Below are positions 1-64,000 of a DNA stretch of 64,000 nucleotides, in pieces. The first letter of the stretch is position 1, and the number at the start of each line of letters is the position of its first letter. This DNA is from Methanosarcina horonobensis HB-1 = JCM 15518. GTDB taxonomy: Archaea > Halobacteriota > Methanosarcinia > Methanosarcinales > Methanosarcinaceae. The notes under the pieces are model-generated. The model saw nothing but the letters and a program-made list of their open reading frames with translations. It made no database searches and had not been told where the DNA came from. The position numbers and the translations under genes are program-made. The stretch covers positions 1,157,036-1,221,035 of the forward strand of contig NZ_CP009516.1 in assembly GCF_000970285.1 (NCBI RefSeq), given 5' to 3'.

Positions 1-645
1 TCCGGAAGTAAGACAGTGGATGTCCTCGCAGCAGGTGTTCTCAAGCTGCTGGTCTCAGTTTCTCCTGAAGACATCAGAGAAGGCGACCAGATCACTATAA
101 GGGTCGCTGATTCTGCACAGAACCAGCCTGTCTCCGGAGCAGATGTCTTCTTTGGCGGACAGAAAGTTGAAGGACAGACCGGTACAAACGGCACTGTATC
201 TTACTGGGTAACTGCTCCAGGCACATTTACTGTAAACGCTACAAAAGCAGGTTATGAGGAAGGAGAAACCATTGTTGAGGTTTCCGAAGATAGAGCCAGC
301 TTTGAGTTCTCGGACCTTTTGATTGAGCCTGCTTCTGTTAGAAGTGGAAATGCAGTTACAATTGAGGTGAATGTGACAAACACCGGCAACATTGCAGGAG
401 AAACCGAAGTTGAACTGCTTATCAACGGTGAACCCGTAGATAACGAAACTGTGAGCTTGGGCGTTGGTGAGAGTAGGGTAGTGGAATTCTCCCATACCGA
501 GGAAGAAGCAGGGACATACACGGTTGAGATCGAAGATCTTAGCGGAAGTTACGAAGTAACGAAATCCACTCCTTTCCTCAGCAGCACTGTAACCATCGGA
601 ATACTTGCTACAGCGTTTATACTGCTCAGGAGAAGAAAGAACTAA
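1..645 (+). CDS. C-terminal part of a surface protein (Ig-like and CARDB-like domains, membrane anchor)
   Basis: The frame is open from the first base, so the gene begins upstream of the window; the GTG at 16 is not a credible start. About 215 residues remain. Residues ~15-95 look like an Ig/carboxypeptidase-regulatory-type beta domain and ~100-185 like a CARDB adhesion domain (NVTNTGNIAGETEVELLING). A single hydrophobic segment (TVTIGILATAFILL) followed by RRRKN ends the protein, the usual anchor of Methanosarcina envelope proteins. It probably acts outside the cell in the S-layer zone. No PGF motif precedes the anchor. A terminator-like hairpin follows at 672-699. The exact partner or ligand cannot be told. 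Confidence 0.75.
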   Translation, partial: SGSKTVDVLAAGVLKLLVSVSPEDIREGDQITIRVADSAQNQPVSGADVFFGGQKVEGQTGTNGTVSYWVTAPGTFTVNATKAGYEEGETIVEVSEDRASFEFSDLLIEPASVRSGNAVTIEVNVTNTGNIAGETEVELLINGEPVDNETVSLGVGESRVVEFSHTEEEAGTYTVEIEDLSGSYEVTKSTPFLSSTVTIGILATAFILLRRRKN

Positions 646-671
646 ATCAGGTTCTATTTTTTAGTAGCAGG

Positions 672-708
672 GACCGGAAATTAATTTTTGATTCCGGTCT
701 TTTTTTCT
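672..708 (+). terminator. Hairpin plus T-run after the first surface gene
   Basis: GACCGGAA (672-679) pairs with TTCCGGTC (692-699) and is followed by a run of T. It lies between two convergent genes and probably ends the upstream one. Confidence 0.6.
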
Positions 709-905
709 TTCTCCTATTTTTTGCGTACTCTCTGCCTGAACAACTTTCCTGACCTTCTGTTTGATAATTCTTGAGAATCTCAATTCCTGTCGCTTAATAT
801 TTTACTGGAAAAAACACATAGCTAAAATTTAATAACGTAGCATAAATATAGAAAAGGAAGGTTCCAGTGAACCTTCTGTCAAATAGTAGTAATCAAAAAG
901 CTTTT

Positions 906-2372
906 TTATCTTCTTTTTTTCAGTACTGAATATGATGTCAGAACTCCGGTTGCCGCAAATAAAATTCCAATCCCAGAAACATATTCTTTTTCTTCCTCAG
1001 AAGCTGGAGTTCCTTCTCTTTTTTTTCCGGAAGCCTCTTCTGCGCCCACGAGATTATTTCCTCCGTCTCTGGCAGGAGTAATTTCTAGTAACTGGGTGTT
1101 TTCCGGATCTGCAATCGCAAAAGGCGAAAAACCAGGAGTTTCTGCTGTGAAGTAGAAGTAATTTTCATCTTCTCCTTTCAGGCTTGTAGGCAGTGCATTC
1201 CATGTGTTATCACTGTACCTGTAAAGGATTATTGCGCTTTCACCTATGCCGTTTTCGGAGAGCCATGTCCGGTTTACTCTGAAACTTATCCGTGCATTTT
1301 CAAGGTTTTCTGAGCTTGAAAAGCCACTGTTTCCTACCCAGATATTCAGGTTTTTGTAGACGGTCCCGGGAGCAGGCTCTTTCACTATTGTGGATGTGTT
1401 CTTCAGCATTTCCACAATTGCGGTTGTTTTCCCGAAGTTCTTTTTCGGGTCAAACTCAATAGTAATGATCTCGTTTGTATCTCCTTTGAATGTATAGCAG
1501 GCGTGAGTTCCTTTGAATATTTGCTCATTTGAAATCTCCTTGAGCTCTACGTTTCTGCTTGATTCCGGAGAGCCTCCACCGCCCCCTCCTCCGCTGCCCC
1601 CACTGCTTCCTCCAGATGATGCGGTTTTCTCCGTAACTGTAATATAACCTGTTTTTGTTTTGGAATCGTTTCCATAGGTAGTGTTAATTGCCCTGAGGGT
1701 TACTGTATAGGTTCCCGTGGTTTCATAGGTCCATACCGGATTTTTATCTAAAGAGTCGATGCTTCCGTTTCCATCAAAGTCCCATTTCCAGGAATCTGGA
1801 TTACCTGTAGATAGATCCCTGAACTGAACTTTGAGAGGCACGGTTCCGGAGACTGGACTTGCGGAAAAGTCAGCTTTTGGAGGCGAGTATGTGGCTATTA
1901 TTTCCGAAGCTCCTGCGATAGGAATAGCTGAAACGGAATATGCGGAAACATTTCCTGAGATCGTGAAGTTTCCAGGTTCAATAACTGAGGGCACTGTAAC
2001 TCTGTACACAACAGTTTTCTCTCCTCCTGCCTGAAGGCTTTCGACCCAGATCCATTCCAGGGTAGATTCTTTGAAAGTTTCGGTACTCTGGAAGGTAGCT
2101 CCGTCATTTTCAGTTCTGCTTACAGTCCATTCCTCAGGAAGGTTTTCATCAAGGGTTAGGGCTTCAATATACTGGTCTGTCAGTATGTGCACGGTTACTG
2201 TAAAATTTCCGCCTGCGTAAACTTTCTCTGCAGAAATCTCCCTGCTAGCCTCGATTCCAGAGGCTGATGCCGGGATTATGGTTCCGGCAAGAAAAAGAAC
2301 AAACATGAAACTGACAATTAAATATGAAAATTTAATCCGTTTTTTTACTTTAAGGATTTCAGTTGTTTTCAT
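906..2372 (-). CDS. PKD and PGF-pre-PGF domain surface protein
   Basis: 488 residues with an N-terminal signal peptide (residues ~14-38). Residues ~40-160 form a DUF11/CARDB-like beta region. A PKD domain follows (about 170-250; motifs FRDLSTGNPDSWKWDFDG and WTYETTGTYTVTL). A glycine/serine linker (GGSSGGSGGGGGGG) leads into a PGF-pre-PGF domain (~275-425), recognisable from IWVGNSGF and ending TPGFSPFAIAD. A hydrophobic stretch and KKRR close the protein. This architecture is typical of exported, membrane-attached Methanosarcina envelope proteins. It is transcribed divergently from the DUF4139 gene at 2609. The function beyond envelope or adhesion is unknown. Confidence 0.85.
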   Translation of the reverse strand: MKTTEILKVKKRIKFSYLIVSFMFVLFLAGTIIPASASGIEASREISAEKVYAGGNFTVTVHILTDQYIEALTLDENLPEEWTVSRTENDGATFQSTETFKESTLEWIWVESLQAGGEKTVVYRVTVPSVIEPGNFTISGNVSAYSVSAIPIAGASEIIATYSPPKADFSASPVSGTVPLKVQFRDLSTGNPDSWKWDFDGNGSIDSLDKNPVWTYETTGTYTVTLRAINTTYGNDSKTKTGYITVTEKTASSGGSSGGSGGGGGGGSPESSRNVELKEISNEQIFKGTHACYTFKGDTNEIITIEFDPKKNFGKTTAIVEMLKNTSTIVKEPAPGTVYKNLNIWVGNSGFSSSENLENARISFRVNRTWLSENGIGESAIILYRYSDNTWNALPTSLKGEDENYFYFTAETPGFSPFAIADPENTQLLEITPARDGGNNLVGAEEASGKKREGTPASEEEKEYVSGIGILFAATGVLTSYSVLKKRR

Positions 2373-2576
2373 GAAAGTGAGTCCTTTGATTTTTTTTTTC
2401 AGGCTTTTCTGGCATCTCTAGCAAATTTTATATTCTGTATTGGTCTATATTATTATAACTGTATCCATTCAGATCTTTACTTAATTTTAAAGATTTTTCT
2501 GTTTTTCAGCATCAAAAGGCTTTAAAATTTCACAGGAGATGAGAGATAACTTCAAGCTCGTCCGCAGTCAAAGTCA

Positions 2577-2586
2577 TATATAAATA
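2577..2586 (+). promoter_or_regulatory. TATA box of the first DUF4139 gene
   Basis: TATATAAATA is centred about 27 bases before the ATG at 2609. No Shine-Dalgarno sequence is present, so the message is probably leaderless or nearly so. The paralogue at 24701 has the same arrangement. Confidence 0.65.
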
Positions 2587-2608
2587 AAAAAGTGCTCTAT
2601 TCTCTGTC

Positions 2609-4129
2609 ATGATATCAAGAAAAAGTTACGTATGGCTTTCTCTGGTTTTTATCGGAATTGCAGCCATTACTGCAGTGTTTGCTTACCCTGGCTCTACTGG
2701 AAAAACGGTTCAGGCAGATGAGGCTGAAATCACTGTGAATGGAAGTGAAATAATCACTAACGGGATTATATCTTCTTCCAGTATAGTAACAAAGGTACAA
2801 CCTTCAAATCCGCTGAAGTTTCTTACTGCAGGAGCCGCCGAGATTGATTCAGCTACCGAGGTTACGGTTTATAACCATAACCTTGCCCTCGTGAAGGAAC
2901 GTCGGAAACTCGATCTGAATACCGGAGTCAACACCGTCGAGTATACGGATGTTGCTGCACGTATCGACCCGACCTCAGTCATGTTTGAGGACACAAAAAA
3001 CAAAAATACTGCCGTGCTTGAACAGAACTATGAGTACGACCTGGTAAGCAGTGACAAACTTCTGGATAAATTCCTGGATAAGGAAATTACTGTAACTGAA
3101 AAGGAAGGAGATACGTATACGGGGACTCTTCTCAGCCACGATGGCGGGGTTGTGCTCAGACTGAGTGACGGAAAGGTTGTGAGTATCACAGAGGTTTCTA
3201 AATTCGAATTTCCGGATTCTGCAGGTCTTCTCACAAGACCCACCCTGGTCTGGCAGGTCTATTCTCCTGTGGCAGGCAGCCGGGATGTGCTGACTTCCTA
3301 CCTGACAGAAGGTATGACCTGGAATGCGGACTACATCATAAAGACAAATGCGGATGATACAAAGGCTGACATCCGGGGCTGGGTCAGTATCGACAACTGG
3401 GCAGGAACTACCTATGAAGAGGCCAAATTGAAGCTTGTTGCAGGGGAAGTCCACCGTGTAGCTGTACCACAGTCTAGCTATTATGGTAATGAGGTTGCAG
3501 AAGAGGAAGTAGGGTACGATGGAGCAAAGGGAGGCTTTGTTGAGGAGTCCTTCTTTGAGTACCACTTATATACACTTGAAAGGCCGGCTACCCTGAAGAA
3601 CAACCAGGTAAAGCAGCTCTCCCTGCTCTCTGCGGATTCCGTACCCGTGAAAAAGGAGTTAATCTTTGATGCCTCAAAAAGCGAGAATGTGCAGGTAGTC
3701 CTGAATCTTACTAACTCAAAAGAAAAAGGTCTTGGAATGCCCCTCCCTGCCGGGGTTGTGAGGGTATATAAAGCTGATTCCGAAGGACAGCTCCAGTTCC
3801 TTGGGGAAGACAGTATAGACCATACTCCGAAAGATGAGGAAATAGAGGTTGCTGTAGGAAGTGCTTTTGATATTACCGGCGCCAGGACCCAGACCGACTA
3901 CAATAGGGTTAGTGATGATGTCTGGCGGGAAAGCTACGAGATCGAACTGAAGAACCACAAATCCCAGGCTCAGAAAGTAAGGATCGTGGAACACTTCTAT
4001 GGGGACTGGGAGATCACCACAAGTTCCGATACTTACGAAAAGAAGGATGCTTACACTGCCGAGTGGGAAGTAACCGTGCCTGCAGACGGTTCGAAAAAGG
4101 TCACTTTCACAGTGGAACGCAGTTACTAA
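2609..4129 (+). CDS. DUF4139 domain protein, exported (copy A)
   Basis: 506 residues. A signal-anchor segment (WLSLVFIGIAAITAVFA) begins the protein. The region from ~85 (VTVYNHNLALVKERRKLDL) to the end matches the DUF4139 family, beta-rich proteins with the marks VWQVYSPVAGSRDVLTSYLTEGMTWNADY (split here over two strands) and a final EVTVPADGSKKVTFTVER strand. The family is common in Methanosarcina and has no established biochemical role; it is presumably extracytoplasmic. A close paralogue is at 24701-26197. The last ~65 bases of this gene recur at 13390 beyond the opp island, where only a tail remains. Confidence 0.85.
   Translation: MISRKSYVWLSLVFIGIAAITAVFAYPGSTGKTVQADEAEITVNGSEIITNGIISSSSIVTKVQPSNPLKFLTAGAAEIDSATEVTVYNHNLALVKERRKLDLNTGVNTVEYTDVAARIDPTSVMFEDTKNKNTAVLEQNYEYDLVSSDKLLDKFLDKEITVTEKEGDTYTGTLLSHDGGVVLRLSDGKVVSITEVSKFEFPDSAGLLTRPTLVWQVYSPVAGSRDVLTSYLTEGMTWNADYIIKTNADDTKADIRGWVSIDNWAGTTYEEAKLKLVAGEVHRVAVPQSSYYGNEVAEEEVGYDGAKGGFVEESFFEYHLYTLERPATLKNNQVKQLSLLSADSVPVKKELIFDASKSENVQVVLNLTNSKEKGLGMPLPAGVVRVYKADSEGQLQFLGEDSIDHTPKDEEIEVAVGSAFDITGARTQTDYNRVSDDVWRESYEIELKNHKSQAQKVRIVEHFYGDWEITTSSDTYEKKDAYTAEWEVTVPADGSKKVTFTVERSY
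4065..4113 (+). repeat. 49-bp direct repeat, left copy (3' end of DUF4139 gene A)
   Basis: Bases 4065-4113 are identical to 13390-13438. Weaker similarity continues downstream through the stop codon to the terminator hairpins (4238-4257 and 13551-13570). The pair brackets the opp island. Confidence 0.85.
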
Positions 4130-4237
4130 ATTTTTGCCAGCTATTAATTTCCCGATAACTGTTAAGTTTCCGAGCTGAAATGCCTGAAAATCTTCCTGAC
4201 CCGGACTTAAACGGAAAAAACTGAAAAATTATCCTGT

Positions 4238-4265
4238 AAGAGGGTTTTTGCCCTCTTATTTTTCA
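4238..4265 (+). terminator. Terminator hairpin after DUF4139 gene A
   Basis: AAGAGGG (4238-4244), loop TTTTTG, CCCTCTT (4251-4257), then T-rich DNA. A related hairpin with T-run is at 13551-13570 after the duplicated tail. Confidence 0.6.
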
Positions 4266-4410
4266 AACTGCTCTTTTATCTTTTTTCTAAAAATCAGTGG
4301 TCTCTAATTGATTGGTTGATCATTTTGGGATCTAAAGATAACCTTTATTTTTTCTCTTTCGGTCCCCTCACACGTAAATCCTATGGGATAAAACAGTTTT
4401 TAGATTGCAG

Positions 4411-5328
4411 TCATTTTGGTTTCCAGCACCTCACCAACTTCCCCGAGACATCCCGTAGTTTCTGCGGCTCTTTACACGTATCCGTTCTCTCCCGGCACAA
4501 CCTGTAGTAGGAACAGCCCGAAAAACCATCCGGCAGCGCTCCGGTCTCCTCCGGCAGCACAACTTCGAGCGATGCATACCGTACTGCATCCAGAAGAGCG
4601 CGCGTATACGGGTGCAGAGGCCGGTCAAATACATCCTTTCCCTCCTCAACAATCTCACCAGCATACATCACCAGCACCCGGTCCGAAACAGCCTTCGCTG
4701 CCTCCAGATCGTGCGTAATGAACACCAGTCCGAGACCGCGTTTTTTCTGAATCTCTTTGAGCATCGTCACAATAAAGGCCTGCACTGATACATCAAGCAT
4801 CGAGGTCGCCTCGTCACAGACCAGCAACTCAGGCTTCAAAGCGAGAGCCCTGGCAATTACCATCCTCTGCAGTTCTCCTCCTGACAATTCATGCGGATAC
4901 CGGGTCTTGTGCTCCGCAGAAAGGCCCACCTCTGAAAACAGGGAATCTACATTTGCCGAAATCTCCTCTTTGGAAAAGCCTCCGCAAATCACAAACGGCT
5001 CGGAAACCGACCTTTCAACCGTCCATTTAGGATCAACCACATTATCAGGATTCTGGGGGATCAGCTGGATTTTTCCCATAAACTTCCGGAGATTCTTCCA
5101 GCTCATCCCGGTCAGTTTCATCCCGTCGAAAAACACATCTCCGGAAGCCGGCGCAAGTTGCTGGACAAGCATCTTTGCAAGCGTTGACTTCCCGCACCCC
5201 GACTCCCCGACAATAGCCACCGTCTCGCCCGGACAAATCTCAAGATCAACGCCGCAAACAGCTGTCTTTTTGACGGTTTTAATCAATCCTGAGGTGTAAA
5301 CACAGCGCAGGTTCTCTGCCTTAAGCAT
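4411..5328 (-). CDS. Oligopeptide/nickel-type ABC transporter ATPase (OppF/DppF-like)
   Basis: 305 residues. Walker A is GESGCGKST (about 40-48), the signature is LSGGELQR, Walker B is LLVCDEATSMLD and the switch His is in FITHD. The C-terminal ~50 residues hold the oligo_HPY-type tail (DRPLHPYTRALLDAV) with cysteines GCSYYRLC...C...C. It powers a group 5 importer with the OppD-like ATPase, whose stop it overlaps by 8 bases. It is the last gene of a minus-strand operon. The reading is visibly richer in G+C than the flanking Methanosarcina genes, suggesting transfer. The substrate could be peptide, nickel or a metal chelate. Confidence 0.85.
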   Translation of the reverse strand: MLKAENLRCVYTSGLIKTVKKTAVCGVDLEICPGETVAIVGESGCGKSTLAKMLVQQLAPASGDVFFDGMKLTGMSWKNLRKFMGKIQLIPQNPDNVVDPKWTVERSVSEPFVICGGFSKEEISANVDSLFSEVGLSAEHKTRYPHELSGGELQRMVIARALALKPELLVCDEATSMLDVSVQAFIVTMLKEIQKKRGLGLVFITHDLEAAKAVSDRVLVMYAGEIVEEGKDVFDRPLHPYTRALLDAVRYASLEVVLPEETGALPDGFSGCSYYRLCRERTDTCKEPQKLRDVSGKLVRCWKPK

Positions 5329-6259
5329 ACATCCAGCACCTCACACACCTTCCATCTATCTCCGCAACCGGCGGATTTGTCAGACACCTGTCCGTTTTGT
5401 ACGGGCATCGCGGATGAAACCTGCAGCCTTCAGGCACCTCAATCATCGATGGTGACGGGCCTGGAATCGGATTCATGCCGCGCTCCGGCACCGCATCTAA
5501 AAGCGCCTGTGAATACGGATGCAAAGGCTCTTTGAAAAAAGCATCCTTTCCTGCAATCTCTATAATCTGCCCGCAGTAATTTACCGCGATTCTGTCCGCC
5601 ATCACCCGGGCAAAACCGACATCATGCGTAATTAAAAGAAACGCACAGCCGTCCGAGGCAACCTTCCGAAAAATTGCTGCAATATTGCGTCTCTTCAACA
5701 CATCAATGCCTTTTGTCGGTTCATCAGCGATAATCAGTTCAGGATTTGCAGCCGTTCCCATTGCGACCATTGCCCGTTGCAGCATTCCGCCGCTGTACTG
5801 GAACGGGTATTCCCTTTCTCGCACTTCAGCAGGGATAATATCAAAATACTTAAGAGCCCGGCATGTCCTGGCCCTTGCGTCTTCTTTGTTCATTCCAAGA
5901 TGCGCTTGCATCGGCTCTGCAACCTGAGTGCCAACTCTGATTCCCGGATTCATTGCAAGATACGGGTTCTGGGCAATTGACGCAACTGTTTTGCCGCGGA
6001 CTTTCTGCATCTCCTTTTCGGAAAGAGCCGATATTTCCTTACCGCCGAGTTCTACTTTCCCGGAAAACACCGCATTCGGGGGAAGCAGCCTCATTATTGC
6101 CTGGCCAAGAATTGACTTGCCGCTCCCGGACTCCCCAATCAGTGAAAACACCTCATGTTTGTTAATCGAAAACGCCGCATCATCAACCGCATGAACTGCT
6201 CCCTGTCCGGTTGGGATTGATACGGAAACACCGGATACTTTCAGTAATACATCAGGCAT
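5321..6259 (-). CDS. Oligopeptide/nickel-type ABC transporter ATPase (OppD/DppD-like)
   Basis: About 312 residues. Walker A GESGSGKS, signature YSGGMLQRAMVAMG, Walker B LIIADEPTKGID, His in LITHDVGFA. The C-terminal oligo_HPY tail has the expected cysteines (GCRFHPRCPYKTDRC). I place the start at the ATG at 6259, preceded by GGGAGGT with a 6-base spacer, rather than the in-frame ATG at 6277. It begins just after the stop of the upstream permease, so translation is probably coupled. It pairs with the OppF-like ATPase. Confidence 0.85.
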   Translation of the reverse strand: MPDVLLKVSGVSVSIPTGQGAVHAVDDAAFSINKHEVFSLIGESGSGKSILGQAIMRLLPPNAVFSGKVELGGKEISALSEKEMQKVRGKTVASIAQNPYLAMNPGIRVGTQVAEPMQAHLGMNKEDARARTCRALKYFDIIPAEVREREYPFQYSGGMLQRAMVAMGTAANPELIIADEPTKGIDVLKRRNIAAIFRKVASDGCAFLLITHDVGFARVMADRIAVNYCGQIIEIAGKDAFFKEPLHPYSQALLDAVPERGMNPIPGPSPSMIEVPEGCRFHPRCPYKTDRCLTNPPVAEIDGRCVRCWMYA

Positions 6260-6260
6260 A

Positions 6261-7100
6261 TCAGAACCTCCCTTCAAGTTCGGTATTTTTCATCTTCTGG
6301 TCAAGTGCATCCCGCAACCCGTCGCCAAAATAGTTGAATGCAAGAACGGCTATCATGATAAAAAGGCCCGGGAAAAGCATCAGCCAGGGAGCGGTTGTGA
6401 CATACATCCGGCCTGCATTCAGCATCGCACCCCACTCCGGTGTTGCCGGCTGCACCCCAAGCCCAAGGAAACTTAAACCGGCCGCTGCCAAAATCACGTT
6501 CCCGATCCCAAGCGATGCCATAATCAAAACCGGAGAGATAATGTTTGGAAGAACATGCTTTACCATCACATACCCATTTGAAGCACCAACCCACCGGGGT
6601 GCCCGGACATAGCCTTTTGTCTTGACGTCAAGTGTTGAACCGCGTGCAACTCTCGCAAACGCCGTCCATTCTACAATAATTAAAGCAATCATCATGTTTT
6701 CCAGCCCCTGTCCCAGAAACGCGGTAATTGCAAGTGCCAGAAACATCGACGGAAACGCAAGGAAGCTATCCGTCAGCCGCATGATAATCTCATCCAGCCA
6801 CCCGCCGTAATACCCTGCCAGAACGCCAAGTGTCACCCCGATTGCAAGCGAAACGCCGACAACCGCAAACCCGACGAAAATGGATGCCTGTGCACCGTAC
6901 ATCACCATTGTCAGGATATCACGGCCAAGGTGATCGGTTCCGAACAGGTGGTCAGAAGACGGAGCCTGCAGACGGTTCTGCACGTTCTTTTCCGTGTAGT
7001 CATACGGGGCTAAAACACCGGCAAACACGGCCATGAAGATAAGCCCTCCAAGAATTATCAGGGAGAGAATAATCTGCCGGTTTTTAAGAATTTCTATCAT
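6261..7100 (-). CDS. ABC transporter permease (OppC/DppC-like)
   Basis: 279 residues with about six membrane segments. The FGTDHLGRDIL motif and the cytoplasmic loop DVKTKGYVRAPRWVGASNGYVMVKHVLPN (split) are typical of OppC/DppC/NikC permeases. A GGAGAT Shine-Dalgarno sequence sits 5 bases before the ATG. The start overlaps the upstream permease by 17 bases. It forms the membrane pore with the OppB-like protein. Confidence 0.88.
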   Translation of the reverse strand: MIEILKNRQIILSLIILGGLIFMAVFAGVLAPYDYTEKNVQNRLQAPSSDHLFGTDHLGRDILTMVMYGAQASIFVGFAVVGVSLAIGVTLGVLAGYYGGWLDEIIMRLTDSFLAFPSMFLALAITAFLGQGLENMMIALIIVEWTAFARVARGSTLDVKTKGYVRAPRWVGASNGYVMVKHVLPNIISPVLIMASLGIGNVILAAAGLSFLGLGVQPATPEWGAMLNAGRMYVTTAPWLMLFPGLFIMIAVLAFNYFGDGLRDALDQKMKNTELEGRF

Positions 7101-8034
7101 AGCGTATCTCCGGGTTTGCCCAAACGTAGACTAAGTCTACAAAAAAGTTGATCAGAAGGAAAATAATGGCAACAAAGAGCACCGAGCCCTGTACCATCAT
7201 ATAATCTTGGGAAAGAATTGAGTTCACCACAAGATTTCCAACACCCGGCCACCCGAAAATTGTCTCGACAACAACCGAGCCGTTTAAGAGAAAACCGGTC
7301 GACAGACCAACCACCGTGACAACCGGAACAAGAGCGTTTTTCAATGCGTGTCTGATGATGACAATTTTTTCAGAAAGCCCTTTTCCGCGTGCGGTCTGGA
7401 TATACTCCTTTCCCATGACATCCAGCATGCTTGAACGGACCATTCGCATCATTACAGCCGCTGACCCTGTTCCAAGAACAATCGCCGGCATAATCATGTA
7501 GCTGACGTCTGTCCCGTGTCCGAATCCGGATGCAGGGAGCCAGTGAAGGATTACCGAGAAGAGAATTATCATCAGATAAGCCTGCCAGAAGTTCGGCATG
7601 GACACCCCGATAAGAGCCCCCAGGCGGCAGGCGGCATCAACAACAGTGTTATGTTTCAGAGCTGAGACTATGCCAAGCGGGATGGCGATAACAAGAGCAA
7701 TTGCAAGGGCGAGAATGGAAAGTGTCAGCGTATTTCTGAATGCATTCAGAACGGTTTCAAACACTGGCTGTCCGCTCATGTACGAGTAGCCAAAGTCTCC
7801 GACAGCCGCGTCTTTGAGCCAGTTCAGATACTGGATGTAAAACGACTGGTTAAGACCGTGGGCTATGCGGAACGCTTCAACAGCTGCCTCATCATATCCA
7901 CCTGAGGGACTCGTCATCATAATCTCTGCCGGGTCGCCCGGAGCGATGTAGATGAGTGAGAAACTCATGACTGAGATAAATATGAGAACCGGGATGAGAT
8001 ACAGAGCCCGGCGGATGAAATAATCCTTTAGCAT
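7084..8034 (-). CDS. ABC transporter permease (OppB/DppB-like)
   Basis: About 316 residues, six membrane segments. N-terminal YFIRRALYLIPVLIFISVMSF and the loop MGKEYIQTARGKGLSEKIVI are the OppB/DppB/NikB hallmarks. I choose the ATG at 8034 (AGAGGT six bases upstream) over the upstream in-frame ATG at 8073, because the permease family normally begins at this hydrophobic segment. It lies 42 bases downstream of the methyltransferase gene, probably in one transcript. Confidence 0.87.
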   Translation of the reverse strand: MLKDYFIRRALYLIPVLIFISVMSFSLIYIAPGDPAEIMMTSPSGGYDEAAVEAFRIAHGLNQSFYIQYLNWLKDAAVGDFGYSYMSGQPVFETVLNAFRNTLTLSILALAIALVIAIPLGIVSALKHNTVVDAACRLGALIGVSMPNFWQAYLMIILFSVILHWLPASGFGHGTDVSYMIMPAIVLGTGSAAVMMRMVRSSMLDVMGKEYIQTARGKGLSEKIVIIRHALKNALVPVVTVVGLSTGFLLNGSVVVETIFGWPGVGNLVVNSILSQDYMMVQGSVLFVAIIFLLINFFVDLVYVWANPEIRYDRNS

Positions 8035-8076
8035 TGCAGTACCTCTGGACAATCTCAGCGCTTTATTTTTCATTCC

Positions 8077-8769
8077 TCAACATTTTGTTCCGATGGCGAG
8101 ATATGGGACGGATAAATAGTCATAACCCTCCGGATCGCATCTTTTCATATACTCGGCATACTCGGGAAGAGATTTCCAGGAGACCTCAGAAAACCCGTTA
8201 TTTTCCATGATGGCTGTAATCATTTCAGGTGAGTTGCTGTCATAAAGCGGAAGATATTCTATTAATTCATCGTGATTTCTTTCTTCCTGGTTGTAATTCC
8301 TATTTGGAACGTATCCTGGCTGGAACCATTGGCCGTCGATTGCAAGAATCCTGCCCCCTGGTACCAGAACTCTTCGGCATTCACTGAAGAATTTGTCATG
8401 GTCTGTGAGCGTCCAGAGCAGATGCATGTTTACGATAATATCGAATATACAGTCTTCAAAAGGCAGTTTTTCTCCGTCACCTTCAACGAACTTAATTGAC
8501 AAATTACGGTTATTTGCTTCTTCTTTTGCACATGCAAGCATCTCCTCCGAGATGTCAAGAGCAGTGACGTTATGTCCCATCTCGGCAAAAACAAATGCCT
8601 GGATGCCAGGCCCTGTTCCGATATCAAGGACATTGAGTTTTTTACCCGCTGGAAGCTTCTCTGAAAAGAGGTTTTTCATAAGGAGAATCTCTTCATCAAG
8701 GTGGTCACGATACATCTTCCGGTAATTTGGACTAACCTTATTCCAGTGTGCTGTAATTTTGTCTTTCAT
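8077..8769 (-). CDS. Class I SAM-dependent methyltransferase (paralogue 1 of the island)
   Basis: 230 residues. Motif I is NVLDIGTGPGIQ (about 46-57), the acidic end of strand 2 is ALDISEEML, and the post-motif is VLVPGGRILAIDGQWF, typical of small-molecule methyltransferase type 11. Start has GAGGA seven bases before the ATG. Sandwiched between the binding-protein gene and the permeases on the same strand. Its paralogue is at 10924-11640 (shared MKDKI...WTL...DKFF/L.EC.R.L...GG pattern). The substrate is unknown; context suggests a transported small molecule. Confidence 0.85.
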   Translation of the reverse strand: MKDKITAHWNKVSPNYRKMYRDHLDEEILLMKNLFSEKLPAGKKLNVLDIGTGPGIQAFVFAEMGHNVTALDISEEMLACAKEEANNRNLSIKFVEGDGEKLPFEDCIFDIIVNMHLLWTLTDHDKFFSECRRVLVPGGRILAIDGQWFQPGYVPNRNYNQEERNHDELIEYLPLYDSNSPEMITAIMENNGFSEVSWKSLPEYAEYMKRCDPEGYDYLSVPYLAIGTKC

Positions 8770-8782
8770 TTTTTAGTCCTCT

Positions 8783-8876
8783 TCAGGCAGGTTCCATTTC
8801 GTTTGTAATGAACGTGTATTCGTTTGGATAAATTTCAAAACGTAAAGTTCTGCACGTTTTTCTTCGCCTTCTCGAC
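8783..8876 (-). pseudogene. 3'-end remnant of a second binding-protein gene
   Basis: Read on the minus strand, the stretch gives EEKRAELY, then after an internal deletion and a frame change EIYPNEYTFITNE, matching EEKRAELYD and MYPNEYTIITKD near the C-terminus of the intact binding protein at 8881-10452. It is a deletion-ridden relic lying directly beyond that gene's stop, so a tandem copy once existed here. Confidence 0.7.
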
Positions 8877-8880
8877 AAAT

Positions 8881-10452
8881 TCATGCAAATCCGATATCCT
8901 TAGTGATGATTGTGTACTCATTTGGATACATCACAAAGCCTTCAACATTTGATGACAGAGCATAGATTTCGTTGGCATAGAAGACAGGGATTATTGCTGC
9001 ATCTTCCTGAATCTGTATCTGGATTTTGTCGTACAACTCAGCACGTTTTTCTTCGTCCGTCTCCCTCCTTGCTTCAAGAATCAATTCATCTACCTGAGGA
9101 TTGGAATAGCGGAGCCAGTTGGATGCATAGTTCCCGGTTGAGAGGTAATGAAGCGAGAGGAAGTAATCAGGATCGCCGGTCGGTGCCGTACTCCACGCGG
9201 CAAGTGAAAAGTCATATGTTCCTGAAACAGCGTTTGCTGTAAGGGCAGCGCTATCCAGAATTGTCACAGTTGAGGTAATGCCAATGTCTTCCAACTGTGA
9301 GGCAAGGATTTCTGCACTCGGCTGAAGAGCTGCACGTTTTGTGTATGTCTGGATTTCAATGGTGAACGGTTCGCCGTTGTAGTACAGCTTACCATCTGTG
9401 CCTTTAGTGATTCCTGCTTCTTCGAAAAGTTCCAGAGCTTTTTCAGGGTTATATTCGTAGGATTCGACCTGATCGTTTGCGTTCCATGGCATGGTATTTG
9501 TAAATATTCCCGTTGCAGGAAGGCCGGAAACCCCTTCGAGTGCTGTGTTCACGATTTCCTGGCGGTTGATCGCATAAGAGAGAGCCTGGCGGACTCTGAC
9601 ATCATCAAAGGGTGCTTTGCCTCCATTTATATACAGGAAGTATGTCCGCAGCGTTTCTTTGGAAATGACGTTTATATCAGGATTTGCCTGAAGTGCTGAA
9701 TACTCGCTCTGGAGAGGATCTCTGGAAATGTCGACATCTCCTGATTTTATCAACATGGTTCTTGCCGTGCTGTCTTTATTGTACTGTATGAGTATACGGT
9801 CAACTTTTACCTCACCGTCCCAGTAATCAGGGTTCTTTTCGATTTCAAGGCTTGTACCTGGTTCGACGGAAATAAATTTGAAGGGACCCGTTCCAACCGG
9901 CTGTTTGTCTGCATCAACAATGTTGGGACTGATGATTGACATTATCGGATCTACAAGGGCTGCAATTAATGGAGCATAGACATCATTAGTTTCGATGACA
10001 ATGGTGTACTCACCAGTTTTTCGTACCTCTTTAATGAAGGAGTACTCTGATGATCTGCTGTTTGACGGGTCAAGTACTCTGTTCAGCGAAAAGAGAACCG
10101 CATCAGCATTCATTTTTGTTCCGTCGTGGAAAGTTACATCCTTACGAAGCTGGATTTCCCATTCGGTACCGTTTAACTGTTTGTATCCGGATGCGAGTTT
10201 TGGCATGAGATTCATGTCTGCATCATAGTAAAACAGTGTTTCATAGATGCCTGCCTGATGGACATACCACCCTGTCCAGCCGTTGGCAGGATCAAGACTG
10301 CCGCCGGTATCGGGACCTTCATTAAAAACTACTCGGAGAACTTTTTCTTCAGTCCCCTTAGTCTCAACACACCCTGCACAGAGCAGAGCTACAACCAGAA
10401 TTACGGTAACTGCAGAGATGGAGAGTTTTGTTTTTTGTACGTTGAATTTCAT
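8881..10452 (-). CDS. ABC transporter substrate-binding lipoprotein (SBP_bac_5, OppA/NikA type)
   Basis: 523 residues from the ATG at 10452 (an ATG at 10455 is the alternative; GGTG precedes both). A signal peptide ends in a lipobox (LLCAGC). The mature part is a family 5 extracellular solute-binding protein: GSLDPANGW, WEIQLRKDVTFHDGTKMNAD (20), PVGTGPFKF, VRQALSYAINRQEIV. It delivers substrate to the OppBCDF-like transporter. It is the first gene of the minus-strand operon, divergent from methyltransferase 2, with a palindrome in its promoter. Peptides, Ni(II) or metal chelates are all possible; the sequence does not decide. Confidence 0.87.
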   Translation of the reverse strand: MKFNVQKTKLSISAVTVILVVALLCAGCVETKGTEEKVLRVVFNEGPDTGGSLDPANGWTGWYVHQAGIYETLFYYDADMNLMPKLASGYKQLNGTEWEIQLRKDVTFHDGTKMNADAVLFSLNRVLDPSNSRSSEYSFIKEVRKTGEYTIVIETNDVYAPLIAALVDPIMSIISPNIVDADKQPVGTGPFKFISVEPGTSLEIEKNPDYWDGEVKVDRILIQYNKDSTARTMLIKSGDVDISRDPLQSEYSALQANPDINVISKETLRTYFLYINGGKAPFDDVRVRQALSYAINRQEIVNTALEGVSGLPATGIFTNTMPWNANDQVESYEYNPEKALELFEEAGITKGTDGKLYYNGEPFTIEIQTYTKRAALQPSAEILASQLEDIGITSTVTILDSAALTANAVSGTYDFSLAAWSTAPTGDPDYFLSLHYLSTGNYASNWLRYSNPQVDELILEARRETDEEKRAELYDKIQIQIQEDAAIIPVFYANEIYALSSNVEGFVMYPNEYTIITKDIGFA

Positions 10453-10478
10453 CATTAACACCAATGTGCATAAATATT

Positions 10479-10497
10479 TAGTATATTATTAATACTA
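10479..10497. promoter_or_regulatory. Candidate operator at the binding-protein promoter
   Basis: TAGTATATTATTAATACTA is an inverted repeat (TAGTAT, 7-base spacer, ATACTA). It abuts a minus-strand TATA-like element (AAATATTTATG, about 10470-10480) about 20-30 bases before the binding-protein start. TAGTA/TACTA arms recur at 10753-10765 in the divergent promoter. Confidence 0.45.
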
Positions 10498-10752
10498 TTT
10501 TTAATTAAGTTATGTAGAATGTATATTTAAAACGTGTGATTTTATTCTATATTTGCATGGTTGGTATGATGAAATGTCTATTTTCATAACGCGGAATCCT
10601 CTATCTAAATCGTCTTTATTTTTACTATTTTTAATATTATACAGGATATATGTATAAATTAACTGCTACTTATTCAATTCTAATTATGAAGTAAAATGCA
10701 TAAATATTAATATATTGTTAATTATGGTGATATATGTGCAATATCATTATAA

Positions 10753-10765
10753 ATAGTAATACTAT
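10753..10765. promoter_or_regulatory. Candidate operator at the methyltransferase 2 promoter
   Basis: ATAGTAATACTAT is a perfect palindrome around its central base and overlaps the end of the TATA box (10747-10755). A bound regulator would block TBP. It shares TAGTA/TACTA arms with 10479-10497, though with a shorter spacer. Confidence 0.45.
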
Positions 10766-10923
10766 ATGATGTTGTATTCTTACTATATGGAAGCTTACAT
10801 CAAAAATCGATCTTGAATGATTGAAATGGACAAAACAAAGTGTATGGACAATTTATCAGACTGTTCCGGATAGGGTAGTCTGATTAGGGTAGTCTGATGC
10901 CAATTTTGCTTGAGGAACAGAAA

Positions 10924-11640
10924 ATGAAAGATAAAATATTAGAATACTGGGACTTCAGAAGTTCTGAATATCATACAGAATATGCTAAATGTATGGATGA
11001 GGAAATGAACATTTGGAAATCCATTTTTTCTGAGATTTTGCTAGCGGATAAAAAAATCCGTGCAGTAGAAGTTGGAACAGGTCCCGGGATTCTTGCGATC
11101 TCTCTTGCTGCCATGGGACATGATGTAACCGGTGTTGATTTGTCTGAAAATATGCTTGAAAGAGCAGCTGCGAATGCTAAAGAAAAGGGAGTAAATGTTT
11201 TGTTAGTGCAGGGAGATGCAGAAGAAGTACCTTTAAAAGACGGAGAATATGATTTTATTTTTAGCAAGTATCTTCTCTGGACTCTACCTCAACCGGATAA
11301 GTTTCTGGGTGAGTGCTACCGGCTTTTAAAAGACGGCGGCCTTATGATGATAATTGATGGTTTATGGTTCCAGAACCCAGATGGGACAGAGAAGAAAAAC
11401 AGTCGTCACAATCTTTTTGATGAGTTATATGCTGACGTTAAGCCGAATCTTCCTCTTGCGAAAGACAATACCCCAGAGAGGATAGCCTCCCTCGCACAAT
11501 ACCATGGATTTGAAGACTTCACATGGAGATTTTTGGACGATTATGATACTTTTTTGGAACGAAATGATCCTTCTGGTCATGCAGCAGGGTATATCCAGCC
11601 TCCGCATATGATTCTTGCAAAGAAAAGAAGTCAGACCTGA
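10924..11640 (+). CDS. Class I SAM-dependent methyltransferase (paralogue 2 of the island)
   Basis: 238 residues from the ATG at 10924, chosen over 10897 because GAGG lies eight bases upstream and the protein then begins MKDKI like its paralogue. Motif I is VEVGTGPGILAISLAAMGHD, strand 2 ends GVDLSENML, and YRLLKDGGLMMIIDGLWF follows. It is a small-molecule type 11 methyltransferase. Transcribed divergently from the transporter operon, with a predicted long leader from the TATA at 10747. Substrate unknown. Confidence 0.83.
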   Translation: MKDKILEYWDFRSSEYHTEYAKCMDEEMNIWKSIFSEILLADKKIRAVEVGTGPGILAISLAAMGHDVTGVDLSENMLERAAANAKEKGVNVLLVQGDAEEVPLKDGEYDFIFSKYLLWTLPQPDKFLGECYRLLKDGGLMMIIDGLWFQNPDGTEKKNSRHNLFDELYADVKPNLPLAKDNTPERIASLAQYHGFEDFTWRFLDDYDTFLERNDPSGHAAGYIQPPHMILAKKRSQT

Positions 11641-11654
11641 TAACTCTTTTAATG

Positions 11655-12020
11655 GAACGGTCGATTCCAGTATCTCCTATCCGAATGTAGTGCAGGAAAT
11701 TACGGTCTCTCTTTGACAGATTGGATTACAGAACCAAGGGGAGATCTTAACTACTTCCTTTCGCTTCACTATCTTTCAACAGGTTCTTATGCTGCGTGGA
11801 CTGGTTACTCCAATCCTGAAGTTGGCGAGTTGATTCTCAAGGTACGGACAACGTTTGATGTGGGTGAAAGGTATGATCTCTATGACCAGATTCAGGTATT
11901 GACTCAAATAATATGCTGTTAATTCCGGTTTTCCACGATAATGACGTTTTGCTCTTAGTTCCAATGTAATCGGGTTTGTGATGTCCAAATGAGTTGACGG
12001 TTCTGACCTCAAAGATTGAC
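11655..12020 (+). pseudogene. Degraded C-terminal part of a substrate-binding protein gene
   Basis: Frame 1 reads GNYGLSLTDW then DLNYFLSLHYLSTGSYA and YSNPEVGELIL, matching DPDYFLSLHYLSTGNYA and YSNPQVDELIL of the intact binding protein (8881-10452). Upstream VDSSISYPN and downstream LLIPVFHDNDV / VIGFVM continue the similarity in other frames with stops. No start codon or N-terminal two thirds remain. It is a second decayed copy, in opposite orientation to the intact gene. Confidence 0.8.
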
Positions 12021-12136
12021 CTGAATCGAATGTGTTCAATAGAGATAATTGACTTGGTTTATGAAATAAATCCAGTTAATTGTCTGCTGAATATAATGTA
12101 TCAAAAGAACTACAATGTGCCCAAGAAGGAATTATT

Positions 12137-13312
12137 ATTACTGCAACTGTTAGCAAAAAACTTACCGGGGCAATTACCGGCCACTTCCTTATAGACCTCT
12201 ATACTCCGATACTTCCGATCATCCTCCCGCTCCTGATTGACACAATGGGCTTGTCCTATTTCCTTGCCGGCCTTATTGTTACGGCATTTAATGTAGTATC
12301 CTCAATAACCCAGCCATTTGTCGGTCTTTACAGCGATAAAACCGGCTGGCGTGCAAGTGTTCCGCTGTGCGTTTCAATTGGGAGTCTCGGTATCTGTCTT
12401 ACCGTTTTCACGAACAATTATTTACTCCTTCTCGTGCTGGTAATGGGAGCTGCAATCGGTCATGCATTGTTCCATCCGTCAGCAATGGATCTGGTTTACC
12501 GATTAAGCCCCCCGACAAAACGGGGAATGTACAATTCAATATTCACAACAAGCGGCAGCATCAGCTACTCTATTGGGCCGTTTATAGCAGGAGTTTTGAT
12601 TGAATTTGCTGGTCTTCCATCAGTTGTATGGATGGTGATTCCAGGTATTATAGGGGCAGCATGGATTTACCGAAATGATCTCCGATATCTGGATGAAAAA
12701 TTTTTTGAAAAGCCAGCTAAGAAAGTTAGAAGTCAGTCTGTGGAGAGGAAAAAATTCTGGTGGGTTCCTGCAGGACTTGTTGTGACAATCTGTTCTCTTC
12801 GCGCCTGGGCATACGTGGGATTGATTACTTATCTGCCAGCGCTTCTAACTATCGAGTATCAGGGTTTTGATACTGTAACAACATCTCTGATTGTAACTGT
12901 TATGCTGTTTTTTGGAGTCGGGGGCCAGATTGCAGGCGGGTATTTTTCAGATCTTTTCGGGCGTAAATTAATGCTGGTTCTTGGCCTTTTGTGTGCAGTG
13001 CCATTGTTTGCCCTGATTTTTCTTGCTGACGGCTGGCTGATGTACTTTGGGATTATGATGTACTCGTTTTTTGCCTGTTTCTGCTATGTGACATCAGTTA
13101 CAATGACGCAGGAACTTCTCCCCGGAAACGTCGCTTTTGCGTCAGGACTCATTCTCGGGCTTTGTATGGGCGTTGGAGGGGTAGGAGCTGCGGTTATCGG
13201 CTGGGCTGCCGATGTGATGGGGTCGCTTTCTGATGCAATGTTTCTGTTGATTATTCCTACGATATTGTGCCCGATTCTTGCATTGTTTGTTCGGTATCCG
13301 CCCGGAAAATAA
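12137..13312 (+). CDS. MFS permease of the fosmidomycin-resistance/exporter type
   Basis: About 391 residues, twelve predicted membrane segments. The start of the conserved part (GHFLIDLYTPILPIILPLLI), the loop 2-3 motif GLYSDKTGWR and HPSAMDLVYRL fit the FsR-like branch of the major facilitator superfamily, usually drug or metabolite exporters. The start is uncertain: TTG at 12080 gives an odd extension, whereas AAGAAGGA (12123-12130) is six bases before an ATT codon at 12137 that leads straight into the conserved region. It lies downstream of methyltransferase 2 and the relic binding protein. In the island it may export what the ABC system re-imports; that is inference. Confidence 0.8.
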   Translation: MTATVSKKLTGAITGHFLIDLYTPILPIILPLLIDTMGLSYFLAGLIVTAFNVVSSITQPFVGLYSDKTGWRASVPLCVSIGSLGICLTVFTNNYLLLLVLVMGAAIGHALFHPSAMDLVYRLSPPTKRGMYNSIFTTSGSISYSIGPFIAGVLIEFAGLPSVVWMVIPGIIGAAWIYRNDLRYLDEKFFEKPAKKVRSQSVERKKFWWVPAGLVVTICSLRAWAYVGLITYLPALLTIEYQGFDTVTTSLIVTVMLFFGVGGQIAGGYFSDLFGRKLMLVLGLLCAVPLFALIFLADGWLMYFGIMMYSFFACFCYVTSVTMTQELLPGNVAFASGLILGLCMGVGGVGAAVIGWAADVMGSLSDAMFLLIIPTILCPILALFVRYPPGK

Positions 13313-13389
13313 ATTCTTCTGTAGATATCCGAATTTCTATACTTGTATAGGTCCGAATCCATAACACTCCTGTAGATCGATATGGTGTC

Positions 13390-13450
13390 GGGAAGTAACC
13401 GTGCCTGCAGACGGTTCGAAAAAGGTCACTTTCACAGTTGAACGCAGATA
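13390..13450 (+). pseudogene. Orphan 3' tail of a DUF4139 gene; right copy of the 49-bp repeat
   Basis: The stretch encodes EVTVPADGSKKVTFTVERRY and a TGA stop, the C-terminus of the DUF4139 gene at 2609-4129. Bases 13390-13438 are identical to 4065-4113; after that identity falls but a comparable terminator (GGGC, loop, GCCC, T-run at 13551-13570) follows. Nothing of the gene body precedes it. It marks the right edge of the opp island. Confidence 0.85.
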
Positions 13451-13654
13451 TTGAGTTCCAGGCAGATACCAGGTTCACGGGCTGAAGTTTGATATCTTCC
13501 GGACTCCGGATTGGCGAGAGAAAGTGAAAGAAATATGAAAAATGTAATGTAGGGGGCTTTTTTGCCCTTTTATTTTTTAAACGGGCTCTTTTTACACCTT
13601 AAAGCAAGGAATTACTGGACGACCTTGCATGTCTGAAAGCCTGATTATTTTTCT

Positions 13655-16210
13655 CTATACTGCGAACCTTATAGTGAATTTAGTCCCATTTTTCCTGTTC
13701 AGTTCAAGTTCCCCGTCTAACTGTTCTACGAGGGTGGTTATAAGCTGCATGCCAAGGGTGTCGGGATTTTCCAGGTCAAAGCTTTCAGGTATGCCGATCC
13801 CGTCATCTGAAACTTTTAGAATGAAACCGGTTTTCTTCAGGCCTTGATTTTTATTTCCTGTTCCACTCCCTTTAGATTTTCTGATTTTTTCTTTATAGAG
13901 TTGGATCCGAATTTCTCCTCCGTTTCTCCCGTGAAATGCGTATTTGAGGGAATTGGAAACAAGTTCATTGACAACTATTCCTAACGGGATTGCTACGTCC
14001 ATATTGAAGAACGCATTTTCTTCCAGATCCATACACAGGCGGATACTTTTGCTGCTAAGGCTGTAAGTCTGGAAAAGGCTTTTAGCCAATTTTTGGAGGT
14101 ACGCTGAAAAATCAAGTTTATCGGTTCCTTCTCCTTTATAGAGTTCTTCATGGATAAGGGACATTGAGAATACACGGTTTTTACTTTCTTTGAAAGCTTC
14201 CAGTACCTCTTTATCCCGGAACTTTTCAGCCTGAAGGTCCAGCAGAGAGGAGATTACCTGCAAATTATTCTTGATTCTATGATGGATTTCTTTTTTTCTG
14301 GCTTCTTCGCTTCTTGCCAGGGCTTCTTCTGCCTTTTTTTTCTCGGTGATATCGAGAACAAAGGCTATGCCTTCATTGCGTGCCTGATCGAAGGTAGCTA
14401 CTCCAAGGATGATGGGTACGCGCGAGCCGTCTTTGCGGATGTACTCCTTCTCAAAGGGCGTGGCCACGCCTGTGGCTCTTAGTTCCGCGATAGCGTGCTC
14501 GTCCAGGAGACGATATTCCGGCGGGGTCATCTTATCCCAGTTAATCCGCCCTGCCTGTAAGTCCTCACGTGTGTAACCTATTATCTCCAGAAACTTGTCG
14601 TTGGCGCCGGTAATTGAACCGTTCAGCTTATAGTAATGCATGCCGAACAGACCTGATTCGTAAAACCTGCGCAGACGCGCCTCACTTTCCCGTAGCGTCT
14701 CTTCCGCCCGCTCTTGCTCAGTAATATCTCTGGCAATGGCTGAGATAGCCATAAGCTCTCCGGATGCATCAAAAATCGGAGAAAGAGTTACTGAAACATT
14801 TATTATCGTACCGTCCTTTTTTAACCGCAAAGTTTCATAGCTCTGGATTTTTTTGCCCTGTTTAATCTTTTCAGAAAACCGTTTTATTTCCCCTTTGAGA
14901 TTATCCGGTTCGACTATTGATATGTTTTTTCCCAGAATTTCTTCGGCCGAATAACCGTAAACCTGTTCTGCCCCTTTATTCCAGCTGGTGACAATACCTT
15001 CAAGAGATTCGGTAAGAATAGCATCATTTGATGATTCTACAGCATTTACCAGGATCTGAATTTTCTCTTCTGCTTTTTTGCGTTCGGTGATATCCTGAAC
15101 TATTCCCCTCATTCTAACAGGAACATTTTCCTCATCAAAAATAATTCTGGATTGCATATGGATTGTGTGTATTTCTCCATTAGCCAGGACAATCCTGTAA
15201 TCAATATTGCAAGGTTTTCCTCTACTTAATGACTCTTTAAGGGCATTATCAACATAGTCCCGATCATCGGGATGCGTGTAATTTAAATATTCATTGTAAG
15301 CTGGTGCTGACTCTTCAGGATTACGTCCAAAAATACGATACATTTCCTCAGACCAGTAAGCTTTATCATTTGCAACGTCCCAATCCCAATTTCCGACGTG
15401 GGCCATTTTTTGAGCTTCAGCAAAACTTTGCTCACTTTCTTTCAACGACTCATAAGCCTTCTCAAGCTGAATTGTTCGTTCTTTAATTTTTTCTTCCAGA
15501 CTGTCCCGTGCTTTTTTTAAAGCTTCTTCTGCTTCTTTTCGCTCGGTGATATCGGTGAGTACGCTCAGTGAGCCTGCAAACTTGCCATCTTTATTAAAAA
15601 TGGCTTTAGTACTTATAAGCGCCCATAAGAGTGAGCTGTCCTTACATGTTAATTTCAGTTCATAGACCTGATTGATACCTTGCTTCCTTTTTTCCAGATT
15701 AAGTTTGAGGATAAACTCAAATTCCTCGTCGACAAAGTTACATGGAGATCTGCCGACCATTTCATCCTGACTGTATCCCAACATCTCCGCCATTTTTTCA
15801 TTGACGTAGGTAGTCCTGGCTTTAGTGTCAAGTATCCAGATACCTTCGTTTGCTATCTCTACAATATTGCGGTACTTTTCCTCACTCTCCCGAAGTTTTT
15901 CTTCAAGCTCTTTCCGGTCACTTATATCGAATCCGTAAATATTTACGGATTCATCTTCGGGTAAGGGATGAAATGAGACCAGGTATACTCTCGTTCCTGC
16001 TTTAACTTCCATTTTTTCCGGGCTGTTCCGGCAAATTACCCTTTTCACAAGATCTCCGATACAGGAAGGCAGTTTTTTTCCAACTCTTGCGCCCCACTCA
16101 TGCAATAAGGGCTCACCTGCCTCATTTGAGTAAAGAAGCGTCCCATCCTTTTCCACGCGGAGCACAGGATTCGGGTTCGCTGCCGGAAATTGCTCCATTT
16201 TCGCCTTCAT
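13655..16210 (-). CDS. Multi-PAS sensor histidine kinase (HisKA_2)
   Basis: 851 residues, no membrane segment, so cytosolic. Five PAS/PAC units at about 8-97, 108-228, 265-378, 385-505 and 510-632, several closed by DITERK-type linkers. HisKA_2 dimerisation domain at ~640-720 (KKEIHHRIKNNLQVISSLLD; His of EIHHR is the phospho-acceptor). HATPase at ~745-851 (N box NELVSNSLKYAF, G1 VSDDGIGIP, G2 LGMQL). No receiver domain or partner regulator is adjacent. The fifth PAS (about 14305-14680) is richer in G+C than the rest, as if swapped in. Signal unknown. AAGGGG precedes the ATG. Confidence 0.88.
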   Translation of the reverse strand: MKAKMEQFPAANPNPVLRVEKDGTLLYSNEAGEPLLHEWGARVGKKLPSCIGDLVKRVICRNSPEKMEVKAGTRVYLVSFHPLPEDESVNIYGFDISDRKELEEKLRESEEKYRNIVEIANEGIWILDTKARTTYVNEKMAEMLGYSQDEMVGRSPCNFVDEEFEFILKLNLEKRKQGINQVYELKLTCKDSSLLWALISTKAIFNKDGKFAGSLSVLTDITERKEAEEALKKARDSLEEKIKERTIQLEKAYESLKESEQSFAEAQKMAHVGNWDWDVANDKAYWSEEMYRIFGRNPEESAPAYNEYLNYTHPDDRDYVDNALKESLSRGKPCNIDYRIVLANGEIHTIHMQSRIIFDEENVPVRMRGIVQDITERKKAEEKIQILVNAVESSNDAILTESLEGIVTSWNKGAEQVYGYSAEEILGKNISIVEPDNLKGEIKRFSEKIKQGKKIQSYETLRLKKDGTIINVSVTLSPIFDASGELMAISAIARDITEQERAEETLRESEARLRRFYESGLFGMHYYKLNGSITGANDKFLEIIGYTREDLQAGRINWDKMTPPEYRLLDEHAIAELRATGVATPFEKEYIRKDGSRVPIILGVATFDQARNEGIAFVLDITEKKKAEEALARSEEARKKEIHHRIKNNLQVISSLLDLQAEKFRDKEVLEAFKESKNRVFSMSLIHEELYKGEGTDKLDFSAYLQKLAKSLFQTYSLSSKSIRLCMDLEENAFFNMDVAIPLGIVVNELVSNSLKYAFHGRNGGEIRIQLYKEKIRKSKGSGTGNKNQGLKKTGFILKVSDDGIGIPESFDLENPDTLGMQLITTLVEQLDGELELNRKNGTKFTIRFAV

Positions 16211-16603
16211 TTTTCCCCTTCAGGCCCTTCTCTTTGAAGGCAATGGCTTACCTTCATTGAACAGTTTGACGGGAGTAAAACTTACGCAGTTAGATTGAAA
16301 AAACAACAGCATCAAACCTTTAGTTGTCTAAAAAAATCAATTTGATCCCAGCGTACAGCGAGCTTGATTTTGTGTTTAGAGTGTATAAGTCTTGTGGATT
16401 AATTTTTAATAACTATGCTATTTAGTATTTCTGTTCTAATATATAGACTATACATATTTGAGGTACAAAATTAGTATCCATTTCTTCCGAAAACTGAAAT
16501 GCTCTTCATTGGTCATCGGTTAAGGAATTTTCTTGCCTGAAGGCTATCGATTTTGCACCAAAAAGCTGCCTTAAATTTTGGCCTTATTACATGAAATCGA
16601 TAC
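16211..16603. other. Intergenic region upstream of the histidine kinase
   Basis: 393 AT-rich bases without a credible ORF. It presumably carries the kinase promoter on the minus strand; ATAGACTATACATAT-like alternating AT is seen around 16440-16460, but no single TATA box stands out. Confidence 0.4.
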
Positions 16604-17068
16604 TCAGTTCCAGTCCATAACCTGCTCTACTGAGACCTGAGTCATGCCGGTTCCGGGTGTAAGGGGGCAGTCGGCAACGTTTATACCTCCGCAGATCTCA
16701 ATTACCTGGGAGTGTTGTGAGCCTGAAGGGTCGGTCATCAGACCTTTAGGACCTTCGGCACAGTAAACCCGTACTTTTTCATCTTCGGGAATGTCTTTTG
16801 CATTGCTGTTGATTTCATTGAGGATTGAACTGCGGAACTTGATCAGCTTTTCTGCCTGTGTTCCACAGTTAAGCAACTTGCCCACATATTCGATAGTAGG
16901 ATCGGATTGTGTTACAAAGAGAATAGAATCATTAATAGCCACCACAGGAATGCTGCCGAGACTTTCCTGCCTGCGTTCTATAGCTTCATTAATTTTTCCA
17001 TCCGTGCATAGAAATACCTGACACACTTTTGATTGTTTAGTTGTTATGTTAGGAAGAATATCATGCAT
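16604..17068 (-). pseudogene. Truncated TroA/siderophore-type binding protein
   Basis: 154 residues. From about residue 28 the ORF matches the middle of an iron-siderophore-type periplasmic binding protein: INEAIERRQESLGSIPVV, VRVYCAEGPKGLMTDPSG, GGINVADCPLTPGTGMTQVS. It stops at VMDWN, exactly where family members continue with PDV and the C-terminal lobe. The first ~27 residues are unrelated, and there is no signal peptide or lipobox. Both ends are therefore missing, and it is probably a relic, although the remaining frame is intact. It sits 92 bases downstream of modC. Confidence 0.7.
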
Positions 17069-17160
17069 ATCGGTGTTTTATCCTGCAAAAATATGTGTGA
17101 TGTATGTGTGATGTTGCAAGATACGTTTTTTAACAATTGCTGAGTTTTTATGATCTTTCA

Positions 17161-18297
17161 TTAAAAATTCTTAAATGCCACTACTTTACTCGTCTCAAGT
17201 CTAACCAGACATAAACCACCTTCATGCAGCTCCAGGGAATCAACAAACTGCGCAGGCACTTCTGCAGTCCGGCTTTTGTTGCGTTTGACAAGTTTAAGGG
17301 TAATTCTTTTTTTAGGTCCTTTATTTATAATGCTGTTCACATGTGCAGAATAAATGTTTTCTTCCTGATCTTCAGAACCGGAGTCAGCTCGAAGAAGAGT
17401 TATGTTCTCAGGGTGGATTCCCCAGGAAACTTTATCTCCTGCTTTGAAATTCGGGGATTTTATTTTTATTTTCATGTCTCCGCTTTTTAGCACTGTTCTT
17501 TTTGACTCTTCACCATGTTCTTCCACATAAGCATCGTCAAAAATGTTTGATATGCCAATGAGTTCTGCCACATGCAGGTTTTCAGGATGATAGAAGATTT
17601 CCTCCGGGGTTCCGAACTGCTGAACTTTCCCCTCATATAAGATAAGAATTCTGTCGGCCAGCAGGAAAGCTTCTTCAAGGTTGTGGGTTATGAACAACAA
17701 CGGTATTCCAATCTTGTTTTGCAAGTTTTTTATTTTATCGGCAAGTTCTGTTCTTATTTCCATATCAAGTGCGGAAAAGGGTTCATCAAGAAGAAGAATT
17801 CCCGGTTTGGGAGCCAAGGCTCTTGCCAGAGCTACCCTCTGCTTCTGCCCACCTGAAAGTTGAGAAGGATAACGTTTTTCCAGTTCCTCAATATGGAGAA
17901 GGTTCAGCTTTTCCATAACCCTTACTCCCCTTTCCTCTTTTTCCCAACCTTTGAGACCGCATTCTATGTTTTTTCTAACGTTCATATGAGGAAAGAGTGT
18001 ATAATTCTGAAACACATATCCAAGGTTGCGTTTCTGGATGGGCAGATCAATTTTCTGGTCTTTGTAGAAATAAACTTTATTTCCGACAGTTATTTTTCCA
18101 CTATCAGGTTCCGTGATTCCTGAAATGCACTTAAACAATGTGGTTTTTCCTGATCCCGAAGGCCCAAAAAGTACAACAAGTTCGTTTTCCATTTCAAAGC
18201 TGACATCCAGCGTAAAAGCTTTCTTAATACTTTTTTTCCTCTTGACTTCAGCTTCACTATACCGTTTTTTAAGGTCAACTTTAACGCCCAATCTCAT
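17161..18297 (-). CDS. modC: Molybdate ABC transporter ATPase
   Basis: 378 residues. Walker A FGPSGSGKTT (about 44-53), signature LSGGQKQRVALARALAPKPG (20), Walker B LLLDEPFSALD, His in FITHN. The C-terminal third has a TOBE-like domain (VSWGIHPENITLL...), as in ModC. It starts inside the last codons of modB (ATGA overlap at 18294-18297), so translation is coupled. It energises uptake of molybdate (or tungstate), needed for formylmethanofuran dehydrogenase. Confidence 0.88.
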   Translation of the reverse strand: MRLGVKVDLKKRYSEAEVKRKKSIKKAFTLDVSFEMENELVVLFGPSGSGKTTLFKCISGITEPDSGKITVGNKVYFYKDQKIDLPIQKRNLGYVFQNYTLFPHMNVRKNIECGLKGWEKEERGVRVMEKLNLLHIEELEKRYPSQLSGGQKQRVALARALAPKPGILLLDEPFSALDMEIRTELADKIKNLQNKIGIPLLFITHNLEEAFLLADRILILYEGKVQQFGTPEEIFYHPENLHVAELIGISNIFDDAYVEEHGEESKRTVLKSGDMKIKIKSPNFKAGDKVSWGIHPENITLLRADSGSEDQEENIYSAHVNSIINKGPKKRITLKLVKRNKSRTAEVPAQFVDSLELHEGGLCLVRLETSKVVAFKNF

Positions 18298-18971
18298 ACC
18301 TCTAATTTTCCTGCGAATCTGCCAGTCAGTGCGATGGTCAGCAGAGACATAAATACCAGGATTAAAACCAGTACCTGGGCAAGTTCGTTATTTCCTGCCT
18401 GAAATGCGCTGTATATTGAAACAGACATAGTGTTCGTTTTTCCCGGAATATTTCCTGCCAGCATGAGGGTTGCTCCGAATTCTCCAATGGCCCTGGCAAA
18501 ACTGAGTATCAGCCCTGCAAGTACTCCTTTTTTTGCAAGAGGGAGTGTTATTTGCAGAGCAGTCTCAAGTTCACTTTTTCCAAGGATATAGGCAGCATAC
18601 TCAATTTCCCTGTCCACTGCTTCAATGGCTGCTTTTGCTGTATATACCATCAGGGGAAGAGAAACCGTATAAGCTGCAATAACTGCTGCCTGCCAGGTAA
18701 ACATTATCCCTCTCCCCATAACATCAAAAATCAATTGGCCTAAAAACCCGTTTCTTCCCACCAGAATCACAAGAATGTAACCGATTACTGTAGGGGGAAG
18801 GACAAGGGGGAGAGTTATGAGCAACTCCAAAAGTCCTTTTCCCCGGAATTCACGCCTTGCAAACACATAGGCTATGGTTACACCGCTGCATAGTACGAAA
18901 ATGGACGATATGGTTACTATCCAGAGCGTGAGGGATAAAGGAAACCATATCTTGTCAAGCATGGAGATCAT
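18294..18971 (-). CDS. modB: Molybdate ABC transporter permease
   Basis: 225 residues with five to six membrane segments. The EAA loop IEYAAYILGKSELETALQIT and the following ARAIGEFGATLMLAGNIPGK (20) are characteristic of ModB/CysTWA-type permeases. It lies 18 bases after modA and overlaps modC by four bases. Confidence 0.9.
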   Translation of the reverse strand: MISMLDKIWFPLSLTLWIVTISSIFVLCSGVTIAYVFARREFRGKGLLELLITLPLVLPPTVIGYILVILVGRNGFLGQLIFDVMGRGIMFTWQAAVIAAYTVSLPLMVYTAKAAIEAVDREIEYAAYILGKSELETALQITLPLAKKGVLAGLILSFARAIGEFGATLMLAGNIPGKTNTMSVSIYSAFQAGNNELAQVLVLILVFMSLLTIALTGRFAGKLEV

Positions 18972-18989
18972 ATCTTTTAGTTAATGATT

Positions 18990-19817
18990 TTATTTGGATC
19001 CGGAAGTAAATCCGTATTCTTCCAGTATTTCCTGTCCTTCTTCTCCTGTTACGTAATCCAGGAATGCCTGTGCCTCTTCTTTGTTTTCAGAAGCAGAAAC
19101 CACAGCTATCGGATAGCTAATAGGGATACTTACAGGCACAATGGCGACGATTTTTATCGTTCCTGTGTCTGCAGTCTTTGCGTCAGTCATGTACACAAAA
19201 CCTGCGTCTACTTCTCCTCTTTCAACGTATGTAAGAACCTGTTTGACGTCTTCTCCAAGTACAAACTTGTTTTCCGTCTGATTCCATAAATCTGCTTCAG
19301 TCAATACAGTGCGTGTATAGTTTCCTACAGGAACAGTGTCAGGATTTCCAATTGTGATTCTCTCAACTTCGGGGGAGGTCAGGTCTTCTATTCCGGTTAT
19401 GTTGAGGGTACTGCTTGCAGGGACTATGAGCACAAGGGAGTTCCGGGCAAAGTCTTTCCTTGTACTATTATCTATCAGTTCCTTTCCGGCAAGTGTGTCC
19501 ATGTTTTTCTGGTCAGCCGAAGCAAAAACATCAACCGGAGCTCCTCCTTCTATTTGCGTACGCAGATTCCCTGAACTTCCAAAGTTGAAATTCACGTCTA
19601 TGTTAGGGTTTTCAGTCTCAAACTGTGATTCCATATCCGTAAAAGCTTCGGTAAGGCTGGCAGCTGCAGAAACCATAATCTCAGACTCCTGCTCAGAAAC
19701 CTGAGTTTCTGCTGTGGGAGTACCAGTTTCGTTTGTAGCTTCGCTTCCATTATCAGTACATCCTATTGTAAGGAATACACCTAATAATACTAACAGAACT
19801 ACCAGTTCTTTTTTCAT
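18990..19817 (-). CDS. modA: Molybdate-binding lipoprotein
   Basis: 275 residues. Signal peptide with lipobox-like GVFLTIGC at ~15-22, then a Thr/Glu-rich linker. The mature domain begins IMVSAAASLTEAFTDM, the ModA oxyanion-binding strand-turn, followed by FGSSGNLRTQIEGGAPVDVF (20). The bacterial-type ModA pattern is clearer than the WtpA pattern. CAGGTG precedes the ATG. It heads a modABC operon; a ModE-like palindrome lies 89-112 bases upstream. Confidence 0.9.
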   Translation of the reverse strand: MKKELVVLLVLLGVFLTIGCTDNGSEATNETGTPTAETQVSEQESEIMVSAAASLTEAFTDMESQFETENPNIDVNFNFGSSGNLRTQIEGGAPVDVFASADQKNMDTLAGKELIDNSTRKDFARNSLVLIVPASSTLNITGIEDLTSPEVERITIGNPDTVPVGNYTRTVLTEADLWNQTENKFVLGEDVKQVLTYVERGEVDAGFVYMTDAKTADTGTIKIVAIVPVSIPISYPIAVVSASENKEEAQAFLDYVTGEEGQEILEEYGFTSGSK

Positions 19818-19905
19818 AGTTTCACCTGCGCAAAATACAAATCACTATTTTGTTTTTCTCCACAATTTTTTTCTCTTAATTACTTAATATGATTTCATGA
19901 TAAGC

Positions 19906-19929
19906 CGTTATGTTTATTAAAACACAACG
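19906..19929. promoter_or_regulatory. ModE-like palindrome upstream of modA
   Basis: Arms CGTTATGT (19906-19913) and ACACAACG (19922-19929) are inverted repeats with one mismatch, separated by eight AT bases. The CGTTAT...AACG layout recalls ModE operators. It lies between modA and the divergent FwdB-like fragment and could control either. Confidence 0.4.
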
Positions 19930-20161
19930 ATCCTTTTGTATTTTTATAGTATAAGAAGATTCCCGAATTTGCTATTATTCGGAGCTAAATTTTTAGAGAG
20001 TAGAGTCCAAATAATTGTGAAATAAGTGAAGTCACTTCTCAAGACTATTGAGATAAGATAAATCCACACTCTGCAGATCTACACCGCTATACATTATCTG
20101 ACTTTTCTGGAAAAGAATGTCGAAAATATAGTTTTGAAAGTTAATACTGAGAGCTGTGATT

Positions 20162-20425
20162 ATGTTCTCCAAAAACATAATCTGTTCTGCCTGTGGGGCT
20201 GCTTGCGACGATATTCAGGTTGAATTCAGGAACGGAACAATCGAAGCTAAAAATGTATGTAAGATAGGAAATGTCAGATTTAAGGTGATTAAAAGTTCAC
20301 AGAGGTTCAGGCAGCCTCTTATAAGGCTTGAAGGAAAATTAACACCTATTTCCTGGGACGAAACCCTTGAGAAAGCTGCTGATATCCTTGTCTCAGCGAA
20401 ACGCCCTCTGCTTTTCAAAAAGTAA
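20162..20425 (+). pseudogene. N-terminal fragment of formylmethanofuran dehydrogenase subunit B
   Basis: 87 residues from the ATG at 20162 (GTG at 20156 possible). IICSACGAACDDIQVEF carries the CxxC..CDD cysteine cluster that opens FwdB/FmdB, and LTPISWDETLEKAADILVSA is the next conserved block. The ORF ends at RPLLFKK where the real subunit (over 400 residues) continues to the molybdopterin site. It therefore cannot bind the cofactor. It is either a relic or a small domesticated Fe-S protein. Its place beside modABC fits a former molybdenum-enzyme locus. Confidence 0.7.
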
Positions 20426-20793
20426 TGAAGATACTTTAAAACAGCTTTTTAAGAAAATCAAAGAAAAAAATCTAAAGTAAAAGTGAAGAAAGACAGAATA
20501 TGTTTGCATAAGTTTTTGGCTGCTGATAATACTCTAGGCAGCCGGTAAACTTCGGGAACAAAACTCATCTTTAAACCCCATTGTTTTCTTTCCGAGCTCT
20601 GAAGAATCTGGACTTTGTTACCAGAGTCTCCGTTACAAGAACCTTCACTATGATAGGTCTTCAGTATAAGGCATTTTATAAGATTAACTCATATAATCAA
20701 CTGTTTTGGTTCTTTATTTTTTGATTATTTTCAGCTTTTTATTTTTTAAGCTGGACAGGTCATTGACAATTTATTTGTCTGTGGGTGGTGAAG
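20426..20793. other. Intergenic region without a gene
   Basis: About 370 bases between the FwdB fragment and the Met/Gly-rich protein. I see no further FwdB similarity in any frame and no tRNA. T-rich stretches around 20700-20750 may hold the downstream promoter. Confidence 0.4.
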
Positions 20794-22383
20794 ATGAAAG
20801 TAAAGTTGAAAATGAAACGTTTAGATCTATCTGTATTTTGTGCACTTTTGATTGTGGCCCTGGGAGTATCTCCTGCTCTTGCCCAGATGGGGCAGGGTGG
20901 AAACATTGATGGTATGGGCCGGGGGATGGGCCAGGGAATGAGTCCGGGAATGGGTCCGGGAATGGGCCAGGGTATGATGAATGGTTACGGGTTTGACCGG
21001 TACGACAGCAGATTTGCAGGCTTCGGATCAATAACTTTCGAAGAAGTCTGCAATAATTTCGGAGTTCCGGTTGAAACTGCTCTCTCTGACCTCAATCTTC
21101 CGGAAGACATGGACACGAACCTTACAGTTCTGGAAGTCGAAGAGCAGTACGGAGTCTCAGGGCAGGAAATTGCGAGCTACATGGTCACGAACATGCAGCA
21201 GACGCCAACTTCTCTCAACGCCAGGCAGAGACTTCTTATGCGCCAGCAGGCCATACAGAACATGCGAGGCATGGGACAGGGAATGTATTTCATGCATCAT
21301 GGACGCTTTGCATACGGAAACTATACGACCTTCAGTTTTGATGCCGATATAGGCGAAGTCAGCAACTTTGCAGTCAATGGGGACCAGATTTTCGATTCGG
21401 TAACGATCTCCGATTTTGTCTTTAAGGAAGAACAGGTTGCAGGGGCAACAGCTATTTATTATGGGGAAAACAGCCGGATTTTACTTCATGACAACCCTAT
21501 GGGGGTCATGCAGATCATGGCTTTTGCCAACAAAACCGTTGATTTTAATCTCTCAGAAGGGACAGAAGCAAACGTGGATGCCGAACTTTCTCATGAGCTG
21601 GGTAATGCAATTATTGTAAATATAACCAAAAATAACTTTGAAGGGTCCCTTATTGTCTTCAAGAATTATCTTGCTACGGTTACTGATGACGAGCCACTGG
21701 AAGGGCTTGATGTTGAGGTTTCGGGTGACCAGGTAACGGTTACTCTTGTAAACAATAGCGTTGTCATGTTCCGAGCAACTCCAATGAACCCCTCTCTCAT
21801 GCAGACCGGGTACAGTTACGGTTCTCATGCTGCATACATGCACCAGGTACTTAACCGGGAAATTGCCCGCGGTAGAGTAGGAGCTGAAATCGCTCTCCGT
21901 GCAGGCGGAAATAATTCCTCCGTTGTGAACTACACTTCCATTGGTGTACATATCAGGGACAGGGATAGAGACCGTATAGTGCTAGGGGTGGATTCGAACC
22001 TTTCTGAGGGCAGGGTCATTACCGTAAACGTGGACAACGAAACCATCAACCTTTCTAACCCCGACCGTATCAGGCTTCGCATTGATGGGCAGGTAATTGA
22101 AAGAGCAGAAAACATAGATGAACTCTTTGCTGGCGGAACCCGTCCGCTCTGTTATTTAGTGCAGGAAAACGAAACCGCCACCATGGCCGTATATATTCCT
22201 GAATTTTCGGAGCGCGAAATTATAATTGACCTGGAGCCCGAAGCAGGGGAAGAAAGTGGAGAAGAAACAGGGGAAGAGGGAGCTACTGAGGAGGAAGGTG
22301 AGGCTAAACCTACGCCAGCTTTTGAGTTCGGATTTGGAGTTGCGTTGCTGGCTTCCTCGTACAGGCTGAAACGCAGGAAATAA
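20794..22383 (+). CDS. Exported Met/Gly-rich surface protein with C-terminal anchor
   Basis: 529 residues from the ATG at 20794 (GGGTGGTG just upstream; GTG at 20785 is the alternative). A signal peptide ends near SPALAQ. Residues ~35-75 are a low-complexity Met/Gly/Pro/Gln tract (repeated MGQGM, MGPGM). Then comes a short helical unit (FEEVCNNFGVPVETALSDL) like those in DUF4405-type proteins. The rest is beta-rich with no family I recognise. An acidic Glu/Gly tract and PTPAFEFGFGVALLASSYRL plus KRRK form a PGF-CTERM-like anchor lacking the PGF triplet. Probably an envelope protein; the Met tract could bind Cu(I) (inference). Confidence 0.8.
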   Translation: MKVKLKMKRLDLSVFCALLIVALGVSPALAQMGQGGNIDGMGRGMGQGMSPGMGPGMGQGMMNGYGFDRYDSRFAGFGSITFEEVCNNFGVPVETALSDLNLPEDMDTNLTVLEVEEQYGVSGQEIASYMVTNMQQTPTSLNARQRLLMRQQAIQNMRGMGQGMYFMHHGRFAYGNYTTFSFDADIGEVSNFAVNGDQIFDSVTISDFVFKEEQVAGATAIYYGENSRILLHDNPMGVMQIMAFANKTVDFNLSEGTEANVDAELSHELGNAIIVNITKNNFEGSLIVFKNYLATVTDDEPLEGLDVEVSGDQVTVTLVNNSVVMFRATPMNPSLMQTGYSYGSHAAYMHQVLNREIARGRVGAEIALRAGGNNSSVVNYTSIGVHIRDRDRDRIVLGVDSNLSEGRVITVNVDNETINLSNPDRIRLRIDGQVIERAENIDELFAGGTRPLCYLVQENETATMAVYIPEFSEREIIIDLEPEAGEESGEETGEEGATEEEGEAKPTPAFEFGFGVALLASSYRLKRRK

Positions 22384-22704
22384 GTAGTCTTTCCCAGTCT
22401 TTAAGTTTAGTATCACTGGAAAAATTGGATGCAGAGTTAATTGGATTCAAAACTTTGCATCATCTCTTTTATTTTTCAGTTTTTCTATTTTTTTAATCTT
22501 TGGTCTCTAATCAACTTTTTTATCATTCCGGAATCCGGGACGGAAGTTTTTCGGTTTTTCTCATTGCTCAGCACTGGATTGATCAGGGAAGCCTGTCAGT
22601 CAAATTAATACTTCCTTTCACCTGAAGCCCGTTTTTATCCAGGTAAATACATAACGTATCTGCAGCTTGGCTGGTGACCGGGTAAAAAGAAAGAGAAGAA
22701 AGAA
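22384..22704. other. Intergenic region between surface gene and IS element
   Basis: About 320 bases, T-rich, no ORF or RNA gene seen. Its last eight bases (AGAAAGAA, 22697-22704) are the left target duplication of the IS256-family element. Confidence 0.5.
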
Positions 22705-22761
22705 GGCAGTGTGCCTGAATTTCTGTAAAATTCTCTATACCTTTTTCCTCTTCTTTTTTGA

Positions 22762-23890
22762 TTACTGTTCCATTATTAAATACTTATTTCCTGTAATCCA
22801 CTCTTCATTAATATCAATCAGTATTGAGACTCGGAGTCTCAATACTGATTCCTGACTCGGGAATGCCCCTACTACCTTAGTTCTTCTTTTTATCTCCTTG
22901 TTAGTTCTCTCCATGATATTTGTTGTCCTTATTCTTCTCCAATGACTCTGTGGAAACTGCATATAATTCATTACATCATACTGGAAACTTTCAAGTGTAT
23001 CAGCTGCGCTTTTATATCCCATTTTATCCAGTTCTCTAATCAATTCCTGTAACTTCTGACGGTCTACCAATGCTTCTTTTATTTTATCTGCTACTTCTTT
23101 TTGCTTCTTTTTTGGAACCTTTTTTAGGGCTTGTCTTATCAGATGGACATGACACATTTGCCAGCTTGATCCAACAAAGGACTCTCTAACTGCTTTTTGT
23201 ATTCCTTTATGACCATCAGAAACAATTAACTTGACACCTCTTAACCCTCTTACTTTAAGGTCTTCGAATAGATCTTGCCAGAATAGAGAGTCTTCACTGT
23301 CTGCTAATCTTGCTCCAAGAATCTCACGATAACCGTCGTCCCTGACTCCGGGCAACTATGAAAAGAGCTTTATTTTCATAGTGAAGTCCATCTCTCACTT
23401 TGAGATAAGTCGCATCGATAAACAGATAAGGAATTTCGTGTTCTATTGGCTTTGATAAGAACTCTTCAACCTTTTGATCAAGTTCTTTAGTAATCCTGGA
23501 AACAGAAGAGGCTGAGATTCCCTCTACTCCTAAAGCAGTCATGATCTTATCCACCCTTCGGGTGGAAACACCTTGGAGATAAGATTCACTCACGGCAGCT
23601 AAAATGGCCTTTTCAACTCTTGAATACTTCTCAAAAACCTCTGTTTCAAAGGGAAACTCACGGAACTGAGGTTTTAATAATTCAAGTTCTCCATACTTGG
23701 TCAGGAGAGTACGGGGTTTGTAACCGTTTCTACTGGCTTTGCGAGAATCAGTCCTCTCATAACGTTTTGCACCAGATTGGAGGAGGGCTTCCTCCTCCAT
23801 TACAAGGTTTAAAAACCAGGTAATTAACTGGCGAATTCCATCTTCCTGATCGAAAAGATAATCTTTTATAAATGAGACGACATTAACCAT
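22762..23890 (-). pseudogene. IS256 (Mutator)-type transposase, frameshifted
   Basis: Two overlapping ORFs (23324-23890, N-terminal; 22762-23355, C-terminal) together make a full-length ~375-residue IS256 transposase. The DDE residues lie in LFIDATYLKV, LIVSDGHKGI and NIMERTNKEIKRRTKVVGAF (20). Removing one base (T at 23347, minus-strand A) joins IVAR to VRDDGYREILGA in one frame. The family does not use programmed frameshifting, so this copy is probably inactive unless the base is a sequencing error. Confidence 0.88.
22816..22850. repeat. 35-base perfect palindrome inside the transposase gene
   Basis: Arms of 17 bases (AATCAGTATTGAGACTC and its complement) flank a single G at 22833. It lies in the C-terminal coding part (VLRLRVSILID). 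The mRNA would form a very stable hairpin. Confidence 0.85.
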
Positions 23891-24109
23891 TGACTCTGCA
23901 TCCTGTTTTTTTTGTGGTGAAAGGAAAAGGATATAGAGTCAATCATATTTTACAGAACTTTCGGTACACTGCCAGAAAGAAATTGAGAGAAATAAAATAG
24001 AAGAAAAAAAGCAGGAAAAGAAAGTTTGAAAATACAACAAAAAAATGGTAAACGTAGAAAAGGGTTGTTATTTGTCAATTTTCTTCTTTTTTCTCTTTCT
24101 TGCGGGAAA

Positions 24110-24173
24110 GGCCGCTCTCCTTCGTCAAGCGTGACAAGAATCGTTTAGTATAGTGAATAATGTTGTATGGGTC
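24110..24173 (+). repeat. 64-bp direct repeat, copy 1
   Basis: Begins GGCCGCTCTCCTTCGTC and ends ATGGGTC. About 54 of 64 bases match 24495-24558. No ORF, tRNA or IS end was recognised in it. Confidence 0.8.
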
Positions 24174-24494
24174 AGAAAAATATCCTCTTATCACCGAAGG
24201 GGTTTTTTAAATCACTTGGTATCACAAACCTCCGCCAGCTTGTCTGGCGGCCCTACCCAAAAAGCAGAAGAAATTTGAAAAATTAGCAAAATAATAAAAA
24301 TAGATTGTAGAGAAAAGTATCTTTCAAGTATAGTTCAGTCCTATCTCTTTTAAGTCTTCTCAGATTTTTTGCTGTTTTTAATATTGTTTTCTAGCAATAT
24401 TACTGGTTTGTTATTGTTCCCTCCGATTTCTATTTATTCTCTAACTTTTATTTTTAACTTTTTCATTCTTCTTTCTTCTCTTCCTTTATGGACT

Positions 24495-24558
24495 GGCCGC
24501 TCTCCTTCGTCGAGCGTGACAAGAATGGTTTGGTGTAGCAAATAACCTTGCATGGGTC
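24495..24558 (+). repeat. 64-bp direct repeat, copy 2
   Basis: Second copy, 385 bases after the first and in the same orientation. The core GGCCGCTCTCCTTCGTC and AGCGTGACAAGAAT are identical in both. Confidence 0.8.
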
Positions 24559-24668
24559 GAAGTATTCGAATTTACTTCTTTCAGTTTTCTGCAACTCAGC
24601 TAACTCTATAACCTCTAAATGACGTAATTCGGGAGAAGCATCTTCTCAAACTTTTCTATAAAATCATG

Positions 24669-24679
24669 TATATATAAAT
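24669..24679 (+). promoter_or_regulatory. TATA box of DUF4139 gene B
   Basis: TATATATAAAT is centred about 26 bases before the ATG at 24701, with no Shine-Dalgarno sequence. A leaderless message is implied, as for copy A. Confidence 0.65.
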
Positions 24680-24700
24680 CTGAACTCCAATAATTATACT

Positions 24701-26197
24701 ATGGGAGTGAAGAAACACTTTTTATGGTTAATTATAGGGCTTACAGGGTTTATATTACTTTTTTCAGCTTATATGCCTCTACACCCTGAAGGAATTGCTC
24801 AGGCAAACGCATCCGGCAGTGAAGGAAATCATACCGGATCGGACTCGGGAATTTCTGTTGAAACCTCGACTGTAAACCCTCTCGGAATTATGGCTTCAGG
24901 AACCGTTGAAACCAATAGGGATCTTGAGCTTACCATCTATGAACAGGAACTTGCTCTTGTAAAAGAAAGGAGGGAAATTGAACTTGAAAGTGGGGAGAAC
25001 CGTGTGGAATATACTGACATTGCTTCCGGAATTATCCCTGCATCGGTTATGGTAGAAGACCCTGAAAATGACGAAGTTACTATCCTTGAACAGAATTATG
25101 AGTATGACCTCCTGAGCAGCTCCAGTTTGCTTGAAAAATATCTCGGCAGAGAGATTACAGTAGCAGGCGTAAACGGTGAGACTTATACTGGGAGGCTGCT
25201 GAGCCATGAAGGAGAAGGATTAGTCCTTGAGACCGAGACAGGTGAAGCTGTAGTTATCAGGGAGATGGCAAAGATAGAGCTGCAGAACGCCTCCGAGCTT
25301 TCAACAAAGCCGACTATTGTCTGGCAGATCTACTCTCCTGTTTCCGGGACTCGTGAACTTCTCACTTCCTACCTGACAGAAGGGATAGGCTGGAAAGCAA
25401 ATTACATCCTGAAAAGCAATGAGGATGACACGCAGGCTGATATAAGGGGCTGGGTAAACATTGACAACAGTGCAGGCATTACTTATGAGAATGCAACTTT
25501 GAAACTTGTCTCAGGGGAAATAAATCGCGTATCTCCGCCGGTGCAACCTCTGGCCGAACGTGCGGAAGAAGCAGCAGTAGCTGAAGATCAGGCTGCACCT
25601 TCCTTTACCCGAGAAACCCTTTCCGAGTATCATCTCTATACCCTTGACAGGCCGGCAACTCTTAATAACAACCAGGAAAAACAGATCTCACTTTTCTCTG
25701 CGGACTCCGTGCCCGTAGATAAGGAGCTTATCTATGACAGTGCTCTGGGGGAGAGAGTCAGGGTTTTCCTTACTCTTGAAAACTCAAATGAAACCGGGCT
25801 TGGAATGTCTCTTCCGGCAGGTTTGGCAAGGGTTTATAAAGCCGACTCTGCAGGAGAACTGCAGTTTCTGGGTGAAGACAGTATAGAACATACTCCTGAA
25901 GGTGAGGAGCTGAAAGTGGCTGTGGGTTCAGCCTTTGACCTTACGGTCACACGAAACCAGACAGAGTACCAGCATATCAGCGATAACGTAGAAAGGGTCA
26001 GTTATGAAATCGAAATTAACAACAGCAGATCTGAACCTCAGCCTGTTACTGTGGTGGAACATCTTTATGGAGACTGGGAGATTCTGGAAAGTTCGGACGA
26101 GTATGAAAAAACCGATGCTTTTACCATTGAATTCAGAGTAACGGTTCCTGCAAATGGGACGAAAACAATTACCTATACCGTGGAGAATCGATTTTAA
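24701..26197 (+). CDS. DUF4139 domain protein, exported (copy B)
   Basis: 498 residues with an N-terminal signal-anchor (FLWLIIGLTGFILLFSAYM). It is collinear with the gene at 2609: ELTIYEQELALVKERREIEL, VWQIYSPVSGTRELLTSYLT, LYTLDRPATLNNNQEKQISL and a final TVPANGTKTITYTVENRF. Function of the family is not established; location outside the membrane is likely. A perfect terminator follows at 26275. Confidence 0.85.
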   Translation: MGVKKHFLWLIIGLTGFILLFSAYMPLHPEGIAQANASGSEGNHTGSDSGISVETSTVNPLGIMASGTVETNRDLELTIYEQELALVKERREIELESGENRVEYTDIASGIIPASVMVEDPENDEVTILEQNYEYDLLSSSSLLEKYLGREITVAGVNGETYTGRLLSHEGEGLVLETETGEAVVIREMAKIELQNASELSTKPTIVWQIYSPVSGTRELLTSYLTEGIGWKANYILKSNEDDTQADIRGWVNIDNSAGITYENATLKLVSGEINRVSPPVQPLAERAEEAAVAEDQAAPSFTRETLSEYHLYTLDRPATLNNNQEKQISLFSADSVPVDKELIYDSALGERVRVFLTLENSNETGLGMSLPAGLARVYKADSAGELQFLGEDSIEHTPEGEELKVAVGSAFDLTVTRNQTEYQHISDNVERVSYEIEINNSRSEPQPVTVVEHLYGDWEILESSDEYEKTDAFTIEFRVTVPANGTKTITYTVENRF

Positions 26198-26274
26198 GAA
26201 CAATGCCTTTAATCGGGGTTCTGCAGAGGAAAAGTTGAAGGTTGAATATGAAGTAAAAATCTTAGAACTTACGT

Positions 26275-26300
26275 AGTTGCCTGTTTTGCAGGCAACTTTT
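26275..26300 (+). terminator. Terminator after DUF4139 gene B
   Basis: AGTTGCCTG (26275-26283), loop TTTTG, CAGGCAACT (26289-26297), then TTT. A 9-bp perfect stem. Confidence 0.75.
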
Positions 26301-26658
26301 GTATTTCTGTGATTTTCATGCTAAAGCATTTTTTGCTTTTCTATAATTGATTAACAGCATTTCTTGCAATGCTTCACTTTGTTTCGAACCGCGTAACATT
26401 TTATTCTCTGCATTTCAAATCTCAGAAATTCTCTTATTGTCACCATATGTGCTCTTCACACATTATTTCTCCTTGCCTGACAGCGTTCTACTTCAAAGAC
26501 TATTTTATCCTCCATGATATTCTTCAATCTTTCAGGTTTCCTTTGCTAACTCTTTCTTTTGTATCAATTATTCTTGATACCCGCCATCCGGATTTTTAAA
26601 ATTTGAATCCATATTTTAATCATGCTTCTAAATATTCAATAGAACAAGGAGATTGAAT
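26301..26658. other. Intergenic region without a gene
   Basis: About 360 bases of T-rich DNA; no convincing ORF. The right end carries AAGGAGATT, the ribosome binding site of the small gene at 26659. Confidence 0.4.
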
Positions 26659-26808
26659 ATGAATAAAGAGACTGACGCAGTACCGGCAGAAGAGAATCCT
26701 GAAAATAATCCTGATGATGAAGAAGATTTACTGTATACGCACAAGCCTGAAAATCGGGGAAGTAGTATGCAATGGAACTTTGCTTTCTGCAGAAGACCGG
26801 GTCATTAA
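26659..26808 (+). CDS. Small acidic protein of 49 residues
   Basis: ATG at 26659 with AAGGAG seven to eight bases upstream. The first 25 residues are acidic and Pro/Asn-rich (AEENPENNPDDEEDLL); the C-terminus is MQWNFAFCRRPGH with one Cys. I do not recognise a family. It precedes the AhpD-like gene on the same strand, with a 193-base gap. The ribosome binding site and codon flow support a real gene, but length keeps this tentative. Confidence 0.45.
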   Translation: MNKETDAVPAEENPENNPDDEEDLLYTHKPENRGSSMQWNFAFCRRPGH

Positions 26809-27001
26809 AAAAAATCATAAGATACCTAAAAATCTCGTAACTTCTAACCAACCGTTTGATAAATAATTCTGGCTCTCTTTTATTAGTCTATAAATCTTTT
26901 ATTAGCCTATAAACACAGAATTTCCTCTTTATTTGAACTCATTTCAATAATTATTCACGACTAACCAGTCATAATATTTCTTTTAAACAGGAGGTATTAA
27001 T

Positions 27002-27349
27002 ATATCATTTTTAAATGAAATGCTACCTGAAACCGCTGAAGCTTTCGGAAAGATGAGAAATTCCATTTTTAAAGACGCTTTTCTGGATCTCAAAACAAAA
27101 GAATTAATCGCTGTTGCTTCCTCAGTCCTTATGCGCTGTCAGTTTTGCGTTGATACGCATTCTCAAAGAGCCGTTGTTGCAGGAGCGACAAAGGAAGAGC
27201 TCGCAGAAGCGATTTCAGTTGCAATGTTTGTTGCTGCGGGTTCACAGATAGGATGGACAAACGTATATGAGGAAAATGTATACAACAAAATTTTTGAGAA
27301 GGATAAGGACGAGAAAGAAGAAGATTGCTGCTGTTGCTGTGAGGATTAA
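27002..27349 (+). CDS. Carboxymuconolactone decarboxylase/AhpD-like protein with five-cysteine tail
   Basis: 115 residues if begun at 27002. The CMD core has the redox motif CQFCVDTH (CxxC with a following His) and AVVAGATKEELAEAISVAMF (20), as in AhpD-like peroxide-defence proteins. The C-terminus is KDEKEEDCCCCCED: five consecutive cysteines, a likely soft-metal or arsenic ligand. Start choice: AGGAGGT (26989-26995) is seven bases before an ATA codon at 27002 that adds ISFLNE before the ATG at 27020, which itself lies 25 bases from the SD. An AUA start is therefore plausible. Neighbours are thioredoxin-like and arsenic genes. Confidence 0.8.
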   Translation: MSFLNEMLPETAEAFGKMRNSIFKDAFLDLKTKELIAVASSVLMRCQFCVDTHSQRAVVAGATKEELAEAISVAMFVAAGSQIGWTNVYEENVYNKIFEKDKDEKEEDCCCCCED

Positions 27350-27427
27350 TATTTGCATGTTATTTTCAAATTTTTCTGCATCTGTGTGATCTGGACAAGA
27401 TATTTATCTTGTTTATCATGTTTGAAT

Positions 27428-27447
27428 ATATCAACATATCTTGATCC
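27428..27447. promoter_or_regulatory. Candidate ArsR-type operator before the thioredoxin-like gene
   Basis: ATATCAACATATCTTGATCC keeps the half-sites ATATCAA and TTGAT with the same 6-base spacer as the perfect palindrome at 28955-28974. It lies about 55 bases before the GTG start at 27503. Confidence 0.35.
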
Positions 27448-27502
27448 CTACAATCATTTTTTGATATCATATAAAACAAAACCGATGATCAGGAGAATTA
27501 TT

Positions 27503-28057
27503 GTGAAACGATTGCATAGAATACAAGGTAAAAACCAAATTTCTTTTTCCATTTCAGCTATTTTTTTCTTAATTTTCTTCAGCTCAGGTTGCACGGATAT
27601 TAATGGTTCCGGTGATGAGACAGACCCTGTTGAAACTACAGCGAACGTTAATAATTCCGCTAGTGAGGCAGAATTGGTCGAGGTCACGAATCTGAGTCAA
27701 ATTGACCAAGCTCTTAATAAAGGGCCTGTTGTGCTGAAGCTTGGGTCTAAGGGCTGCATTCCCTGTCAAGAGCAGGAAGAAGTGCTTTCAGAGCTTCTTC
27801 CGATGTATCAGAATTCTGCTTCAATCATGCTTATTGATATCAAGGAACACCCCGAATTTGCAGCAACGTTCGGAGTAAGGGTCATTCCCGATACCTGTAT
27901 TATTGCAGGCATCGAGGACGGCAAATATATGTACATGCGGCCGGACGGAAGCAAAAGTTCGGAAAGGGCAAGTGCAAGGTTCCTGGGTGCTGCCGATAAA
28001 GAAACCCTTTCACAAACTCTTGAGAAAGCTATCGAATTCAGAAGTATAGAGGAGTAA
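27503..28057 (+). CDS. Thioredoxin-like lipoprotein
   Basis: 184 residues from a GTG at 27503, chosen because AGGAG lies seven bases upstream and the signal peptide then has normal length. Lipobox-like FFSSGC is followed by a Thr/Asn-rich linker. The thioredoxin fold has the active site KGCIPCQEQ (CxxC) and the cis-Pro loop GVRVIPDTCII. It would sit outside the membrane and reduce or exchange disulfides. It follows the AhpD-like gene and precedes arsR, so a role in thiol or arsenic stress is plausible. Confidence 0.8.
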   Translation: MKRLHRIQGKNQISFSISAIFFLIFFSSGCTDINGSGDETDPVETTANVNNSASEAELVEVTNLSQIDQALNKGPVVLKLGSKGCIPCQEQEEVLSELLPMYQNSASIMLIDIKEHPEFAATFGVRVIPDTCIIAGIEDGKYMYMRPDGSKSSERASARFLGAADKETLSQTLEKAIEFRSIEE

Positions 28058-28086
28058 ACTTATGTTTTCCGATTTTCTTCCATTAA

Positions 28087-28191
28087 AGCATTAAAATAGC
28101 TCTTGAAGGCTGCCCGAAAAAATACGTAACCAAAACCACGTACCTTGCAGGTTTCAAGGTTAATCATCAGATTATACTTTCCCAATTATAG
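28087..28191 (+). pseudogene. Short C-terminal gene relic (zinc-binding-protein-like)
   Basis: In frame the stretch reads IALEGCPKKYVTKTTYLAGF and ends with a stop at 28191. GCP(x)K...(A)GF resembles the C-terminal part of the putative zinc-binding protein family (DUF1847-like) often found near arsenic genes. No start codon or N-terminus remains. Confidence 0.3.
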
Positions 28192-28248
28192 ACTAAGAAG
28201 ATAAAAGATAGAAACCTTAGAATAACGAAATAACCCAAATTATTTAAA

Positions 28249-28264
28249 AATAATGAGAATTATT
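28249..28264. promoter_or_regulatory. AATAAT-GAGA-ATTATT palindrome upstream of arsR
   Basis: A 16-base inverted repeat (AATAAT...ATTATT) about 110 bases before the likely arsR start. It resembles Fur/SmtB-type boxes in composition but is short and AT-rich, so chance is possible. Confidence 0.25.
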
Positions 28265-28372
28265 CAATCCAGGGTCTCCTCTTTAATTATTAACAGCAAG
28301 TTCAACTTTTGGCTTTAGAAAATTATGGCTTTAGAAAAGTATATATATTTTTTAAATTCAATGGTTGTTGAT

Positions 28373-28675
28373 ATGATTGATGAAGAAAATATGCAGCTTT
28401 TCAAGGCCCTAAGCGAAGATACAAGATACAGAATTATCAAGGCTCTCCTCGAAGCTGAAAGCAAATGCAAGGAAGAAAGATGTGGTAGCCATAAGGGCGA
28501 ACTTTGCGCCTGTGAGATTCCGGAACTTATTGGTAAGACCCAGTCCAATACTTCAATGCACCTTGCAAAGTTGCAGGATTGGGGCATCATTAAAGTAAGG
28601 AAAGAAGGAAAGATGAGGCTATATTCCATAAACAATAACAAAGTTAGAAAGGTTTTGGAAATCCTTGAAGAATGA
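28373..28675 (+). CDS. ArsR-family winged-helix metal(loid) sensor
   Basis: 100 residues from the ATG at 28373; ATGs at 28361 and 28325 are in frame. A TATA box (TATATATAT, 28340-28348) predicts a start of transcription near 28368, which favours 28373 and a leaderless message. The wHTH reads LFKALSEDTRYRIIKALLEA ... TSMHLAKLQDWGIIKVRKEG (each 20). GELCACEI corresponds to the ArsR ELCVCDL metal site and further cysteines (SKCKEERCG) precede it. It probably represses the ars genes around it until arsenite or another soft metal binds. Confidence 0.85.
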   Translation: MIDEENMQLFKALSEDTRYRIIKALLEAESKCKEERCGSHKGELCACEIPELIGKTQSNTSMHLAKLQDWGIIKVRKEGKMRLYSINNNKVRKVLEILEE

Positions 28676-29037
28676 TTTTTGTGCCGCTATCCAGTTGGAA
28701 TTTATAGCTTTCTGACCTGAAAAGTAGATGTAAAAGGTAAAAAAGTACTATAAGCTACTAACTTAGTAACCGCATCCTTTCAAAGGCTGGCAGGTTTTTT
28801 TACTCTATTCTTTTTCCCAGCAATCAATGCAAAATTAATGATTTCAGGAAATTTATCTGAATGACTTTTTTGATATCCCACATACAAACACTCCTATATT
28901 AAACAGGGAACAATTTTCAACCTTTTACCGATAACATTATATCTTATAATTATCATATCAATATATATTGATATAATTAAGAACTGAAAGGTATACTAAA
29001 AAAGAAAATAAAAAAGGTATCAAAGAAGGATTCCAAA
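28676..29037. other. Promoter region of the ArsP-type permease
   Basis: About 360 AT-rich bases, no gene seen. It ends with the perfect ATATCA...TGATAT palindrome and a GAAGGA ribosome binding site. Confidence 0.5.
28955..28974. promoter_or_regulatory. Perfect 20-bp palindrome, candidate ArsR operator
   Basis: ATATCAATATATATTGATAT is perfectly self-complementary and lies about 65 bases before the permease ATG. Its TATATAT centre could double as the TATA box, so binding would block transcription. Related sites are at 27428 and 31050. Confidence 0.55.
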
Positions 29038-30009
29038 ATGGTTGACATATTCTATCTCCTTCAATGGATTGCTGACAAACTGACCTATGGAGTTTTTGGG
29101 ATTGCACCTGAAACTCATCTTGCAGCCAGTGTCAACTTTATCATTTACGATGTAATGAAAATTTTCGTCCTGCTGAGTATGATGATTTTTGTGATCTCAT
29201 ACATCAGGACCTACATAACCCCTGAAAAAACCAGAAGGGCTCTGGGAGGTAAGAAAGGGCTTCGATATCATTTTCTAGCCTCTCTTATTGGGACAGTCTC
29301 GCCGTTTTGTTCATGCTCTTCAGTACTCCTTTTTATCGGGTTTGTGGAAGCCGGAGTGCCACTTGGGGTTACTTTTTCTTTTCTGATCACCTCTCCTCTG
29401 GTAAATGAAGCGGCAGTCGCCGTGCTCTGGGCAACTCTCGGCTTTAAGGCAACAATTATCTATGTTGTGTCAGGAATTGTGCTGGGCGTTCTGGGAGGCT
29501 ATCTGATTGGGTTTTTGAAGCTGGAAAGGTATGTAGAAGATTTTGTCTATAAAATAAAAGTGGGACAGCAGAACACCGAACCTGAAAAAATAAGAATAAA
29601 GGAAAGGGCAGGCAATGCCTTTGAAGGCGTAAAGGATATTGTGGGAAAGGTATGGATCTACGTAATAATAGGAGTGAGCATAGGAGGTGTTTTCCATGGA
29701 TATGCCCCTGAAGGCATTCTCGAAAAATACGCAGGTGAAGACAACCTGCTTGCAGTGCCGATTGCCGTCCTCATTGGCGTGCCTCTTTACTCAAATGTTA
29801 TGGGCATGATCCCTATAGTCGAAAGCCTGATCGGAAAAGGACTCCCGATAGGAACCTCTCTAGCATTTCTTATGTCGGTTACTGCCGTCTCCCTGCCTGA
29901 GATGATTATCCTCAAAAAGGTGCTGAAAAAAGAACTGATCGCGATTTTTGTCTCAATCGTTGCTGTATCGATTATCTTTACAGGGTATCTATTCAATTTG
30001 CTGCTATAA
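29038..30009 (+). CDS. arsP: ArsP-type permease (COG0701/DUF318)
   Basis: 323 residues with about eight membrane segments in two halves. The first half has VSPFCSCSSVLLFIGFVEAG (20), the conserved Cys motif of this family, and SFLITSPLVNEAA; the second repeats the pattern around GVPLYSNVMGMIPIVESL. COG0701 members export trivalent organoarsenicals or act with thioredoxin-like proteins. GAAGGA lies seven bases before the ATG. In this place, between arsR and acr3, arsenic efflux is the best guess, but other substrates are known for the family. Confidence 0.8.
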   Translation: MVDIFYLLQWIADKLTYGVFGIAPETHLAASVNFIIYDVMKIFVLLSMMIFVISYIRTYITPEKTRRALGGKKGLRYHFLASLIGTVSPFCSCSSVLLFIGFVEAGVPLGVTFSFLITSPLVNEAAVAVLWATLGFKATIIYVVSGIVLGVLGGYLIGFLKLERYVEDFVYKIKVGQQNTEPEKIRIKERAGNAFEGVKDIVGKVWIYVIIGVSIGGVFHGYAPEGILEKYAGEDNLLAVPIAVLIGVPLYSNVMGMIPIVESLIGKGLPIGTSLAFLMSVTAVSLPEMIILKKVLKKELIAIFVSIVAVSIIFTGYLFNLLL

Positions 30010-30063
30010 TTCGTATGCAAAGGAAGCAATATAAAGTTAATATAAAAGAACAGAGGAGATAAA

Positions 30064-30126
30064 ATGAAAAAGAAATCAGGAAATGGATTACTTAATAAAA
30101 GAACAGGGACAATTAATTATTATTAA
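30064..30126 (+). CDS. Possible 20-residue peptide
   Basis: ATG at 30064 with GAGGAGAT three to four bases upstream, reading MKKKSGNGLLNKRTGTINYY. Downstream of arsP on the same strand. It may be the stub of a redox-active disulfide protein often found there, or chance. Confidence 0.2.
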   Translation: MKKKSGNGLLNKRTGTINYY

Positions 30127-30199
30127 AAATTCAAAATCTTCTAATATGTATTGAGATGCAGATTGAGTAAAACTGTAAGGATCATAGAGGACATTGATA

Positions 30200-30781
30200 A
30201 TGAAACCTGTAAAAAGCGGACTTGATTCCATTTCCAGATACCTCCGTACTAATAAAGAAGTCGGCAGGAGGAAAATAGGACTTCTGGTAGATGGACCGAA
30301 CATCCTCAGAAAAGAGTTTGATGTAAATCTTGAGGAAATAAGGGACGTTCTGAAGAGCTACGGAAATATCAAGATCGGGCGCGTTTTTCTGAACCAGTAC
30401 GCATCTGAAAAGCTTGTCGAGGCTATTGAAAACCATGGACTTGAGCCCATCATCTGTTCCAGTGATGTGGATGTGCGCCTTGCAGTAGAGGGCATGGAAC
30501 TGGTCTACAACCCCAATATAGATACCCTTGCAATCGTAACCCGAGATGCTGATTTCAAACCACTCCTGAACAAAGCAAATGAACACGGGAAAGAGACCAT
30601 TGTCTTTGGGGTTGAGCCCGGATTTTCCACAGCGCTCAAAAACTCTGCGGATTATGTCATTCTCATGGACAAAAAACGCATGAGTGGTTATGATGATGAA
30701 ATTGAAGAGAATAAACATAATGCTTCGGAGTTCGAAGACTATCAGAAAGACGAGTATGAAGAATCTGTGAAAAAGACCTGA
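30200..30781 (+). CDS. NYN-domain (LabA/DUF88, PIN-like) protein
   Basis: 193 residues from the ATG at 30200 (GAGGA eight bases upstream). IGLLVDGPNILRKEF is the first acidic motif of the NYN nuclease fold, VDVRLAVEGMELVYN the second and LAIVTRDADFKPLLNKANEH (20) the third, so the acidic metal-binding set appears complete. This is the TIGR00288-like archaeal branch. It could cleave RNA, but no target is known. The C-terminal ~35 residues are acidic and likely disordered. Its setting between two arsenic-efflux genes may be accidental. Confidence 0.8.
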   Translation: MKPVKSGLDSISRYLRTNKEVGRRKIGLLVDGPNILRKEFDVNLEEIRDVLKSYGNIKIGRVFLNQYASEKLVEAIENHGLEPIICSSDVDVRLAVEGMELVYNPNIDTLAIVTRDADFKPLLNKANEHGKETIVFGVEPGFSTALKNSADYVILMDKKRMSGYDDEIEENKHNASEFEDYQKDEYEESVKKT

Positions 30782-30874
30782 TTTCTCTTTTTAAGCATAG
30801 TTTTTCTCTATTTTTATAAAGAGAAGTTCCATTTAGAGTCGAGTATCTTAAAAGTGTACAAAACGACTCAGTTC

Positions 30875-30919
30875 CAAAATCTAGTGATTTTTGATTTTTA
30901 TGTTTATCACTAGATTTTG
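30875..30919. repeat. 14-bp inverted repeat, MITE- or terminator-like
   Basis: CAAAATCTAGTGAT (30875-30888) and its perfect complement ATCACTAGATTTTG (30906-30919) flank a 17-base loop; ACGAC and GTCGT extend the symmetry farther out. The rest of 30782-31182 is AT-rich with no gene. Confidence 0.6.
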
Positions 30920-31049
30920 ACATTGTGTCGTATAAAACTACTGATTTATTTTAATTTTTTCTTACTTGGACTTTAAATTACTCATTAAAATTATTAATTT
31001 CTACGATTCTCATCAGATTTTCGAAATCTTTATATCATCATATCCATAT

Positions 31050-31067
31050 ATATCAATTTAATGATAT
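31050..31067. promoter_or_regulatory. Candidate ArsR operator before acr3
   Basis: ATATCAATTTAATGATAT carries ATATCA and TGATAT half-sites with a 6-base gap, 116 bases before the acr3 start. It resembles the site at 28955 but is two bases shorter. Confidence 0.4.
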
Positions 31068-31182
31068 TATAATAATTCAGGTCTTTAAAACAAAAGACGG
31101 TTAGAAAACGAAGAAAGAAGTCTACCCTGATTTATTTTTTAGGTAGAGAACTTCATAAAACTTAAAAAAGGGAGTGGTTTTA

Positions 31183-32232
31183 ATGACCGAAGAAAAAAGA
31201 GATCTCGATTTTTTCAGTAAATACCTTTCAATCTGGGTTGCAGTCTGTATAAGTCTGGGGACAGCAGTAGGCTACATCTTTCCAGCTTTTGCAGACTCCC
31301 TAAGCAGGCTCGAAATAGCAAATGTTTCGATTCCTGTTGCAATCGTCCTTCTGATAATGATGTATCCCATCATGCTTAAAGTTAACTTTGAAGAAATTCT
31401 GAGGTTAAAAAGCAATTCAAAGCCTCTCACACTAACACTCATCATAAACTGGGCGATCAAGCCTTTCACAATGGCGATTATTGCCTGGTTCTTTATGCGC
31501 GTTGTTTTCTCGTCCCTTATACCGGTGGATCTGCAGACAGAATATATAGCAGGAATGATCCTGCTGGGTCTTGCTCCATGTACTGCAATGGTACTTGTCT
31601 GGACTTATCTTGCCAGAGGAAACATCAACTATGCACTCATCCAGGTTTCAGTAAACGACCTTATCATCCTCGTTCTCTTTGCCCCGCTTGGAAAGTTCCT
31701 TCTTGGAGTTACCACTGATTTCCCGGTACCCTTAATGACAATCTTTGTCTCTGTGCTTTTCTATGTAGCAATACCTCTTGGCCTTGCAATGCTGACAAGA
31801 TACCTTATTATAAGGAATAATGGCATCACCTGGTTCGAAAACACGATGATAAAAAAGATCGAATGGATAACGCCAGCTGGGTTATTAGTTACTCTGGTTC
31901 TTCTTTTCGTATTTCAGGGAGACAAAATTATCAATTATCCCCTACACATCCTCTTGATAGCTATCCCCCTTATAATCCAGACCTACCTGATCTTTGCTGT
32001 CGGTTATGTGGGAGCCAGAAAATTAAAAATTCCCTATCAGGAAGCAGCACCTTCGACTTTTATAGGAGCAAGCAATTTCTTTGAACTATCTGTGGCCGTA
32101 GCCCTTATCCTTTTCGGGATGGATTCTGGAGCAGCGCTTGCTACTGTTGTGGGGGTGCTAGTAGAAGTACCGGTGATGCTGTCGTTAGTTAAGATCATGC
32201 AGAAAAATAATACGAAATTTGTATGGACTTAA
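31183..32232 (+). CDS. acr3: Arsenite efflux permease, ACR3 family
   Basis: 349 residues, ten predicted membrane segments. LLGLAPCTAMVLVWTYLARG (20) contains the Cys essential in ACR3, and GASNFFELSVAVALILFG is the second conserved block. It expels As(III) from the cytosol. I use the ATG at 31183 (GGGAG eight bases upstream); a GTG at 31174 is also in frame. It is transcribed alone after a 400-base gap with an ArsR-like site. Confidence 0.92.
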   Translation: MTEEKRDLDFFSKYLSIWVAVCISLGTAVGYIFPAFADSLSRLEIANVSIPVAIVLLIMMYPIMLKVNFEEILRLKSNSKPLTLTLIINWAIKPFTMAIIAWFFMRVVFSSLIPVDLQTEYIAGMILLGLAPCTAMVLVWTYLARGNINYALIQVSVNDLIILVLFAPLGKFLLGVTTDFPVPLMTIFVSVLFYVAIPLGLAMLTRYLIIRNNGITWFENTMIKKIEWITPAGLLVTLVLLFVFQGDKIINYPLHILLIAIPLIIQTYLIFAVGYVGARKLKIPYQEAAPSTFIGASNFFELSVAVALILFGMDSGAALATVVGVLVEVPVMLSLVKIMQKNNTKFVWT

Positions 32233-32379
32233 AACACACAGCCTGACATTGAAGATCAAAAAGATGAAAAATAATATTGAGTTAATTGAGATGATTGAGT
32301 TCAGAAAAATGCAAAATTAAGAAATGGAAATTGTAAGTGAATTTACGAATGGTTAGAGAAAGAATAAAGCCTTTAAATC

Positions 32380-32390
32380 TTATATAAATA
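32380..32390 (+). promoter_or_regulatory. TATA box of the Cys-rich small protein
   Basis: TTATATAAATA at 32380-32390 predicts transcription from about 32410, with AGGAGAT (32408-32414) at the very start of the message, seven bases from the ATG. Confidence 0.55.
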
Positions 32391-32420
32391 GAATAACTCA
32401 ATGAGCCAGGAGATAACTAA

Positions 32421-32741
32421 ATGTCTGAATTTACTGTAAATTCTACTATCTGTGGTTTCGTTCACAAGATACACGGAAGCAAAAAAGGAAATAAAATAAT
32501 TGTTGACATAGAAACCCCATGTGAAAAGATAAAGAAATTCTCTCACATGGAAGTTCCCATGATGGAAATTCTGGATATCAAAAACAATTACGTTATCGAT
32601 AGAGCACAGGAAGCGCAGTGCTCCTCAAATTGCCTTGTTCCCTGCGCAGTACTCAATCTCTGCAGAATGGAGAGTGGCTTCCTTGCAAAATCTCTAGTAA
32701 AAAAAGCAGGTAGCATCAGTATAGAGTTTGATGAAGTTTAA
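32421..32741 (+). CDS. Cys-rich small protein, DUF6951-like
   Basis: 106 residues. STICGFVHKIHGSKKGNKII then a PCEKIKKF block and a C-terminal cysteine cluster CSSNCLVPCAVLNLC fit small methanogen proteins of the DUF6951 type (ICGF start, central C, late CxxxC pattern). Such a layout would bind a metal or Fe-S cluster; no function is established. It converges on the MtrA-like gene and the two share one bidirectional terminator. Confidence 0.65.
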   Translation: MSEFTVNSTICGFVHKIHGSKKGNKIIVDIETPCEKIKKFSHMEVPMMEILDIKNNYVIDRAQEAQCSSNCLVPCAVLNLCRMESGFLAKSLVKKAGSISIEFDEV

Positions 32742-32769
32742 AAAAGGAAGAATTTGCCTCCTTTTTTAA
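32738..32769. terminator. Bidirectional terminator between convergent genes
   Basis: TTAAAAAAGGA (32738-32748) and TCCTTTTTTAA (32759-32769) form an 11-bp stem with a 10-base loop. It includes the stop codons of both genes and gives a T-run on either strand. Confidence 0.75.
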
Positions 32770-33301
32770 TTTTGGACATTATATTCTGCTTTACAGATTC
32801 ATATTTCTTCCAGCTATGTTCATGAATTTCGGGCATGGAAAGTTCCGGGGCTTCGTTTCTTTCTTTTCCGCTGCAGGAATCGATTGCCTGCTGAATGACT
32901 GGGGGGTCGTTTGTCCCTACAAGGTCGATAACTTCAATTTCCCGGAGGAAGCGGGAGATTGCGGTCGCCGGAATTTCGTCAAGATAAGGAATCACTCCTT
33001 CGGATCCGATAATCTTTTTTGACCCTCCTAAAATCGAAATCCCGTTTTCGGCAAGTGCCAGCAGGGACTGCCCGGCGAAATGGTCACTTTCCTTCCCGCA
33101 AACAATAAGGCAGCTGATGTGAGGGTTCGAAAGCACATTAACTATTACCTTCTCAATCCCGAAATTTTCCGTAAAACAGGTTCCGCAGATGGCGTAGTTT
33201 TTCAGGTCCAAGCTTCGATAGTCGGAAGCAAGGGTTACTACTGCCACGGGAGATTTTGGGTCTCCTACTACGTAATCGCCGGAAGTTACAGGCCATCCCA
33301 T
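32738..33301 (-). CDS. Soluble paralogue of methyltransferase subunit MtrA
   Basis: 187 residues. The sequence follows the cytoplasmic corrinoid domain of tetrahydromethanopterin S-methyltransferase subunit A: YVVGDPKSPVAVVTLAS, NFGIEKVIVNVLSNPHISCL (20), VCGKESDHFAGQSLLALAEN (20; His74 matches the conserved MtrA His), IIGSEGVIPYLDEIP. The C-terminal membrane helix of true MtrA is absent. AAGGAG lies seven bases before the ATG. Stand-alone MtrA homologues are thought to bind cobamides and pass methyl groups; substrate and partner are unknown. It lies downstream of the Tus-like genes. Confidence 0.82.
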   Translation of the reverse strand: MGWPVTSGDYVVGDPKSPVAVVTLASDYRSLDLKNYAICGTCFTENFGIEKVIVNVLSNPHISCLIVCGKESDHFAGQSLLALAENGISILGGSKKIIGSEGVIPYLDEIPATAISRFLREIEVIDLVGTNDPPVIQQAIDSCSGKERNEAPELSMPEIHEHSWKKYESVKQNIMSKIKKGGKFFLF

Positions 33302-33574
33302 GTGAAAGCTCCTTTTCTGAGTAATTCTTCATGTTAAAAGGTTGTTTAGTTCACTTTCTGATAATTTATAATTTTCATTTAATGAGTTGTTAACTGAGAT
33401 ATTAATTTCTGTTTGACTTATAAAGTTGAGTTCCTGATGTTGAATGATTAGTGTGAAAACCGTCAGGCTCATTAAGCCGGCGCGCGCATTCTAATTCTTT
33501 AGCAACTTCAGGTGAGAGCTTTTCGACCATACAAGACTGTCAGATGATCCTTAATTTATTGTCTGCTACTTCAT
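33302..33574. other. Intergenic gap inside the sulfur/corrinoid cluster
   Basis: 273 bases with no gene. The promoter of the MtrA-like gene should lie here (minus strand), but I see no unambiguous TATA box. Confidence 0.4.
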
Positions 33575-33871
33575 TTAAAATGTGTATGCATGTTTACAGT
33601 TCTCCATCATATCCTCTATAAAAACAGCATAAAAGTTGTCTGGAATTATAACCTTTTCTCGGCCGCTTATAGCTCTAGCCTCAAGATCTTCCTGACAGGC
33701 ATAAACTGTGCATCCCGGCAGTTTCTGTATACCGGAAAGAAGGTTATAGACTCCATCTCCTGCAAGGTAAAGCCTGGCATTCTTGGAACGAACCGCCAGT
33801 TTAAGACACAATTCCGACCGCGGGCTGAATGGAGGTTTTGTCAACAGGAATATATCATATTCTTCTTGCAT
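33575..33871 (-). CDS. DsrH/TusB-like sulfur-relay protein
   Basis: 98 residues. It begins YDIFLLTKPPFSPRSELCLK and has RLYLAGDGVYNLLSG and CTVYACQEDLEARAISGREK (20) with a central Cys, the DsrH/TusB pattern. It ends a minus-strand trio with the TusC- and TusD-like genes; AGAGGT precedes the ATG. In bacteria the trio forms a hexamer that passes persulfide sulfur to tRNA or sulfite reductase; the archaeal use is open. Confidence 0.72.
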   Translation of the reverse strand: MQEEYDIFLLTKPPFSPRSELCLKLAVRSKNARLYLAGDGVYNLLSGIQKLPGCTVYACQEDLEARAISGREKVIIPDNFYAVFIEDMMENCKHAYTF

Positions 33872-33885
33872 ACTATTACCTCTTT

Positions 33886-34230
33886 TTAAAATAAGATGAC
33901 GGAGTCTGAGTTTTCCATTGCTTCCAGAAAATCCTCTTCATCGACAAGTTCTATGGTCTCTATCAGGGTTTCCCCAAAAAGCCCTCTCTCTATTAGTGAG
34001 GGTTCATGCACAAGTACTCTTAACTCTCCATATGAGTAGAGGATATCTGAAAGGTTTGGCATTCCAAGATTTGTGCTGTCCTGGTCAGCAGCTACAAGAT
34101 AAACCCCAGCTCCATAAAGGCCGAGAGTTACGTTCATTTCCGTAAGACTTACTGCAGCCGCATTTAGTGCTCCAAAGGCTTTTTCACTGCCATATGGAGC
34201 TGTATCCAGTAGATAGAGTATCGATTTCAT
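33886..34230 (-). CDS. DsrF/TusC-like sulfur-relay protein
   Basis: 114 residues. ILYLLDTAPYGSEKAFGALN (20), then VTLGLYGAGVYLVAADQD and LRVLVHEPSLIERGL give the DsrEF fold of TusC/DsrF. No cysteine is present, as is usual for the C/F subunit, which is structural. It lies 14 bases upstream of the TusB-like gene and 39 after the TusD-like gene. Confidence 0.78.
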   Translation of the reverse strand: MKSILYLLDTAPYGSEKAFGALNAAAVSLTEMNVTLGLYGAGVYLVAADQDSTNLGMPNLSDILYSYGELRVLVHEPSLIERGLFGETLIETIELVDEEDFLEAMENSDSVILF

Positions 34231-34269
34231 AGGAATCTGGATCTCACAAAAATCCTTGTTATTTCAACC

Positions 34270-34650
34270 TTATCTTGACAGTGAGATTACTTTGTCACTC
34301 TTATGCAACATTTCTGAAAGTTCATAAAGGCTGGAAATTTTTATTCCGGGAATGTAGTCTTCGCAGTTATTTCCATTAGCATTCTCTTCTTCTACAATGT
34401 AACCTCTTGCAGCAGCACACCGTGCACAGGCTCTGATTACAGCTCCTTTTTCTGCAAGCCCGGTGAAAAGTTCACCTGTATTGATAAAAAATGATGGACT
34501 CTGGCCTTTTTTGGGGATATGCACTGCATCCAGGTACAGGAATATATTCACCTGATATTGTTTAAGTGCGCCTTCGGCAAGTTTGCAGGCAATTTCAGCA
34601 TATTCGGAAATATAAGGGCCGTCGGTAAGTACAATAGTAAGCGTCTTCAA
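34270..34650 (-). CDS. DsrE/TusD-like sulfur-relay protein
   Basis: 126 residues from a TTG start with GGAGGA four bases upstream. LTIVLTDGPYISEYAEIACK (20), NIFLYLDAVHIPKKGQ and GAVIRACARCAAARGYIVEE (20) follow the DsrE/TusD fold; the Cys pair in ACARCAAARG matches the active-site cysteine region. It would carry a persulfide. First of the trio, 37 bases after the Fe-S regulator at 34688. Confidence 0.8.
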   Translation of the reverse strand: MKTLTIVLTDGPYISEYAEIACKLAEGALKQYQVNIFLYLDAVHIPKKGQSPSFFINTGELFTGLAEKGAVIRACARCAAARGYIVEEENANGNNCEDYIPGIKISSLYELSEMLHKSDKVISLSR

Positions 34651-34687
34651 AATTTCCTCCGAGTAAGTTGATTTTTGTTAACTGGGT

Positions 34688-35485
34688 TTAAATATAATTG
34701 ACCAAAACATGTAGACGCTCCTGATTACTTTTGTACTCCGGTTCTTTAAGAAGCGTACACTTTTCCAGAGAAGCCTGTCTGGCCATAAGCTTGATGGCAA
34801 AACTGTAACATCCTTGTTCGCCGCATTTGCCACAGTTGGTTTGGGGCAGGTGTTTGTAGATCTCCATCAGGTCAACCTTTACCTTTTCTCTGGGAGCTGG
34901 AGCTTCACCTTTTGCAATACCCTCATTGATAATACTCTTCAGTCTTTCAAGTTCTTCTTTAGCTTCATCCTCATTTTTGATCATCCTTATGATGACTTTC
35001 CCACTACCGTAAATAGTTGTGATGATTTCTCCTTTTTTAATTATCAAGCTATCTTTTCTATCTGAGTAATTACTTCTTGGAAAGAGGGGCTCCAGGAGTT
35101 TCAGGATTCCACCCAGAGATGGAGTCATATTTGCACTCACCCTGAGTCTTGAGGAATCAGCTATGCAGGGCAAAACCTGTCTGATCCTTGCAATCTCTAT
35201 TGGTTTTGCTTGAGAAAAGTCTACAGTTTTTTCCTCACTCTTTTCGGTTTTATTCTTAAGGAAATTCTTGCCATATTCGCTTAACTTTACGATTCCTTCT
35301 TCTAATTTAATCAGACCTGCCTGCTGCAATATTCTGAGATGAAAGTCAAGCGTTGCTTTCCCAACTATCTCTCCTATTTCCCCGGTACTTTTAGATCCGT
35401 TCGCCAGGAAGTTAATAATTTTCCGTCGGGTGCCATTGGCTATAGCAAAGCTTACGAGTTTTGTTTCATTCTGGTCTCCCGGCAT
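34688..35485 (-). CDS. Winged-helix regulator with C-terminal [4Fe-4S] domain (paralogue 1)
   Basis: 265 residues. Residues 1-75 form an ArsR-like wHTH (TRRKIINFLANGSKSTGEIG, FHLRILQQAGLIKLEEG). A middle domain begins at VLPCIADSSRLRVSAN. The C-terminus TNCGKCGEQGCYSFAIKLMA plus LEKC has the CxxC(x4)C(x~15)C layout of the Fe4 domain in CO dehydrogenase/corrinoid proteins. It probably senses redox or Fe-S status and controls the adjacent sulfur genes. It is followed by the TusD-like gene after 37 bases. Confidence 0.8.
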   Translation of the reverse strand: MPGDQNETKLVSFAIANGTRRKIINFLANGSKSTGEIGEIVGKATLDFHLRILQQAGLIKLEEGIVKLSEYGKNFLKNKTEKSEEKTVDFSQAKPIEIARIRQVLPCIADSSRLRVSANMTPSLGGILKLLEPLFPRSNYSDRKDSLIIKKGEIITTIYGSGKVIIRMIKNEDEAKEELERLKSIINEGIAKGEAPAPREKVKVDLMEIYKHLPQTNCGKCGEQGCYSFAIKLMARQASLEKCTLLKEPEYKSNQERLHVLVNYI

Positions 35486-35628
35486 CTTAACACCTGTCGA
35501 AGCTATTCCTGCAAGGTAATCTCTTACAGTAACATTAATATATTCGGAGATATGGCATGGAGCTGCCAGTTAACACTAAAGTTAGCGTCTTAAAAATCTC
35601 GGTTTAATGAATTTTTCATAAAACCGGT

Positions 35629-36426
35629 TCAGATGTACGCACACAGGACCTGCAGTTGCTCGAAATTGGTTGCATATTCCGGTTCTTTGAGAGGTGTGCA
35701 TTTGTCCAGGGTGACCTCCCCTCCCATGAGTTTTATAGCAAAGGTATAGCAGCTCTGCTCACCGCACTTGCCACAGTTGGTCTGAGGCAGGTATTTGTAA
35801 ATTTCCATAGGTTCTACCCTGACTTTTTCCCGCGGGGCTGGGACAACTCCTTTTACTGTGGCTTCATTGATAGTATTCTTCAAGTTCTGGAGAGAGTCTC
35901 TGGCTTCACCTTCACTTCTTATCATTGTCATGGTTACCTTTCCGCTACCATAAATGGTTGTAATAACCTCTCCTTTTTGAATTATCAGGGCGCCTATTTT
36001 GTCCGAATATTTGCCTCTGGGAAAAAGTGGCTCAAGAACCTTGAGGGTTCCACCCAGGGGAGGAGCTATATTTGCAATTACCCTGAATTTTGAGGAATCA
36101 GCTATACAGGGTAATAGCTGTCTTACTTCAGTAATTTCTATTGGTTTTGCCTGAGAGAGATCTGCAGTTTTATCCGCACCTTTCTCTTCTTTCTCTTTAA
36201 GGAAATTCTTACCATATTCGCTTAGTTTCACAGTCCCTTCTTCGATCTCAATCAGACTTGCCTGTTGAAGAAGCTTGAGATGGAAATCAAGCATGGTCTT
36301 CCCTACTTCTCCTCCAATTTCTTCGGTACTTTTGTCTCCTGTCGATAAAAAGTTCATTATCTTTCTTCGAGTAGTGTTGGACATAGCGTTGTTTACAAGC
36401 TTTATCTCATTAGGATTTCCAGGCAT
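35629..36426 (-). CDS. Winged-helix regulator with C-terminal [4Fe-4S] domain (paralogue 2)
   Basis: 265 residues, the same length and domain order as its neighbour at 34688: wHTH (TRRKIMNFLSTGDKSTEEIG), middle domain (LLPCIADSSKFRVIANIAPP), and Fe4 domain TNCGKCGEQSCYTFAIKL with a fourth Cys in LDKC. The two arose by tandem duplication and have diverged mostly in the surface helices. A 143-base gap separates them, so each may have its own promoter. Its target genes are unknown. Confidence 0.8.
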   Translation of the reverse strand: MPGNPNEIKLVNNAMSNTTRRKIMNFLSTGDKSTEEIGGEVGKTMLDFHLKLLQQASLIEIEEGTVKLSEYGKNFLKEKEEKGADKTADLSQAKPIEITEVRQLLPCIADSSKFRVIANIAPPLGGTLKVLEPLFPRGKYSDKIGALIIQKGEVITTIYGSGKVTMTMIRSEGEARDSLQNLKNTINEATVKGVVPAPREKVRVEPMEIYKYLPQTNCGKCGEQSCYTFAIKLMGGEVTLDKCTPLKEPEYATNFEQLQVLCAYI

Positions 36427-36934
36427 CTCTAAAACCTACAAGAGTTATGAAAGTTTAACTCATTTTCTGACATAACAGTATCGGGTATTCTTCTTTCAAA
36501 AATGAATTTCAATTCTTTTAATCGATATGGGTTTAGTTCATAAAAACCCGCAGGACAGGTATCAAAAAAGATTGATATGAAACGTAGAGTTCAGACTTTA
36601 TTAAGGTATTCATAAATCCCTGTATTACATTTCTGAGCGGATTTTTTATACCACTTTTTGGATTTAGGTGTAGGTTTTACAATAAAGTCATAGTAAGTAA
36701 TAGGAAAATTTAATCAAGTCGTTTTAATATTTTGGAGCACTTTAATCTCATCAGTATAAAATGAGCGAATGATTTAAGCAGAAACGAAAAATGCATATTA
36801 AGCTGCCTAAGTCGGCTACAAAGCTTTGGTACTTATAAATTTTAATACTTTTCTATCAATCCAATAATGTACTTTTTTTGATCTACTTTCATAAGAGACG
36901 AGTTTAGACAGCTACAATAAAGTTTTAGAGAGTT
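36427..36934. other. Intergenic region without a gene
   Basis: About 510 AT-rich bases. No ORF, tRNA or repeat is convincing. A TATAAAAAAT-like element on the minus strand near 36641-36650 could serve the regulator at 35629 with a long leader. Confidence 0.35.
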
Positions 36935-38131
36935 TTAAATGTTTTTCATTGCTTTCTCGATAATTAGAAGTCCTTTCTCTAATTCATCCTTCTTAATATT
37001 TAGCGCGGGAAATATCCTGATCCCATTACCCTGTGTCTGAGTGACAAATAAACCTCTTATCAAGCACTCGTTTTTGACATTTGTGGCAACATCTTCACTC
37101 TGGAACTCGATCATGATAAGAAGCCCTTTTCCCCTTATGTCAGCAATTAAATTTCCATAGATATTCTTCCATAGGCTCATCCGATCCAGGGCAAGACCGC
37201 CCATTTCTTCTACATTTCTAGAAATATTGTTATCCATCAGGTGTTTTATCACTGCGTAGGAGACAGCACAACCGAGAGGGTTGCCACAGTATGTACCTCC
37301 ATGATCGCCTATTTCAAGCTTCTTTGCGACTGCCTCAGATAAAGCAAAAGCACCGAATGGGAAACCACCTGCAATTCCCTTCGCCATTGTAAGAAAATCT
37401 GTTTTCACTCCACAGGAGCCTGTAACAAAAGCTGGTCCTGTTCTAAAAAAGCCTGTTTGGATCTCATCCATGATCAGCAGGCTCCCATTCTTCTTACACA
37501 GGGCATCTACCTCTTTCAGATATTCTTTGGATGGTACACGAACTCCACCTTCCCCTTGAATAGGTTCAATGATTACTGCTGCAACATTCTCGTCCAGAGA
37601 ACGCTTCAGAGCTTCCAAGTTATCATATGGAACGAACCGATAATTGGGCATCAGAGGACTATACCTATCCCTATGCTTGGCCTGACCTGTTGCCGATGTT
37701 GTACTGATAGTACGTCCATGAAAGCTTTGATATGTAGAAATGATATCAGGTCGGCCTGTTACCTTCCGAGCTAATTTGATGGCAGCATCGTTTGCTTCAG
37801 CTCCACTGTTTGTGAAGAATACTCTCGTAAGATTTGGAGGCAAAATTCCTTCCAGTAAGGATAGTAGACGAGCACGTGCAGGAGAATACGTAAGTCCTGA
37901 ATTGGGATTTTGGATTATTTTTCTTCCTTGATCAAGCAGGGCATCGGTAATGACAGGGTTTGCATGACCAATACATGTTACACCCCAACCTGATGTGAAA
38001 TCAATATATATTTTCCCTTCTTCATCCCATACATAAATTCCTTCTCCTTTTTCAATGGAGATTTTCTGCTTCACGAAGAAAGGCGGAAGACACTTGTCTT
38101 CTATTTCGAATGTTGTCTTGCTTGACGTTAT
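36935..38131 (-). CDS. Class III aminotransferase (acetylornithine/4-aminobutyrate type)
   Basis: About 398 residues if begun at 38131. PLP-fold marks: TNSGAEANDAAIKLAR, SFHGRT, EPIQGEGGV, LLIMDEIQTGFFRTG, the PLP lysine in TMAKGIAGGFPFGAF, GTYCGNPLGCAV. The ATG/GTG starts available begin at 38074 (GTG) but the frame is open upstream and encodes FEIEDKCLPPFFVKQKI, the conserved lead-in of this family. GAGG (38144-38141) lies nine bases before an ATA codon at 38131, the best start. ArgD-like ornithine metabolism or an omega-amino acid substrate are both possible. Confidence 0.82.
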   Translation of the reverse strand: MTSSKTTFEIEDKCLPPFFVKQKISIEKGEGIYVWDEEGKIYIDFTSGWGVTCIGHANPVITDALLDQGRKIIQNPNSGLTYSPARARLLSLLEGILPPNLTRVFFTNSGAEANDAAIKLARKVTGRPDIISTYQSFHGRTISTTSATGQAKHRDRYSPLMPNYRFVPYDNLEALKRSLDENVAAVIIEPIQGEGGVRVPSKEYLKEVDALCKKNGSLLIMDEIQTGFFRTGPAFVTGSCGVKTDFLTMAKGIAGGFPFGAFALSEAVAKKLEIGDHGGTYCGNPLGCAVSYAVIKHLMDNNISRNVEEMGGLALDRMSLWKNIYGNLIADIRGKGLLIMIEFQSEDVATNVKNECLIRGLFVTQTQGNGIRIFPALNIKKDELEKGLLIIEKAMKNI

Positions 38132-38631
38132 TAATCACTTCCTCTATCGCTACCGAAAGAAATTTGAGGATAGTGCCTAAGCGTTGCTATCTCAACTCAT
38201 CGTTCGGTATCGATGCATTCAATTGAAACTATTCTACTTTATCAATCTGTTGATACAGGAAAATAGTATCTTACCAGACTTATAGAAGAGTTTCAATCTC
38301 ATTTTCGTGGATATTGTTCTCTAATATAACTAAGGAGATACAAAAAGTATGGAATATTGCTTGGGCAAATGGTTATAGAGATTTTCTCAGTATCGAAGTT
38401 TTGGATAATCATCGAACTTGTAAGTATCGGTACTACAGAAAGAAGATCAAGAAGAACATCACAGAAAGAGATTTGCAGAATATCCCGGCGGGCTGAAAAT
38501 CCCTTCAGCGGGTATCCGCCGGTAATTCCTCAAAAAGTGAACAAAGTAAATATTCAGGAATAACAAAGTGAAAGGAAAATTTGCAAGACCGGGTACAGAG
38601 AGGTGTTCTGTAACCTGGCGTTTTTTTGCAT
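38132..38631. other. Intergenic region with nested inverted repeat
   Basis: 500 bases, no convincing gene. At 38484-38522 a nested palindrome occurs: CCGGCGG (38485-38491) pairs with CCGCCGG (38516-38522), and inside it GCTGAA (38492-38497) pairs with TTCAGC (38504-38509). An AAGGAGAT near 38333 precedes only a nine-codon ORF. Confidence 0.5.
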
Positions 38632-40247
<1,616 letters not shown>

Positions 40248-40601
40248 TTATAAATCTCCTTTATAAGTTCTGCATGAGTTTCAATGCTATATCAAATTAT
40301 AGTATATTAATATTAGGGCAGATCTCGTAATGATTAGACCTTCTCCGGTCTTCTTTCAACCATTACTTATAACTTCCCGTTTTGGACATTTATCGGGTCA
40401 GTGTAATTTGAATTTCCAGCGGCCTGGACTGTTTTCCCCATTATAGGCATACCTTGTTTTAAACCTTTCCCATTGAATTTACTCTATGAAAATTTTAGAA
40501 CTCTTCTCTTTGAAGACTCCCAGATTTTCCTCTTCTGAGTGAGCAGGGAATTTTGACTTAATAATTTATGCCTTAAATAGGAAAAGCGGAATTTTTTCCG
40601 C
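40248..40601. other. Intergenic region between fusA and tuf
   Basis: 354 AT-rich bases. It should hold the fusA terminator and the tuf promoter (minus strand; AAGTTATAAGTAATG around 40360-40375 is TATA-like). No gene seen. Confidence 0.5.
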
Positions 40602-42794
40602 TTACATCGAAAGGAAGTCGGAAGCTCTGGGCAACTCTTTCTTCAGGCCCTTCCTTTCCCTTATCTGGCCAACGATTTCGTTCAGGATGCTTGACGGCAC
40701 AACATCAAAGCCTCCGAACTCCGTGCTCCACATGGCACGCCCTTCGGTTGCTGACCTGATCTCTCCGGCAAACCCGAACATTTCAGCCACAGGTACCCTG
40801 GACTCGATAATTGCCAGGTCTCCCTCAGTGGTCATGTTAAGGATGATACCGCGGCGGCCCTGAAGTTCCTTCGTCGCACCACCCATTGTAAGCTGGGGTA
40901 CCTGGACAAAGACCTTCTGGTAAGGCTCAAGCAGACTGTCTTCTGCCATAAGCATACCTGCCTGGATTGCCTGCCTTGCTGCAGGGATAATCTGAGCCGG
41001 ACCTCTGTGGATTGCGTCTTCGTGAAGCTTTGCATCTACGAGCACGCACTTTACATTTGCTACAGGTTCTCTGGTAAGCGGACCTGCCCGCATAACTTCT
41101 TCGAACCCGTCGAGCACAAGTTCCATTGTCTCATTAAGGTACTGGATACCTTTGGTCATATCGATGAAGATATTGGAGTTGAAAATGCCGACAATGCCTT
41201 TTGCCTGTTCTTTATCCATGCCAAGGTCAATGAGTTTCTGCCTTCTTTCAAGTTCAGGCATGTTCATGCTGACTTCCCCTTCCTTGATTGCGCTGACAAT
41301 CTCAGTGTCAAGGGGTTCAACATAGATGTAGAATCTGTTATGCCTGTTCGGAGACTTTCCTTCAACAGCCTCGATCTTCTTCTTAATTGTTTCCCTGTAA
41401 ACGACAATAGGCTTGCTCGTGGTGATTTCCACGTTCTTGTCCCTTTCGATCCTGTGGGCGATAACTTCCAGGTGAAGTTCTCCCATACCTGCCATCAGGT
41501 GTTCCCCGGTTTCCTCATCCAGAGTAATCTGGAGGGTCGGGTCTTCCTTTGCGACCTGCCTGAGAACCTCAATGAGTTTGGGGAGGTCTTTGGTGTGTTT
41601 GGCTTCGACAGCCACGGTCACCACAGGTTCGCTTACGTGTCTGATGCTTTCGAAAGGAGCCATACCGTCAAGGGTGGTTACGGTGGACCCGACGATCGCG
41701 TCTTTTAAACCGGTAACTGCGGCAATGTTTCCTGCAGGAATCTTGTCCACTTCAAGCCTTTCGGGACCCATGAAGATACCAACCTGCTGGACTCTGCTCT
41801 TCTTTGCAGTTCCTGAGGTAAAGACTTCCATACCACGGGTAAGAGAACCGCTGAACAGCCTTCCTGTTGCCACTTCTCCTGCGTGGGGGTCAATTGAAAT
41901 GTCAGTTACCATGAATGCAAGATCTCCGTCTGCATCTGCACTGGACATGGACTTTCCGATTGCGGTATTCTCATCGCCGTGCCAGATGACCTTTACCCTG
42001 CCCTTCTGTGCTTCAAGAGGATTTGGCAGGAAGTGAATAACCATATCAAGAACAGCTTCATGAAGCGGGCACTTTTCTGCCAGGGTCTTCATATCTCCGG
42101 CTTTACAATAGTCATATACATCGCTGAAGGAAACCCCGGTCTTCTTCATCATAGGCACACTGATTGCCCAGTTGTAAAGGGCTGACCCGAAAGCTACGGT
42201 TCCGGCTGCAGCATCGACTTTCCAGCCGGCCTTGAACTTTTCGGGGTTCATGTTCTTGATGAGCTTGTTCACGTGGTCAATAACCTTTCCGAGGCGAACC
42301 TGCATTTCCTGAGAATCAACCTGCAGCTCATTGATAAGCCTGTCTACCTTGTTAACGAAAAGCACGGGTCTTACATGTTCCCTGAGAGCCTGCCTCAGCA
42401 CAGTCTCGGTCTGGGGCATAGTGCCTTCTACTGCGTCAACTACCACTACCGCACCGTCTACTGCTCTCATGGCGCGGGTAACGTCCCCACCGAAGTCAAC
42501 GTGACCCGGGGTGTCGATAAGGTTGATCAGGTAGTCTTCATTATCAAATGTGTGAACCATGGAAACGTTGGAGGCATCGATTGTAATACCTCTTGCCTGT
42601 TCCTCTTCATCGGAGTCCATGAACAGCTGTCTTCCGGCAAGTTCCTTGGAAATCATGCCTGCGCCTGCTAACAGGTTGTCCGATAATGTGGTTTTACCGT
42701 GGTCAATGTGTGCAACGATTCCGATATTTCTGATCCTCTGCGGATCATTCATGAGCGTTGTCACACGCTCGACCATTTTCTTTCTTCGTCCCAT
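40602..42794 (-). CDS. fusA: Translation elongation factor EF-2
   Basis: 730 residues. GTPase motifs [17 protein letters not shown] and NKVDRL; the diphthamide loop [20 protein letters not shown] (20) carries the modified His. It catalyses ribosomal translocation. Start [12 protein letters not shown] matches the family; AAGGT precedes it. It follows rps7 in the canonical archaeal str order. Confidence 0.97.
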
Positions 42795-42871
42795 GCTAAT
42801 AACCTTTTAAGTGAAAGTGAATGATTATATGTTTATTTTGTGAAAACCCGGGCTTTTCCGGGTGTAAATGA

Positions 42872-43881
<1,010 letters not shown>

Positions 43882-43976
43882 TTAATAATTGATCACAGTT
43901 TCCTGATTTGGCATTAAATGCCAGAATTTATCCTTTCAACGCCGGATTAATGGATCAACGTAAATTAAGGGGAATA

Positions 43977-44402
43977 TCACTGCAGGATCACGTCTTCTAT
44001 AGTGTGGTGACGACGGGCAAGCATCTTTACCTTCTCTATATTCTTGCCGTTGCGACCGATGGCAAGCCCCTTTTCTTTATTGGGTACCTCTACATAAGCT
44101 AATCGCTTGCCATTTTTATTTGTAAGGTTCACTGAACTTACGGATACCGGTCCGAAAGCGTTCTTGATAAAGGTTACAGGATCCTCTGAATACTCCACAA
44201 GCTCAATGGGTTTGTCCAGGGCTTTTTTAACACGGTTTATATTTTCTCCGTTTTTGCCTATTGCAAGCCCCATATCGCCCTGCTTTACAACATATACGAG
44301 CCTTTCCTCTTCCGGAATACAATCAAGTATTTTGGCCCGTGTCATGTTTTCAAACAATGCAATGTACTGGATGCTTTCTGCAGTAAGTCTTATTTCACCC
44401 AA
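43977..44402 (-). CDS. nusA: NusA-like transcription/RNA-binding KH protein
   Basis: 141 residues from a TTG at 44402: AAGGAG lies nine to ten bases upstream and the protein then begins (M)GEIRLTAESIQYIALFENM, as in archaeal NusA. Earlier starts at 44426 would add a Cys/Lys-rich tail and overlap rpl30e. Two KH domains are marked by DMGLAIGKNGENINRVKKAL (20) and GLAIGRNGKNIEKVKML. Unlike bacterial NusA it lacks the N-terminal polymerase-binding and S1 parts. Confidence 0.9.
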   Translation of the reverse strand: MGEIRLTAESIQYIALFENMTRAKILDCIPEEERLVYVVKQGDMGLAIGKNGENINRVKKALDKPIELVEYSEDPVTFIKNAFGPVSVSSVNLTNKNGKRLAYVEVPNKEKGLAIGRNGKNIEKVKMLARRHHTIEDVILQ

Positions 44403-44422
44403 GACGTTGCAACTCCTTTTTA

Positions 44423-44719
44423 TCAAGCTGTAGCTGCCAGAATGTCCGATTCGCCCGCATCAAGGATTGCCATGGCTGCAATCGTGAAAGGCTTTCCGCA
44501 TACGGGCCCGAGTTCTACACTTGTGCCTTCGTATTCAAGAACCGGTACATTTGTTTCCTGAACTTTCGTTTTAATTTCTTCCGGGCAGTTTGATGCCAGG
44601 ACCACCATTTTTGCTGAGCCATTTGCTGCTGCATCAACGGTCCTGTTGGCTCCAATTATTACTTTTCCTGTTTTCACAGCCTTGATAAGAGATTTATCAA
44701 CATTGATCTTCATTTTCAT
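44423..44719 (-). CDS. rpl30e: Ribosomal protein L30e (eL30)
   Basis: 98 residues from the ATG at 44719. [20 protein letters not shown] (20), [17 protein letters not shown] and [20 protein letters not shown] (20) fit eL30. It binds kink-turn RNA. A 255-base gap separates it from rpoA2, unusual for this operon. Confidence 0.9.
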
Positions 44720-44734
44720 CAACTCTCGTCTCAA

Positions 44735-44974
44735 ATTAGCTCGTCTACTCTATCTCTTTCTAAATAAAGATTCCAAGCTCGGTGAGTATATGGTACTCTA
44801 AATACCTGATGCCTTATATCAATTTTCTGGTTATGAGCCTCGCGGACTCAAGTTTCTGCAAGCAGGATTTGATAAAGTATATTAAGGTAATATGTACCTG
44901 ATCTGGACTCGTCCTGTATCAGATTATACATTTAAATAATTATAGGTCATGCCGGAGATTTTATCTCCGGGATT
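44735..44974. other. Gap between rpoA2 and rpl30e with likely internal promoter
   Basis: 240 bases. On the minus strand AT-rich elements near 44926-44945 and ATATACTTTATC near 44872-44885 resemble TATA boxes, suggesting independent transcription of the rpl30e-nusA-rps12-rps7 part. No ORF. Confidence 0.4.
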
Positions 44975-46201
44975 TTACTCTTCTTCGGCTTCCACTTCTT
45001 CCGCTGCTTCGATTTCCGGTGTTATTTCCACTGCTCTCTCTGCTTTTCTGCTTATGAGGTGTACATCACCCGTACCCATACGAATTGGCTGACCAACAAT
45101 GATGTTTTCAGTAACACCCTGCAGTTCGTCCACGTATCCGCGCATACCTGCATCAAGCAGATGGTTAACAGTAACTTCGAAAGCTGCACGGGCAAATACA
45201 CTTGCCTTTTCACCTGAAATTCCGTGCCTACCGATCTGTTTTACTTCTCCGTCCGATGTCATCAGGTCTGCCACAAGCATGATATGTCTGATATCCACGG
45301 TAAGACCCTGTTCACGCAGGGTATCCGTGGCTTCCTTGATTATCGCATTTCTTGCAGCTTCAATGCCCAACACTTCGTAAATTTCATTAATGTTGTTTGT
45401 ACTGGTTCTGGTCTTGTCCACACCCTCGAACTGGAGGACTTCACGGAGAGCTGACCCTTCCGTATAGAGAGTATACTCTTCGCCCTCTTTTCGGACCACG
45501 ACTCTTTTGATCCCTTCTATACCTTTGAGAGTAACATTGTGGATGCTTTTTGCGAGCTGGAGCAGTTCCCTGTAGGAAGGCTCTCCCGGAGTGATGACAA
45601 TCTGGTTGTCTATATCAGGAGAGATGCTGACCAGCACATTCAGCTCCTCATTGAATTTCTCTTTTACCTGATCTATTTTAATATTCCTGCCTTCCATTGC
45701 CTTTTCGTGCAGGTCTATTATAAGCTTCATCTGGGAAAGGTCAGTTGTTACATCTGCAATATGGTCGATCTTGGTTGCTTCGATCTCCCATGCAAGGGCT
45801 CTTGTCTTTTCCCTGTCGTAAGCATAGTCCTCCGGATTATTTTTTAAAAGGGCAATCGTCATCATAGGGGTGCTCGGAATTTTCCTTGCATCTACGATTT
45901 CGATAAGGCGGGGAAGACCGAGAGTAACGTTAATCTCGGCCACACCGGCGTAGTGGAAGGTACGCATCGTCATCTGAGTGCCCGGTTCCCCTATTGACTG
46001 GGCTGCAACAACACCCGCAGCATCACAGGGCTCAATGCATGACTCGCCGTATTCTTCCATGACCTTTTCTATTATCTCTTCCATTTCCTTCTTGCTTACT
46101 CCGGCTTTGAGGACATCTTCCCTAAGAGTTTTTAAAATGTTAGAAGGAAGCGGGAGGTCCTTTATCATACTGTCTACAGTAGCTTCACTAATGCTCATCA
46201 T
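44975..46201 (-). CDS. rpoA2: RNA polymerase subunit A''
   Basis: 408 residues. AAGVVAAQSIGEPGTQMTMR (20) and TFHYAGVAEINVTLGLPRLI (20) are the trigger-loop region of the largest subunit; the protein covers its C-terminal third. The start overlaps the rpoA1 stop (46198-46201). Acidic tail EAAEEVEAEEE. Confidence 0.96.
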   Translation of the reverse strand: MMSISEATVDSMIKDLPLPSNILKTLREDVLKAGVSKKEMEEIIEKVMEEYGESCIEPCDAAGVVAAQSIGEPGTQMTMRTFHYAGVAEINVTLGLPRLIEIVDARKIPSTPMMTIALLKNNPEDYAYDREKTRALAWEIEATKIDHIADVTTDLSQMKLIIDLHEKAMEGRNIKIDQVKEKFNEELNVLVSISPDIDNQIVITPGEPSYRELLQLAKSIHNVTLKGIEGIKRVVVRKEGEEYTLYTEGSALREVLQFEGVDKTRTSTNNINEIYEVLGIEAARNAIIKEATDTLREQGLTVDIRHIMLVADLMTSDGEVKQIGRHGISGEKASVFARAAFEVTVNHLLDAGMRGYVDELQGVTENIIVGQPIRMGTGDVHLISRKAERAVEITPEIEAAEEVEAEEE

Positions 46202-48840
46202 GCCACCTCCCTGTTTACCACGGAACGGACAATTCTGTGGATTGTATCGGGCTTGCTGAAGTCGCTCTTTGTCGGGTTGATTCCGTCTTCTCCATATTTG
46301 AACTGAACAAGCACACCTCTGGTGTCTCTTACTGTGAGGTCATACTGGACTTCAAGGTCCTGAAGGGCGTTGACAAGTCTCCTCTGCAGGTAACCTGACT
46401 GCGAAGTTCTGACCGCAGTATCCACAAGACCTTCTCTACCACCGATTGCGTGGAAGAAATACTCGGTCGGGTTAAGCCCGCTCTTGTAACTTGCCTTGAC
46501 GAAACCGTGAGCGTCCGATCCAAGGTCTCCTTCCTGGAAGTGCGGGAGGGTTCTGCCTGAGTATCCTCTGCGAATGCGCTCTCCACGCACTGCCTGCTGG
46601 CCGACACAGGCTGCCATCTGGGTAAGGTTAAGGATAGAACCTCTGGCTCCTGAGCGGGCCATGATAACTGCAGGGTTCTCAAGACCCATGTGGCTGTCTG
46701 CAATTCCACCGGTCTCGTCTCTGGCTTTTCCGAGCTTCTGCATAATGCTCATCTCGATTGTTTCATCGAGGGTTCTGCCCGGGAGAGGTTCGAGTTCTTT
46801 ATTCTGGTATGACTTGATAAGGTTCTGAACGGCATCTTCTGCTTTACCGAGGACCTCATTGATCTGAATCCTGGCTTCTTTTGGAATATCTTCATCAGCT
46901 ATTCCGAAACTCAGGCCCGTGCGCATAATTGCCCTTATTGCAAGTTTTGTCATGTCGTCAACAAAGCGGGCCCCGGCTTCGGGGCTGACGTCCTTGATGA
47001 TGCGGTCCTGGATTTTTCCTTTGAAGGCTCCTATTGCCGCTTCGTCTATTGTACCCGTAATCAGTTCTCCTTTCCGGATCACAACATAAGCATCGTTGGG
47101 ACACCCTTCTTTCTTACAGGTATCACAGTGTGAGCAGACCTGGGCTGAGAACTCTATATTGAGGTCTTCAGGCAGGATCTGGCTGAAAATCTGCTTTCCT
47201 GTCCAGTAGGGTTTTCCATACTCGTCATGTCCTGCAGGTTCTGGCAGTTTGCGTGCACTGCTCTTTCTCAGAAGGTCGTAAGCATCGAAACTGGAAATCC
47301 TGTTTTCAAAACGGGTCAGCAGGAAAAGCCCGGAAATGTGGTCGTGAATCCCGCCGATAATGGGACCTCCGAAACGCGGGGAGAGAATGTTCTCCTGAAC
47401 CTGCATGAGGATCTTTGCCTCAGCCCTTGACTCTTCAGTCTGTAGGGCGTGCATATTCATTTCGTCCCCGTCAAAGTCAGCGTTATACGGAGGACAGACT
47501 GCAGGGTTTAGCCTGAAGGTTTTGTTTGGCAGCACCTTTACAGAGTGTGCCATGATACTCATTTTGTGCAGAGACGGCTGCCTGTTGAAAAGTACGGTAT
47601 CACCGTCTTTTAACTGGCGTTCAACAGTCCAGCCGAACTCCAGCTTCTCTGCAAGGTCGTCCTTGTTCATGTTGGTTACTTTTATGCGCCTGCCGTCAGA
47701 CCTGAACACATAGTTCGCTCCCGGATGAACGTCTTCACCGTTCCTTACATAGACTTTGAGCTGTTCGATATTCCTGGGGGTTACCACTGCAGGAATAGTA
47801 AGGGTCCTTGCAATGGGCATAGGGACACCGACTTCGTTTATGCTGAGGTTCGGGTCAGGAGAGATTACTGTACGGGCAGAGAAGTTAACACGTTTACCTG
47901 ACAGGCTTCCTCTGAATCTTCCTTCTTTACCTTTCAAACGCTGGGAAAGGGTCTTGAGAGGTCTGCCTGATCTGTGCCTTGCAGGCGGGATCCCTGAAAC
48001 CGAGTTGTCAAAGAATGTGGTAACGTGATACTGAAGCAGCTCCCAGAGGTCCTCTATGATAAGCTGCGGAGCTCCTGCTTCCCTGTTTTCCTGGAATCTC
48101 TGGTTGATCCTGATAATGTCTACCAGCTTGTGGGTCAGGTCGTCTTCACTGCGCTGCCCGGACTCCAGAGTAATCGAAGGACGCACTGTAACCGGAGGTA
48201 CGGGCAGGACGGTAAGGATCATCCATTCGGGCCTTGCATTCTTCGGGTCCATCCCTACAACCCTGATATCTTCATCCGGGATGTTTTCGAAGCGGTCCCT
48301 TATTTCAGTAGGGGTCAGCTTCTCTCCGTTTTCCAGGTATTCACTGGGCTTTTCGAACTTTATTTCGAGCTGCTCTTCATTACAGTAAGGGCAGTTCTTT
48401 ACCTTGCTTGCTTCTTTATATACTTCATTAATCAGGTCATCAGGCATGTGCCCGATTTCTTCGATTGCAGTAAGTTGATCCAGAAACTGCTGTTTCTGGG
48501 CGGGTTCCAGCAGAAGCCTGCTGCATTTCCTGCAGGTTGCCCTGAGGAGTTTTCTGATTACCTTGTTAAAACCTACGTGGACAACAGGGGCAACAAGTTC
48601 TATGTGCCCGAAGTGTCCCGGACACTCTCCTGCCCTGCCTGAACAGGTCTTGCAGCGAAGCCCTGGGTCAATAACCCCGAGTTTTGTGTCCATAAGCCCC
48701 ATGTCAATCGGAAATCCGTCGTCATCGTAAGTGTCAGCCGTGATGATAGGGGTTGCACTCATCTTACGGATTTCTTTTGGGGACATTAAACCGAATTTGA
48801 TAGAAGAAATTCTTTTAGGAATTGGAGGTACGTTTGCCAT
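46198..48840 (-). CDS. rpoA1: RNA polymerase subunit A'
   Basis: 880 residues. Zinc-binding N-terminus CKTCSGRAGECPGHFGH and CRKCSRLLL, the catalytic NADFDGDEMNMH with the three Mg-binding aspartates, and VNFSARTVISPDPNLSINEV (20). GAGGTGG lies three to four bases before the ATG. Together with A'' it makes the split largest subunit typical of archaea. Confidence 0.97.
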   Translation of the reverse strand: MANVPPIPKRISSIKFGLMSPKEIRKMSATPIITADTYDDDGFPIDMGLMDTKLGVIDPGLRCKTCSGRAGECPGHFGHIELVAPVVHVGFNKVIRKLLRATCRKCSRLLLEPAQKQQFLDQLTAIEEIGHMPDDLINEVYKEASKVKNCPYCNEEQLEIKFEKPSEYLENGEKLTPTEIRDRFENIPDEDIRVVGMDPKNARPEWMILTVLPVPPVTVRPSITLESGQRSEDDLTHKLVDIIRINQRFQENREAGAPQLIIEDLWELLQYHVTTFFDNSVSGIPPARHRSGRPLKTLSQRLKGKEGRFRGSLSGKRVNFSARTVISPDPNLSINEVGVPMPIARTLTIPAVVTPRNIEQLKVYVRNGEDVHPGANYVFRSDGRRIKVTNMNKDDLAEKLEFGWTVERQLKDGDTVLFNRQPSLHKMSIMAHSVKVLPNKTFRLNPAVCPPYNADFDGDEMNMHALQTEESRAEAKILMQVQENILSPRFGGPIIGGIHDHISGLFLLTRFENRISSFDAYDLLRKSSARKLPEPAGHDEYGKPYWTGKQIFSQILPEDLNIEFSAQVCSHCDTCKKEGCPNDAYVVIRKGELITGTIDEAAIGAFKGKIQDRIIKDVSPEAGARFVDDMTKLAIRAIMRTGLSFGIADEDIPKEARIQINEVLGKAEDAVQNLIKSYQNKELEPLPGRTLDETIEMSIMQKLGKARDETGGIADSHMGLENPAVIMARSGARGSILNLTQMAACVGQQAVRGERIRRGYSGRTLPHFQEGDLGSDAHGFVKASYKSGLNPTEYFFHAIGGREGLVDTAVRTSQSGYLQRRLVNALQDLEVQYDLTVRDTRGVLVQFKYGEDGINPTKSDFSKPDTIHRIVRSVVNREVA

Positions 48841-48854
48841 ATATCCACCTCACT

Positions 48855-50669
48855 TTATACAGCATCTTCAAGGTTAAGCCTGGGAGCAACTCCAAGGGAC
48901 TTAATCTCGTCCAGTAACAGCTTGAACGCATAGCTCATCTCTACCGGATATATGTCAGTGTCAGCACCGCAGGCTGAACAGAAAGCTACGTTCCGCTGCT
49001 TGTCGTATGTTGCAATCATTCCACAGTGCGAGCAGACAAGTTCCACCACTTTGTCAGACTCGTCCAGCAATCTTTCTTTTAAAGACATGGCAGCTCCGTG
49101 CCCTACCAGCACGTCACGCTCCATTTCTCCGAACCTGAGACCTCCTTCCCTTGCTCTACCTTCAGTAGGCTGGCGGGTAAGAACCTGTACAGGTCCGCGG
49201 GACCTTGCGTGCATCTTGGAAGTAACCATGTGGTGCAATTTCTGGTAAAGGATTACGCCAACGAAGACATCTGCAGGGATCATCCTGCCTGTTGCTCCAT
49301 CATAGAAAATCTCTTTTCCTGTGTGGGCAAAGCCGTGTTTTTTCAGGGCTTCTCTGAGGTCGTCTTCGTTTTCTCCTGAGAAGGCGGTTGCATTAACTCT
49401 TCTACCTTCCATGGAGCCAACTTTTCCGCCAATCATTTCCAGGACGTGGCCCACAGTCATACGTGAAGGAATTGCGTGCGGGTTAATCATCAGGTCCGGA
49501 GTCAGGCCTGATTCTGTAAACGGCATGTCAGCAATAGGGACTTTTAAGCCGATAACTCCTTTTTGCCCGTGCCTGGAAGCGAACTTGTCTCCTATGTCCG
49601 GGATCCTTTCGTCCCTTACCTTTACCTTTGCAAGGCGGGTTCCGTTAATGGATTCCGTAAGGATGACGGTGTCCACAATTCCTGTTTCGTTGGAACGCAT
49701 GGTAACAGAGCTTTCTCTCCTCTGTTCAACTGCAATTCCGAAGTCTGAAGGCTCTTCAAGGAATCTCGGAGGACTTGTCTTTCCTATAAGCACATCGTTG
49801 GGGCCTACAGGGGTCTCAGGGTTTACAAGTCCGTCTATGTCAAGGTTTGCATACGCGTCAGCGCTGCGGGCTCCACGGTATTCGGAGTCAGGGATCTCGA
49901 ACTTGTCTTCCTGCCCACCAGGATACCTTCTTTCTTCACCTTCAAAAGTCCTGAGGAAGTGGCTTCTCCCGAGCCCTCTTTCGATTGAACCCTTATTGAA
50001 AATCAGAGCGTCTTCAATATTATATCCTTCATATGACAGGATTGCAACCACGAAGTTCTGGCCTGCAGGCCTGTCATCGAAACCTATTGCTTCGGAAGTC
50101 CTTGTTCTCGTAAGTGCCCTCTGAGGGTAGTGAAGGACATGAGCACGGGTATCGGGTCTTAACTTCTGGTTTGCTGTAGAAACCCCGATACACTGCTTAA
50201 TCATGGCTGCACCCATGGTGTTACGCGGAGATGCATTATGTTCCGGGTAAGGGACCATTCCGGTACAGATCCCGAGCATAAGCTCAGGGTCGAGTTCCAT
50301 ATGGGTATGGCTGTCAGTAATATCAGACTCATAGAGAGCAATGAATGCATTTTCTTCTTCTTCAGCATCCAGATACTCTACACAGCCTTCTTTTACCAGG
50401 TCTTCAAAACTGATTTCTTTATTCTTCAGTTTCTGTACCTGCTCTTGAGTTACTCTGGGAGCACCATTTTCCACAACTAAAAGAGGCCTTCTTGCCCTGC
50501 CCATATCAGAGTTTATGATTACTTCCCTGGTGCTGTCATTAAGAGCAATGTTCACCTGCTTGGAGATGAATCCCTGTCGCCTCATTTTTCTGAGCTCTTC
50601 TACGAGTTCCGCAGGGTTGTCATGAGTCCCGACGAGCTCTCCGTTTATGAATACTTTTGCTTTAGTCAT
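48855..50669 (-). CDS. rpoB1: RNA polymerase subunit B' (C-terminal half of B)
   Basis: 604 residues. [20 protein letters not shown] (20), [15 protein letters not shown] and the C-terminal zinc site CSHCGMIA ... CSACG. GAGGGG lies upstream of the ATG. B is split into B'' and B' here, as in methanogens and Halobacteria. Confidence 0.97.
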
Positions 50670-50683
50670 ATAACATCAACCCC

Positions 50684-52333
50684 TCAGTCACCGTACATTG
50701 ATCCAGAGTCGTCCATATCCGAATAATCGTAGAAATCATCATCTTTGAATTTGGTTTCGGGCTCCGGAGTTTCTTCGAACTCTTCAACAATTTCTTCCCC
50801 GAATTCATCGAGTAATATTTCTTTTATTCTTGCCGGGATTTCCGGCACTTTCACAACTACTTTTTCGACGTTAAGGTCGTAGAGTATTTTCTTCATGCTT
50901 TCTGTTTCTTCTATTCCCGTGGAGAGTTCGACCATTTCGGCAAAGTTTTTCACGAGACCACAATTCGGACCTTCAGGAGTTTCTGAAGGACAGAGCCGTC
51001 CCCACTGGGTTGCATGCAGGTCACGAGCCTCGAAGTGAGGCTGGGCACGGGAAAGCGGCGAAATTACACGGCGCAGGTGGGAAAGGGTAGAAATGTAGTC
51101 ATTTCTGTCAAGAAGCTGGGAAACACCAGTCCTTCCTCCTACCCAGTTTCCTGTTGCCAGGGGATGCTGCAGCCGGTCGGTCAGGACATCTGCCCTTACA
51201 ATTGTGGCAACGTTAAGTTCCCTGTTCCTCATGTTTGCACGTTCGAGCTGGTACTTTATGTCCCTTGCCAGCCTGTTGAAGGATACCCTGAAGAGGTCTT
51301 CCATCAGGTCGCCTGCGAGTTTAAGCCTCTTGTTTGCGTAGTGGTCTTTGTCATCTTCGGTACGCTTTTTAAGAGCCAGTTCGAAGCAGGACTCAGCCAT
51401 CCTTGCCAGGAAATGAGCTTTTGAGATCCTGTCTCTCATGTCGTTCCCAAGATGAGGGAAGAGATACCTGTCAATTACGTAGTTTGCCCTTTTTATCTGG
51501 TATTCCTTGGCCTGCCCTGCAGCAACCCTAGCCCCGATCTTCTCAATGGCTTCCTCCTGGGTTTCGACTTCGGCTTCTTCAAGGTTTTCCAGCATGAACT
51601 TGATTATTTCGGGATCGCTTGAAACTGCATTTACGATATCTTCGTCAGTCACTATCCCGAGAGCCCTCATGAGTGTAATAAAGTACACTCTACCGGATAT
51701 CGAAGGGAAAGAAACCTCAAGCAGGGACTTTCTGCCTCTTTCCACAATTACGAGTGCCCTGTATCCTCTCTTCTGCGAAAATACCTTTGCAACCTCAATC
51801 TCATCGCCGTAACGTTCTCCGTACTCGACAAGGATTTTGTTGGGGGCAAGATCCTCAAGAGTCATAACTACCCTTTCAGTGCCGCCGATAATGAAGTATC
51901 CCCCGGGGTCCAGAGGGTCTTCTCCATAGCGAACTTTCTCCAGCTCGCTGAGCCCGAGAAGGTTGCAGATCTTGGATTTGACCATGACAGGAAGCTGCCC
52001 GATCTTTGCTTCCATTGCCTCGGACTCGATTCCATCTTTTACAACACTCATTTCCAGGTAGAGAGGGCCTGAGTACGAAAGGTTTCTGAGCCTAGCCTCG
52101 TTGGGGTAAAGTTTTTCGATTGCTCCGTCTGCCTCCTTTACCACCGGATGTTCTACCCGGATCTTGCCGAGCTTGAGATAAGTGTCCTCGATGTCGGTTT
52201 CTATTATTCTCTGTTCATCTATGATCTTTTGCAGCCCGTAGTCTATAAACTTGTTAAACGAGTCTATATGATGCTGCACTATCTTGTCCCGTGTAAAATA
52301 AGCCTGCGACAGTATACTGCTTTCTAACGCGAT
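50684..52333 (-). CDS. rpoB2: RNA polymerase subunit B'' (N-terminal half of B)
   Basis: About 550 residues. QHHIDSFNKFIDYGLQKIID (20), IIGGTERVVMTLEDLAPNKI (20) and the C-terminal TPEGPNCGLVKNFAEM are diagnostic. The GTG at 52279 lacks an SD and would cut off the conserved lead-in ALESSILSQAYFTRDKIV, which is open in frame upstream. GAGGG (52345-52341) lies seven bases before an ATC codon at 52333, the most plausible start; no ATG, GTG or TTG is available before the in-frame stop. The acidic C-terminus (DDDFYDYSDMDDSGSM) is unusual. Confidence 0.93.
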   Translation of the reverse strand: MALESSILSQAYFTRDKIVQHHIDSFNKFIDYGLQKIIDEQRIIETDIEDTYLKLGKIRVEHPVVKEADGAIEKLYPNEARLRNLSYSGPLYLEMSVVKDGIESEAMEAKIGQLPVMVKSKICNLLGLSELEKVRYGEDPLDPGGYFIIGGTERVVMTLEDLAPNKILVEYGERYGDEIEVAKVFSQKRGYRALVIVERGRKSLLEVSFPSISGRVYFITLMRALGIVTDEDIVNAVSSDPEIIKFMLENLEEAEVETQEEAIEKIGARVAAGQAKEYQIKRANYVIDRYLFPHLGNDMRDRISKAHFLARMAESCFELALKKRTEDDKDHYANKRLKLAGDLMEDLFRVSFNRLARDIKYQLERANMRNRELNVATIVRADVLTDRLQHPLATGNWVGGRTGVSQLLDRNDYISTLSHLRRVISPLSRAQPHFEARDLHATQWGRLCPSETPEGPNCGLVKNFAEMVELSTGIEETESMKKILYDLNVEKVVVKVPEIPARIKEILLDEFGEEIVEEFEETPEPETKFKDDDFYDYSDMDDSGSMYGD

Positions 52334-52489
52334 GATAGCACCCTCTTTGCTTTGGTAAAACGAAAATCAATAAACGATGATCCTCAGATCTTTTAGTGGT
52401 TGAATCTTTCAGTACGATGGTGCATGGGATTCAAAAAGATATTCAGTGAAAAAAATGTGATCATGCAAGCGGTTTTAACTCCCCTCCGC

Positions 52490-52726
52490 TTACTCGATCA
52501 CAAGTCTGTAATAATCTGCCTCCCCTGCAGTTTGACTTTTTCTTGTGATCTTCACGACGTCTCCGACGGCAGCCCCTATTTCCTTACAAACAGGATCCTG
52601 CACCTTGATCTTCGGAAGTTGTTCCTTTTCAATGGAATACTTGCTTAAAACAGACTTTAACTCGCCCTCAGACATTATTTCATGCTTAGGGACCGCCTCA
52701 TGGTCGAGCAGGCTGAACTTTGTCAA
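52490..52726 (-). CDS. rpoH: RNA polymerase subunit H
   Basis: 78 residues from a TTG at 52726, preceded by GGAGG with a six- to seven-base spacer; a longer ORF from 52756 would be atypical. FSLLDHEAVPKHEIMSEGEL (20) and VCKEIGAAVGDVVKITRKS are the RPB5-C-terminal fold of archaeal subunit H. First gene of the polymerase operon, after tRNA-Lys. Confidence 0.92.
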   Translation of the reverse strand: MTKFSLLDHEAVPKHEIMSEGELKSVLSKYSIEKEQLPKIKVQDPVCKEIGAAVGDVVKITRKSQTAGEADYYRLVIE

Positions 52727-52811
52727 ATCCTTTCCTCCAAAAATAAAGCATCTCAAAAAACTTGATCAATTCTACAGCGGATGGCCTTTCCGCCGGTTGT
52801 AATAAAGAACA

Positions 52812-52888
52812 TGGCGGGCCCGTAGGGATTTGAACCCTAGGCCGACTGGTTAAAAGCCAGTCGCTCTGCCTGACTGAGCTACGGGCCC
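52812..52888 (-). tRNA. tRNA-Lys (anticodon UUU)
   Basis: The 74-base body is 52815-52888. The acceptor stem GGGCCCG/CGGGCCC pairs fully, the anticodon stem ACTGG/CCAGT frames the loop CTTTTAA, and the T arm is TAGGG-TTCAAAT-CCCTA. The 3' CCA is encoded (52812-52814). No intron. It lies upstream of rpoH on the same strand. Confidence 0.95.
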
Positions 52889-53016
52889 AGATTATTTATT
52901 TCTCCACCTCTGTATTTTGCACCACTGAAGGCAAATTTGCCGGTATGCAACCCTGCTGCCCCGCTGCATCAGGGAGCACCTCTTTCACCGGTGCAACCCT
53001 CTAATTATAGCTATAC

Positions 53017-53025
53017 TATTTATAA
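53017..53025 (-). promoter_or_regulatory. TATA box upstream of tRNA-Lys
   Basis: TTATAAATA on the minus strand predicts transcription from about 52995, some 107 bases before the tRNA 5' end. The leader between is GC-rich and can fold (GCACC...GGTGC; two AGGGTTGCA direct repeats), so the primary transcript may include a second small RNA. Confidence 0.45.
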
Positions 53026-53858
53026 CTTATGGTGAGTTTACTTTTTCTCCTGATCTCCCTAAAGTTTGTGACAAAATTTCTTTAGTATGTGTTGAATTTA
53101 TACAAATATTTTTCTGATTTTGCCAGAAAGATATATGTACGAGAATTTTCACTTTTTTAAAAGTAAGGCCAAAAACTGAATAGTTCCTCCATGAATTATT
53201 CCTCCATATACTCGAGTAAACGAAAACTTTTGCCCCGATTTTAAATAATGTCCCGATTTCCCGACAGTCATATCTCCAAAAATAACGCAATATTCAACCT
53301 CTAAGCAGGAGTCCCCTTCTTCGACAGGTCGGAGAGGAATGCGTAATCTGTACCAACTTTCCTCTACTGCTAATATATATCAACATTCACCGCTAATTTA
53401 TTTTTAACCAAACGCCTCGGAGCTTCCAAAGTGGAGCAGGGCACTGCATAAGCAGATAACAGCTTAATCTGAGTCTACAAATGTTGGTTAAGTTTAGTGT
53501 GGCATGGGTAATGGTAACATTCCTCCTGAAATAACCTTTGAAGGATCTGCACTAAACCGGGTAGCCATCACAGCAATGTGATTAAGGAGTGGTTCTCCCG
53601 ATGTTGACCTGCCTTACGCATCAGATGATCTGCATTAGCGGTGAGATGCAAGCTACTTCCTCAAAACCGAGCCGTTAGGCGAAGGTTTTAGGCGGGAGCA
53701 GTTGACTCGCTAATTATAACTTCGAATGTAAGCATTAGCGTTCTGGTGCAAAAAATCTGAGCATGTAGCCTAAGGAACCATATTTTACAGAACTTTTTTT
53801 ACATTTATTAAATAAAATTAATCTGGTACTTTTGATTTTTATCCTTGCAGTTTAACAT
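53026..53858. other. Gene-poor region of mobile-element debris
   Basis: About 830 bases with no intact gene. It contains the GGGAGCAGTTGAC-type stem-loop (listed separately) and a partial IS256-type end at 53779-53796. Confidence 0.5.
53651..53702 (+). ncRNA. Nested stem-loop resembling an IS605/IS1341 right end (omega RNA-like) remnant
   Basis: CTTCC (53656-53660) pairs with GGGAG (53694-53698); inside, AAAACC (53663-53668) pairs with GGTTTT (53684-53689), and innermost GCC pairs with GGC around a GTTA loop. It ends GGGAGCAGTTGAC, a pattern I associate with the 3' ends of TnpB-carrying elements. No tnpB is left upstream. The assignment is from memory of such ends and is tentative. Confidence 0.35.
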
Positions 53859-54394
53859 TTATTCTTTTAAGCGGTTAAGAAGTTCCAATTGCGAATCTAT
53901 TAGTTCCAACTGTTTTTCCAATCTATCACATATATTTTCTTGCTCCTTTAACAGTTTAATTTGCTCTCTTAGTTGATCAATCAGTATATCTTTATTTTTC
54001 AATTGAGCATCAAGTCTTTGAACTAAACTAATAACCGCTTCCGATCCGGCATTATAAATTTTAAGAATTTCTTCTCTTGAATGCATCATTTACCCCCAAC
54101 TGTTTTAGAGATTATCTAAAAATGCTTTTGCTCATTTACTTTAAGATTTGAGACGATTCAGTCGTCTAACCACAATGTATATTATCGCAGCTTATATGAA
54201 TGCTTGACTTGATTCTGTCAATACCTTAATGGCCATCATCAGCCCATATAAGCTTCAATCGGAGAAATAAATCCTTAACTGGTTCCAAAACAAGATCACA
54301 AAACCTATGCGCCTGTAAATAGCAAATCTGTATTATGGCGAAGAAAAGAACACCTGGAAATTCAGAATCCACAGAACTTTCGGTACACTGCCAG
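53779..54394. repeat. IS256-type terminal repeat split by a 574-bp segment with 10-bp direct repeats
   Basis: 53779-53796 matches the inner part of the right end of the IS at 22705-23973 (CATATTTTACAGAACTTT, 18 of 18), and 54371-54394 matches the outer part (ACAGAACTTTCGGTACACTG plus CCAG, 24 of 24). Joined at the shared ACAGAACTTT they rebuild one continuous IS end, so the segment between looks like an insertion flanked by a 10-bp target duplication. The segment carries the IS66-like fragment. Confidence 0.65.
53859..54089 (-). pseudogene. Orphan N-terminus of an IS66-type transposase (coiled coil)
   Basis: 76 residues. SREEILKIYNAGSEAVISLV (20) is the N-terminal signature of IS66 TnpC proteins; a leucine-rich coiled coil follows (DQLREQIKLLKEQ, LEKQLELIDSQLELLNRL) and the frame stops where TnpC would continue with its NSRNSSKPPS linker. 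No zinc-finger or catalytic domain remains. Relic, or a small coiled-coil protein in its own right. Confidence 0.55.
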
Positions 54395-54477
54395 TGATTT
54401 TTGCATATTCCTTCAACTATCTTAAAAAATTAGTGTTTTCCATAAACGACTAATAAGTAGAAGTTAATTAATAATTC

Positions 54478-55206
54478 ATGCAGGGTGAGAAATTAAGGGG
54501 CACAAAGCTGAGGAGCTCACGGATATTTTCTATCATAAAACAAGATTTTGAAACTTATATTGCTGAAGTAAAAACGAAACTAGAGGACTCATTCGAACTC
54601 GTTTGTATAGAGACTAGCCGTGGAACAGTAGAAAGCAAATACTATAAGGCTGAAAAAGCGGATAAAGGTATAATTGTTATTGGAGGAATAGGTGAGGGCT
54701 TTCAAACTCCAGCTGATAGCCTATACCCTCGTTTGAGTGAATATTTTAAAGAGACAGGTGTAAGTTCACTAAATGTAAAGTTCAGGGAAGCAGGAAATCT
54801 TGCAGAATCCGTTATAGATGTTCTAGTAGGGATTGAGTTTTTAAAATCGGAAAATATCAAGACACTTGGCTTGATTGGGTATTCTTTTGGAGGTGCAGTT
54901 GTAGTTCAAGCAGCGTTCAATGAAACTGACGTAAAAACAATAGTTTTGATCTCAACTCAGAGTTACGGACTTAGCCCGATTTCCTTCCTTCCGAAAGAAA
55001 CATCAGTGTTCATAATTCACGGTGAGGAAGATGAAGTAATACCGCCGGAAATTGCGGTACAGGTATATGAACAAGCACATGAACCTAAAAGAATTGAAAT
55101 TTTCGATACAAAAGCTTCACATGACTTAAGTGAGATAGCTGACGAAATTTACGTTGAAGTAAAAGACTGGATTACAAAGTATTTGATAGATAAGTCGGAA
55201 AAATAA
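54478..55206 (+). CDS. Alpha/beta hydrolase
   Basis: 242 residues, cytosolic. The nucleophile elbow is GLIGYSFGGAVVVQAAF, the acid is in IIHGEEDEVIPPE and the His in ASHDLSEIAD, so the Ser-Asp-His triad is complete. It resembles dienelactone hydrolase/peptidase S9-like folds. No obvious ribosome binding site before the ATG at 54478; start is therefore somewhat uncertain. It stands alone beside IS debris; substrate unknown. Confidence 0.8.
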   Translation: MQGEKLRGTKLRSSRIFSIIKQDFETYIAEVKTKLEDSFELVCIETSRGTVESKYYKAEKADKGIIVIGGIGEGFQTPADSLYPRLSEYFKETGVSSLNVKFREAGNLAESVIDVLVGIEFLKSENIKTLGLIGYSFGGAVVVQAAFNETDVKTIVLISTQSYGLSPISFLPKETSVFIIHGEEDEVIPPEIAVQVYEQAHEPKRIEIFDTKASHDLSEIADEIYVEVKDWITKYLIDKSEK

Positions 55207-55392
55207 GAGGAGTAATAAGATCATAGAAAAATTTATTATATATCTTAAGACAACGTAAAATGCCTTCGTGTGGAAAGATTGCATCCGTACATTTTTCCGT
55301 ATTTTCAATCCCGAATTTTGCTTCGGGAGCGAAAGTCAGCTACTATCTGGATAAGTCATTTTTTTGTCGCTGCCTTTCTGCTCTTATTTCTT

Positions 55393-58300
55393 TTACTTCC
55401 CTCTCTCTGTGGTCGAAATAGCATATACATTGTTATTTTTGTCTATCAATGAACTGGCGGTCAGCCACACATCCACTATCCGGCCGTCCTTGGTGAGCCG
55501 CTGAGTGCGATAAGGTTCAATGACTTCAGCCCGACTAAGCCTCTTCACTGTATCCAACTCACCTGCTTTTCGGTCCTCTGGAACCAGGCTGCTAATATTC
55601 ATTTTTAGTGCCTCGGCTTCGCTCCAGCCGTACATTCTCTCAGCGCTTGGATTCCAGGCAAGGATTCGGCCCTCCAGATCCTGAAGAGTTACAGCATCGT
55701 TAGAATCGCGCACAACCACAGCCAGGCGGTTAACCTTGATATCGGATTCCTTCAACAATTCCCTTGACCGTCTCAACTCGGTAGTATCTATAAAGGTAAT
55801 CACTGCTCCTTTGATAACGTTATCAAGAGTGCGGTAAGGTTTAATGCGCATCAGGAACCACATGCCATCCTTGGTCTGGATTTCAAGTTCTTTGGTCGTC
55901 AGTTTGTCCAGTACCTCTCTTATGTCTTCTATCAGGCGGTCATATCCTATGATATTCGGAACAATGTCCCTGATAGGCCTTCCCACATCGGTCGGGATCA
56001 AATTGACCAGGTTTGTGACTGCAGGAGTGAAACGCATAACGCGCATTCCATAATCCACGAAGATAGTGCCTATATCCGTGCCGGCGAGCAGGTTGTTCAT
56101 ATCGTTATTGGCTTGAGACAAATCAGTAACCTTATTTTGCAGTTCAGTATTGACCGTAGCCAGTTCCTCGTTAACTGACTGCAGTTCCTCTTTTGAACTC
56201 TCCAGCTCCTCGTTTGAAGACTGCAATTCTTCATTTATCGACTGCATTTCTTCGTTGGAGGATTTGAGTTCTTCAGTGGAAGTTTCCAGTTCCTCATTGG
56301 TGGCTTTGAGTTCTTCTTCCTTGATACGCAGCTGCTCCATCAACTCCAAAATGCGCTGGTCTACTTCCTTTCCGCTCTCTGTAGTCCCACCCTTTACATC
56401 CCTGGTAGCTGCCCCCTCAATATTTTCCTGTATCCATTTCGGAGGTTCCTCAAAAATGACAAGGTACAGATCTGATCCCTCGACTGCGTAAGGAGTTGTA
56501 GCCAGAGGTATTACCATCAGATTAATACTGGTGAAGTCACCATTGGTTTTGACCTGAACTCCAGAGTAGAATGATATCTTCTTATCGATAGCTGCTCTGT
56601 GCAGGGCAATAGGCAGTCTATGGTGCAGTCCCTCGCGAGCCATTTTCAGAATATTCAATCCAGCCTCACCCGTAGCCAGTTCCAGGTACATGCCGGTACG
56701 CCCATGTGTATAAAAGATGTCACCGTTTTCGTTTACGAGCACGCCGACAGGAGCATAATTTTGAAGCAAAATCTGTTCTGTCATCTCGCGATATTTAGGT
56801 TTGGCCTGGAAAGGAATTTCTTCGGGTTTACCATGAATCTCTCTGGATTCCAGTCTTGACGGGATAAATGTCGCTATGGAACGGAGTTTCTCAGCTCCAA
56901 CATTTGGCCTGCTTTTATACAATTTTGCACTGCGGTCAAGCGTATCAAAAAGATCGGTGAATCCGTTAATCGTCTCGGAGGAACCAAGAAAGAGATATTT
57001 TCCAGGGTTCAATGAGTAATAGAAGAGAGGAATTAGTCTCTTCTGCAGTTCTCCATCCATATAAATCAGTAAATTGCGGCAACTCAAGAGGTCGATTTTA
57101 GAAAATGGAGGGTCTTTGATAAGGTCATGCTCAGAAAAGATTACCATCTCACGGATATTTTTATTAATGCGGTAATTACCATCCGGGCTCACGGTAAAGA
57201 AGCGTTCCAGCCGTTCCGGCGAGACATCGGCAGCGATGCTTGCAGGATATATGCCGGCACGGGCACGTTCGATAGCTCGACTATCAATATCCGTTGCAAA
57301 AATTAGTATCTTGAAATTTCGTCTTACAGTCTCCATATACTCCTGGAACAGAATACCGATTGAATAAGCCTCCTCGCCTGTGGAACATCCGGGCACCCAG
57401 ATTCGTATCGTATCGTTTGGACGCTTTCCGACGAAGAAATTCGGGATGACTTCTTCCTGAAGCGCATCGAACGCCTTGGAATTACGAAAGAAACTGGTGA
57501 CGCTGATTAAGAAGTCGCGATAGAGCGCTTCTACTTCGGCAGGTTTTTTCTCTAAGTAGTGCACATACTCATCTATACGCCTCATAGAGTGAACGGCCAT
57601 ACGCCGCTCAATGCGTCGATTGATAGTGCCCTTCTTGTAATGTGAAAAGTCGTGACCTGTTTGGGTAAATATTAAATTGAATATCCTATTCATCAAATCT
57701 TCTGCCCTAACAGTCGGATGTACTGATCTCCCAAAAGCTTGAGTTACATAGGCAATAAGCTGGTCAGGCATTTCTTTCGGAGGCAGGATATAATCTGCCA
57801 GACCTGTGTCAATTACACTGCGCGGCATGCTGTCGTACTCGCTGGTTTCGGGGCTTTGCGCCATCACCATACCGCCTTCAGCCTTGATTGCCCGTATTCC
57901 CAATGTTCCGTCACTGCCTGTACCTGTAAGCACAATCCCTATGGCTCTCTCTTTCTTTTCCTCAGCCAGTGAGCGGAAGAAAAAATCGATAGGCGTACGA
58001 TGACCGTGTCTCACGGTTGGTTCCAGTGTGTGGAGTGTACCATCACGATAAATAAGGTCACTGTTAGGCGGGATGACATAGACGCAGTTAGGCTGGACAG
58101 CCATCCCATCAATGATCTCGTAAACCGGCATATTCGTGTAGCGTCCTATAAGAGTATTTAGAATACTTTTGTGTTTAGGATCCAGATGCTGTATTATTAC
58201 AAAGGCTACTCCAGGACTGACGTCTGCAGGAATTCCTGAAAAAAAGGCTTCGAACGCGCCCAACCCACCAGCCGATGCGCCGATGCCCACGATGGGAAAG

Positions 58301-58629
58301 TTCTGTTCCGGTTTCTGTTCCTTTTCTAGTTTCAGTTCTTCTTCTTGTTCTTCTTCCTCTTCTGGTTGTTGTTCCTCTCCCTGTTCTTTTTCTTCCTCTG
58401 GTTCTTCTTCCTTTTCTGGTTTTTCTTCTAGTTTCTCCGCCGGTTCTTGTTCTTCGAAAATTATCCTATCTTTGATTAATTTTTGAGAAGCCTCTGGAGC
58501 CTGTTCCTCATCTGGCTTCTGTTCTTGTGGTTTCGGTTTCATTTTTGGTATCTGTTTCCCTTTTGACATTTGTGCTTTCTTTTTGTTAGTGGCTTTATTT
58601 GTGAACATATTGTTACATCCTTTTATCAT
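55393..58629 (-). CDS. CheB-CheR-PAS fusion protein without kinase domain
   Basis: 1078 residues. Residues 1-110 are Glu/Lys/Pro-rich and disordered. CheB methylesterase at ~112-300: [24 protein letters not shown] and GTGSDGTLG give the Ser-His-Asp triad. CheR methyltransferase at ~310-560 ([20 protein letters not shown] (20), [23 protein letters not shown]). Then a PAS-like segment, a long coiled coil of NEEL(Q/E)SSNEEL repeats and two PAS domains, ending without HisKA or HATPase. AAAGGATG before the ATG at 58608 makes that a possible alternative start. Such fusions usually modulate chemoreceptor or kinase signalling; here no che genes are adjacent. Confidence 0.88.
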
Positions 58630-59141
58630 AGAATCAAAATAGTTGTAATTTATTTATAGACATGTACTAAATAATGATGGAGATCATTCCTGGTGTTACG
58701 TGAATAATACTGCGAATAGGATTGAACTCATAGGTATTAGACAGGTACCAGCTTATTTTTATATCTTTATTTATTTTTTTACAAATATATAATTTAATAA
58801 ACATATCGAATCTTTTATAATAGTCAAATGTTAAAACAAAAGATTGAACCTTACTATTATAGTGATAATCTATTTAATTAGTAAGTTAATAATAATTTAC
58901 ATATTACCGTGCATATGCTCTTTAAACCTAGCTATCAGATTATAACTTTGCTGCCATTTCTATAAGCAGCTGCATTAACATGAGAGAAATGGTCTAAATC
59001 CATAATAAGAATCTACAAGAGTACCCACTTTAATATAACAGACCATTTAAATAATATAAACAGGAATATTTATATTATTTTTTATACAAAAATTTTAATG
59101 TTGTCTGAACCATTAATTTCTATATTCAAAGGGAAAAGGAA
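58630..59141. other. Divergent promoter region
   Basis: About 510 very AT-rich bases between the CheB-CheR fusion and the next kinase. No ORF or RNA gene is convincing. TTTATATTATTTTTTATACA near 59070-59090 is a TATA candidate for the kinase. Confidence 0.4.
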
Positions 59142-61070
59142 ATGAGAAACAAAGAAGATCCTAACCGTAAAAATATAGAAAATCAGATAAAGATACTGTC
59201 GGAGAGTGTGGAATTATCAAATGATGCCATTGTAACCACATCGCTTGATGGCATTATTACCAGCTGGAATAAAGGTGCAGAGTTAATTTATGGATATCCG
59301 GCTAAAGAAGTTCTTGGAATGCCTATGGCCATCCTAGATCCACCCATTTTAGTCGGAGAAACAAAAGAACTGAATGAACTTATTGAATTTGAAGAACAAA
59401 TAAACAATTATGAGACTTTACGCTTAAGAAAGGACGGTAAGTTGATAAATGTCTCATTAACTCTTTCTCCAATTCTCGATGATTCTGAAAAATTGATCGC
59501 AGTCTTGATTATCGCCAGGGATATAACCAAAAGTAAAATGGCAGAAGAAAAACTGATGAAAAGCGAGGAACTATACAGGATTGTCACTGAGCAGACGGGG
59601 CAGATAATATACAACTATAATTTAATTGCAGATAAGTGCAGTTGGGCAGGTGCCATAGAAGAAGTTACAGGATATAGTTTTGAAGAATTTCGGATACTTG
59701 GCAAGTACATTTGGATTACAAAAATCTTTCCCTTAGAAGAGCCTGGTATTATTATTAAGCCCTTTACGAAGAGAATTAGCGGAGACAGATTTAGTGAAGA
59801 ATTAAAGTTTAAAAGAAAAGACGGGACTTTCATTTACATTGAAAATAGAGGTGTTTTACTTAAGGATGATTATGGTCACCCTTACAAGGCTGTCGGAGTA
59901 ATTAAGAATATTACTGATTTAAAAAATGCATTGGATAAGATTGAAGAAAGTGAGACGAAATACCGATCTTTCGTGCAAAATTTCCACGGCATTGTTTTCC
60001 AGTTTGACGAAAACTTTGCCCCTGTATTTCTGGATGGTGCTGTTGAAGGGATAACCGGGTATAGAGAAAAGGATCTCACGTCTCGGGATGGGTGGAGAGA
60101 AATAATTTATCCTGCTGATCTGACCCTCGTTCTCAAAGAAGAAGAAAAGGTTCAAAATTTTTCATCTTCCGGTTATGTAAATATTGAGTATCGTATCAAA
60201 CATTTAGACGGAAGTATCAGATGGATTAATGAAATTTTACAAAAAATTTATCGAGTAAACGGAAAGCATGTACTCTATCAGAGTACGCTTTACGATATAA
60301 CCGAGAGAAAAGAGACAGAAAAGTTTCTTGTAAACATTGAAACTGCCCGCAAAAAGGAAATACACCACAGGATTAAGAATAATCTACAAATAATCTCATC
60401 TCTTCTTGACCTCCAGGCTGAGAAATTCGATAACAGAAAATTTATTGAGGATTCAGAAGTCAAGGAAGCCTTCAGAGAAAGTCAGGATAGAGTTATATCG
60501 ATGGCTCTGATCCACGAGGAGCTCCATAAAGGCGGCAAAATTGATACACTTAACTTTTCGCAGTATATTGAAGAACTCGCAAATAATCTCTTTTTCACCT
60601 ACAGGCCTGGAAATGCCTGCATAACATTTGATAAGGATATAGAAAAAGACATTTTCTTTGACATGGATACTGCAATTCCTTTAGGAATAATTGTTAATGA
60701 ACTTTTCTCAAATTCTCTCAAATATGCATTTAAGGGAAGAAACAAAGGCGAAATTATAATTAGGTTGTCTGGGGGGGGGAAGACAGGAGGAAATATAGAC
60801 AGCATAGAGGGAAGAAAAAACGAAGACTGTAACGGCTCAATTTTCATTCTGTCTGTCTCAGATAATGGAGTTGGTATTCCAGAAGATATTGATATTGAGA
60901 ATCCTAATAGTCTCGGACTTCAACTGGTGGTTTCCCTTGTAGACCAGTTAGATGGAGAACTTGAACTTAAAAGGAATAAGGGAACAGAGTTCACTGTAAG
61001 GTTCGCTGTACCGGAAAGCAATAATACGGAATCGGCGGAATCCTTACTGCAACTAGCCGATAATGATTAA
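59142..61070 (+). CDS. PAS sensor histidine kinase (HisKA_2)
   Basis: 642 residues, cytosolic. Three PAS domains at about 10-130 (SNDAIVTTSLDGIITSWNKG), 135-265 and 268-390. HisKA_2 at ~400-480 (KKEIHHRIKNNLQIISSLLD), HATPase at ~510-630 (NELFSNSLKYAF, VSDNGVGIPED, LGLQLVV). A run of nine G at 60771-60779 encodes part of a Gly-rich loop in the ATPase domain. No response regulator is adjacent. Ends ESLLQLADND. Confidence 0.87.
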   Translation: MRNKEDPNRKNIENQIKILSESVELSNDAIVTTSLDGIITSWNKGAELIYGYPAKEVLGMPMAILDPPILVGETKELNELIEFEEQINNYETLRLRKDGKLINVSLTLSPILDDSEKLIAVLIIARDITKSKMAEEKLMKSEELYRIVTEQTGQIIYNYNLIADKCSWAGAIEEVTGYSFEEFRILGKYIWITKIFPLEEPGIIIKPFTKRISGDRFSEELKFKRKDGTFIYIENRGVLLKDDYGHPYKAVGVIKNITDLKNALDKIEESETKYRSFVQNFHGIVFQFDENFAPVFLDGAVEGITGYREKDLTSRDGWREIIYPADLTLVLKEEEKVQNFSSSGYVNIEYRIKHLDGSIRWINEILQKIYRVNGKHVLYQSTLYDITERKETEKFLVNIETARKKEIHHRIKNNLQIISSLLDLQAEKFDNRKFIEDSEVKEAFRESQDRVISMALIHEELHKGGKIDTLNFSQYIEELANNLFFTYRPGNACITFDKDIEKDIFFDMDTAIPLGIIVNELFSNSLKYAFKGRNKGEIIIRLSGGGKTGGNIDSIEGRKNEDCNGSIFILSVSDNGVGIPEDIDIENPNSLGLQLVVSLVDQLDGELELKRNKGTEFTVRFAVPESNNTESAESLLQLADND

Positions 61071-61186
61071 TTAATTGGTTCTGTTGCAGAAATATCCGTT
61101 TTATAGATCTATGATCCTGTTCAACTATATTGTTCAAATACTTAATTTGCCGAAGGCTTATTTCCGATTTTCATATTCTTCCTGGC

Positions 61187-64000
61187 TTACCGCTTTTCTG
61201 CCACTGTGAACCTTATTACGAATGCGGTTCCAGCATCCCTTTTTAATTCAAGTTCGCCCTCTAGCTGGTCCACCAGGATTGACACCAGATGCATGCCAAG
61301 AGTCTCAGAATATTCCAGATCAAAGCTCTCAGGCATACCCACTCCGTTATCCGACACAGTTAGTGTAAAATTGGCTTTTTTAAAGCCTTTGTTTTCGTTT
61401 TTGTTTTCGTCTTTTAGTTGTTTGTCCATGCATTCTTTATTTTCTTCTCTGCGAAGTTTTATTTTAACTGTCCCCTTATCCCTGCCTGGAAATGCATGTT
61501 TGAGAGAATTGGAAACAAGTTCGTTAACAATTATTCCCAGCGGGACTGCGATATCCATATTAAATAACGAGTTTTCTTCCAGATCCATATTTAAGCTGAT
61601 ATCGGTGTTTCCAAGCTTATATGTCAGGAAAAGATTTTCGGCGAGTTCTTCAATGTACGGTGAAAAGTTAAGCGTGTCGAGTCCTTCACCTTTGTGCAAT
61701 TCCTCATGGATAAGAGCCATAGATATTACTCTGTCCTGGCTTACCCTGAAAGCTTCAAGGACTTCAGAATCGTGAATATATTGTTTGTTCTTGAACTTCT
61801 CAGCCTGAAGATCCAGCAGGGAAGAGATTACCTGCAGGTTATTCTTTATCCGGTGGTGAATTTCCTTTTTACGTGCAATCTCGATATTTGCGAGGGCTTC
61901 TTCTGCTTTAATGCGCTCAGTAATGTTTCTGACAACAGCTGAGACGGCTACAAGCTCTCCGGATGAATCAAAAACCGGAGAAAGAGTTATCGAAATATTT
62001 ATTATGGTACCGTCTTTTTTTAACCGTAAAGTTCTGTAACGCTGGATCTTTTCTCTTTGTTTAATCTTTTCGATTAATTGTTTTACTTCCCCTTTAAGAT
62101 TATCCGGTTCGAGTATTGACACGTTTTTTCCCAGAATCTCTTCAGCTGAGTAACCATAAATCTCCTCTGCCCCTTTATTCCAGCTGGTAATAGTACCATC
62201 AAGAGACTCGGTTATAATAGCATCGTCTGAAGATTCCACAGCATCCGCCAGTTTCTTAAGTTTCTCTTCTGCTTTCTTGCTTTCTGTAATATCCTGAACT
62301 GTTCCCCTCATTCTAACAGGAGCATTTTTTTCCTCAAAAATAACTTCTCCCTGTACATGGACTACACGCTCTTCTCCATCAGCCAGGATGATTCTATGAT
62401 TAATGTCAAAGGGCTTTCCTTTTAAAGCTCTTTTAATGGCGTTGTCCACATATTCCCGATCGTCGGGGTGTGTGTGACTTAAAATCTCATTGTAGGATGA
62501 GCAAGATTCTTGAGTAGTAAGTCCGAAAATACGATATATTTCATCAGACCAGTACATTTCATCCGTTACAAGATCCCAGTCCCAACTTCCAATATGAGCC
62601 ATTTTTTGAGCTTCAGAGAATCTTCTCTCATTTTCCACTAATGCATTATAAGTTTCTTCAAGTTCAGCTGTACGTTCTTTAACTTTTTCTTCTAAACTGT
62701 CACATGCTTTTTTAAGGGCTTCTTCTGCTTTTTTGCGCTCGGTGATATCTTGCGTTATGCCAAAACCGCTAGTCAGTGCTCCGCCTTTGTCAAATTCAAG
62801 ATATGCCTTTTCACGCACCCACCTGATCTTACCGTCCGCGATGATGCGATGCTCGATTTCTTTTGGTTCGCTCACCAACCCCGCTTTCCATTCCTTCTCA
62901 ACATACTCTCTATCATCCGGGTGGACCGCCGTAAGAAAGGTCTCATAGGTCAAGGGAGTGCCTTCTGGGATGCCAAAGATACGGTAATTTTCATCGGAAC
63001 AAGTCAATTCGTTTTTACGCACATCCAGACGCCAGCTGCCGATATTTCCCACAGCCTGGGCGTGATTGAGATCTTCCCGATTCTCCAGAAGCGCATTCAC
63101 AAGGGTGTCGCGTTCCTCCAGCGACTTGGCCAGCTTGATATTGCTGTAGCTTAACTGCGAGATCATATTGGCAAACGTCATGAAGAAGGCCATGCCTGTA
63201 TCCACAGCCTCCCTGCTTAACCGTGGAACTTTCTCAAGCGCCGCTATGTACTCCTCTTCGTTGAAACCATACTGTCTGGCCCGGGATCGGAAAAGCTCAT
63301 AGTCCAGAGACTCGTCATCAAAAAAGAACTGTCCAGAGAAGACATAGCCTATATGCTGGCTTTCCACTATGATGGGAGTTGCTATGTCCCACATATTGTT
63401 CTTGCACCTGTACAGCTTAAACTCTCCGGGGGAAACGTCAGTGGACAGCTCTGTGTCGCTTTCTATGCAGTGCTTGCAGGTTTCGGGATGAACTCTGTGG
63501 AATCTGGTGCAGATATCCTGCCAGCCGACACCTATCAGAACATTTCCTTTGAGATCATTCAGGCCTATGGGAATATGAGCAAGCTTATAGAAATCTTCCA
63601 TAAGGGGTTGGGTAGCCTCGACATCAATGATCTTGGCAAGCTCAAGGTTCGCCGTCTTCCGAGCAGGTGAGAGAATATTTTCCAGCTTCAGCCTGATATG
63701 TTGCTCTCTTTGGCGCAGCGCCTCTTCTGCTTGCTTGCGCTCAGTGATGTCGGTGAGCATACCCAGCGAGCCTGTAAACTTGCTATCCTCATTAAAAGAG
63801 GGTCTGGCACTTATAAGCACCCATAAGGCTAAGCCATCTTTACGTCTTAGTCTCAATTCATAGATCTCATCGATACCCTGTCTCCTCTTTTCCAGATTTA
63901 GTTTAAGGATAGCCTTACTTTCTTCATCGGCAAAGTCCCACACAAATCTACCAATCATTTCTTCCTGACTGTATCCTAACATCTCCGCCATTCTCTCATT
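61187..64000 (-). CDS. Multi-PAS/PocR sensor histidine kinase, 5' end beyond window
   Basis: The frame is open to base 64000 (NERMAEMLGYS...), so the N-terminus lies outside; at least 937 residues are present. Counted from the ATG at 63991: a PAS at ~1-85, a PocR-type sensory domain at ~100-290 (SPGEFKLYRCKNNMWDIATP (20), a Cys-rich HPETCKHCIESD), PAS domains at ~305-420, 440-560 and 570-690, HisKA_2 at ~700-785 (KKEIHHRIKNNLQVISSLLD) and HATPase to the end (NELVSNSLKHAF, VSDNGVGMPES). The PocR-PAS stretch (62740-63720) is richer in G+C than the flanks. PocR domains bind small organic ligands or metals in other proteins; the ligand here is unknown. Confidence 0.88.
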   Translation of the reverse strand, partial: NERMAEMLGYSQEEMIGRFVWDFADEESKAILKLNLEKRRQGIDEIYELRLRRKDGLALWVLISARPSFNEDSKFTGSLGMLTDITERKQAEEALRQREQHIRLKLENILSPARKTANLELAKIIDVEATQPLMEDFYKLAHIPIGLNDLKGNVLIGVGWQDICTRFHRVHPETCKHCIESDTELSTDVSPGEFKLYRCKNNMWDIATPIIVESQHIGYVFSGQFFFDDESLDYELFRSRARQYGFNEEEYIAALEKVPRLSREAVDTGMAFFMTFANMISQLSYSNIKLAKSLEERDTLVNALLENREDLNHAQAVGNIGSWRLDVRKNELTCSDENYRIFGIPEGTPLTYETFLTAVHPDDREYVEKEWKAGLVSEPKEIEHRIIADGKIRWVREKAYLEFDKGGALTSGFGITQDITERKKAEEALKKACDSLEEKVKERTAELEETYNALVENERRFSEAQKMAHIGSWDWDLVTDEMYWSDEIYRIFGLTTQESCSSYNEILSHTHPDDREYVDNAIKRALKGKPFDINHRIILADGEERVVHVQGEVIFEEKNAPVRMRGTVQDITESKKAEEKLKKLADAVESSDDAIITESLDGTITSWNKGAEEIYGYSAEEILGKNVSILEPDNLKGEVKQLIEKIKQREKIQRYRTLRLKKDGTIINISITLSPVFDSSGELVAVSAVVRNITERIKAEEALANIEIARKKEIHHRIKNNLQVISSLLDLQAEKFKNKQYIHDSEVLEAFRVSQDRVISMALIHEELHKGEGLDTLNFSPYIEELAENLFLTYKLGNTDISLNMDLEENSLFNMDIAVPLGIIVNELVSNSLKHAFPGRDKGTVKIKLRREENKECMDKQLKDENKNENKGFKKANFTLTVSDNGVGMPESFDLEYSETLGMHLVSILVDQLEGELELKRDAGTAFVIRFTVAEKR

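Follow-up and report, generated by a model that had tools for sequence, protein, structure and literature searches.

What brings together, between positions 32421 and 36426 of a 64,000-nt window of Methanosarcina horonobensis HB-1 = JCM 15518 (NZ_CP009516.1; all positions below are coordinates in this window), two Fe-S regulators, a sulfur relay, a corrinoid-type protein and a Cys-rich protein? We read the stretch, with a probability of about 50%, as part of a mosaic island for arsenic(-metalloid) detoxification in Methanosarcinaceae, with a relay for sulfane sulfur and a cobamide-based methyl carrier.

Gene content of the locus

Profile matches confirmed the seven open reading frames and the families assigned to them in the preliminary description. 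Two tandem regulators, each combining an ArsR-like winged helix-turn-helix (wHTH), a TBP-like part and a [4Fe-4S] domain, lie on the minus strand (copy 1 at 35629..36426, PF04060 3.2e-13 and alignment; copy 2 at 34688..35485, PF04060 1.2e-12, HTH_5 7.4e-8). They are followed on the same strand by a TusD/DsrE-like sulfurtransferase subunit (34270..34650, 126 aa, PF02635 1.6e-16), a TusC/DsrF-like subunit (33886..34230, 114 aa, PF02635 1.2e-9) and a TusB/DsrH-like subunit (33575..33871, 98 aa, PF04077; TIGR03011 51.4 bits, cut-off 49.2). Gaps of 37, 39 and 14 bp make regulator copy 2, TusD, TusC and TusB one unit, whereas the gene for a soluble MtrA paralogue (32738..33301, minus strand, 187 aa, PF04208 7.6e-44) stands separately, 274 bp beyond TusB. 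A DUF6951 protein (32421..32741, plus strand, PF22263 3.5e-22) converges on the MtrA gene, with overlapping stop codons.

The preliminary description had missed the arsenic genes that lie in the same island just outside these boundaries, all on the plus strand: an ACR3 arsenite efflux transporter above its cut-off (31174..32232; TIGR00832 381.6 bits, cut-off 282.8), an ArsP_1-type permease (29038..30009; PF03773 1.2e-68) and an ArsR/SmtB-family regulator (28325..28675; HTH_5 5.5e-11). The NCBIfam models nearest to the permease, SaoE and SO_0444, both scored below cut-off, so methylarsenite export by PF03773 permeases of this kind is putative. Further out lie a thioredoxin-domain lipoprotein of the island (27353..28057, plus; PF00085 2.1e-6) and a carboxymuconolactone decarboxylase-like protein that recurs in the island (27020..27349, plus; PF02627 2e-20). 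Neither ArsM nor ArsC adjoins the modules inside the 64-kb window, and the ArsM of this genome lies outside it (C1:911797); ArsM, ArsC-like and ArsA proteins are present in the islands of relatives. Among the islands of relatives and of the window we also observed the thiol-redox proteins Trx3, DGC, CcdA and thioredoxin lipoprotein.

A deletion junction between two modules

What looks like one cluster of seven genes is the meeting point of two separable modules, the first comprising both regulators and TusD-C-B, the second comprising MtrA and DUF6951. The intergenic region between TusB and MtrA is chimeric in blastn comparisons: its first ~134 nt match the junction in relatives between TusB and f7, a ~94-aa Cys-containing protein encoded after TusB (L111, L113, L114), and the final ~140 nt match sequence upstream of MtrA in relatives where that gene does not adjoin TusB (L112, L113, L114, L128, L147). 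The f7 gene, intact in L111, L114, L117 and L120, survives in the window as a truncated remnant (33402..33530, minus strand), of which tblastn with intact f7 recovered only residues 1-21, a 21-codon stub at 33530-33468. The breakpoint lies within 33433..33467. Because the region is chimeric and f7 is cut to a stub, the tight TusB-MtrA adjacency is a deletion scar and not a conserved arrangement. The upstream region at 33302..33433 (minus strand; 83-87% identity in relatives) is probably MtrA's own promoter.

Elsewhere the modules are 2-8 kb apart, or just one is present: TusDCB with the wHTH regulator occurs without the island-type MtrA clade (for example in G001, G014, G021 and G025), and this clade occurs without TusC (for example in G037, G043, G054, G058 and G088). 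The preliminary description had treated the genes as one cluster and had itself named independent occurrence among relatives as the outcome against its pathway; the genes do all adjoin in the window, but the modules are found independently in relatives.

Arsenic genes around both modules in relatives

An arsenic context is strongly supported for both modules. In genomes of one or two contigs, 11 of 13 TusC copies had ACR3 or ArsM within 20 kb (0.3 expected), as did 8 of 9 copies of island-clade MtrA (0.2 expected), with the significance of both counts inflated by relatedness. A marker (PF03773, ACR3, ArsM, ArsC-like or ArsA) was found within 7 kb of TusC in 32/38 fetched copies, which are redundant between related genomes, and an ars-type marker within 7 kb of DUF6951 in 42/44 copies. 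Counting against this association, the ACR3 or ArsM nearest to TusC is 338 kb away in G029 and 93 kb away in G025, and island-clade MtrA relatives in G026, G040 and G053 lie outside ars islands.

Several lineages carry the arsenic context in operon form. In another family of the class, locus L264 reads ArsR, rhodanese, ACR3, wHTH-FeS regulator, TusD, TusC, TusB on one strand; L267 and L269 resemble it, and L266 reads wHTH-FeS regulator, TusD, TusC, TusB, ArsC-like, ArsM, also on one strand. At these other-family TusDCB loci ACR3 (450 bits) and ArsM (347 bits) exceed their cut-offs, and ArsC-like falls below the equivalog cut-off. A third family (L204, L205) has the TBP-FeS part without wHTH, adjoining ArsM, and L205 also has a small thioredoxin and a DGC protein. 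For the second module, arsM immediately precedes MtrA in the same orientation in L115, L116 and L117, acr3 is upstream in L112 and L177, and a Methanolobus locus (L195) runs ArsR-ArsM fusion, permease, phosphoesterase, Trx, DGC, MtrA, f45, wHTH-FeS regulator, ACR3.

Regulators and the sulfur relay

Both regulators are 265 aa long. The HTH_5 match of copy 2, weaker in copy 1, and the best Foldseek matches of the regulator model, which were archaeal TBP and ArsR/SmtB repressors, identify an ArsR-type winged helix; a TBP profile matched the middle of the proteins below threshold. The AlphaFold2 model, good enough to use only in its wHTH and TBP-like parts, gives the middle domain of copy 2 a b-a-bbbb-a order (pLDDT 57-74). 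The HTH domain carries no ArsR/SmtB-type Cys metal or arsenic site, having no Cys before residue ~107 in the alignment, and the invariant Cys (PC, CxxC, C, C) all lie in the TBP-like/FeS part. The earlier interpretation stands in part: its gene assignments hold and the regulator, whose copy 2 is the first gene of the TusDCB unit, is plausible as an Fe-S protein (PF04060), but the pathway it was thought to control is unsupported.

The DsrE/DsrF/DsrH-fold trio keeps the D-C-B order (PF02635, PF02635, PF04077), with TusD and TusC below their equivalog scores (37.8 bits, TIGR03012 cut-off 89.25; 40 bits, TIGR03010 cut-off 94.15). An invariant CxxC (C75, C78) occupies the persulfide-Cys position of TusD in the alignment; from its motif position we take C75 to correspond to the E. 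coli active-site Cys. Neither TusE/DsrC (PF04358) nor MnmA (TIGR00420 above cut-off) was found in any of 15 genomes, which makes it unlikely that the relay serves tRNA thiolation as Tus does, a reading we rejected. One TusA-family gene lies at 4.18 Mb, remote from the cluster.

The MtrA paralogue and DUF6951

The MtrA paralogue is a member of its family by profile (NF002126 267.7 bits, cut-off 161) and scores below the TIGR01111 cut-off (149 bits against 249). Cobalamin in MtrA is held by the lower-axial His84 together with Glu54, Asn55, Thr53, Tyr18 and Asn64 (PMC4915002), and the window protein has Y10, T44, E45, N46, N55 and H74. It has also gained a CxxC (C39, C42), which like C68 and the His is present in 29/29 aligned orthologues. 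The clade is separate from MtrA and MtxA (100/100 support, branch 1.8), with 44-47% identity to MtxA-like paralogues. The protein stops after the soluble domain without a C-terminal transmembrane anchor, and a search for the mtrEDCBAFGH operon found no other mtr genes nearby; on these grounds we rejected a duplicate Mtr Na+ pump. Its position outside the MtxA/MtrA group disfavours an Mtx-type role in CoM methylation.

A second, non-island clade (<=74% identity) keeps the CxxC and has copper-type P-ATPases or SAM methyltransferases as neighbours, and some non-island copies have Ala in place of Glu54 (G013, G028, G029). For 19 of the 27 copies with identities under 74%, the surrounding 7 kb hold no ars marker, so arsenic may not be the sole or original partner of this protein.

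DUF6951 has six invariant Cys in the alignment. Its AlphaFold2 model is poor (mean pLDDT 46), and a PDB sequence search returned no relative.

Proposed function and alternatives

In the island that we favour, which would confer arsenic resistance, the regulator is predicted to sense arsenic damage to thiols or Fe-S clusters and to turn on the TusDCB relay, whose TusD CxxC would carry sulfane sulfur for detoxification. Most simply, this sulfur would pass to trivalent arsenic to give thioarsenic species for export; alternatively, it would restore Fe-S and thiol proteins hit by arsenic. The soluble MtrA-fold protein, predicted to bind cobamide beside its CxxC, would carry a methyl group to or from arsenic, with DUF6951 as its convergent partner in the second module. 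As ArsM in those operons already provides for methylation, MtrA is predicted more likely to take methyl groups off methylarsenicals. In its full form the proposal is an anaerobic arsenic pathway of Methanosarcinaceae: the CxxC-MtrA would exchange methyl groups between cobamide and arsenic, so linking arsenic (de)methylation to methanogenesis, TusDCB would thiolate arsenic for export, and a new wHTH-TBP-[4Fe-4S] regulator would control both. This form is tentative and rather improbable. Against the favoured reading, neither an MtrH-like protein nor another partner methyltransferase was seen in the island.

Arsenic attacks thiols, and the same genes might serve repair, with TusDCB resupplying persulfide sulfur to damaged Fe-S clusters and thiols and MtrA, as a thiol protein with cobamide, buffering redox state or sensing it instead of transferring methyl groups. 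The Fe-S regulator and the thiol-redox proteins named above are found together in these islands, and MtrA and TusD each carry a CxxC. The MtrA gene is repeatedly linked directly to arsM, which encodes a methyltransferase, and the cobamide-site residues are retained; both points speak against this reading, which we regard as possible but doubtful. It is unlikely that unrelated stress genes simply gathered in a variable resistance island with no common arsenic function: island order and content do vary strongly between species in a rearranged mosaic, the junction in the window is a scar, and the MtrA protein has a clade outside the islands, but separate families and genera (L195, L264, L266, L267) repeat these linkages in compact operons on one strand, a pattern that one hitch-hiking event would leave unexplained. 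The meeting of methylated sulfur compounds or persulfide with a corrinoid protein in one pathway under Fe-S control, as originally proposed, found no support and is very improbable. The modules adjoin in this single window and the DsrE-type and corrinoid-type assignments hold, yet the modules lie apart in relatives, their adjacency is a scar, their neighbours are arsenic genes, and we recognised no methylthiol methyltransferase of the Mts/RdmS type among the annotated neighbours.

Comparison with known systems

Like the cytoplasmic MtrA homologues described by Wagner et al. 2016 (PMC4915002), the paralogue is a soluble Rossmann-type domain without membrane anchor, and it keeps equivalents of His84, Glu54, Thr53, Asn55, Tyr18, Asn64 and Val61. 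Unlike them, it has an invariant CxxC with Cys at position 48, where the MtrA and MtxA compared have A, T or W; its His loop is one residue shorter, its clade is separate and its context is an arsenic operon. Methanogens demethylate arsenic to methane in rice paddies, and in enrichments 13C-dimethylarsenate yielded 13CH4; methyl transfer from arsenic via a corrinoid protein has been proposed, and the available portions of these reports name no gene, describe the enzyme behind the step as not known, and give Methanomassiliicoccus as the active isolate (PMC6776024, PMC10579292). A pure culture of a Methanosarcina mazei isolate, not known to carry the island MtrA, demethylated neither DMAs(III) nor DMAs(V) (PMC10579292), which counts against an arsenic-methyl role of the paralogue. 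Encoded immediately after arsM and next to acr3, a cobamide-type protein is a concrete candidate for arsenic demethylation to methane.

The relay resembles TusBCD/DsrEFH, known from tRNA thiolation and Dsr sulfur oxidation, in its three adjacent D-C-B genes and conserved TusD Cys, and differs in having no TusE/DsrC and no MnmA above cut-off in the 15 genomes, in the extra Cys that makes a CxxC, and in its operons with acr3, arsC-like and arsM. In Thioalkalivibrio, arsenite alters the expression of DsrE/F-like sulfurtransferase and B12 synthesis genes (PMC6620896); unlike the present case, these are transcript data from sulfur-oxidising bacteria, and the accessible part of that report gives no acr3/arsM operon and leaves the role open. 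We found no arsenic-thiolation enzyme described in methanogens, and a persulfide relay in operons with acr3, arsC-like and arsM would open the biological thiolation of arsenic to genetic study.

Searches of the literature on MtrA and arsenic, DsrE and ars operons, and thioarsenate and sulfurtransferases turned up neither module, and no report was found that treats TusDCB, the wHTH-TBP-FeS regulator, MtrA or DUF6951 as ars components. With ars operons (ACR3, ArsC, ArsM, ArsP) the island shares ACR3 in the window and ArsM, ArsC-like and ArsA in relatives; it goes beyond them in carrying TusDCB, the wHTH-TBP-FeS regulator, a cobamide-type MtrA and DUF6951. The presence of either module in arsenic operons appears new to the literature found, and suggests sulfur and methyl chemistry by which arsenic would be handled.

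Gene organization of the window and separation of two modules

Profile searches of the window upheld both the positions and the family assignments previously given for the seven genes, which lie in a Methanosarcina-type genome consisting of a single 5.02-Mb contig. On the minus strand, the second wHTH/TBP-like/[4Fe-4S] regulator (wHTHFeS), TusD, TusC and TusB follow one another with gaps of 37, 39 and 14 bp; the gene for the soluble MtrA paralogue lies 274 bp beyond TusB, and the DUF6951 gene is convergent with it. Directly beside this cluster are genes for a carboxymuconolactone decarboxylase-like protein, a thioredoxin lipoprotein, ArsR, a PF03773 (ArsP-type) permease and the arsenite efflux pump ACR3, with an NYN-domain (putative nuclease) gene (30194–30781, + strand) between the ArsP-type permease and ACR3.

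The tight seven-gene cluster is a deletion scar. TusB in relatives is followed by f7, a Cys-containing protein of ~94 aa, of which only the first 21 codons remain in the window (33530–33468); the intergenic DNA after this stub is the MtrA upstream stretch of other genomes whose MtrA does not adjoin TusB, and the switch from one to the other falls within 33467–33433. Genomes G002, G007, G015 and G020 share these genes in one common orientation, and there regulator–TusDCB is set apart from MtrA by ArsR, ACR3, permeases or a hydantoinase-like gene. Because of the scar and these intervening genes, the two modules are separate units, and MtrA retains its own upstream region. TusDCB-wHTH was found without this MtrA clade (e.g. 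G014, G001, G021, G025), and this clade without TusC (e.g. G037, G043, G054, G058, G088); independent occurrence of this kind is what the preliminary description gave as refuting its pathway.

A second arsenic island in the genome of the window (L111, G000:C1:797000-815000) carries an intact wHTHFeS-TusD-TusC-TusB-f7 run with ACR3 and permeases, and adjoins Amt/GlnB genes. An IS1634-type transposase gene interrupts the island MtrA gene of G029, a genome of 4,533,209 bp (L118:7520-9791), and a hydantoinase_A-like 642-aa protein (f25; L114:5198-7126) recurs beside MtrA in islands L113, L114, L116 and L146.

Arsenic context in relatives

Very probably, the context common to both modules is arsenic. 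Across 40 compared loci of relatives, the modules lie within mosaic islands with ArsR, PF03773 permeases, ACR3, ArsC-like LMW phosphatase, ArsM, ArsA, small thioredoxins and DGC proteins. Among 1–2-contig genomes, ACR3 or ArsM was within 20 kb of TusC for 11 of 13 copies (0.3 expected), of island-clade MtrA for 8 of 9 (0.2 expected) and of the second MtrA clade for 0 of 4, a proximity whose nominal significance is overstated because the genomes are related.

Recurrence of the linkages in other lineages weighs more than these counts. Within f6, a family of the same class outside Methanosarcinaceae (suspected to be Methanotrichaceae), locus L264 reads ArsR–rhodanese–ACR3–wHTHFeS–TusD–TusC–TusB; L267 and L269 are arranged similarly, and TusD is not called as a gene in L268. 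In a second genus of f6, wHTHFeS–TusD–TusC–TusB–ArsC-like–ArsM occupy a single strand (L266), an arrangement that L265 resembles without a clear ArsM. Methanolobus sp. M17C (L195) carries, on a single strand, an ArsR-ArsM fusion, PF03773 permease, phosphoesterase, Trx, DGC, MtrA, f45, wHTHFeS and ACR3. The TBP-FeS part also occurs in a third family (f3), where it lacks the winged helix and lies directly behind ArsM and f22 (L204, L205). More distant members neighbor PF03773 permeases, ACR3 or TauE-type permeases.

The Methanolobus fusion, an ArsR-type repressor and ArsM in one gene (L195:6257-7336, +), is the first gene of its arsenic operon. The stand-alone TBP-like/[4Fe-4S] family, which has no DNA-binding domain, adjoins ArsM, PF03773 permeases or ACR3 in other archaeal families (L204:9566-10111, L205:7342-7899, L273:9242, L274:8183).

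Regulator, sulfur relay and DUF6951

The regulator has three parts: an ArsR-type wHTH, a middle domain of beta-alpha-beta4-alpha topology, and a four-Cys [4Fe-4S] motif of the CFeSP/AcsC type. In structure comparison the middle domain matches archaeal TBP best. Its HTH has no arsenic-binding Cys; since the conserved Cys sit in the TBP-like/FeS part, sensing is probably located there.

TusD has an invariant CxxC in the alignment, and both TusD and TusC score under equivalog cut-offs. Across 15 genomes TusE/DsrC was absent and no MnmA matched at cut-off, and a TusA-family gene is located elsewhere in the genome (4.18 Mb). TusDCB is thus unlikely to be the tRNA-thiolation system and would act as no more than a persulfide relay. 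A small archaeal genome (L271:8239-9301) has a distant TusB-TusD-TusC trio whose TusD carries the CxxC (41%), with no arsenic neighbors recognized.

DUF6951 aligns with six invariant Cys and has ars-type markers within 7 kb for 42 of 44 copies, including some in genomes that yielded no copy of the MtrA clade (e.g. L179, L180). Its AF2 model is poor; the protein probably has an accessory role in which it binds a metal(loid) or Fe-S.

The MtrA paralogue

In the tree, the orthologues form a fully supported, long-stemmed clade distinct from MtrA and MtxA, and a conserved-motif scan of one genome per species (~85,000 species) found it only in Methanosarcinaceae-type genomes. Aligned to the cobalamin-bound structure (PMC4915002), our reference for cobalamin-site residues, island copies retain Tyr18, Thr53, Glu54, Asn55, Val61, Asn64 and His84. 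Cys at position 48 and Cys51 form an invariant CxxC; 29/29 aligned sequences have both of these residues and a further Cys ahead of the His loop, which is C68 in the window protein. The corrinoid ring is positioned over the loops following strands beta2 and beta3 (PMC4915002), and because these loops hold the three Cys by alignment, a thiol or arsenic site next to cobalt is plausible.

Non-island (clade B) copies adjoin HMA-type P-ATPases and CpaM-like SAM methyltransferases, and of the 27 MtrA copies below 74% identity, 8, mostly Methanolobus-type, have ars-type markers nearby. CxxC-MtrA copies outside islands (L135, L171, L172, L187, L191, L202) have as neighbors a P-type ATPase of ~960 aa (HMA-type where tested) and a CpaM-like or generic SAM methyltransferase, with arsenic genes absent nearby.

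Proposed mechanism and comparison with known systems

Arsenic detoxification that combines a relay for sulfane sulfur with a cobamide-based methyl carrier has, as a whole explanation, a probability of about 0.5; it builds on directly observed gene content, operon context and conserved residues, on the lack of Tus partners and on the separateness of the modules, and the committed chemistry alone merits far less confidence than the arsenic context. TusD persulfide would thiolate arsenic or resupply sulfur, the MtrA paralogue, loaded with cobamide, would move a methyl group in a presumed direction, and the regulator would respond to a presumed signal. Methyl transfer off arsenic is a possible direction, favored because ArsM already covers methylation, and would fit the reported conversion of 13C-dimethylarsenate to 13CH4 by methanogens, to which no enzyme has been assigned (PMC6776024); however, the island holds no dedicated methyltransferase partner, and pure cultures of a M. 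mazei isolate are reported to have shown no such activity (PMC10579292).

Three of the elements are already known individually: cytoplasmic MtrA homologues, TusBCD/DsrEFH and ars islands. A literature search limited to open-licence papers, in which a negative outcome counts for little, found no report of a Tus-type relay or MtrA-type protein within ars operons. The nearest precedent is Thioalkalivibrio, in which expression of DsrE/F and B12 genes is reported to change under arsenite (PMC6620896).
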